Source: Leptolyngbyaceae cyanobacterium MO_188.B28
GTDB taxonomy: Bacteria; Cyanobacteriota; Cyanobacteriia; Phormidesmidales; Phormidesmidaceae
DNA length: 35,746 bases
Assembly (NCBI GenBank): GCA_030065175.1
Contig: JASJDH010000010.1
Coordinates: forward strand, 1 to 35,746
Direction of reading: 5' to 3'
The notes under the pieces were generated by a model. It ran no database searches and was not told where the DNA came from. It saw nothing but the letters and a program-made list of their open reading frames with translations. Made by a program: the position numbers and the translations under genes. This document shows, piece by piece, positions 1 through 35,746 of this stretch (within the stretch, counting starts at the first letter, position 1; every line of letters begins with the position of its first letter).

Positions 1-1314
1 CTGCTTTGGGGTGTTTTATTGAGTACTCACCCGCCCGCCATCACCAGCTATCTGAATGCCCTGGGGCTAGGAGAAGGCTACTATTCTCAGGCGCTCCATT
101 GGTTTCACTCCAGCGCCTTCAGCATCGATACCTTGTGTTATCGCTGGGGATATTGGCTGAGGGAACATCCCAACGCTCGTCGATTGAAGGGTCGCCCTGT
201 CTATGTCGGGGATGGCGTCAAAGTCGCAAAAGAAGGGCGAAAGATGCCTGGAGTCAAGGGACTCCATCAAGAGTCGGAAGATGTCAGCAAGCCGAAATGG
301 ATCCGAGGACACTACTTCAGCGCCTTGGCCCTGCTATTGGGGGCGGGAGAGGCGCTGTTCGCCGCCCCGATAGGACTGAAACTGCATGACGGGATTGAGG
401 CGGTTGATGCAAAGGCTGACGCCACCGTGGTGGAGAAAATGGCGACCCTGTGTGTCCAGATGATGGTTCAGGGCGGCTATGCTGTCCTAGATGCTTACTT
501 TGCTTCAGCCAAAGTCTTGAAACCATTTCGAGCGCATGGGGTGCATCTGATTAGTCGGGCTAGGATTACAACGGTGGGTCATGCCGCTTTTAGTCGTCGA
601 CCGGGAAAGCATGGCCAGGGACGTCATCGGGAATGGGGCAGTGAGGTCAAATTACGAGAGTTGTTCGCCCCGATTGAGGACTGCGCCGATGCCTCGATTT
701 GGCTGTACGGTCAATACAGGACGGTGTACTACCAATGCTTCGAGTTTTACTGGGATAGCGCCGATGAGTTGGTCTTGTTTGTGTTGACTCAACTCCCTAG
801 TGGAAAGCAGATTATTTTACTCTCTAGCGATGTGACCTTAACGGGAGCCGAAGTGATTGAGGCTTATGGCTGGCGATTCAAAATTGAGGTCAGCTTCCGC
901 ACACTGATTCAACTACTAGGTGGATTTTGCTATCGGTTTTGGCTCAAATCTATGGAAACCGCCTCGAAATGGCCTGATGATTTATCTTTGGCAGACTATT
1001 GTGAAGAGTTTCAACGAGAAGTGACTCGTAAGGTGGAAGCTTTTGAGCGCTTTGTCAATCTCAATGCGATTGCATTAGGTCTACTCCAAGTGCTGGCGCT
1101 AGAAATGCCCCATCATGTTTGGGCGCACTTTCCTCGCTGGTTTCGCACCTTACCCAAGCATGGTTATCCGAGCGAACAGATTGTCCGACTCTCACTCCAA
1201 AATCAACAAGAGATGAATTTATCCCAAAGTATGCCTACTCTACTTTTAACAAAATTACTCGACGATAAACATAAGTCGCTCAAAGAGCCTGATAAAGCTA
1301 CCTTGGCGGCCTGA
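1..1314 (+). CDS. DDE transposase (IS4/IS701-like superfamily), probably 5'-truncated by the window edge
   Basis: 431-aa ORF with transposase-like blocks VGDGVKVAKEGRKMPGVKGLHQES, VLDAYFAS and EAYGWRFKIEVSFRTLIQLLGGFCYRFW. The frame stays open upstream of the called start to base 1 (LLWGVLLSTHPP...). Confidence 0.75.
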   Translation: MLWGVLLSTHPPAITSYLNALGLGEGYYSQALHWFHSSAFSIDTLCYRWGYWLREHPNARRLKGRPVYVGDGVKVAKEGRKMPGVKGLHQESEDVSKPKWIRGHYFSALALLLGAGEALFAAPIGLKLHDGIEAVDAKADATVVEKMATLCVQMMVQGGYAVLDAYFASAKVLKPFRAHGVHLISRARITTVGHAAFSRRPGKHGQGRHREWGSEVKLRELFAPIEDCADASIWLYGQYRTVYYQCFEFYWDSADELVLFVLTQLPSGKQIILLSSDVTLTGAEVIEAYGWRFKIEVSFRTLIQLLGGFCYRFWLKSMETASKWPDDLSLADYCEEFQREVTRKVEAFERFVNLNAIALGLLQVLALEMPHHVWAHFPRWFRTLPKHGYPSEQIVRLSLQNQQEMNLSQSMPTLLLTKLLDDKHKSLKEPDKATLAA

Positions 1315-2187
1315 ATCAGAGAGTGAAAAACCAAGACGAACTTACAGCTGTCCAGTCAAAAAAACACCCGGGCGTCAATAACCCGGGCACACAAAGTTAC
1401 AAAAGATTTGATAATCAATCAATCTACTTATTATTCCGGCAGTGTCAGTTCTGAGTGACAATCAAGTCCGTGCAATGAACTCAGGCGATGAAATAGCCTT
1501 TCTCTCCGCCAGATTGATAAGAAATATAACTGATTAGTAAAAATTATAACCGCTAATATCCCGTGGGTGAAGCCCAAAAGCATTGAAAATCTGAGATCCC
1601 ATGCCCCACAAAAAGGTGTATCCGGTGATCAAGAGGAAAACTCAAACTATCGAATTGTGTTAAGCGGGAATTTATTCAAAGCCTGTGAACCGCCCCTTAA
1701 GCTTCGTCGACCTAGTCCTAATCGGGACCAAATGCTAAGGCGGGTTGAATAATCTAAAAGCAGCAGATAGACCAGCACTCAATGCTTAGTCGCGATCATG
1801 CAGTTGGCGAAACCCTCTGATGCCTAGACTTGTGAGATCGCCGTCGCTGCTTTCAGATCAGCAGGCTAGACAATGGCGAAGAGGTTCGCGGGAGAGACCG
1901 AAGGAAGGGGGAGGATGGCGGTTCAGACGAGAATTTCCTTCGATTAGATTTTCAAATAGTTCTGCACAAGGGATGGCCTGGTTATTCGTTTTGGACAGTA
2001 GTTGCTACGAGCCTTTTAACCGTTGGCGGACGTTGCATTCTGAAAACTCAAGGCCCAGCCAGAGTCTCGCGTTCGAGAGAAAACCGGCAAAGAAATCTGT
2101 ACCACTTTTCGAGAATCTTTAAACAAATATTGCAAAACTTGAAATAAATTGTTACATTATATTTACACAAGTTAACAAAGGTTTGAT

Positions 2188-2487
2188 ATGTCTTACTCCA
2201 CTGGTAATCCCAACGAACTCCTTTCTCCCTACGGCGAACTGATCCCTTCTGAAGTCAAGGTGCGTCTTGAGCGGGCGGGCGGCCAATTACTTCGTAAGGC
2301 TCCGGCGGCTGGTTCCACCGTTGATCGCGAAGGGTTCTTAAACAATTACGCTGTGGTTCCTCAGATGTCCTATGCGGCTGGTGACACGCCTAAGCAGCAA
2401 CAACAGTTAGGCGCTATTTATGCGGCAGCCACTTGGGGATTGGTCGCTCTAGCTGCTGCAGTCACCTACGCTTCTTTGAGTGTGTAG
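2188..2487 (+). CDS. Psb34/ssl1498-type HLIP-like small membrane protein
   Basis: 99 aa; LNNYAVVPQMSYA block followed by a single C-terminal TM helix LGAIYAAATWGLVALAAAVTYASLSV, resembling the Psb34 layout. Paralogue at 19508-19753. Confidence 0.6.
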   Translation: MSYSTGNPNELLSPYGELIPSEVKVRLERAGGQLLRKAPAAGSTVDREGFLNNYAVVPQMSYAAGDTPKQQQQLGAIYAAATWGLVALAAAVTYASLSV

Positions 2488-2595
2488 TTGACCGGTTGAG
2501 CATAAGAATTTTCAAGTTTTTGAGTATTTATCCGTCAAAAGCGAATTGCCAGAGCCATATCTAGGTCATTAGTCATCGTCTTGTTCTCCTAAATG

Positions 2596-2631
2596 TGCGG
2601 GTTTCCAATGAGTTGGAAGCCCGCTTTGCTT
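2596..2631 (+). terminator. Hairpin terminator downstream of the Psb34-like gene
   Basis: GCGGGTTTCCAA tgag TTGGAAGCCCGC followed by TTTGCTT. Confidence 0.55.
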
Positions 2632-2646
2632 ATTGGCGCTAAAAAC

Positions 2647-3160
2647 TTACTCTATGGGGGAAATTGTCAGAACTGACTCTTCAAATCTCACATTTGTGGT
2701 AAAGAGGCATCTCTCCCTCTTCTTTTCTCCTCTAAGCCGCCTCAAATATCTCTTGCAACGCATCAACTCGCTGTAGAAAGTGTTCTCGTCGATCGGAGAG
2801 AGATACGAATTCCGCCATTCACTGACGCGGTCGGAAGAACTGATGCACCTCATCAAACGCTTGACAGAAACGTTTGGCCGACTCAAAGGCGCCAAAGCCA
2901 AGGGTTGGATAGTAGCGTTGCTTGATGGCCTGGTGACTTTGCTCAATCGGATTGCCAAGCAAGAGATAACCGCGTGCTTTACTTCAGCTCCCAGACCTTC
3001 TTTAATGGCCCGAGGATAGGAGTTGAGTCCATCAGTGAACACTTGTTCTGGAGAAACATCGGCACCCGCTTGAGCTTGTTGAAAGAAGGCTTTAGCCGCC
3101 TCCATATCTCGCGTCTCACTGAGTCTGACATCCACCAAGAAAGATTGGGACTAAGGGTCG
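2647..3160 (-). pseudogene. IS6-like transposase C-terminal remnant, frameshifted
   Basis: FLVDVRLSETRDMEAAKAFFQQAQAGADVSPEQVFTDGLNSYPRAIKEGLGAEVKH in one frame; NPIEQSHQAIKQRYYPTLGFGAFESAKRFCQAFDEV..FRR in another. In-frame TAG just upstream of SQSFLVDV; N-terminal half absent. Confidence 0.8.
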
Positions 3161-3216
3161 CCCGTCTTTGAGACGGTCCCACTCAATAAGCCACCAGCTT
3201 TGCTGGTAGTGCGCTG
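3150..3216 (+). mobile_element. Solo IS200/IS605 right-end remnant
   Basis: CCCGTCTTTGAGACGGTCCCACTCAATAAGCCACCAGCTTTGCTGGTAGTG closely matches the intact IS200 right end at ~30938-30992 (CCGCCTTTGAGGCGGTCACATTCATTAAGCCACCGGCTTTGCCGGGGGTG). Confidence 0.75.
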
Positions 3217-5399
3217 ACTGTCAGTTTCTTCTTGGCGTAAAGGAACTCCTGTTTTGGCTGACAAACAGGGATCTGAATCACGAACTCTGCTCCCTGTCCT
3301 TGAGAAGATAAACAACACAGTTTGCCGCCATGTTTTTCAACAATAATTTTATAGCTGATAGAGAGTCCCATGCCGGTCCCTTTACCAACCTCTTTAGTTG
3401 TGAAAAAAGGATCAAAGATGTTTTTCTGGATATCTGCTGGAATGCCTGGACCATTATCAGAGATTGCGATTTGGACCCACTCCGAATCGATTGCTGAGGT
3501 ACGAATTATAATTTGATTAGGATTCTCTCTAATTTCTTGAAACGTGCGGTTTTTGTTGGCTAATTCCAAAGCATCAATGCCGTTGGCGAGGAGGTTCATC
3601 AATACCTGGTTGAGTTGACCAGGATAGCATTCGACCATAGGTAAATCTCCATACTCTTGGATTACCTCAATCGCCGGACGGTGTGATTTGCCCTTGAGCC
3701 GATGCTGGAGAATCATTAAGGTCCCTTCAATCCCTTCGTGAATATCAACGGTCTTAAATTCCGCTTCATCCATGCGGGAGAAATTTCGTAGCGACAGCAC
3801 AATCTGACGGATGCGATCAGTGCCGACTTTCATGGATTGAATCATGTCAATCAAATCTTGCTGCAAAAACGCTAGTTCAATGTCCTCAGCCTCAGCCTGG
3901 ATTTCGGGAACAGGCTGAGGATAATGTGTTTGATAAAGTTGTAGAAAATCTAATAACTCCTGAGCGTACTCCTGCACATGCTTGAGATTGCCGTGAATAA
4001 AGTTGACCGGATTATTAATTTCATGGGCAATCCCAGCTACAAGTTGGCCCAAGGCCGACATTTTTTCATTTTGAACGAGTTGAAGTTGGATTTGGCGAAG
4101 TTCTTTTAATGTCAGCGAAAGTTTTTCTGTACGCTCTTCCAGACTCTGTCGAGCCTGGCTTAATTCCTGGGTATGATTGTCTGTCCATTCTAAAAGCTGG
4201 TTAAGAGAAGCTGCTAAGACACCGACTTCATCCTGGGTTTTTACGGGCATTTTGAGGGTAAAATCGGCTTGTTGAATAACCTGTTGCGTAACTTCCGTTA
4301 ATTTACTCAGGGGCGCTGTTCGCTGGCGCGCAAACTGAGAGGCGATCATCCAACTGATGGCGCCCAAGAATAGAAGCGCTCCACCGAAGAGCAAGAGCCA
4401 TTGACTTTCCAATGCGTAAATTTCATCCAGGTTGGCTGAGGTGATAATCAACCAATCTGTTTGTGGAACTTGAGCAAAGTTATATTGCTGATTGTCATAT
4501 TTCACAGAAGAAGATAAAGTTGTTGACGCCTCACTTTGATTGGCGTTCGCGCCTAGGTCCGACAGAGCTGCTTGCAAGACAGTCGGATCAACCAGTAAGT
4601 CGTGATTGGCGATCGCTCCCTGAGCTGTTACCGTTAAAATGACTTGGGGCTCAGACCCTGATTTAATGATTTGGAGCCGCTCAGATTTCTCCAGAAGTAG
4701 ATTTTCCAACCCGTTTGCTAAGATATTCAGGTTTTTGGCGTCATAGCCTCCCTTTAAAATACCTAAGACTTCCTGAGTGCTCGGATCCTCTATGGCGTAG
4801 ATTATGTCGACCGTGACCGTCTGACTAGACTCGTCATACTCAGGTTCACCGATCCACAGGCCTTGAGCGTTGCCAGTTCGCCACCAATCTTCATCTCGCT
4901 GCACAAAGTCACTGGTGATTTGCGAATAGGCAACGTTGAACCCATACTTTTCAGTCATGAATAACTCGGCAAACCCCCCAACTTCGGCGATTTGCTGTAG
5001 ATACTCAGTCAAGCTGTCATCTGTTTGCAGTACTTTAGTCGCTGCAAATTGGGCTTCCACCTGGTCAATAGGTTGATGATGAAGATTTTCTGCTTCGACT
5101 CTCTCAGTAGCTGAGCGAGCTGCTGATTGAATGAGCGGATTAATAGCCGTGGTTTTGAGCGAGGATAGCGCTTCTTCGAGTTCTCGATGCGTCAGTTCTG
5201 CAGCAAAGATAGATCTCTCATACAATTTAATGTTTGCTTGTTGTGTGGTCAGCCGGTAGATAAAGACTGCGCCTAGCCCGCCTAGAATGGTGAGCGGAAC
5301 TAACGTAATCGGAAGAAAAGTCTTCAGAAGTCTTTGGCGGAGGGGGTAAACGACTTGAGGAACTTTTTCTAAAAAGCCCTTTTGCGCTGGTTCCTGCAT
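3183..5399 (-). CDS. Sensor histidine kinase, dCache-like periplasmic domain + HAMP + HisKA/HATPase
   Basis: 738 aa; N-terminal TM, about 300-aa extracytoplasmic region, second TM ([19 protein letters not shown]), HAMP-like region, H-box [13 protein letters not shown]-box [11 protein letters not shown]1 DNGPGIP, G2 GKGTGMGLS. Confidence 0.9.
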
Positions 5400-5539
5400 A
5401 GTTCAAGTATTTCTCCGGTCAAGCACGTTGTAGTTAGTTTGGTAACGAGATAGTTGAAGCGAAGCTGCGACCCAGTGCAACCAGGCGACCATCCTTATGG
5501 GACAGGGCTCCCACGCCTCAATATTTCCCTAAAAGACTC

Positions 5540-5629
5540 AATCTATGTTTGCAAATGCACTGAGGAGTCAACGAATTTATGTCGTTTCAGGCCTCATTTT
5601 TTCTAATTGCGCCTCGTTGCAGATTCGCT
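5540..5629 (+). repeat. Copy 1 of ~90-bp repeat (uninterrupted version of the group II intron target)
   Basis: ATCTATGTTTGCAAA...TCAACGAATTT...TTTCAGGC...TCTAATTGCGCCTCGTTGCAGATTCGCT; matches 6530-6621. Confidence 0.7.
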
Positions 5630-5967
5630 TCAACTAATCCGCAGGGATGTTCTTCGCTTTTTAGCAGGACATTCGAAGCGCAACTTCAAGTATAAATATA
5701 TACCCTAATAAGTGTTCTTTACAGCATAGCCAGTCCGTCGCTACCCTGCAATACCGTTCTCAAACACTTAAAAATTTAGGTATTTTCAACACCGCAACGC
5801 AATAATTTCTTCTGTAGATTCCCATGGATTTTTGCGTATTTTTTCCATCTATAATGTATGAATCATAGAATCCATTTAGGCAAATACTTAGAATACACGG
5901 AATTGGTGACCGACGCCTTTCCACGGGTCCACCGCCTGCCGAGTTTAACTCTGATACTGCTCAAAGA

Positions 5968-6270
5968 CCGTGATCGGATTCATCAAAGACAAAAGTGCGA
6001 TTAACCTTGCCCGAACATACTTAGGACGGCGAAAAACTTTACAGGATAAGGCTTTTTGTGTGCGGGCCCATTACGTCCCAACAGCAGGACGTGATGATGC
6101 GGCAGTGCGGCAATATATTTGTCATCAAGAAGAGGAAGACAGGCCAATTGACCAATTGAATTTATTTTGGGAAGGACGCCTCCCTTTGAGGGAAACCTGA
6201 CTAACTCGCTTTGAGCGATTCCCGTATGCTAAAGCCTCCGACTTTGCCGGAGGATACCTTTACTGAACCC
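5968..6270 (+). pseudogene. IS200/IS605 TnpA C-terminal remnant with right-end hairpin
   Basis: VIGFIKDKSAINLARTYLGRRKTLQDKAFCVRAHYVPTAGRDDAAVRQYICHQEEEDRPIDQL parallels intact TnpA VIGFIKGKSAMAIAREFKGKQRNFAGEHFWARGYAVSTVGFELEAVKRYIREQDIADK; then CGCTTTGAGCG and AAGCCTCCGACTTTGCCGGAGG hairpins. Confidence 0.8.
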
Positions 6271-6529
6271 CTATCCAAAACAATCCTGTAAATCCTGATT
6301 TATACAGACGACAGATCGGCGATCACCTAGTGATAATAACCGTAATAAAGTATAAATTAATACCTATACTTTTCGCGAGGGGCGACGTCAAGGATTCAAA
6401 TATTTCGATGGCGTCGAGGCTTAAACTCCATAAATTCCGATGATTTAAGCAGTGCTGCGACGAAGTGCGATTATTCTGTAACTCTTGTCATATAAGGGTT
6501 TCTTGCCCATGTATTTATACAGATTGCTT

Positions 6530-6621
6530 AATCTATATCTACAAACATGCTTACAGCTCAACGAATTTGCCTTGTTTCAGGCTTTGGACCCGGTCTAATG
6601 GCGCCTGGTTGCAGCCTCGCT
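6530..6621 (+). repeat. Copy 2 of ~90-bp repeat, interrupted by the group II intron
   Basis: ATCTATATCTACAAA...TCAACGAATTT...TTTCAGGC...TCTAATGGCGCCTGGTTGCAGCCTCGCT ending at the intron 5' junction. Confidence 0.7.
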
Positions 6622-7480
6622 GTGCGATTCGTTTAGCTGGAAAGTCGATCCCTCAAGGATTGACGTGCAGCTAGCGAGGTTCAAAAGAACCTTGACAACT
6701 CAGAGGTCGGATCAGTAACCCCTGGACTTCATATCCAAGGGAGAGCCTGACTGGTCGAGCATAGACCCAGCACCTGCACCCCTGCGGTAGCGACTGAGCA
6801 TCAATCCGTAAAGCGGGGTGAAACGGACGGGAACTCTTAGATTCCAAAGAATTCCCCACCAAGGTGAGCTGACAAGGCTAGGAGACAAACCTATGTCCGA
6901 ACCGTCGTTATGCAACTGAGGGGAAATGGAGTCTGACACCCCTCGTCCAAAATGGACTTGGTGATTCTCAATGAGGCTAGCGAACCTCATCGGAGTGCGA
7001 CCATATCACCCGGCGGAAAGTAGGAGCCTAAATCAGCCCAAATGCCCGACTTCTGGGAACGAAGTAACTCCTCAAGAACATCCTTCAGAAACCTTCTGGG
7101 ACTCTGAAGTAACCAACTCACGGCGCATGTGTTCAGAGGAGAAGGATTGTGTAAGAAGCCAACGCCGTTGGGAAAGCCAGCGGATATGCTGACGTACACA
7201 CTGCTGTCGAGGCAAGTTTCAATGTTGGAGGATAACATGACGGAGTCTGTCAATCAGATATCTGATGCCTGGATAACAGTTAACTGGCCTCAGGCCAGCG
7301 TACTGTGTTCCGCCTCCAGCAGCGAATCTATCGCGCCTCACAACGGGGTGATGCCTCAGGGCTATTGCCCAATCTGCCCCTGAAGTGGGGAAGAGGTAGG
7401 AGAGGAGTCGTGTGAAGGAAAACTTTCAGGCACGATTCTGAAGGCGGGCGGGTCTTCGTGAGAGGACTCGCCTAGCCAAC
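6622..7480 (+). mobile_element. ORF-deleted group II intron (859 nt)
   Basis: 5' GTGCGATTCG; EBS2 TGCAAC (6911-6916) pairs with IBS2 GTTGCA (6608-6613); EBS1 AGCGAA in the loop of ATGAGG-CTAGCGAA-CCTCAT (6971-6990); 34-nt domain V GAGTCGTGTGAAGGAAAACTTTCAGGCACGATTC (7405-7438); domain VI with candidate branch A at 7474; 3' end AAC. Confidence 0.88.
7237..7404 (+). pseudogene. Remnant N-terminus of the group II intron-encoded protein
   Basis: MTESVNQISDAWITVNW in one frame, then RLQQRIYRASQRGD in a shifted frame, like the start of cyanobacterial intron RT/maturases. No RT domain follows. Confidence 0.65.
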
Positions 7481-7599
7481 TCATCTGACCTATCTTGCAT
7501 TGTAGAATGCACGCTCTTTCATTGCCGGGTTAATAGTCCACAATGCTTCCAAAGAAATCTGGCAAAGACGAAGCTATCTAATTAGATTCTGGAAAATCA

Positions 7600-9450
7600 A
7601 TGTCTTGGCCCATTTACACTCTTGAAACCGCCTCTGAAGACTCTCAAGCATCCTTAATCCAAGCACAAGAGACCTTTGGGTTTATCCCAAATGTAGAAGC
7701 GGTTTCTGCTGAAGCCTCTACCCTTTTGAAGGGAGGGATGGCGTTATGGGAGCTTTTCAGCACAACCAGTTTTACCCTGATTGAGCAACAGGTTATTTAT
7801 CTAACTATTAACTTTGAGCATAATTGTCACTACTGTATGGCGGTCCATACTGCCTTGGCAGGGACAGTTGAGATGCCTGTTGAAGATATTCAAGCATTAC
7901 GAGATGGTACACCTCTTAAAGATCCTAAGCTGCAAGCCCTAAGGCAGTTTACCCAACGAATGGTTGCGACCAGAGGCTGGGTCACTCAGGCTGAAATTTC
8001 AGCTTTTATGACCCATGGCTATACAAAACAACAAGTGTTTGAGGTGATTTTGGGAATTGCCATGAAGGTGATTCACAACTACACCAATCACATTGCCGAA
8101 ACGCCTTTGGATGATGTCTTTCAGTCTTATGCTTGGTCACGTCCGCCTCACATTTGGACGGATCAGCAACTCCAACTCATCTTTGATAATCTCCCTCAAC
8201 AAACATGCTGGAAAAATAGAAACCTCGAATATGTCGGCTGTAACCAACACTTTGCAGAGGCTATAGGCCTGACAGCGCCTCATCAAATTATGGGGAAAGC
8301 GGATGAAGATATTGACTGGAAGGAATTAGTTCAGCCGGATAAATCAGAGGATCAAGCCATTCTGGAAAGCGGGATTCCCCTTAATGTAGAAAAATCACAG
8401 ATTAAGCCCGATGGAACAATCCAATGGCTAAACATCCGCAGAATTCCCCTGCATGACCAAGCAGGCAAGGTAATTGGGCTGTTTTACTCCTATGAGGACA
8501 TTACTGAACGCAAACAAGCCGCCCTTGCGCTCCAGGCAGCAAACAGCAGACTCATGTCGCAGGCGGCGGAATTAACCTCAGCTCTAGAACAATTACAACA
8601 GTATCAATTACAACTGATACAGAGTGAAAAAATGTCCGCGCTAGGCAATTTGGTGGCCGGTGTCGCTCATGAAATTAATAATCCAATAGGCTTCTTAGAA
8701 GGGAATCTTATTCCAGCCCAGGAATATGCGAATGATTTATTAGGCTTACTTGATCTCTATCAAGAAACCTTTCCACAACCTGGCGACACAATTGAAAAAG
8801 AAATTGAGACCATTGACCTTGAATTTCTTCGAACCGATCTGCCTCAGTTGCTAAAATCTATGAAGCTCGGGGTAGAGCGGATTAAAAGTATCAGTACCAG
8901 CCTACGCACATTCTCTCGGGCTGACAAAAACGATAAAACCTTGTTTAACGTTCATGAGGGCCTCGACAGCACCCTTTTGATTCTTCGGCATCGCCTCAAG
9001 GCCAATGAGACGCGCCCCGCCATTGAAGTCATAACAGACTATGCTGATCTGCCCCCCATAAAGTGCTTCCCCAGTCAGCTAAATCAGGTATTTATGAACA
9101 TTCTCGCCAATGCCATTGACGCACTGGAAGAGAACAGTAAGGGTAAATCGTTTCAGGAAATTAAAGCACACCCAAACCAGATTGAAATTAAAACTGAACT
9201 ATCAAACAATCAGGTTGTGATTTACATCCGTGATAATGGCGTGGGTATGACTGATGAGGTAAGACATCAGATTTTTGACCACTTGTACACTACCAAGGAC
9301 ATAGGTCAGGGAACAGGGTTAGGATTGACGATCTCACGCCAAATCATTCTTGAAAAACATGGCGGCCAAATCGAAGCTCACTCTCCCTCCGGAAAAGGGA
9401 CAAAGTTCGTAATCTCACTCCCCATCAAAGATAAGCTGCTAAGCGTGTAA
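7600..9450 (+). CDS. Hybrid AhpD/carboxymuconolactone-decarboxylase-like domain + PAS + histidine kinase
   Basis: 616 aa in one uninterrupted frame: residues ~1-185 AhpD/CMD-like with CHYCMAVH (CxxCxxxH); PAS/PAC (DNLPQQTCWKNRNLEYVGCN...GLFYSYEDITERKQ); H-box GVAHEINNPIGF, N-box NILANAIDAL, G1 DNGVGMT, G2 GQGTGLGLT. Confidence 0.9.
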   Translation: MSWPIYTLETASEDSQASLIQAQETFGFIPNVEAVSAEASTLLKGGMALWELFSTTSFTLIEQQVIYLTINFEHNCHYCMAVHTALAGTVEMPVEDIQALRDGTPLKDPKLQALRQFTQRMVATRGWVTQAEISAFMTHGYTKQQVFEVILGIAMKVIHNYTNHIAETPLDDVFQSYAWSRPPHIWTDQQLQLIFDNLPQQTCWKNRNLEYVGCNQHFAEAIGLTAPHQIMGKADEDIDWKELVQPDKSEDQAILESGIPLNVEKSQIKPDGTIQWLNIRRIPLHDQAGKVIGLFYSYEDITERKQAALALQAANSRLMSQAAELTSALEQLQQYQLQLIQSEKMSALGNLVAGVAHEINNPIGFLEGNLIPAQEYANDLLGLLDLYQETFPQPGDTIEKEIETIDLEFLRTDLPQLLKSMKLGVERIKSISTSLRTFSRADKNDKTLFNVHEGLDSTLLILRHRLKANETRPAIEVITDYADLPPIKCFPSQLNQVFMNILANAIDALEENSKGKSFQEIKAHPNQIEIKTELSNNQVVIYIRDNGVGMTDEVRHQIFDHLYTTKDIGQGTGLGLTISRQIILEKHGGQIEAHSPSGKGTKFVISLPIKDKLLSV

Positions 9451-9712
9451 GCTGCATATTAATCATGGGTACACCCTTTAGCTGGACTAGCAAGAGATCT
9501 CATCTCCGCCACTCTTAATTGTAATTGTCCCGAATATAGGTCGGTAAAGACTTTGTCCTTCGGTGATTCATTTATTTACTTCAAAAGGAGGATTATCCCA
9601 TAAAAATACCTTACCAGCGTGTAGGTCAAAGTCAACGGCAATAGAGATTTAGAGTTTTTGCATAAAACACTATTCCTCTTAACAAGAGAAGAACTTTTTA
9701 GCCAACAGGACA

Positions 9713-9798
9713 CTAGGGCGTGTTTTAAAACTCAGTCAAAGCCTAATTATTTCATGCGAGGGATCAATACTTTCAAGGGGTTTTAAAACAGACCCTAG
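9713..9798. mobile_element. 86-bp MITE with CTAG termini
   Basis: Terminal inverted repeats CTAGGGCGTGTTTTAAAAC and (reverse complement of the right end) CTAGGGTCTGTTTTAAAACC. Confidence 0.75.
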
Positions 9799-9937
9799 GA
9801 GTGTGTCGGACTTAAGAAATCCGTAATTTGAGAAACCAAGGGCAAACTCAAAAAATAGTCCATTTGCCTCTCTCTATTGGCTAGAATGTAGCGCTGATAT
9901 TACATACCTCCTCCTGGTTAAGTGTATTTACTTATTT

Positions 9938-10501
9938 TTAGGCCGTTATTAGAGTAGAAAGGCGCTTTAAGTTAAAGGCAATGCATACCAATGTCCACTC
10001 ACCCCTGACGGCATTGATCCCACGCAGCATGAAGTGACGGAATCCCATCACCTCTTTGATAATGCCAAATACGGGTTCAACGGTCGATTTGCGCTTGGCA
10101 TAGAATGCTTTACCGGCTTCAGTGCTGAGTCGATGCTTCATCGCAGCGACGACATCAGGATTCTCAGGGGGAGTGGCTTCGGGGGCCAGTCGTTCTTCCA
10201 GCGTTAGATTATGGCTCTGTCGGCCTGCTGCAATATAGGCTTCAATTCCATTTTCCTGGAGTTTTTTGGCATTGTCCTCACTGAAATATCCCGCATCCAA
10301 CGCCGCCCGTTTCACCTTCCCCAATGCATCGGGCAACTCATTGAGTTGGGCCAATGCAGGCTCGACTTCCTGCTGATCATTGGGCTGTTGACTCACATGC
10401 ATGCCGACAATCAGCATCTTGTCCATATCCACCGACGCTTGGGCATTGTAGGCTTGCTCAAATCCCCCCCCCTGAAACTGGCATAATGCGCGAATCTTCA
10501 T
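9938..10501 (-). CDS. IS1182-like transposase, C-terminal part (shifted frame)
   Basis: GGGFEQAYNAQASVDMDKMLIVG...ALDAGYFSEDNAKKL...FYAKRKSTVEPVFGIIKEVMGFRHFMLRG; continues the upstream ORF across the homopolymer. Confidence 0.85.
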   Translation of the reverse strand: MKIRALCQFQGGGFEQAYNAQASVDMDKMLIVGMHVSQQPNDQQEVEPALAQLNELPDALGKVKRAALDAGYFSEDNAKKLQENGIEAYIAAGRQSHNLTLEERLAPEATPPENPDVVAAMKHRLSTEAGKAFYAKRKSTVEPVFGIIKEVMGFRHFMLRGINAVRGEWTLVCIAFNLKRLSTLITA

Positions 10502-11306
10502 CGGTAAAATTCACTTGGTCACTGGCCTTGGGACCCGACTCAGGCGCTTTAGGTTTGCGCCCTCCCAACTTGTGTCCTTGGGCCTCTTCCTTGGCCGCCC
10601 GCACTTTTAATTTCGCCTCATACTCGGCTTGTTCCTGCTCGTATCTAGCTTTCGCACGGGCTTCTATTTCCGCTTTCACCTGAGCGATGCACGCTAATCG
10701 CTCTTGACGACGTTGGATTTCATCGGGAATATCAATGTCCTTAGTCTGCTTACCTTTCCCTTCCGCCGCTGCCTCCGCCTTTGCCAGCAGCACTTCTACC
10801 TCTGCCTGCAGTTGCCTTTCAAGTCGATTGGCATACTCCCAACTCAACGCTTTATGTTTGCTCGCGTTCGCCGCCATCTTCGTACCATCAATACTGATAT
10901 CGCCCAGCTTAAAGATGCCCAGCCTGCAGGCATACGACAAGATCTGCACAAACAAGGGCTTTAACGGGTCTAAAAATCGCTGGCGAAAGCCATTGATGCT
11001 TGAATGGTCGGGGTGAGCGCCGCCGCTGATGTAGAGTATCGGAATTAATTCATAGGTGGCTTCCTCGATCTTGCGACTGGAAAAGATCCCCTTCGCATAG
11101 CAGTAAAACAACAGGCTCAGCATCATTTTGGGCGGATAAGGGCGACTTCCTCCGCCCTTGTAGGAGTCTTCTATTTCGTCGGTATCTAGTTGCTCCACCA
11201 CATCGACGACAAAACGCGCAAGGCTATTGCTATCTAGCCATCCCTCCATGTTGCTGGGAAGGGTAATGGGCACACTTCTATCGATTTCGATAAATTTATT
11301 GCTCAT
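10458..11306 (-). CDS. IS1182-like transposase, N-terminal part
   Basis: MSNKFIEIDRSVPITLPSNMEGWL...SRPYPPKMMLSLLFYCYAKGIFSSRKIEEA...HPDHSSINGFRQRF...ISIDGTKMAANASKHKALS; ends at a G9 tract. Confidence 0.85.
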   Translation of the reverse strand: MSNKFIEIDRSVPITLPSNMEGWLDSNSLARFVVDVVEQLDTDEIEDSYKGGGSRPYPPKMMLSLLFYCYAKGIFSSRKIEEATYELIPILYISGGAHPDHSSINGFRQRFLDPLKPLFVQILSYACRLGIFKLGDISIDGTKMAANASKHKALSWEYANRLERQLQAEVEVLLAKAEAAAEGKGKQTKDIDIPDEIQRRQERLACIAQVKAEIEARAKARYEQEQAEYEAKLKVRAAKEEAQGHKLGGRKPKAPESGPKASDQVNFTDEDSRIMPVSGGGI

Positions 11307-11810
11307 AACCCTGCACCCTATCCATGCTCAACGTCTATATCGGACTCAGTTTATACCTGCTTTCGCTAAGTCCGACACACTCCTAGATGTTTTCAATAGT
11401 TAGTTCCCCCAGAAGGCTGGGCTTACTAAAAGAGCGTTGATATTTAAATCATTGATAGGGCGAACCAGTTACCTAAAGGAGTTGCGGAGAAATAGACACC
11501 AGTCAAAAAGTTAATATTCCCGAGGATGTAATACCAAATAAATATGAAGACACACAGGATAACTCAGATTAAACCCTTTGATAGCAAGGTTTTCAATGTC
11601 TGATTTATGCTCATCTTCATTTTGAAATGGTATAAAGCTTGATTGGTACATTGTTAAGCCGCAAGTCCCTAATTCATCAGATGCTAGTAATCTGTCAAGC
11701 CCCTTTTGACAGGTGGAGAAGCTTTGAAAGTCCTGAAAATAGGGCTTACGGTACCCACGTCACAATTCGATAGACAGAGTAATAGCTACATTCGCCTACT
11801 CTAAGCCGCA

Positions 11811-12740
11811 TTGCTATACCGAGCCATGACCTCGATCAGCTCTCCAACTACTGCTAACAACAGATATTCCCAAAAGCCGAGAATGCTTGTGGTTGATGAT
11901 GAACCCGACAATCTCGATACGCTTTATCGCATCTTTCGACGTAAATATCAGGTTTTGAGAGCTGCTAGCGGTGTTGAGGCTCTAGAAATACTAGACGCAG
12001 AAGGAGAGGTCGCCGTAATTCTCTCTGACCAGCGCATGCCTTTGATGAAAGGTACAGAATTCCTCAGCAAAACCGTGTCTTCCTTCCCGAATACGGTTCG
12101 CATCATTTTGACCGGGTTTACCGATGTTGAAGACCTGGTCGAAGCCATTAACGCCGGTCAAGTCTATCGCTATATCACGAAACCCTGGGACACAGAAGAG
12201 CTGAGCCGCATCATCCAAAAAGCGACCGAAACTTACGACCTCCTTAAGCAAAGAAATGAAGAGCTACAGCACACTGAAAAGCAGATTAAGCTGGCTGCCA
12301 CCGTCGCCCAATCCGCCATACAGCGGCTGTCGCCGGATGCGATTCTACAGCTGATTACAAATGGGGTGAGTCACATACTTGGCGCCGATATCTGCGCCCT
12401 GGCCACCCTAAACGAGGGAGCTATCGAAGCCGTCACCTTGACCGGGGATTTACCTGACGCCCCGGCGCTGCTCAGTCAAAATTGTTTAGTCCGACAGGCG
12501 ATCTCCTCTCAATCTCTACAAACAGCAACCGTTGCTGCCGATCCAACCCTTGACCAAGAGGCTCTCTATCAGGCAGTTGACACTCAATCCCATTTAGTCG
12601 CGCCGATTCTCTATCAGGGCGAACTGATTGCTGTTTTATCGCTACAGTGGTCTCTCGTCTATGACGACTTATACAAGGTGAGGCAGATGATGGGCCTCTT
12701 GGCTGCCCAGGTTGCGCTTGCAATGGCGAATGTCGCTTAA
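11811..12740 (+). CDS. Response regulator with REC receiver and C-terminal GAF domain
   Basis: MLVVDDEPDNLDTLYRIF...VILSDQRMPLMKGTEFL...RIILTGFTD...YRYITKPWD, then a GAF-like region (IQRLSPDAILQLITNGVSHILGADICALATL...). Confidence 0.88.
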   Translation: MLYRAMTSISSPTTANNRYSQKPRMLVVDDEPDNLDTLYRIFRRKYQVLRAASGVEALEILDAEGEVAVILSDQRMPLMKGTEFLSKTVSSFPNTVRIILTGFTDVEDLVEAINAGQVYRYITKPWDTEELSRIIQKATETYDLLKQRNEELQHTEKQIKLAATVAQSAIQRLSPDAILQLITNGVSHILGADICALATLNEGAIEAVTLTGDLPDAPALLSQNCLVRQAISSQSLQTATVAADPTLDQEALYQAVDTQSHLVAPILYQGELIAVLSLQWSLVYDDLYKVRQMMGLLAAQVALAMANVA

Positions 12741-13007
12741 CCTGCTGCTTGCGTTTATGTCAACAGTCGGTGACGCGAAAACAGAATAAGTAAAAAGACT
12801 TATTGATTAGTTGCTTTGATCTTGACAACTATTCAACGACAGAATGGAGGATTCTGTCAAGACTAGCCTCTAACTCCCTGAAATCAATGCTTTTGGGCTT
12901 CTCCAGCCCGTTGGTCAATTGTCGCAGGAGCCAACAGCGTTTTAAACGACATTAAGGCGAGTGGCAGTCTATGATAGCTTCTTAGCATTGAGCATAATCG
13001 AAGGATC

Positions 13008-13427
13008 ATGCCCCCATCTACTCAAAAGGACTGGCTGTCCCCTGACCGTTGGGCTCTGCTTCTAAGTTTGGGCGGGATTGCCGTATTCGCGTTATTCACC
13101 CAGATTTACCCCGGCCCTGGAAGAGGTTGGCTTGCTACCTCCTTTGCCATTGTTCCTTACACAATTTCTTGGATACTTGTGGTAGCGCTGATTTGGCCTA
13201 CAGCTTCTGCTGGTAGGATTGCCATTGGTGTACTGGTTTTCACCTGCACTCTGGAGGTATTACAGCTTTGGCAGCCCAGCTGGCTCCAGGGCATTCGAGA
13301 GCCGTTGCTAGTGCGTCTTGCATTTGGAAATACTTTCAATTGGTCTGATTTTCCGTACTATGCAGCTGGCTGTGGCCTAGGTTGGCTATGGCTACGTTGG
13401 CTGCAAAAACGATTTTGCACAAAGTAA
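13008..13427 (+). CDS. DUF2809-like membrane protein
   Basis: 139 aa with several TM segments; EVLQLWQPSWLQGIRE...NTFNWSDFPYYAAGCGLGWLW. Confidence 0.7.
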   Translation: MPPSTQKDWLSPDRWALLLSLGGIAVFALFTQIYPGPGRGWLATSFAIVPYTISWILVVALIWPTASAGRIAIGVLVFTCTLEVLQLWQPSWLQGIREPLLVRLAFGNTFNWSDFPYYAAGCGLGWLWLRWLQKRFCTK

Positions 13428-14146
13428 GCCTAATGTTAAGTAGGGGTTTATGGGGCAGCGCGATGTAGAAGCTGAGTGTTAGAGGATTAGTATTGTCGAG
13501 TGCCACGCTATCTAACCGCTAAAATTCAGAAGTCTTGATGGACAAAGGTTTTAGCGATTATGCATTGGGTAAGGATACTCAAAATCGGCAATTTTCGGGT
13601 AGGTCATGCAAAAGCACTGAAAGGCCAGAAGGCTTGTATATGTGGAGTTCCAGGCTGGAGGACAATAAAGGCTCTTGGTCACCAACTGTTGACAAGAACC
13701 TGAATTTGGACTAAAAAACGCGATCACACCCCGATTTGGACTAAATCAAGGCGCGATCGCAAACTGGAAAATTCTTGATATACAACGATTATGGCGTTTT
13801 AGGCGAGGCTGAGCAGTTGCTAAAGAGTAGTTGTGCTAGGGGGCGGCAAATACTCCAAGTCATAACGGGCAAGAATATCCTGAAAGTCAATGAAATCAAG
13901 AGCTTTCACTTTTGCTGCTCAATCACCAAAAGCCGCCAAACCCCAAATAAACGTAAGACGTGACAACCACCACTAAAGGCGATCTTACTCAAGGAATCCA
14001 GCGGGAATGTCTGACTGGGTAATTCAGCCACTTACCTCATTCCAACAAAGATACGAACTCGCTAAACTATCGATAATTCTGCAATGAACCGATAGGGGAT
14101 ATCCACCAAGCTTAACCAATTCAGTTTGTAGTATCAGTGGTGATAG

Positions 14147-14440
14147 GTGATATCTGTTGTTAAGTTCGCACTCCTCCTAATTTATCTTGTGATTGGGATT
14201 GTCATCACGATTAGCGCTGATGCACTAGCGATCGCGTTGATTGATGAGGATGTATATGGGATTCCTGATAATGCTCCGTTGAGCAGTGAATGGGAACTTC
14301 TGCTATGGAAGAGTGTATCGGTGATGGTGTCTCCGGTAATGCTGGCAGCCTTTCCGGGAATGCTTGTTTTTGTGTGGTTGAGGAGAAAAAGGCACTGGTT
14401 CCATCTGATGGGGAAAATCGATGAAACGCCTTTAAGGTAA
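14147..14440 (+). CDS. Small hypothetical membrane protein
   Basis: 97 aa, two predicted TM segments; ends in a perfect 19-bp hairpin that includes its stop codon. Confidence 0.5.
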   Translation: MISVVKFALLLIYLVIGIVITISADALAIALIDEDVYGIPDNAPLSSEWELLLWKSVSVMVSPVMLAAFPGMLVFVWLRRKRHWFHLMGKIDETPLR

Positions 14441-14480
14441 GGATTACAGCGATCTACTTTCTAGATCGCTGTAATCCTTA
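14438..14480. terminator. Perfect 19-bp inverted repeat, bidirectional terminator-like
   Basis: TAAGGATTACAGCGATCTA-ctttc-TAGATCGCTGTAATCCTTA. Confidence 0.55.
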
Positions 14481-14536
14481 TGATGCAAGCATTTTGGGCT
14501 ATTCATCCCATCAGGCGGAACCAGCACCAGGAAATT

Positions 14537-16531
14537 CTAATCGTGAAAAATGGGGTAATGGCATGAATTAGCTTCCCTCCTGTATAAGAGGGGATCGACC
14601 CTGATAAGATCCTTACAGCTTAAGACTGAGGTTATCAATTCAGGGGATAGCGGCGGCGAGTAGAAATTTCCTTGGGCGTAATCACAGTTGAGCACTCTCA
14701 GCATTTCAACCTGCGCTGCAGTCTCAACGCCTTCAGCGATAACGCCTTTACCCAAGTTGTGCGCGAGGGTGATAATGGCCCGGACAATTTCCAAATTTCC
14801 GGCGTCATATCCCATGCGGTGAATAAAAGAACGGTCAATTTTTAAAGTATCTATGGGGAAATAGCTCAACCGGCTTAACGAGGAGAAACCGGAGCCGAAG
14901 TCATCGATATCTAACTGTACCTGCAGCGCTTTTAGGTCCTCCAAGAGCGCAGCCGCTTGCTGAACGTTTGTCATCATAACATCCTCAGTAATCTCCAGCT
15001 TTAGACAACTGGGATTGAGCCCTGTTTCCTGCAAAATGGCTTTTATCTGATCCACTATATTGGGTTGGCTAAATTGGCGATTGGAGAGGTTGACACTCAG
15101 CGTCAACAGATTGGGTCTGGATGCCTGGCATCCATTTTGGCGGGGGTGAGCCAGTTGAGCCCAGTCAACCTGCAATTGGACAAGCTGCCGACAGGCTTCT
15201 TGCAACATCCAAGCGCCCATGGGGACAATCAACCCCGTTTCTTCGGCGATAGATAAAAACTCTCCCGGAAGCAGTAAGCCTCGTTGTGGATGAGCCCACC
15301 GCACTAGCGCCTCAAACCCTGTGACCTGGCTGTTTGTAAGCGACACAATGGGTTGATAATAAACCCTTAAATGATGCTTCTGAATGGCTTGACGTAAATC
15401 TTGCTCTAGTTGGAGTGTCTGTACAACATGAGTATACATCTGTGGCTGGAATACCTGAAAGCAAGCCCGTCCCTTCTGCTTTGCCTGGTACATGGCAATA
15501 TCCGCGCTTCGCAATAGGGCTTCAGCATTGGGCTCCGAAGAATCACTCAAAACGACGCCAATACTACCATTAATCACAATGTCATGATCCTTAATGGAAA
15601 TCGGGACAGATAGGGCTTGTTGAATCCGATTCGCACAGTCGGCGGCTTCGTTATGTAGATGGAGGTTATCTAATAAAATGACAAATTCATCGCCGCCTAA
15701 GCGAGCTACGATATCGACTTCTCTAAGGCAATGGGTGAGTCGGCGGGCCGTTTCTTTCAGGACGAGATCGCCTGCTTGATGCCCCAGGCTGTCATTGATT
15801 ACCTTAAAGCGATCTAGATCCAAAAACAGAAGAGCGAACAAGCGGTCAGGCCGCCGTTTATGCTGCTTCAGGACATGCTCGAGGTGGTTAAGAAAAAACT
15901 TCCGATTGGGTAAGTGGGTGAGGGCGTCATAGTAGGCGTCCCGGAAAAGCCTCTCTTCCATTCGTTTCCGGTCAGCAATACTGCGAATCAACCAGCGCCA
16001 GCCCGTTAATTCTGCCTGAGCGTTAGTAATCGAAGAAAGCGCGATCGCCACAGGCAAGGGGGCAGTGTGTTGCGGATGCAGACACATTTCCCAATCTCGT
16101 AAAGACGGCCATTCTGGAAGTTGATTGAGTAGGGTCAGAAAGGGTTTACGCTCTTGCGGGGCGACAAAGATAGTTAAGGGTTTGCCCGCCAGAAAATTGC
16201 TCGATACATTCAGCAGACTTGCCGCCGCCCGGTTCGCCTCAAGGATAACGCCTTTGGGGTCAGTTACCAAGCAACTATCGGGGGCCGCCTCAAACAAATC
16301 TTGGTAACGTCCCCGTTCTGCCGCCAGGGCCTGATAAGCTGCATTTAACGCCTCACTCTGACAGTGCAACTCCTCTGTGGTAAGTTGCCACTCTTCTACG
16401 ATCAAGATGAGTTCTTCCAGAGCCTTTGTTAAACGGTCTTCTGTTGTCTTAGAAGACGAGTTGTAGGCGTCCTGTTGCAGTTTTTCCAGTCGTTGACGGG
16501 CTGCCTGAATCTGCCGATCTAAGTGAGGCAT
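14537..16531 (-). CDS. PAS-GGDEF-EAL cyclic-di-GMP turnover protein
   Basis: PAS (YQDLFEAAPDSCLVTDPKG), RLGGDEFVILL with I-site REVD 5 residues upstream, and EAL domain GFEALVRWAHPQ...DDFGSGFSSLSRL...IAEGVET. Confidence 0.93.
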   Translation of the reverse strand: MPHLDRQIQAARQRLEKLQQDAYNSSSKTTEDRLTKALEELILIVEEWQLTTEELHCQSEALNAAYQALAAERGRYQDLFEAAPDSCLVTDPKGVILEANRAAASLLNVSSNFLAGKPLTIFVAPQERKPFLTLLNQLPEWPSLRDWEMCLHPQHTAPLPVAIALSSITNAQAELTGWRWLIRSIADRKRMEERLFRDAYYDALTHLPNRKFFLNHLEHVLKQHKRRPDRLFALLFLDLDRFKVINDSLGHQAGDLVLKETARRLTHCLREVDIVARLGGDEFVILLDNLHLHNEAADCANRIQQALSVPISIKDHDIVINGSIGVVLSDSSEPNAEALLRSADIAMYQAKQKGRACFQVFQPQMYTHVVQTLQLEQDLRQAIQKHHLRVYYQPIVSLTNSQVTGFEALVRWAHPQRGLLLPGEFLSIAEETGLIVPMGAWMLQEACRQLVQLQVDWAQLAHPRQNGCQASRPNLLTLSVNLSNRQFSQPNIVDQIKAILQETGLNPSCLKLEITEDVMMTNVQQAAALLEDLKALQVQLDIDDFGSGFSSLSRLSYFPIDTLKIDRSFIHRMGYDAGNLEIVRAIITLAHNLGKGVIAEGVETAAQVEMLRVLNCDYAQGNFYSPPLSPELITSVLSCKDLIRVDPLLYRREANSCHYPIFHD

Positions 16532-16828
16532 ATAGTATTTCCACGTTTACAGCCCCATCCGATTGCTTGCCTTGGCGCTTAATTACTGGATAAATGTAAT
16601 TTTTCCAAGCGGGAACAGTTGGTTTTATGGGGAGGATTAGCTTATCCCTGTGAATCCTTACACAGCGGTGGAAAGATTTGCCATTGGACTTTAGACTAAT
16701 ATTTTCCCAATCTCCCTAACACCTGAGGAGTTCATCAATCTCGATAAGAAGAGAGCAGGATCGAATTCACCTGAACAGTTGCGTCACCTCTGGCAATTAT
16801 TCCAATTCGAGCTAACGGAATATCGTTC

Positions 16829-17178
16829 TGTGACTGCGACTATAAATTATCCAGTTTTGATGCTATATGGTCGCATCACACCTAATTTTTCTCGCTGTCT
16901 TTTCTCGATAGGCTCTAGAAGTATCATTAGTTCGTTACTAATTTTCAATAGATCAAGCTCATTGAGGAAAAAGTCTTCCCTGAAAACTCTTCTATCAGAA
17001 GACTTCAGGTTTTAGGAGACCATTAACTTAGTTCAAGCCTGACTTTTGAAAAATCTATGGTCGCCTTTTGTATTCCTGGACAATTTATAGTCGCAGGTAT
17101 CTCAAAGTGGGCAGAGGATTGTTACGAAAGAATCAGTGTTTTAGCGCTGTTAATGGACAACTTATAGTCACAGTCATA
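16829..17178. repeat. Inverted-repeat-bounded non-coding element (~350 bp)
   Basis: TGACTGCGACTATAAATTATCCA (16831) versus TGGACAACTTATAGTCACAGTCA (17154), near-perfect 23-bp inverted repeats, plus an internal copy TGGACAATTTATAGTCGCAG (17078). Confidence 0.55.
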
Positions 17179-17340
17179 TCCTGAAATTCCTTAAATTCAA
17201 GACTTTCAACCCATTCACCGACTGTTGGCAAGATCCAAACTTCATGGGAAGGATCCACTTTGTACGTTTTCTTCACCATTTCCAATAAAGTCTAGTGAAA
17301 TTTTTCGCTAGGATCAGGAAGAATAAAACTGTATTCACGA

Positions 17341-17367
17341 CGCCAAAATCAACTTTGGCGTTTTTTT
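17341..17367 (+). terminator. Rho-independent-type terminator
   Basis: CGCCAAA atcaac TTTGGCG TTTTTTT. Confidence 0.65.
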
Positions 17368-17448
17368 GCCTTACGCGATGCCTTGCATAGTATAACCCCT
17401 CACAGATGAACTCCTCGATCAATTTAGAGCTATTGAGAAAAAGCCTGA

Positions 17449-17590
17449 TTAACGCTCTTCAAGCACTCTGAAGGGATAAAATCTGAAACGCCGGTTTCTC
17501 GTTAGCAATCCCTCCAATTGACAGGCCATGAAGCACGTAAAATGGTCGTTTCAAACATTCTCTAGAGACTTTGACAGAAGAGCGTTAAGT
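17449..17590. repeat. MITE-like element with TTAACGCTCTTC termini
   Basis: GATTAACGCTCTTCAAGCACTCT at left; GACTTTGACAGAAGAGCGTTAAG inverted at right. Confidence 0.45.
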
Positions 17591-17916
17591 GGTCATGCAA
17601 AACTGTTTACACATGAAATCCGCCGAAAGCACTTTACTGGCATGAGTCACTTTGAAAATAATTTTGCCGAAGCACTTACTTGTGATCTCAGCCTCATTGC
17701 ACATCTCGTGGAGGTTAAAACGTTAGATAGCATATTAATCAACATGAACCAACGCACCGCCAGCAGAGATCGCACCCCATTCCCAAAATCCACAACTCAT
17801 TCTCACAGTCACACCCCAACAGCGCGACCTACTCGACTGCGCTCACCCATAATGCTTTCCCTACATTGATTTGGGCTAATATATCGATGTCAAAGCTAAA
17901 AAGATTCTCTTTGCCC

Positions 17917-17945
17917 CTGCTAGGCGATGCCCTAGCAGTTTTTAT
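17917..17945 (+). terminator. Rho-independent-type terminator
   Basis: CTGCTAGG cgatgc CCTAGCAG TTTTTATT. Confidence 0.65.
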
Positions 17946-18048
17946 TGCATCATCACCAGAATATTAAACGATCAAGTCGCCAAGATTTTCCCAAAGTCTA
18001 TCGTCAGCAGCCTCTGCCAAAGCACCCGCCTCACCCAGAGCAGATTTC

Positions 18049-18345
18049 TTACAGTGGGGGCAGAAGATGTCCTAATTCCGATGCAACAGTCACTCCTCCA
18101 ATGCCCCCCAAAACTCCCCCCAAAATCAATAAATTGTGAGACTCGTAAACCCAGACTTGCAGAAGTGTTGGCGCAACGTATTCTGAATTGACAATGAAGG
18201 TGTAGTGAACTCTGAAAAACGTCACACCGACAATTCCAACTGTTGTTCCTATTGAAATATCCACCAAAAGCCTGAACCAAAGCAATCCCAGCAGTATCCT
18301 TAACAACTCAGGAGCAATCATGAGCGCCAAAAGACTTCCAGCCAC
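18049..18345 (-). CDS. Hypothetical small membrane protein (start uncertain)
   Basis: Hydrophobic ORF with repeated glycine-rich TM segments (ILGGVLGGIGGVTVASELGHLLPPL); the frame is open further upstream. Confidence 0.35.
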   Translation of the reverse strand: MAGSLLALMIAPELLRILLGLLWFRLLVDISIGTTVGIVGVTFFRVHYTFIVNSEYVAPTLLQVWVYESHNLLILGGVLGGIGGVTVASELGHLLPPL

Positions 18346-18392
18346 TCCACCAACTATAAAACCGAAAAATATTGCAGTCGGCGAGTGGTCAT

Positions 18393-18422
18393 AAAGCCTT
18401 GAAGCAAGGCTTGGTTTTTTCT
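18393..18422 (+). terminator. Terminator-like hairpin
   Basis: AAGCCTTG aag CAAGGCTT gg TTTTTT. Confidence 0.55.
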
Positions 18423-18435
18423 GGGTTGAATACCC

Positions 18436-18567
18436 TCATATGCATAGCATGATAAGCAAAGCTAACGTTCCAAACGATGCCCCGCTCATTGCCCCACTGA
18501 CCACTTTGATCCACATGTTGGCGTCATTAGTAATGCTCTGAAAATACCAATCAACCGGCGCCCTCAT
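18436..18567 (-). CDS. Possible 43-aa small membrane protein
   Basis: MRAPVDWYFQSITNDANMWIKVVSGAMSGASFGTLALLIMLCI*, read by eye from the minus strand. Confidence 0.25.
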   Translation of the reverse strand: MRAPVDWYFQSITNDANMWIKVVSGAMSGASFGTLALLIMLCI

Positions 18568-18871
18568 CAAGTATCCCTATGCCGGTCAAGATAAAACCCT
18601 CTGTCTCCAGGCCGCCCTGCTACGCCCTCCCTTCACCCACTGCCCTGGCCAGACCTGGACTGATATCAAGTCGTCGAGAATGCCCATAATAAGGCCTATT
18701 TGCATAAACTCCTTCCAGTAAAGGTTTGAGTCTCTTTGCAATGGAGCTTATATTGTGGGTAATCAATCCAACTTGATATGAGATCCTACTTCAGCCACGC
18801 CTGCGCCTACGCCCCTAAAGCTAAAGGGAAAATGACTAAACACAAGTCCTCGGGCGCGACAGTTGCGGGCA

Positions 18872-19252
18872 TTATCCCGCTCCCTTGGGAGGTTGAAGTG
18901 TCTTCCAAACATCCCCAAGAGCCTGAATAGCCTCTTTGAGGCTGGGAGGGATCTGCTCTGGTTCAGCAGCGGTTCCGGTTTCCGCTAACACCCATCCTAC
19001 CTCCGGCCGATATCGATAATCCCGCCACACAATTTCCCAAACTTCATTCTTTTCCAGATCAATATCCACCCGAAAATCTAAAGTTGTGCTTTTGCGAAGC
19101 GATACCATTTCGAAACGAGGATATCCCTCCCTGAAGCCTTTCCCAAAAATCACCTTGTACGCCACCCCTAAACGAGGCTCGAGGACCAACTTGGCGTAAC
19201 TCTTCAAACAAGTGTACGCTGACATTTCAGCCTGCATAGCAGCCAAATCCAA
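18872..19252 (-). CDS. Conserved-looking hypothetical protein (126 aa)
   Basis: Soluble, mixed composition with no low complexity; start near MDLAAMQAEMSAYTCLKSYAKLV. Confidence 0.55.
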   Translation of the reverse strand: MDLAAMQAEMSAYTCLKSYAKLVLEPRLGVAYKVIFGKGFREGYPRFEMVSLRKSTTLDFRVDIDLEKNEVWEIVWRDYRYRPEVGWVLAETGTAAEPEQIPPSLKEAIQALGDVWKTLQPPKGAG

Positions 19253-19436
19253 ATCGTTAATTTTCTGTCATGACATAATTCCCTCATCCGATTATCCGCC
19301 GCCACAGGTAGAAAACTAGGATCCGGACTTTAGTACAAGCCGTTATCCATCTCCTCTCATGGGTAACCGCCCAAACTATTAGCGACAGGGACACGTCCGG
19401 TAGAAACCACCCCAGCCACTGCGCCTTTCCCTAAAA

Positions 19437-19478
19437 TACGCAAGCGGGCTCCCAAATAGTTTGGAAATCCGCTTGCGT
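19437..19478 (-). terminator. Hairpin downstream of the second Psb34-like gene
   Basis: Minus strand CGCAAGCGGATTTCCAAACTATTTGGGAGCCCGCTTGCG, related to the 2596-2624 hairpin. Confidence 0.55.
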
Positions 19479-19507
19479 CGAAGCAGGGGGAGCTAATCTT
19501 GGCTGGA

Positions 19508-19753
19508 TTATGGATGCCAGTAGGTGACAGCAACGGCGATCGCGATCAGCCCCCAAGTCGCCACAGCGTAAATAACGCCTAATCTTTGTTGCGTCTGGGG
19601 CGCATCACTGGTCGCATAGGACATCTGAGTATCTTGATTCTTAGGGGCTGTTGCCCCAGCAGGCAAAAGCTCGCCGGAGCGAGGAAAAACAGCATTAGGA
19701 TTGCCAGCAGAGTAAGACATGTCAAAACCTCCTGTAACTGCATGCAGCAACAA
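19508..19753 (-). CDS. Psb34/ssl1498-type HLIP-like small membrane protein, second copy
   Basis: MSYSAGNPNAVFPRSGELLPAG...QMSYATSDAPQTQQRLGVIYAVATWGLIAIAVAVTYWHP; paralogue of 2188-2487. Start likely the MSYSAGNPN methionine (~19720). Confidence 0.6.
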   Translation of the reverse strand: MLLHAVTGGFDMSYSAGNPNAVFPRSGELLPAGATAPKNQDTQMSYATSDAPQTQQRLGVIYAVATWGLIAIAVAVTYWHP

Positions 19754-20163
19754 TATAACGTTTTATTTCAATAATGTGCGAAAGACTCGAAATTATACTG
19801 ATTTATGGTAGCGAAAATTACTCGTGAGGGTGACTCTCCTAACTCGACGATCTCACTCCATGCGGTCATCCCCCGTCAGTCTTCCCTAATAGCCAAGCCT
19901 ACACCAGCCCTCCCCAACGGCTCCGGCTAACCCCCAGGCCGCAATCTCAAACCAAAATTATAGAGAGTGGTCCCGCTTCGCTGACTGGCCAGGCGCCTGC
20001 TCAATCCAAGGTGTCTACCAGACAGGCTCAACCGGAATAGCGCTTACGTCATCTAATTGAGCCGCAGGGCCCCGCAATTTGGAGCCTTGTCAGGCTGACT
20101 GGCTAAAACCCATTTGGCTGGACAACCTTTCCCCCCTGAAGTATCTAGATAAGAGTTTTTGGG

Positions 20164-20475
20164 ATGCAGACCTGGCAGGTGATTGAATTGCTCAAAGCGC
20201 ATCTCCCCAAATTGGCCAAGGAGCTACCGGGGATCAAGTTCCGCTATGAAATGGAGACGGACGCCTTCCTGATCCGCTGGCAGGGACAGGTGGTGGGACG
20301 CATTTTCGCAGACGGGATGCTCAACTTAGACTTGATGCACACCAAGACATGGAGCACCTTTAGCCACAACAGGCCGCAAAGAGTCAAAGCGCTTTACGCT
20401 AGCCTTGAGGCGTTTCTAAACGACATCAAGCGCCTCTACAACCCCGATATTCTGCAACAGATCCGGAAGGATTGA
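20164..20475 (+). CDS. Hypothetical protein (103 aa)
   Basis: Well-composed soluble ORF MQTWQVIELLKAHLPKLAKELPGIKFRYEMETDAFLIRWQGQVVGRI... Confidence 0.5.
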   Translation: MQTWQVIELLKAHLPKLAKELPGIKFRYEMETDAFLIRWQGQVVGRIFADGMLNLDLMHTKTWSTFSHNRPQRVKALYASLEAFLNDIKRLYNPDILQQIRKD

Positions 20476-20721
20476 ATATTTCGGCGTCCAAACGCCCGCC
20501 CCCATTACCCACCGCTCCTACTCCCACCTGACGCCCTCACCACAATTGCAAAACCTGCCCGCCCCGCCTCCTCGACAACGCTGCCCATCCGCCGCCGCCT
20601 GCCCCAGATGGCCCAAGGCTCAGGAACACTAGGCTCCCGAAACGCCAGAGCGATTCGAGTCGCACTGGATTAAACCAGCGGCTTAGCTCAGCCGCTCAGT
20701 CATGCTACGATTCTTCTGTCT

Positions 20722-20774
20722 ACAAAAATCAACTTAAGTGTCTGCCCCAGCTTGGAAGTTGGGGCTATTTTTGT
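20722..20774. terminator. Large hairpin, bidirectional terminator-like
   Basis: ACAAAAAT ... GCCCCA gcttggaagt TGGGGC t ATTTTTGT. Confidence 0.5.
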
Positions 20775-20819
20775 AAGTTGGCCGCTTCTTCTTAAACTTC
20801 AGCATATTCAACATCTTCT

Positions 20820-21356
20820 TGGGGTTTAGGGGTCAACGGAACAATAACCAACGCTAAGGCTATAACCCTTGCAGGACAGGGATTTCAGTCCATGGTTTTC
20901 TCATTTTTATAACCCTTACAATTCCTGAAACATATACCAGGCAATGAATTTGGGAATTTGCGGTTTTCAGGCTTCTCAAAAGAGAGTCAGATATTGCTTG
21001 AAAGCCCTCTTATAAGAGACTTTCAGGATTTTTATTATAGACACCTGTGACGACCATACCATGCAAATAAACCTGCTTTCAGTAGGTTTTCCTCGTAAAA
21101 CCTACTAAATCCTATTCGTCAGACATCCAGACAATATGTACATAGAATATCTAAAACCTTTAATCTATAAGCCTTTCAGCTTATAAGCGCCATTTCATTG
21201 TGTCCTTCAAAAAGGTGATTTTCCTGTAATCCATAACCAGCAAAGCTTTCAACGATTTCCGACTATAATATTCGAGTGCGATCACAGACTGAAACCCATG
21301 CCTGACAGTCTTTTCAGCACTAGCGTTGTTTTTTGTTCCGTTGACCCCTAAACCCC
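20820..21356. mobile_element. Inverted-repeat-bounded non-coding element (~535 bp)
   Basis: TGGGGTTTAGGGGTCAACGGAACAA at left and TTGTTCCGTTGACCCCTAAACCCCA at right (25 bp perfect, extending to ~37 bp with few mismatches). No transposase inside. Confidence 0.65.
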
Positions 21357-21570
21357 AGACTCTGTTGCGTTGGATCACACAGGTTGTCGGTCAAAAGCTA
21401 GGGTTCCGCACGACAATAAAACTGTCAGTTCCTTCACCTCAACGATTTTGAACCAATGTATCTGATTGCGGACTACTGAGACTGAGCATGGGACCACCCT
21501 ATGATGTTTGGTTTGTTAGACTTTCAGCTTACAGGTTGGTCCTTTCCTTATCCCGAACTCAGGTTACTTA

Positions 21571-21683
21571 GGTAAATTTATCTGATCTTACGTACGTAAA
21601 TTTATCATTTCCACAGTCCAGAAATCGTGATTAAATTAAATTATTAATAAATTATTAAGGATGCAACAGTAAATTTACTTGTT
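21571..21683. promoter_or_regulatory. Candidate operator cluster upstream of pxpB-like gene
   Basis: GTAAATTTATC at 21573 and 21597 (24-bp spacing), and near-palindrome TGCAACAGTAAATTTACTTGTTGCA at ~21662-21686. Confidence 0.45.
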
Positions 21684-21782
21684 GCAGATTGTCAGGCTTA
21701 GGAAATACCTCATCATTTTTAGGCTACAGCATCAGTACCTCTACTCATATTAATTACACGCATCGTTCTATCTGAAAATCAA

Positions 21783-22658
21783 ATGATTTATCAAACGCTC
21801 CGCTATCGTTTAGCTGGTGAGCGACATCTCCTCATTGAACAGAGTGATGAGGTTGATCTCACTGTGAACTTCAAGGCGATCTCGCTAGCTCAAATGTTAT
21901 TGGGCTCGCCTGAGATGGGACCGGATGGTATTCGAGCAATTGTTGACGTGGTCCCATCCTTCTCTACAGTGTTGATTCAATATGATCCCACTGTTATATC
22001 TATTCAAGGCTTGATCCGCTTCTGTGAGCACTGTGTCCAGTATCTGGATTCACCGCATAACTTAGAGTTGTCTTCTCGGCTGATCGAAATTCCTGTTCAC
22101 TATAACGATCGCTGGTCTCGGGAGTGTTTTGAACAATACTGCAAAACCATTAAGCCAATTGAAAGCAATCCCGAATGGGTTGCTCGTTTGAATGGGTTGG
22201 GTTCCATTGAGAAGCTGATAATCTATCACTCAACCCCAGAGTGGTGGGTTGGCGCGGTTGGTTTTTTGGTGGGATTGCCAACCCTCATGCCGTTGAACCC
22301 AAATTTTAGACTTCATGCCCCAAAATATGACCCACCTCGTACATGGACACCGAAAGGCACAATTGGGGTTGCAGGTGGATTTACAACGATCTATCCAATC
22401 GTAGTTCCCGATGGATATCAGATGATTGGCAGAACCCCTGCGCCCATTTTTGATCCTCAAGGGCAATTGCCTGTCTTTAGGGATACGCCTTTTCTCTTTC
22501 GAATTGGAGATCGTGTAAAGTTCCGTCCAATTGATGAGGAGGAATTTGAGGCGATTGAACGTGAAATTGTCGAAGGGCGCTATCAGTATCAGATCTCAGA
22601 GCCCCAGACATTCCGCCTAAACCATTATCTCAACCATGCTCATGCGGAGATTGCTTAA
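21783..22658 (+). CDS. KipI/PxpB-type protein (5-oxoprolinase/allophanate hydrolase subunit 1 family)
   Basis: RTWTPKGTIGVAGGFTTIYPIVVPDGYQMIGRTPAPIFDP matches the family signature (..P.GSVAIAGGQTGIYP...GGWQLIGRTP). Confidence 0.8.
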   Translation: MIYQTLRYRLAGERHLLIEQSDEVDLTVNFKAISLAQMLLGSPEMGPDGIRAIVDVVPSFSTVLIQYDPTVISIQGLIRFCEHCVQYLDSPHNLELSSRLIEIPVHYNDRWSRECFEQYCKTIKPIESNPEWVARLNGLGSIEKLIIYHSTPEWWVGAVGFLVGLPTLMPLNPNFRLHAPKYDPPRTWTPKGTIGVAGGFTTIYPIVVPDGYQMIGRTPAPIFDPQGQLPVFRDTPFLFRIGDRVKFRPIDEEEFEAIEREIVEGRYQYQISEPQTFRLNHYLNHAHAEIA

Positions 22659-22770
22659 CGCGCTTAATCAGAGAGATGGGGAGTTGCGTAGATTCCTTTT
22701 ACGCTCGCTTCCCTTGTTAAGGGTTCAAGCAAAAGAAAATTGACCATCTGTTCCGAGAAGAGTTAAGGCA

Positions 22771-23826
22771 ATGACTGACAGAAAACGATTTGCTGTTTTA
22801 AATGGGGGAATTAGAGTCAATAAACCAGCTGCAGCAGACAGTCGAAAATGTTTTGAGGTTTTGACCGGGGGACTTGAAACCACTGTTCAAGATTATTGGG
22901 GCCGAGAGGGTTATTTAAGGTTTGGGGTTCCTCGCTCAGGGCCAATGGATAAACTTTCCTTTCAATTGGGAAATCAACTCGTAGGCAATGATGAGAATGC
23001 GGCAGGGATAGAAATTCAGTTTATTGGCCCGAAGTTACGATTCTTTAATGAAACAGTGATTGCTATCACGGGGGCTAATAATCGTCCAAAACTCAATCAG
23101 AAGTCAATTCCGCTTTGGCAAACAGCTGTTATTCAGCCGGGTGATATCCTCTCGTTTAGCCATGCGGAATTTGGGGCGCGTAGTTATATCACCTTCGCTG
23201 GAGGGATTGATACGCCCTTAGTCATGGGCAGCCGCTCCACATTTACTAGGGCGCAGCTTGGTGGATTTCAGGGACGAAAACTGATGCAGGGAGATGTCGT
23301 TTATACGTTTATACCTTCTCAACCGATGTATCAGCTCCTCGATAGAATCGTTCCCAACGAATCTCGACCGGAGTTTTCCCGCCTGTGGCAGGTTGAGGTG
23401 AACCTAGGTCCCCATGATGATGGACTCACCCCTGACGATATTCAACAATTTTTCACCTATGACTGGATTGTTTCTTCCAAATCGGATCGAATTGGCTATC
23501 GCTTAGAGGGACCTAAATTCCAGTTCTCGGAGAGCGCTCGATATCAATCTGCAGAAAATGGCAGGCATCCATCCAACACAATTGATTATGGTTGTTCTAT
23601 CGGCTCAGTGTTGTTGTGTGGACATACGCCAACAGTGCTCCTTGCCGATTGTCCAAGCTTGACCGGATATATAGCCCCCTTCACTGTTACTGAGCAAAGC
23701 TTGCGAAAAGTAGGGCAAGCTCGCCCAGGCGACATTATCAACTTCAAGCAGGTTATTCAGAGCAGCGCCTCCAACCATCGCAACAGATTGCACTTAGATA
23801 AAAGCGTATCTCGTCTACTCTGCTAA
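22771..23826 (+). CDS. KipA/PxpC-type biotin-dependent carboxyltransferase family protein
   Basis: GGLETTVQDYWGREGYLRFGVPRSGPMDKLSFQLGNQLVGNDENAAGIEIQFIGP...AITGAN. Confidence 0.85.
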   Translation: MTDRKRFAVLNGGIRVNKPAAADSRKCFEVLTGGLETTVQDYWGREGYLRFGVPRSGPMDKLSFQLGNQLVGNDENAAGIEIQFIGPKLRFFNETVIAITGANNRPKLNQKSIPLWQTAVIQPGDILSFSHAEFGARSYITFAGGIDTPLVMGSRSTFTRAQLGGFQGRKLMQGDVVYTFIPSQPMYQLLDRIVPNESRPEFSRLWQVEVNLGPHDDGLTPDDIQQFFTYDWIVSSKSDRIGYRLEGPKFQFSESARYQSAENGRHPSNTIDYGCSIGSVLLCGHTPTVLLADCPSLTGYIAPFTVTEQSLRKVGQARPGDIINFKQVIQSSASNHRNRLHLDKSVSRLLC

Positions 23827-23888
23827 GGCGCAATACATTCATCCCTTTCCCATTCAAAAAATGCTATCGATCAGATAGCTCGGTTGTT

Positions 23889-24890
23889 ATGTCTATATTG
23901 AAAACTACTTCTAAACGAGATTTATCTACACTGTCCGAGACGCAAAGGCGACAACGACGAGCCTCCAAACCACAAGATCTTGATCATGTCGGTGTTCTAC
24001 TCGTTATGCTATCTGCATTGGGGTTTGGAACTTTAGCCATTTTTGGCAAGTTGGCTTATGCTCAAGGGTTGGATCCCCTTAGCGCGTTATCTTGGAGACT
24101 AGGGGGCGCTACTGTTGCGCTTTGGGGTTGGCTGTTGTTGCGCAATCAACGGCAAGTACCTCTCTCGGCGGCAATCTCAGCCCTTTCCCTAGGCGCCATT
24201 GGATATGCCCTCCAATCAGCTCTATTTTTCAATGCATTGTCTTATGCCAGCGCCGGATTAACCGCCCTTATGTTTTACACCTATCCGGCGTTTGTCGCTC
24301 TGATTAGTTGGGGCACTACTCGACAAGCCCCTACATCATGGCAGCTAAAAGTTTTGGGACTATCTCTCCTAGGCTGTTGGTTCACGCTCGATGTGAGTCA
24401 TGAAATAGTTCAGCCATTGGGAATTCTTCTGGGAATTTCTGCCGGAGCTGGATATGCCCTATATATGACTTTGAGTTCCCGGCTGGTTCGCAATGTCCCT
24501 CCGATTCAGGCGGCAGCCTTTATGTTGCTTGGAGCAACCGCCACGGTAGGGAGTATAACAGTCGTCCTCCAGGGGGTTGTAATTCCAACTACAACATCTG
24601 GGCTAAGCGCTGTCTTAGGACTGGCGGTTATTTCTACCGCTCTGCCGATTGTCTTTCTGTTTGCTGGATTACGACGCTTAAGGGTTGTTCCAGCAGCCAT
24701 TCTCTCCACCCTGGAACCTGCCTTGGCCGTTGTAATGGGAATCTGGCTGTTAGGAGAACAACTGCAGTTGGCACAACTGTTAGGAGGAGCCATGATTATT
24801 AGTTCTGCACTGCTTCTACAGGTGACATCTGGACGCCAGAAAAATGAATCAATCAGACGATTCGATGGCATTCCAGGTCAACTCCCATAA
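23889..24890 (+). CDS. EamA/DMT-superfamily transporter
   Basis: 333 aa, about 10 TM segments; LLVMLSALGFGTLAIFGKLAYAQGLDPLSALSWRL and a second repeat (LSTLEPALAVVMGIWLLGEQLQLAQLLGGAMIISSALLLQ). Confidence 0.9.
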   Translation: MSILKTTSKRDLSTLSETQRRQRRASKPQDLDHVGVLLVMLSALGFGTLAIFGKLAYAQGLDPLSALSWRLGGATVALWGWLLLRNQRQVPLSAAISALSLGAIGYALQSALFFNALSYASAGLTALMFYTYPAFVALISWGTTRQAPTSWQLKVLGLSLLGCWFTLDVSHEIVQPLGILLGISAGAGYALYMTLSSRLVRNVPPIQAAAFMLLGATATVGSITVVLQGVVIPTTTSGLSAVLGLAVISTALPIVFLFAGLRRLRVVPAAILSTLEPALAVVMGIWLLGEQLQLAQLLGGAMIISSALLLQVTSGRQKNESIRRFDGIPGQLP

Positions 24891-25010
24891 ATTGTGTTAA
24901 TCAGTTGAGATCGCCTTTGCCGACCTGATTTGTTGTCATTCGGCGGATCGAGCGGCAAATAAGTTTCATTCTTCTCTCAGTCTGTTTCTTTTCGTCAATT
25001 ATCTAGAGGT

Positions 25011-25532
25011 GTGGAGATGGTTGCTCCATTAGAAATTGACCCAACAACTAACATCGGTCACCGCCTTTTGGGCAAGACATATTTATCTATTCAGCGCGAC
25101 CAGCACGTTCCTTTCCAGGTTTGGCTGCTAGAGAATCCCAACAGTTTCATGCCGCTACCAGGCAACATCACCCTGCCCAATCATGACTGCCTGCACCTAC
25201 TGCTCAATCGCGGTTTCTCCCCAGAAGAGGAGGCGTTCATTCTGGGCTTCACCATGGGAAACGACTTGAACACCAGATGGCTGCATACTCTACTGTTCAA
25301 GTTGGCCAGCCAACGCTTCTATCCCAAAAAGTATAAATTCAACCGCGAACACCTAAAACGATTTGACCTGGGTTTCCTCTACGGTCGCCAGATAGCTCGG
25401 ATCCACCCCAATCTCAACCACTTTGATTTCTTGGCGTATGCTCACTACCGCATTAATGAAGTGCGTCATATGACTGGCATTCGAATGCAGACTCTCCAAC
25501 AGCTCTGGGAGACCGAACGCCTGCCAAGCTGA
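25011..25532 (+). CDS. Coq4-like protein
   Basis: NHDCLHLLLNRGFSPEEEAFILGFTMGND fits the HDxxH...E metal-binding signature of the Coq4 family. Confidence 0.65.
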   Translation: MEMVAPLEIDPTTNIGHRLLGKTYLSIQRDQHVPFQVWLLENPNSFMPLPGNITLPNHDCLHLLLNRGFSPEEEAFILGFTMGNDLNTRWLHTLLFKLASQRFYPKKYKFNREHLKRFDLGFLYGRQIARIHPNLNHFDFLAYAHYRINEVRHMTGIRMQTLQQLWETERLPS

Positions 25533-25654
25533 TGTGTATTCAGGCCGCAATATGATTAACGCTCTTCAATCACTCTAGGCAGAGGAAAACTGAGGCCACT
25601 CCTTCGGAGCAGCCCTTGGGATAGTCCCTTTGAAGAGATTCATAATCGTGATCA

Positions 25655-25809
25655 GGGGAAACTGTCAGAACTGAGATCTCAAGATTAGTTATTGAAAAAG
25701 AAAACCTGGATGAAGCTCTAAAAGTATTAATTCTTCGTTGCACTTAATGAGAATCTTCTCAACATTATTGAGAATAACAAAATGAGTACTGAGTTCTGAC
25801 ACTTTCTCC
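25655..25809. mobile_element. 155-bp MITE-like element with IS6-remnant-like ends
   Basis: GGGGAAACTGTCAGAACTGAGATCTC at left; GAGTACTGAGTTCTGACACTTTCTCC at right (inverted, about 20/26). Outer end resembles the IS6-like end at 2656-2690. Confidence 0.55.
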
Positions 25810-26063
25810 ACACAGCTCGGATTGTTGACTAAGTTGCTCCTTCTATGGAAATCGGCGATCAGAATATTGGATGAACGTACAGGCACACCTTTTATAGCAT
25901 TTCCTGATTGAGTTGAATACACTTTGGACTTGGGATGCTCTAACAACCATACTCTGAGGCAAAGACTGTATTCAACGCGAATGAGAACCGCTATAACTTC
26001 ATTGACTTGTTAACTGATAGAGTCTTTCAGCGGGAAATCGTCCAGGAGATAAGAGACAAAGGA

Positions 26064-27989
26064 CTACTGCTGGTGGATGGGAATCTCAATGGAGAACTCA
26101 GTCCCTTGACTGGGGGTTGAAGCGCAAGTTAACGTTCCCTGATGTTTATCCACAACAATTTGATAGCTGATCGACAACCCTAAGCCGGTTCCCTTCCCCA
26201 CGGGTTTGGTGGTAAAGAAGGGATTGAATAACTGCGACTTAATCTTTTCCTCAATCCCTGAGCCATTATCCTCAATGCGAATGGCTATTCGAGTATCCTG
26301 GGAAGTCCCTCGATCCCCCCCTTCCAGTACTTCAGTCCGAATCCGGATACAGGGTGGGGGGAGCGGAGGGGGAGGCGTGAGCGTGGCGGCGGTGTAAACG
26401 GGGAGTACGGAGGCGTTGATTTGAGACTGAGCGGAGCGGTTGGAACCGTTAGGTAGAACGTGTTTATCGCCGATCATAGCTGTCTCTACGCCTTTTATCT
26501 GCACTGGCCTATTCGTCCTCGTTTTTTCTAAAGCGTCAATTGCATTACTCAGAATATTCATGAAAACCTGGTTGAGCTGAGAGGGGTAACATTCCACCAA
26601 CGGTAAATCGCCATACTCCCTAATCACCTCAATCGCCGAATAACCCTGCCTTGCTTTCAGACGATGCTTCAAGAGAAGTAAAGTGCTATCAATGCCCTCA
26701 TGAATATCCACAGATTTTAGATCTGACTGATCCAAGCGGGAAAAATTTCTGAGGGACAGGACGATTTCTCTAATCCGCTCAGCCCCAATCTGCATGGACC
26801 CCAATAATTTCTGCAGATCTTCAACCAGAAAGTCTAATTCCATGGTCTGCTGCAGAGCCTGAATTTCAGGGTTAGGGGTAGGATACGTCTTTTGATAAAG
26901 ATGAATCAACTCCAGTAGGTCTTGGAAGTATGCTTGCGCAGGCCGGAGATTGCTATAGATGAAGCTGACTGGATTATTTATTTCATGGGCGACCCCTGCA
27001 ACCATTTGACCCAGCCCAGACATTTTTTCAGCTTGAACCAATTGAGATTGGGTTGTTTGCAGTGTCTTGAGCGCTTGGGTTAACTTTTGTGATTTGGCTC
27101 GTTCACTGGCTTCGCTATCTCGCAGGGCCATTTCCACTTGTTTACGCCGCTCAAAAACGAAACCAAAGGTGGTTGACAGAAATCCGATTTCATTTGTGGG
27201 CATTGCCGCAGGCGGATCAAAGCCCCCGTTCTCTTTACTGGATATGACAGCTTGATGGAGGCGATTTAGCGGCCCCAAAACAACCCTTTGAATCAATATC
27301 CCTATCACTAAAAGGATGACGACATTCCCGGCGAGTAGAGTCAAGATTGTGGTCCAAAAAGTCCGCCAGACTTTTCGGCGAATGCGGTTGAGGTCCAGGA
27401 TGGCGATCACTAGTCCCCGCCGTCCTTGCATCTCAAACAAAACACTGCTGAAGGGCATCAGTTGGGCCAGAACAGGTTTCCCATCCAAAATCATTTGGAG
27501 GGAATCCTCAACACCGCTGCTAGCCGCTTGTTCTAAGGCTAAGGCCAACTCAGGGTGTAAGGCGGTGTAACGAGAGTTGTTCAGTGCCTGTGAGCTGTGG
27601 GCTAGGGTCAAATAGTCAGGGGTGACAATGGCAATCTCATCCACCGCTGGTAAGGTAGCGTAATTTTCCACCACCCGTTGCAGCATGCTGGTGTAGCCAA
27701 CTTCAATCGGGCCTTCTGTAGCAAACTCTAGACCTTGAGTAATGGACTGAGCGTGTTCGACTACCTGCTTTTCTAAGCCAGTTTGAATCAAGCGAAAACT
27801 GCCCCAAGCCATCGTCAGCCCGACCGTAGTAAGAGCGGCCCCAAACCCAATCAGGAGTTGTTTGGATAGACTTAACTTAACTGGAAATGCTTCAGATCCG
27901 TTACTAATATCCTCAAACTTCAGAAATTTTCTTTCAAAGACCCTACCAATAGAGTGGCTATCAAATAGTCGATAAAATCTACTTTGCAT
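26064..27989 (-). CDS. Sensor histidine kinase with a single periplasmic domain + HAMP
   Basis: Two TM segments flanking ~150 aa; H-box [13 protein letters not shown]-box NILSNAIDAL, G1 DNGSGIEE, G2 GKGTGLGLS; long low-complexity insert TLTPPPPLPPPC before G1. Confidence 0.92.
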   Translation of the reverse strand: MQSRFYRLFDSHSIGRVFERKFLKFEDISNGSEAFPVKLSLSKQLLIGFGAALTTVGLTMAWGSFRLIQTGLEKQVVEHAQSITQGLEFATEGPIEVGYTSMLQRVVENYATLPAVDEIAIVTPDYLTLAHSSQALNNSRYTALHPELALALEQAASSGVEDSLQMILDGKPVLAQLMPFSSVLFEMQGRRGLVIAILDLNRIRRKVWRTFWTTILTLLAGNVVILLVIGILIQRVVLGPLNRLHQAVISSKENGGFDPPAAMPTNEIGFLSTTFGFVFERRKQVEMALRDSEASERAKSQKLTQALKTLQTTQSQLVQAEKMSGLGQMVAGVAHEINNPVSFIYSNLRPAQAYFQDLLELIHLYQKTYPTPNPEIQALQQTMELDFLVEDLQKLLGSMQIGAERIREIVLSLRNFSRLDQSDLKSVDIHEGIDSTLLLLKHRLKARQGYSAIEVIREYGDLPLVECYPSQLNQVFMNILSNAIDALEKTRTNRPVQIKGVETAMIGDKHVLPNGSNRSAQSQINASVLPVYTAATLTPPPPLPPPCIRIRTEVLEGGDRGTSQDTRIAIRIEDNGSGIEEKIKSQLFNPFFTTKPVGKGTGLGLSISYQIVVDKHQGTLTCASTPSQGTEFSIEIPIHQQ

Positions 27990-28009
27990 AGTTAGCTAAG
28001 AGAATCTTT

Positions 28010-29089
28010 TCAAGATTTCCCAAGTTCAATCGCAGCAACCACAGGCTTTGAATTCGTTGCAAAATCATCCCGCAGCACCCTGCTATGTCGCGAATCTGCG
28101 CTAAGTAATTGTTTTAGTTGCTGGGCGGCTTCTTGTAGACGGCCTCCAGGCAACATTCGCTGATTCATAGCGATATCGCCTGGTTTCAAACCGGCATAAT
28201 CCCGAGCAAACGAGTCAGCGCTTTGCCCAAGTTGGGCCGCTACGTCAACAAATACTTTGTCAGGCTCCTCGGCAATGACTTGCATCAAATCAAACCAAGC
28301 TAGGATGAACCGCTTGAATGCTTCCTTCTTCTTAACCACAACAGCGGACCGAGAAGCCAAACCATCAATCACCAGTGTGTCCACATCTTTAGTGGTATGG
28401 ATAATATTGCCGTCAGTCGCTTGTTTGATTTGGCTCAATAAGGGTTCCCAGGTTGCAGCGGCGTCAACTTTGCCTGTCTCCATGAGCTGTTGGGCGATCT
28501 CATTGGAAACGTTTTCAATAGCTACCTCTTCCGGCTTAATCTGGTTGGCCTGCAACGCTTCTAACAAAATGAGATGGTTCGCGGCGCCTAATTTAGCGGC
28601 GACTCGTTTACCCTTGAGATCTTCAACAGTGTGAATTTCAGATTGGGCTACGATCCCATCCGACCCATAAGACGTATCCGCCACCATAATAAAGACCGGG
28701 CTATCATTGCCTGGGTCAGCCTGCATCGCCACCGACAAGTTCATGAAAGAGGCGTCAATGGAGCCTCTGAGCAAGGCTCGGGCTGCATCCTGAGGGTTCG
28801 AGAAACGGACCAACTTGACGTCCAGCCCCCGATTCTCGAACAACCCAGCGGCCTGGGCATAGAGAACCACATCATATCCCGGCCAGTTGGTAATGCCCAC
28901 TTGTAGAGTTAAGTCATCGCCAGCCTTAAAACTGCATCCGTTAAGGGATAAGACAGATAGCAAGGAAACCAGAAATAAGGCGAGAAACCCCTTAAAAGAT
29001 GTTAACTTGGCTTTAATTTTTAGGAAGATAATTCTACGGGAGAAACGCATCTTAAGTACCTCGGGAAAATCATTGTCAAAGTAACTCAA
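28010..29089 (-). CDS. NMT1/SsuA-like ABC-type substrate-binding lipoprotein
   Basis: Signal with lipobox-like LSLNGC; LQVGITNWPGYDVVLYAQAAGLFENRGLDVKLVRFSNPQDAARALLRGSIDASFMNL...DLKGKRVAAKLGAANHLIL. Confidence 0.88.
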   Translation of the reverse strand: MSYFDNDFPEVLKMRFSRRIIFLKIKAKLTSFKGFLALFLVSLLSVLSLNGCSFKAGDDLTLQVGITNWPGYDVVLYAQAAGLFENRGLDVKLVRFSNPQDAARALLRGSIDASFMNLSVAMQADPGNDSPVFIMVADTSYGSDGIVAQSEIHTVEDLKGKRVAAKLGAANHLILLEALQANQIKPEEVAIENVSNEIAQQLMETGKVDAAATWEPLLSQIKQATDGNIIHTTKDVDTLVIDGLASRSAVVVKKKEAFKRFILAWFDLMQVIAEEPDKVFVDVAAQLGQSADSFARDYAGLKPGDIAMNQRMLPGGRLQEAAQQLKQLLSADSRHSRVLRDDFATNSKPVVAAIELGKS

Positions 29090-29144
29090 GGGGAGAGGGA
29101 ATTTTCGGCGGATTTCATGTGGTAAATGATTTTACACACCCACT

Positions 29145-29303
29145 TATCGCTCTTCTGTTACTCTACGAAGCTCAAAATTCCTGTATCACATGCCAGATAA
29201 GGGATTGAGCTTATTGAGAATAACAGAAAAGATAAAGGTTTGTATCCTTTGCATGGCGAGGGTTTGGGGGATCGATCCTCCGAGAGTGACAGAAGAGCGT
29301 TAT
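29145..29303. repeat. MITE-like element with TTATCGCTCTTC / TAACGCTCTTC termini
   Basis: TTATCGCTCTTCTGTTACTCT at left; AGAGTGACAGAAGAGCGTTAT inverted at right. Confidence 0.5.
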
Positions 29304-29481
29304 CCTTAACCTCGATTACCCAACTCTTCATAAAAAGATTGGGGGTCGGAATTCTCGATTACAGCCAAAGTGTTCCCTAAATTTGGCTAAGTTGACGTTT
29401 GATTTTCCTTTAGATGTAGATATATTCACTAGATTATTCACTAGATATAGATATATTTACTAGACGGTCATAAGTCCATCT

Positions 29482-29565
29482 GAAATTGTCAGAACTGACT
29501 CTTCAAATCTCAAATCTGCGCCAGAGAAACTTCTCTCTCCCTTCTTTTCTTCTTTAAGATAGTAT
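29482..29565. mobile_element. Solo end of the IS6-like element
   Basis: GAAATTGTCAGAACTGACTCTTCAAATCTCA (31 bp) identical to 2660-2690; similarity continues (TCTCTCCCTTCTTTTCTTCTTTAAG). Confidence 0.7.
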
Positions 29566-30374
29566 TGGCTCTTGTCAACAGTTGGTGAAGCAAAAACGTG
29601 ATATTTTGAATAAATTATCGATATGTCTGTGATTTTCTAATTTAGAGAGTTTTGGGCAATTTTAGAGGGCAAGAACGGGCAAATTTTGTCGTCAAAACAG
29701 GCTTATCTTATCTTAAGAGCGATCGCGTCAGACCATTGAGTGATAGGTAAGGATGGGGAGTGAGAGAGGGCCGCCGAAGCGGCGCAAACAGGACAGGAGG
29801 AAACGATATCTGAATAGACGGGGGGTAGACTTTAAATCAATCACTCTGATGAATTATGAGTAGTGAGTTCAACTCAAAGAATTCATCACTTTCCTTCTTT
29901 TGGCAATCCTTTCAGCGTTTTCGGTCAAAGCATGATGCCCCTTATTTGGCCGAAATTTAGGCTAATTAGGAAAGCTCGGCTTCTGGATAGAGGCGCTCAG
30001 GGAGTAGCTTCCCTGCGATGACAGTCACAAGACACCCAATCGAACATCCAATGCAGTACAGCAATAGCACTGGCAACATCAGCGCTATGCCCATTAAATA
30101 CAATACGCTCATCACGAAATCAGATGGATCCCAATGAAACCAGGTCATGACGCTTTTCCATACCTCTCTAACGGCAATCTATCGACACTCTGTCTAAACT
30201 TCTTCTGTTACTCTGGTCAAAAAAAATAGCTCAAATGCATACTTGGCAATACTTTGAGCACTTTTGTCATTTTCGGATACAACAAAAAAGAAAGTCAGTT
30301 CTAGCAAGGGTTTCAGATTTTACTCTATCTAAAGTGACATAAGAAGTCTAATTCAAGCTCTGAGTTTAACTAAA

Positions 30375-30995
30375 CATCTGAGGTAAGCCACTGGTTTTAC
30401 CAGTGCGACTTGAAAAGCTTTGAGCGTTCCGGGAGTAAAGTAACTCCCACGGTGGCTTGATGAGCCAATATCCGTAGGAGGAAATAACAATGTCGGAATT
30501 GTATCAAAGCCTTGCTCATTCCAAGTGGGACTGCAAGTATCATGTGGTGTTTGTCCCCAAATATCGACGTAAAGTGATGTTTGGGGAGATTCGCAAGTTT
30601 CTGGGACCGATTTTTCATGAATTGGCGCGCCAGAAGGAATGCCGGATCTTGGAGGGGCATTTGATGCCAGATCATGTTCATATGTGCATAGCGATTCCAC
30701 CAAAACATTCTGTGGCTTCAGTGATTGGTTTTATCAAGGGCAAAAGTGCGATGGCGATTGCTCGAGAGTTCAAAGGGAAGCAACGGAATTTTGCGGGTGA
30801 GCATTTCTGGGCGCGGGGGTACGCGGTTTCAACCGTAGGATTCGAATTAGAAGCTGTAAAGCGGTATATTCGCGAACAGGATATAGCAGATAAAGGGGGA
30901 CAATTCTAGAGACTGATTGAGACACCCCCGGCAAGGACATCCGCCTTTGAGGCGGTCACATTCATTAAGCCACCGGCTTTGCCGGGGGTGTCTGA
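30375..30995 (+). mobile_element. Intact-looking single-gene IS200/IS605-family element
   Basis: Left hairpin AAGCCACTGGTTTTACCAGTG; TnpA ORF; right hairpins CCGCCTTTGAGGCGG and AAGCCACCGGCTTTGCCGGGGGTG. Confidence 0.85.
30490..30909 (+). CDS. tnpA: IS200/IS605 Y1 transposase TnpA
   Basis: 139 aa; KYHVVFVPKYRRKVMFGEI, HUH motif PDHVHMCI, C-terminal EAVKRYIREQ. Confidence 0.95.
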   Translation: MSELYQSLAHSKWDCKYHVVFVPKYRRKVMFGEIRKFLGPIFHELARQKECRILEGHLMPDHVHMCIAIPPKHSVASVIGFIKGKSAMAIAREFKGKQRNFAGEHFWARGYAVSTVGFELEAVKRYIREQDIADKGGQF

Positions 30996-31042
30996 CTATC
31001 TGCCGACCTCAAAGCGTATGAAAAACTTAACAAAACGGCGCT

Positions 31043-31849
31043 TTAGCAGGCGCCTTCATGCAAAAAATCGAGGCCATAGCCCCGCTCAATCAGTTTTTTG
31101 AAATGTTGAGCGAAGCGAGCCGCAGGAGCCCCGTCAATAATGTCATGATCTACGCTGATGGTAATGCCTAGATATTCCCGGACGGCGATTTTTCTATGGG
31201 CCACGCCTGGTTTTTTGGTGACGCCGCCAAGGGTTATGTTGAGGGTGTAGCTGGTTAACGGAATGCCCCAACTCCGGCCTTCTCCAAACATACCCACGGC
31301 TGAAACCGCCACAGTGCCCAGATACTTCTTGACCAGGTGCGGACTCTGGCTAGTGAACCAATAAATCAGATCCCGCATAAAGGCAGGCAGCAGCAGCAAT
31401 CGTTGCACCATTTGCTTCCGCTGGAAACTCTCACTCTTCTCAGGATGATTCTGGATGGAATGAATTTCTGCCTCAATTTCCTGTAAGTTTTTTTTATTGG
31501 CGGCTCTGATGATGTGGGAAAAGGGGAATTTACGGTTCTCAAACGCAATCTCGATGAGGATGCTCACGTCTACCTGATCGAAGAGAATAAGCTGATTTCG
31601 CCAGTTTCGATAAGCATGCATTTGTTTGTTTTCATCCACCGCTCGTCCCAGGCAAAAGACGATAAACGCGGTTAAGGAAAGGGGGCGTCCCGTTTTAACT
31701 CTGTATTGACGAATTTGCCGACGGGTTTCAGTCACATCCACTTCCAACAAGCCATGGACCGTATGTTTACGGCGGCCAATACGCCCCGTATCAATGATGA
31801 GGGAACGCAGCTTCGGGAAGGGAATGACCTCGTAGTTATGTTGTTTCAT
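31043..31849 (-). CDS. Free-standing 2-oxoacid dehydrogenase acyltransferase (E2-like) catalytic domain
   Basis: SLTAFIVFCLGRAVDENKQMHAYRN... and ITISVDHDIIDGAPAARFAQHFKKLI (HxxxDG active-site signature); no lipoyl domain. Confidence 0.8.
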   Translation of the reverse strand: MKQHNYEVIPFPKLRSLIIDTGRIGRRKHTVHGLLEVDVTETRRQIRQYRVKTGRPLSLTAFIVFCLGRAVDENKQMHAYRNWRNQLILFDQVDVSILIEIAFENRKFPFSHIIRAANKKNLQEIEAEIHSIQNHPEKSESFQRKQMVQRLLLLPAFMRDLIYWFTSQSPHLVKKYLGTVAVSAVGMFGEGRSWGIPLTSYTLNITLGGVTKKPGVAHRKIAVREYLGITISVDHDIIDGAPAARFAQHFKKLIERGYGLDFLHEGAC

Positions 31850-32269
31850 CCAATGTTATTTTATTCATGATGCCCAGTTTTAAACCATGCCATTCTGAGC
31901 GAACCAGACGTTGCGAAGACGCCCAAATGATTGTCCCAGCTAGATAGGCTATTGACAAAGAAGCCGCAAAAGCTTGGTTATTTGAAAAGTACCGTCGCCG
32001 ACTGGCAGGGCGCCATTTTGACTTCTCAAACATCCTCTTAAGGGTCTCCCTTCATCCATGACGGTTAGATTTCGATTCACTCCATTCAGCATTTCCTCCC
32101 ACCTTTGTCCGTTCACCCGACTCAAGCTGAAGGTGTGGTCGAGACTTTTCCTATGCTAGGTAAGTATATTGAGGAACTTGTGAGGAATCGCATCGATTGC
32201 CCTCTATCCCTAACGCGATCTCTGAGTCCAATAAATTTACGTAGCTTAATAAGCTCAAGCGAATGCTTC

Positions 32270-32443
32270 TTGATCATTTATAGCCGTGGATACAGCATTC
32301 CATACACCTATGACGCCAGCTCAAATATTGTCGATGTTTATGTGGGGCATCTTCGCAAGAAAATTGACAGTCATCTAATTGAAACCGTTCGAGTCGTCGG
32401 GTATCGGCTGCAGAATCAGGCGACAGACCTTTCAACCGAATAG
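32270..32443 (+). pseudogene. Remnant of an OmpR/PhoB-type DNA-binding domain
   Basis: YDASSNIVDVYVGHLRKKIDSHLIETVRVVGYRLQNQ matches the C-terminal winged helix; no receiver domain upstream. Confidence 0.75.
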
Positions 32444-32556
32444 GATCAACCAAAACGGCCATTGACATTTGATGAGTCACCCATGAGAAGATTTTCATAA
32501 ATGTTGGATAAATGATTGATATAACAAGCTAGCTAACTCAATACTAGAGAACACTG

Positions 32557-33264
32557 ATGCAGGTTATTGGACATCGTGGGGCGGCGGCGCTGGCGCCAGA
32601 AAACACTTGGGCCGGGTTTGATATGGCTTTATCAATTGGCGTTGACGCCATTGAAACAGACATCCGCGCCACCAGCGATGGGGAGTTAATCCTCATACAT
32701 GACGAATCCTTAGACAGGACGACCAATGGTAGCGGCATTGTGCATAAAACCCCTTGGTCTGTCATCAAGACCTTGGACGCTGGCTCGTGGTTTAGTGAAG
32801 CTTATCGGGGTGCGCCCGTCCCCCGACTGCGTGACACCTTAGAACACTATGGGCGACACACCCACTTGGACCTGGAGATTAAGCAATCCGGCGTCGAGTT
32901 TGAAGCGCTTAAAATGGTGCAAGACTTAGGTCTACAAGCGGCGGTCACCTTTACCTCGTTTGACTTTACCGTTGTGCAGCGGCTGAAGACAGAGGCTCCC
33001 GATATTCAAGCGGGTTGGCTTATGGCTGACATTAATCAAGGGAAGGTCATGACTGCTATTCAGGCCGGACTGAATCAGGTGTGCCCCGCGGCTAAAGGCC
33101 TATCGCCAGACTTGGTCTCCGAGTGGCGAGGTCTGGGGTTGGAGGTGAGAGCTTGGGGCGTGTCAGACCCGGATGTGATGATGTTGGCCCTCAACGCCGG
33201 GGTAGATGGTATGACGGTTGATTTTCCCCAGCTTTTGTTAAAGGCGCTTGGCAGGACCCCATAG
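32557..33264 (+). CDS. Glycerophosphodiester phosphodiesterase
   Basis: IGHRGAAALAPENTWAGFDMALSIGVDAIETDIRATSDGELILIHDESLDRTTNGSG...; canonical GDPD motifs. Confidence 0.93.
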   Translation: MQVIGHRGAAALAPENTWAGFDMALSIGVDAIETDIRATSDGELILIHDESLDRTTNGSGIVHKTPWSVIKTLDAGSWFSEAYRGAPVPRLRDTLEHYGRHTHLDLEIKQSGVEFEALKMVQDLGLQAAVTFTSFDFTVVQRLKTEAPDIQAGWLMADINQGKVMTAIQAGLNQVCPAAKGLSPDLVSEWRGLGLEVRAWGVSDPDVMMLALNAGVDGMTVDFPQLLLKALGRTP

Positions 33265-34549
33265 CGGTGGGCGTCCAGTTGATTCTCATGCCGCTCAAAG
33301 TGGGTCGGTGCATAACGCGGACGACCCTGAGCGTGTAGAGTTCAGCCAGCAGCGCCAGGACGATCCGGGTTCCCAGCAGCGCCGCCACACCCCAAGCGCT
33401 CCAAATGAGTCCAGCCAGGAGGGGGCCGACCACCGTGCCGGCATCTTCGCCAGCGCTCATCAAGCCGATGATCCGAGCTCGTTTTGACTTGTCGCCCGCC
33501 GAGATTTCCGCCATCATTGCCGCCCAGGCGGGACGAAAGGCGGCTGTGCCGATGCGATCGCAGACTTTAGCGCTGAGGAAACCGGCAAAGGTAGGAGACA
33601 CCCAGTAAAGGATTGAGGAGGCCACATTAGTCAGACTTCGGGTCATCAACACCCATTTACGACTGGCGCGGTCGTAGAGCCAACCAAACACTGGCGTTGA
33701 AACCAGGGTGACAATCGTCGAGACCAGATAAAAGAAACCAGCCTGGGCCGCGCTCAAGCCTGCATATTCAACCAGCAATAAGGGCATCAAACTACGGAGC
33801 ATTCGACCGATGCTGCTGAGCAGGAAACCGTATCCCACAAACAGCAGCAAGTTTGTTTTGAGGGGAGGAGTCTGCCTGCCTGTCTTTAGGGGAGGAGCGG
33901 TGGGAAACGGGCTTTGAGCGAGGGCGGGGGACTTATCCGGGGGGGAGCTTTTACCTTTGGGGATCAAAACACTGACCGCTATTAGGGGCAAGACAGAAAG
34001 CAGGAAAGCGAGTCCAAATACCCAACTAAAATTCGAGGCAGTCAGGGTCAAGATTACCCCCGCCACGCCTTTGCCGATTGAGCTTGCCGTTCCTTTCGCG
34101 GTTTGATACCAGGCGAATGTGGCCGCCAGTTGCTTTTTGGCGCTGCGATCGGCGATTAAGGCGTGCATGGCCGGATCTCGCAGCGCCTTCGCTACTCCCC
34201 GGCTCGCCTGGAGTAAATAGAGATGTAAAGGGGTGCTGGCCGCCACCAGCAATAAGACCATGAGGCTACGCAGGCCGATCGACAGGGTGGCGCCGCGCTT
34301 ATATCCGATGCGGTCGGCAATCCAACCGATGAAGGGTTTTAAGGCCATAGACACGGCGATATTGAGGGAGGCCAATAGACCAATTTGGGCCACACTCAAC
34401 CCCAGATGGCGGGCGTACAGGGGCAGCGCAAACGCGATCAGGCCAAAGCTCAGGCGTGAAAAGAAGCCTTCGCTGATTACGCCTAACAGGGCTCGGGTTC
34501 TTTGAGGTGATGGGGATTGGAGATGATGACTCTGATTGGATTGAACCAT
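33191..34549 (-). CDS. MFS transporter
   Basis: 452 aa, ~12 TM; GLIAFALPLYARHLGLSVAQIGLLASLNIAVSMALKPFIGWIADRIGYKRG. Confidence 0.9.
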   Translation of the reverse strand: MVQSNQSHHLQSPSPQRTRALLGVISEGFFSRLSFGLIAFALPLYARHLGLSVAQIGLLASLNIAVSMALKPFIGWIADRIGYKRGATLSIGLRSLMVLLLVAASTPLHLYLLQASRGVAKALRDPAMHALIADRSAKKQLAATFAWYQTAKGTASSIGKGVAGVILTLTASNFSWVFGLAFLLSVLPLIAVSVLIPKGKSSPPDKSPALAQSPFPTAPPLKTGRQTPPLKTNLLLFVGYGFLLSSIGRMLRSLMPLLLVEYAGLSAAQAGFFYLVSTIVTLVSTPVFGWLYDRASRKWVLMTRSLTNVASSILYWVSPTFAGFLSAKVCDRIGTAAFRPAWAAMMAEISAGDKSKRARIIGLMSAGEDAGTVVGPLLAGLIWSAWGVAALLGTRIVLALLAELYTLRVVRVMHRPTLSGMRINWTPTAMGSCQAPLTKAGENQPSYHLPRR

Positions 34550-34552
34550 GGT

Positions 34553-35629
34553 TTACTGACTCACCTGTGAACGGAGGATCTGCTCGATCTGGGCGATCCC
34601 GCGCTGGGTGGCGCGGTTGTCCCGAGGATTCAACACGCTGTAGTGAAGCACCCGCTCTCGCTGGTCATGGTAGCGATCGCACTGCAAATTTTGATCAATC
34701 AGAGGTTTGAGGTCTGACATGCGATCGCAGACATCGCCGCACTGCCAGAGATAGGTCATAGAGGTCACATCGGCGCTGCGACGCAACAGTCCAGGTTGGG
34801 GATTGAGGAACACTGCTGGACGATCGAAATACAACCACTCGTAACCAGAGGCGGAGATATCGCCAATGAACAGATCCGCCTGGGCGAACCAAGGCATGAC
34901 GTTTCCCGAACGAATCAGCTTAATGTCAGGAATACGCTGGAGCCGCGCCACAATCGTCGGGTCGTAGAAGGGACGATTAGGGTTGAAAATATTGGGGTGA
35001 GGTTTGACAATCAAGTTGTAATCCTGGCGGATCTGATCCACGACATCAAGGTTATTCAAAAAGTGCTCAATCGAGCTGATACCGCGTTTACGCCAGGTCG
35101 GACAGTAGATGATCGTCTTACGGCCATTGTCAAAGAGCTTTGGCAGAGTGGGTGGGCAGTCAAACTTGGGATAGCCGATCAGCGACCACCGCATCGTTCG
35201 ATTCGCTGGAGTCTGCAACAAGCGATCCACTTGTCGCCGCCCCACACACAGGCAAAGCCGGTAGTCACTGAAATCTCGTTCATAGGTGAAGGGCTTATCA
35301 GACATGCCGTGAAAAATTTGAATGGCGCGAGTGTGGCGGGTCCGTTCTTCAGCTCGCAAAAAGCTCGGCGTCAATACCAGATCATAGGTATCCAGGTCAC
35401 AGTTTGTCGTCAACAGGTGGTTGTATCCGGCATATTCGTGATTCCCTTCCCCATCAGCACTGAATTGACGAACCACTAGAAAATTTTGATTGGAGCCCTG
35501 CTGCAGGAAATAGTCCAGATAGGGCTTTAGCGCAGCAAAGTAATGCAGGTTAGCGGGATCTCTCAGGTAGTAGGCAATGCGTTGAGGAACTTTGGTTTTC
35601 TCGATCGGCGTGATGGCGGCGTGCAGCAT
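34553..35629 (-). CDS. CDP-glycerol:poly(glycerophosphate) glycerophosphotransferase-like (TagB/TagF-type) protein
   Basis: KTIIYCPTWRKRG...YNLIVKPHPNIF...ADLFIGDISASGYEWLYFDRPAVFLNP; typical Glyphos_transf motifs. Confidence 0.82.
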   Translation of the reverse strand: MLHAAITPIEKTKVPQRIAYYLRDPANLHYFAALKPYLDYFLQQGSNQNFLVVRQFSADGEGNHEYAGYNHLLTTNCDLDTYDLVLTPSFLRAEERTRHTRAIQIFHGMSDKPFTYERDFSDYRLCLCVGRRQVDRLLQTPANRTMRWSLIGYPKFDCPPTLPKLFDNGRKTIIYCPTWRKRGISSIEHFLNNLDVVDQIRQDYNLIVKPHPNIFNPNRPFYDPTIVARLQRIPDIKLIRSGNVMPWFAQADLFIGDISASGYEWLYFDRPAVFLNPQPGLLRRSADVTSMTYLWQCGDVCDRMSDLKPLIDQNLQCDRYHDQRERVLHYSVLNPRDNRATQRGIAQIEQILRSQVSQ

Positions 35630-35652
35630 TGGACTTCCAGGGTTGTTGATGA

Positions 35653-35746
35653 AAAGTAGGGGGACAGGGGGGGCAGGGGGACAGGGGGGGGCAGGGGGAG
35701 TAAGGGGGCAGGGGGGCAGGGGGGCAGGGGGCAGGGGGCAGGGAGC
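35653..35746. repeat. G-rich low-complexity tandem repeat (GGGGGCA/GGGGGACA)n
   Basis: GGGGGACAGGGGGGGCAGGGGGACAGGGG... runs to the window end. Confidence 0.9.

Follow-up and report, generated by a model that had tools for sequence, protein, structure and literature searches.

The window, meaning the whole 35,746-nt stretch of DNA analysed here, carries a bacterial chloroplast-like-type (CL-like) group II intron of 859 nt (6622..7480) that has lost its open reading frame (ORF) and lies, like every window feature given below, on the forward strand. Its D5-D6 region (7403-7480) matches the Rfam model RF00029 with 47.3 bits against a gathering score of 40 (E 2e-6). The intron starts with GTGCG at 6622 and ends with AAC at 7480, in agreement with the GUGYG/AY rule, and both junctions are fixed independently by unoccupied copies of the target, one at 5569-5640 of the window, one in the genus mate (G001:C640) and others in further elements of the host genome. 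A consensus fold with relatives and a single-strand fold place domain I at approximately 6628..7066, and folds likewise give the approximate limits of domain II (7068..7141) and domain III (7144..7205), the latter being conserved in other cyanobacterial introns. Domains V and VI occupy 7403..7480 according to RF00029 and the fold, with the branch A at 7474 as the bulge of D6. The strand of D1-D3 (6622-7240) is more stable than 20 shuffles (z -3.7) and that of D4-D6 (7340-7480) more stable than 200 shuffles (z -5.4). An earlier note, made from the letters alone, had placed a group II intron with exactly these coordinates, 5' end and bulged A, and had proposed covariance-model searching and folding as checks; both bear it out.

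The full-length relatives of this intron are 2.4 kb long, are 81-82% identical to the window copy and encode an intact 585-aa reverse transcriptase-maturase-HNH protein, the intron-encoded protein (IEP), with the domains RVT_N, RVT_1, GIIM and HNH and a match to TIGR04416 at 333 bits. IEP-bearing copies occur in Leptothoe spongobia TAU-MAC 1115 (L052/L088) and in genome G031 (L053); L. spongobia (G045) and Leptolyngbya sp. PCC 7375 (G003) belong to the same family as the host. The alignment with L052 and L053 reveals that intron positions 1-735 are fused to the last 124 in the window copy, with about 1.54 kb gone, so that the ORF was taken out within domain IV and the ribozyme was retained. 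The deletion junction at 7355..7357 in the same alignment separates two remnants of the IEP. Codons 1-40 persist at 7237..7355, where the loss of a single base at about 7294 shifts the frame (tblastn with the L052 IEP, and alignment), while codons ~553-585 persist at 7357..7455 with one TGA stop and run into D5-D6. The earlier note had described a maturase cut to its first ~30-40 codons with a frameshift, which holds for the N-terminal part; it had overlooked the C-terminal remnant, and the target of the intron was also unidentified there. The introns L052/L088 and L053 resemble the window copy in ribozyme DNA, in a 3' exon position 11 nt from the repeat tip and in the EBS1 loop, but differ from it in keeping the 585-aa IEP and in having EBS1 AGCGTA with IBS1 TACGCT.

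The intron interrupts a 38-bp terminal inverted repeat (TIR) of Tn3 type, 11 bp from the tip, at the right end of a 196-bp miniature element (6437-6621 plus 7481-7491). The 5' exon (6595..6621), recognised by a TIR weight matrix and by pairing, is the inner 27 bp of the right repeat and includes IBS2 (6608-6613) and IBS1 (6616-6621), while the 3' exon (7481..7491), recognised by the matrix and by the tips of relatives, is its outer 11 bp. The left inverted repeat (6437..6474) is degenerate and stands at an offset of -158, as in G031, where a related intron sits likewise with the opposite repeat at this offset. About 1 kb upstream, an uninterrupted sister miniature element of 194 bp (5447..5640; TIR scores 29.7 and 34.8) lacks the intron and supplies empty targets. 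Splicing would be expected to join the 5' exon end ...GCCTCGCT to the 3' exon start TCATCTG... or, with an alternative extent, ...GCAGCCTCGCT on the 5' side to TCATCTGACC on the 3' side. The 5' flank (6559-6621) is a repeated sequence, with empty copies at window 5569-5640 and at G001:C640, and the intron flanks, when joined, match the empty repeat across the junction. No orthologous empty site was found in the genus mate, where the flanking locus is unmatched, and the paralogous empty repeats were used instead. In most relatives with a 3' end read, the 3' flank resembles the 11-nt transposon tip (TACAGCACCCC, TTCAGCACCCC, ACTTTAGGGCC and the like).

A repeat-model search of 59 genomes found the repeat at 16 places in the host's own genome, many of them paired in inverted orientation at a spacing of either about 100-200 bp or about 3.3 kb. 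On contigs C527 and C405, pairs of perfect 38-bp repeats with a GGGG tip, about 3.3 kb apart, enclose Tn3 transposases of 982-983 aa that match PF01526 (E about 1e-132), meaning that autonomous Tn3-type elements with this repeat reside in the same genome, and the C527 element is flanked by a 5-bp duplication, TGATA. The 38-bp repeat is therefore a Tn3-family TIR, and its identification as a REP-like intergenic palindrome was rejected in view of the same 3.3-kb pairs. The two transposons themselves (L132 and L133) appear intact and carry a transposase gene only, no resolvase being seen in either. The weight matrix, for which ten of these repeats from outside the window were used, scores the joined flanks at 24.3 for the right repeat and 17.7 for the left against a null maximum of 6.6 (best of 300 random sequences), whereas the right repeat scores only 5.2 with the intron in place. 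When an inverted partner of the window repeat was sought without gaps, the left repeat on its own agreed at 21/38 positions, which is not above letter shuffles (maximum 24). The interrupted element shows no recognisable 5-bp target duplication (6432-6436/7492-7496). The degenerate left repeat and the missing duplication would suit a reading in which the flank is an unrelated intergenic palindrome or REP-like element whose Tn3 link is coincidental; against two transposase genes bounded by this very repeat, one of them with a duplication, matrix scores far over the null and the same offset in G031, that reading is highly improbable. The name TIMEs has been given to miniature elements that carry 38-bp Tn3 repeats (PMC4133298). 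The two window elements are like them in their 38-bp Tn3-type inverted repeats, in lacking a transposase and in being a few hundred base pairs long, but differ in their length of 194-196 bp, their core, their cyanobacterial host and, in the interrupted one, the splitting of one end by an intron.

The recognition elements of the intron read this target. EBS2 (TGCAAC, 6911..6916) pairs at 6/6 positions with IBS2 (GTTGCA), and EBS1 (AGCGAA, 6979..6984), in the loop of an ATGAGG/CCTCAT hairpin, pairs at 5/6 with its own IBS1 (CTCGCT), all of which reproduces the pairing first noticed in the letters. EBS1 also pairs at 6/6 with TTCGCT of the empty repeats in the window and on C405, C527 and C635, and EBS2 at 6/6 with GTTGCA of C405, the two together reaching 12/12 with the C405 TIR. 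EBS1 and IBS1 covary, as L052 and L053 have EBS1 AGCGTA at TACGCT, a two-sided change. These data constitute direct sequence evidence for RNA-guided targeting in this intron family and, combined with established knowledge of group II introns, suggest that insertion took place by retrohoming.

Constraint on the ribozyme was assessed with a consensus structure derived from L052, L053 and L054 only, leaving the window copy out. The window copy has 34 substitutions of its own; with them, 167/178 pairs are still formed against 154 +/- 2.1 at random, and 0/5000 placements reach 167. These substitutions preserve pairs beyond chance, so the lineage of the window intron was under selection for a folding RNA. 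Such conservation has built up since the split from the relatives and need not reflect the time after the ORF deletion; selection after the deletion does not follow from it. The catalytic triad in D5 is given as AGC or CGC (PMC4424553), and the relatives have one or the other; the window copy has AGU with a compensating A on the opposite strand. This triad would lower the case for catalytic activity, not that for descent.

The host assembly (the window being its contig C459) is a draft of 8.48 Mb in 650 contigs and is 83% complete, so a helper protein may be absent from the data. Its sole CL-like IEP, on C587, has 560 aa and an HNH domain, lies inside its own intron and is a doubtful helper candidate, being just 42% identical to the L052 IEP. 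The other reverse transcriptases are those on C276 and C220 and one fragment; the first two were also considered as helpers but belong to another class, and the C276 intron matches RF02005. The earlier note had asked for an IEP-bearing intron with a similar ribozyme in the rest of the genome, and this search gave no IEP closer than 42% to the family IEP in the 83% complete assembly; its view that splicing or mobility would need an IEP from another intron agrees with the dependence in trans proposed below. In the genus mate (90% complete), nothing matched the L052 IEP at E 0.001. No second copy of the window intron, and no second instance of its deletion junction, was found in the host assembly, which has on C429 a 44-nt match (L002:1501-1544, 82%) to part of domain I without surrounding intron sequence. 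No match to the window intron was found in phage collections, and plasmid collections gave only pieces of 46-58 nt on three cyanobacterial plasmids.

The genus mate has four D5 hits. Two introns there (L018:249-1062 on G001:C441 and L158 on G001:C934) form a second ORF-deleted subtype, with the deletion after codon ~36, and were set aside as proof of trans-mobilisation since their flanks are similar too. A 57-nt 3'-terminal fragment (L003:905-961, G001:C1694) is 96% identical to the window intron and lies directly between a Tn3-type repeat and an 11-nt tip. As this fragment is found at another repeat, it shows that introns of the window lineage moved within the genus in the past.

Several genomes contain just domain VI of this intron family; it stops precisely where the intron does on its 3' side, and the repeat tip comes next. 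Such hairpins with a Tn3-type tip were seen in L031 at ~1490-1556 (G033), L038 (G003), L042 (G045) and L040 (G026), those of L031 and L038 reading GGGGTGCTGAAGGCGGGCGGG...CTAGCTAACTxCAxCACCCC, and the G033 hairpin is bracketed by two copies of AATAA that resemble a 5-bp target duplication. Some domain-VI-only units start with the opposite tip GGGGTGCTGAA, part of which, GGTGCTGAA, recurs where D5 meets D6 in some relatives. The simplest reading is that the units would have arisen when the stretch from the left tip to the D5-D6 junction was lost from a miniature element that contained an intron. Such a unit may also transpose as such. With 0-5 short D6-only matches per genome, a high-copy dispersed repeat is ruled out. 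Near-perfect palindromes in L080 (G044:C20), L073 (G013:C99), L074 (G019:C25) and L083 (G026:C18) have one domain VI arm copied as the other arm (GTTAGCTAGGCGA...TCGCCTAGCTAAC). In L055 (G035:C160, reverse strand), a domain-VI 3' end, a tip and then directly the target of a second intron lie just upstream of the intron 5' end; this second intron is 3'-truncated, and the arrangement is one of successive insertions at one place.

Among known systems, the ORF-less introns of the T. elongatus TeI3 family have lost ~1.5 kb in DIVb and keep remnants of the N- and C-terminal ends of the ORF, whose frame is broken (Mohr et al. 2010, PMC2882425). They are derived from an ORF-bearing intron, are present in 17 copies with a demonstrated trans-acting driver IEP and prefer other mobile elements as sites (PMC2882425). 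The window intron is like TeI3 in deletion size, in both ORF remnants, in the broken frame, in an ORF-bearing ancestor and in a mobile-element site, and the likeness to cyanobacterial ORF-less introns proposed in the earlier note is thus real; it is unlike TeI3 in having one copy, no recognisable driver and a Tn3-type inverted repeat as its target. Bacterial ORF-less introns are rare and are nearly always accompanied by a related IEP (PMC4424553). C.te.I1 of Clostridium tetani is ORF-less, has no recognisable related IEP beside it in its genome and self-splices in vitro (PMC4424553). The window intron shares the first property and, as far as its incomplete assembly goes, the second, but is known from sequence, unlike C.te.I1 with its self-splicing. 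In the open-access literature, a limited basis for a negative, no paper was found that describes homing of group II introns to inverted repeats of Tn3 type.

Given the observed identity, boundaries, deletion, target and pairing, we consider with good confidence that the locus holds a formerly mobile, now stranded ORF-deleted intron in a Tn3-derived miniature element. Its ancestor would be a chloroplast-like-type intron encoding the 585-aa reverse transcriptase/maturase/HNH protein, which retrohomed into Tn3-family TIRs. EBS2 and EBS1 of the intron RNA would read the 38-bp repeat at GTTGCA-N2-TTCGCT, with reverse-splicing 11 bp from the transposon tip, which becomes the 3' exon. The window copy would have entered the right end of the 196-bp miniature element, the ~1.5-kb domain IV deletion would have removed the ORF before or after insertion, and splicing or movement would now rely on a protein in trans. 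Because no suitable-looking helper protein is in the assembly, the copy is most likely stranded at present, that is, a structurally sound, probably immobile non-autonomous retroelement, and we infer its present inactivity on these grounds.

Two other histories bear on this reading. It is unlikely that the intron is in current use, spliced and moved by an unassembled or distant IEP such as that of the C587 intron. The retained ribozyme pairing, the 12/12 match of EBS1 and EBS2 to intact transposon ends in the genome, an architecture like that of the TeI3 introns (driven by TeI4 IEPs in Thermosynechococcus), the 17% of the genome left unassembled and the past movement indicated by the 96% identical fragment in the genus mate are all in its favour, but it has to contend with a single copy, a deletion junction found once, a best IEP 42% identical, the AGU triad and the one-base mismatch in IBS1. 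Trans-mobilisation of the window copy now is doubtful, and of the earlier label 'ORF-deleted (trans-mobilisable)', the first half is supported, as the intact IEP-bearing relatives reveal the loss, and the second is not supported. The chances fall a little short of even that an IEP-bearing intron inserted here, lost its ORF in place, never moved in ORF-less form and is decaying; the single copy, the frameshift and stop in the ORF remnants and the degenerate host element agree with such a course, while the pairs so strongly kept by window-unique substitutions are unlike long neutral decay, although a recent deletion is compatible with them.

The intron is itself an ordinary kind of element, and what is less expected is its choice of target; its position inside a Tn3-type TIR is what this analysis adds, and the target is the more useful part of the finding. 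On balance, we lean slightly towards a Leptothoe-like cyanobacterial intron lineage that has specialised on the TIRs of Tn3-family transposons and of their miniature derivatives and enters them 11 bp from the tip. What it leaves would be ORF-less copies and solitary domain VI hairpins joined to transposon tips. If so, the intron would gain a moving supply of targets and break the transposon end that it enters. ORF-less bacterial introns being rare and nearly all known ones found beside a helper, a case without an evident helper bears on the loss of autonomy. Whether group II introns can follow and disable Tn3-type transposons becomes a testable question with a retroelement that reads the TIR of a DNA transposon and whose pairing changes in step with that repeat.

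Follow-up and report, generated by a model that had tools for sequence, protein, structure and literature searches.

The catalytic relay of AhpD-like proteins consists of Glu, Cys, Tyr or His, Cys, and His (PMC3141380; also PMC4674687). A precedent for this fold in signaling is the stress and nutrient regulator Sestrin2, whose AhpD-like fold has peroxidase activity and carries reactive Cys, Tyr, and His residues (PMC4674687). It differs from the locus described here in being eukaryotic, in not being a kinase, and in having one Cys of the pair only (PMC4674687). The closest solved structures to the N-terminal module of this locus are the Streptococcus AhpD-like proteins 6e8l and 3lvy, with which the whole module aligns; these stand alone, keep the relay Glu, and read C-A-F-C in place of the module's C-H-Y-C. 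Another solved protein related to the module, Bmp8, is a debrominase.

The window, meaning the whole stretch of 35,746 nucleotides from Leptolyngbyaceae cyanobacterium MO_188.B28 that was analyzed, carries a gene in which a single ATG-initiated open reading frame without internal stops runs through an AhpD-like module, a PAS domain, and a HisKA/HATPase core (Table 1). A sequence-only reading of this DNA had described exactly such an uninterrupted 616-amino-acid frame, and the open reading frame, the Pfam matches, and the alignments with solved structures bear it out. The best mean hydropathy over 19 residues is 0.97, so the protein lacks a membrane segment. The PAS_4 and HATPase_c matches both exceed their Pfam cutoffs, and HisKA scores 20.6 bits, under its cutoff of 26.9, with a match over amino acids (aa) 348 to 409 that includes the HEINNP motif (His357). 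All kinase boxes are present (HEINNP, NQVFMN at 495, DNGVGM at 545, and GTGLGL at 571). With H, N, G1, and G2 boxes and a HATPase fold, the C-terminal half is thus predicted to be a sensor histidine kinase. In the AlphaFold model of the full protein, the PAS domain has a pLDDT of about 82 to 93 over most of its length, and an unbroken helix (aa 302 to 390) runs into the kinase core. The AhpD-like part of that model is poor; it was built from its own sequence, as the 2 CMD alignment rows mapped to the kinase half.

TABLE 1 Predicted features of the fused gene and their positions in the window
Feature	Position	Strand	Details
CMD(AhpD-like)-PAS-HisKA-HATPase sensor kinase	7600..9450	+	616 aa, soluble
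AhpD-like (peroxidase-related CMD) module, aa 1-183	7600..8148	+	6e8l match over aa 3-178, profile, Foldseek
Active-site hairpin E62...Q64...E73...C76-H-Y78-C79-x3-H83	7783..7848	+	Conservation in 19 relatives
Fusion junction/linker, identical placement in both copies	8149..8172	+	Alignment with stand-alone sisters
PAS domain, about aa 191-306	8170..8517	+	PAS_4 1.6e-12, AlphaFold model
Signaling helix and DHp	8518..8919	+	Phospho-acceptor His357 at 8668-8670 (HEINNP); modeled helix
HATPase_c domain, aa 492-610	9073..9429	+	3.4e-24; N, G1, G2 boxes

The module itself is recognized marginally by Pfam. CMD (PF02627) scores 19.0 bits on the full protein and 22.7 bits on the module alone, against a cutoff of 23; on a second copy of the gene, described below, it scores 24.3 bits in the genome search and 21.1 bits as a protein. 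The NCBIfam model TIGR01926, "peroxidase-related enzyme," matches the protein at 2.4e-13, under the model's own cutoff. Membership is secure despite the marginal Pfam score, because the module, ~180 aa long, can be aligned over its full length with AhpD-like proteins of solved structure (6e8l, 5.7e-29; 3lvy, 2.3e-27). A 19-sequence profile of relatives matches at 4.5e-52. An AlphaFold model had been proposed earlier as a check of the AhpD fold, and it answers in part: the model of the module alone is weak (pLDDT 65, from a 3-row alignment), although the top Foldseek matches of this low-confidence model are all AhpD-like, with 6e8l and 3lvy the best. Full-length homology and the predicted all-helical fold together place the module in the AhpD-like/CMD superfamily, in the peroxidase-related group, and its sequence assigns it to a sister group, not to AhpD proper.

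The motif CHYCMAVH, previously noted as a CxxCxxxH signature, is present at aa 76 to 83 (C76-H-Y-C79-x3-H83). Across 19 relatives from several phyla, E62, C76, Y78, C79, and H83 are invariant, and Glu73 is nearly so (16/19). Four of the five AhpD-like relay residues (relay as in PMC3141380) are thereby accounted for, by C76, Y78, C79, and H83. The Glu that serves the relay in AhpD (Mycobacterium tuberculosis type), located 12 residues ahead of the first Cys, is replaced by Gln64, and AhpD chemistry therefore cannot be assumed. Position 64 is Gln in 13 of the 19 relatives and Thr in the other 6, and both fused copies have Gln. As judged from these alignments, the fusion has retained the predicted active site of its own group unchanged. 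No experiment tying a member of the sister group to peroxide, and no assay of any member, was found in the literature searched. The genes next to stand-alone relatives encode oxidoreductases, hydrolases, a haloacid dehalogenase, and TetR or LysR regulators; such surroundings suggest small reactive molecules and do not single out peroxide.

Closest to the module are stand-alone cyanobacterial genes: those on the Acaryochloris marina plasmid pREC3 and the Gloeothece plasmid pP742401 (62 to 63% identity, over the module's whole length), one in genome G075 (62%), and those in G566 and G517 (64 to 65%). A TetR gene is divergent from the module gene in pREC3, pP742401, and G075. The two plasmid proteins, each a "carboxymuconolactone decarboxylase family protein," share C-x-Y-C-x3-H and a Gln at the relay Glu position with the fused module, but they are single-domain proteins of 185 to 200 aa without a kinase. 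In a tree, both fused modules fall into one group with three stand-alone modules from cyanobacteria (support, 99/97), and the fused pair is supported at 100/99. Two viral relatives, both stand-alone genes, show 36% identity; other scans returned no further viral relatives.

For the PAS-kinase half, the nearest relatives are compact coiled-coil-PAS-kinase proteins from other genera of the family (G044, G026, G036, and G017), with 55 to 58% identity over PAS and kinase. They differ in having an N-terminal coiled coil of ~60 aa before the PAS domain and no AhpD-like module. More distant relatives carry GAF, PAS, or other N termini at the same point. The AhpD-type domain thus does sit where a sensor belongs, as the sequence-only reading had put it: it occupies the point at which related kinases have interchangeable input domains. 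The stand-alone sister enzymes terminate just past ...YxWSKP, and both fused copies continue as ...WSRPP(H/Y)IWTDQQLQLIFDNLPQ into the PAS domain. Since the sister kinases have a coiled coil before PAS and the stand-alone enzymes end at the junction, the enzyme gene appears to have taken the place of the coil.

A second full-length copy, with 74% amino acid identity and the same architecture and junction, is present on contig C148 of the assembly containing the window (G000; 8.48 Mb in 650 contigs, with 83% completeness and 4.9% contamination). This intact, independently diverged copy rules out a sequencing or assembly error that joined two genes, which had been named earlier as a possible refutation, and the fusion is therefore not an artifact. 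DNA similarity between the two copies extends from 4 bases before the ATG to near the gene end. At a dS of about 1, dN/dS is 0.13 over the whole gene and 0.10 within the AhpD-like module; dS is saturated in the HATPase domain, whose dN/dS is not to be read closely. The module is the best-conserved part of the protein, with 81% amino acid identity against 72% for PAS, 72% for HisKA, and 71% for HATPase, and the active-site residues are all identical. These substitution rates show purifying selection on the AhpD-like module.

A third copy, on contig C458 (L105:5979-6266, -), is decayed; only about aa 77 to 150 of the module remain, flanked by ftsH and an ABC1-family kinase gene. Apart from this gene, contigs C148 and C458 are collinear, with 78 to 83% DNA identity, whereas C458 shows a higher identity (89%) to the only other genome of the genus. 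The assembly may therefore be a mixture of two related strains or contain a segmental duplication. The rpoB gene is single copy in the assembly. In either case, the fusion has been kept in two genes that evolve separately.

Searches with the module found no CMD-kinase fusion outside this assembly among 95 relatives or 63 genomes of the order, nor in two samples drawn evenly across cyanobacteria (386 and 388 genomes), these sets overlapping. Module matches elsewhere were open frames of at most 205 aa, save one fusion in G468 (L164:1787-3262; 491 aa in a 513-aa frame). The latter was rejected as a CMD-kinase: an alpha/beta hydrolase, assigned from reading the sequence and not from a profile search, is followed by a CMD domain that has lost CxxC (NAALYSVAVH). 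In a full-protein scan of 84,980 species genomes (GTDB), with two search peptides drawn from the module, none of the best 80 loci covers both module and kinase, and all match the kinase half. A relative of the module occurs in 461 plasmid records; the annotations listed for these include no fused kinase, and the 4 records in which one place covers at least 80% of the protein contain neighboring-gene pieces or weak kinase matches. Beyond cyanobacteria, the absence applies to the best 80 loci of the 84,980-genome scan and to the plasmids. The idea that separate CMD and kinase genes form a conserved operon was also rejected, as the two plasmid cases in which both genes fall within ~3 kb involve distant relatives (27 to 28%) next to unrelated kinases; in Caballeronia, the CMD gene lies more than 1 kb from a kinase gene of 5.5 kb. 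These comparisons show the fusion to be restricted to this assembly among the genomes searched, and no paper describing an AhpD-like/CMD-kinase protein was found in the open-access literature searched. The earlier suspicion that the architecture is nonstandard is supported: the searches with the module across cyanobacteria returned no other fusion in the order or in the 386- and 388-genome samples, and the counterargument that such fusions are common and characterized finds no example there or in the literature searched.

By conserved neighborhood, no cognate response regulator adjoins the second copy or the sister kinases. In the window, a REC-GAF gene (11811 to 12740) is cut off from the fused kinase by a transposase (9938 to 11306, -) made up of two overlapping frames, DUF772 and DDE. 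Further transposase genes or fragments lie at 19 to 1314 (+) and 2647 to 3138 (-). Directly upstream of the fused gene is a group II intron remnant (6640 to 7540; RF00029 match at 7403 to 7480, 47.3 bits) with the apparent first reverse transcriptase codons at ~7237 to 7290 and no full reverse transcriptase. It is essentially single copy in the genome and could affect transcription of the fused gene. A short interspersed repeat (17449 to 17678; about 140 to 230 bp), of which this genome and the genus's other one both carry many copies, is probably a miniature mobile element. The window also encodes two more kinases of the same group (3183 to 5399, -; 26064 to 27989, -), and a genome search with the protein listed 26 matches, nearly all kinase paralogues.

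Our main reading, to which we assign a probability of roughly one-half, is that the AhpD-like module has been captured as the input of the kinase, with its Cys pair reacting and the signal passing via PAS and helix to His357. A stand-alone gene for an AhpD-like oxidoreductase, belonging to a type that plasmids often carry, would have been fused in frame, nearly end to end, with the gene for a soluble PAS histidine kinase of cyanobacteria, the module replacing the N-terminal coiled coil of the parent kinase. The fused gene would later have been duplicated, or be carried by two related strains, and retained. The module would then most likely serve as the input domain: Cys76 and Cys79 would react with the parent enzyme's small reactive molecule (a hydroperoxide or another electrophile) to form a disulfide or intermediate, and the change would travel through PAS and the continuous helix (aa 302 to 390) to alter autophosphorylation at His357. 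The sensor role of the module, the cycling of its cysteines, and the direction of signaling are what we infer. This input-domain explanation gains from the two intact copies and the remnant, the conserved module with its invariant residues, the varied N termini of relatives at the same point, the grouping of the fused pair with stand-alone cyanobacterial enzymes, and Sestrin2. Gln64, the marginal Pfam CMD score, the absence of an adjacent regulator, and the weak module model count against it, as does the geometry of coupling, since AhpD-like proteins are often trimers or hexamers, whereas kinases are dimers (PMC3141380). A narrower form, which we put forward tentatively, is that a catalytically active AhpD-like enzyme acts directly as the kinase input. 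The kinase would then read either enzyme turnover or the oxidation state of the Cys pair and work as a cytoplasmic redox/electrophile sensor in a single cyanobacterial lineage. Of the peroxide or thiol-redox sensor suggested by the sequence-only reading, the full-length module, the retained Cys pair, Tyr, and His, the input position, and the rarity all stand, and peroxide or thiol-redox sensing as such is a fair hypothesis. The description "redox-responsive kinase" is plausible, with peroxide as one of several candidates alongside reactive electrophiles and other substrates.

The same conserved residues could be read differently. The module might still detoxify while the kinase listens via PAS, or it might only dimerize the kinase in the stead of the lost coil. 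Conservation of the full group-specific active site agrees with this, the module does stand in for the coiled coil of the sister kinases, and the fusion of the same CMD group to an alpha/beta hydrolase indicates that fusions need not be sensory. We nevertheless regard it as rather unlikely, given that the module occupies the position of exchangeable input domains and that a scaffold would need no strict active-site conservation. Retention of both Cys, Tyr78, and His83 in both copies at a dS of about 1 also weighs on the idea of a ligand-binding sensor without cysteine redox chemistry, in which a small molecule bound in the former substrate pocket gives an allosteric signal, because some of these residues should have been lost from a pure binding domain. 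Such a sensor would fit the replacement of the relay Glu by Gln64 and has a parallel in Sesn-C, the AhpD-like half of Sestrin2 without catalytic residues (PMC4674687), but we judge it unlikely. Least likely, and indeed very improbable, is a recent functionless fusion heading for decay: the third copy is already a remnant and the fusion occurs in one genome only among those searched, but two copies are intact, with dN/dS of 0.10 (module) and 0.13 (gene) at a dS of about 1.

On the domain evidence, the protein is a predicted sensor kinase of a known kind with a putative input domain found on no other kinase searched. Cyanobacteria have many orphan kinases whose inputs are to be found; here, the input end would come from a small enzyme family whose reactive site is defined, which makes a specific and cheap test possible (cysteine state versus autophosphorylation). 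The gene would also be a clear case of enzyme capture by a sensor kinase, in which relatives of both unfused parents can be identified.
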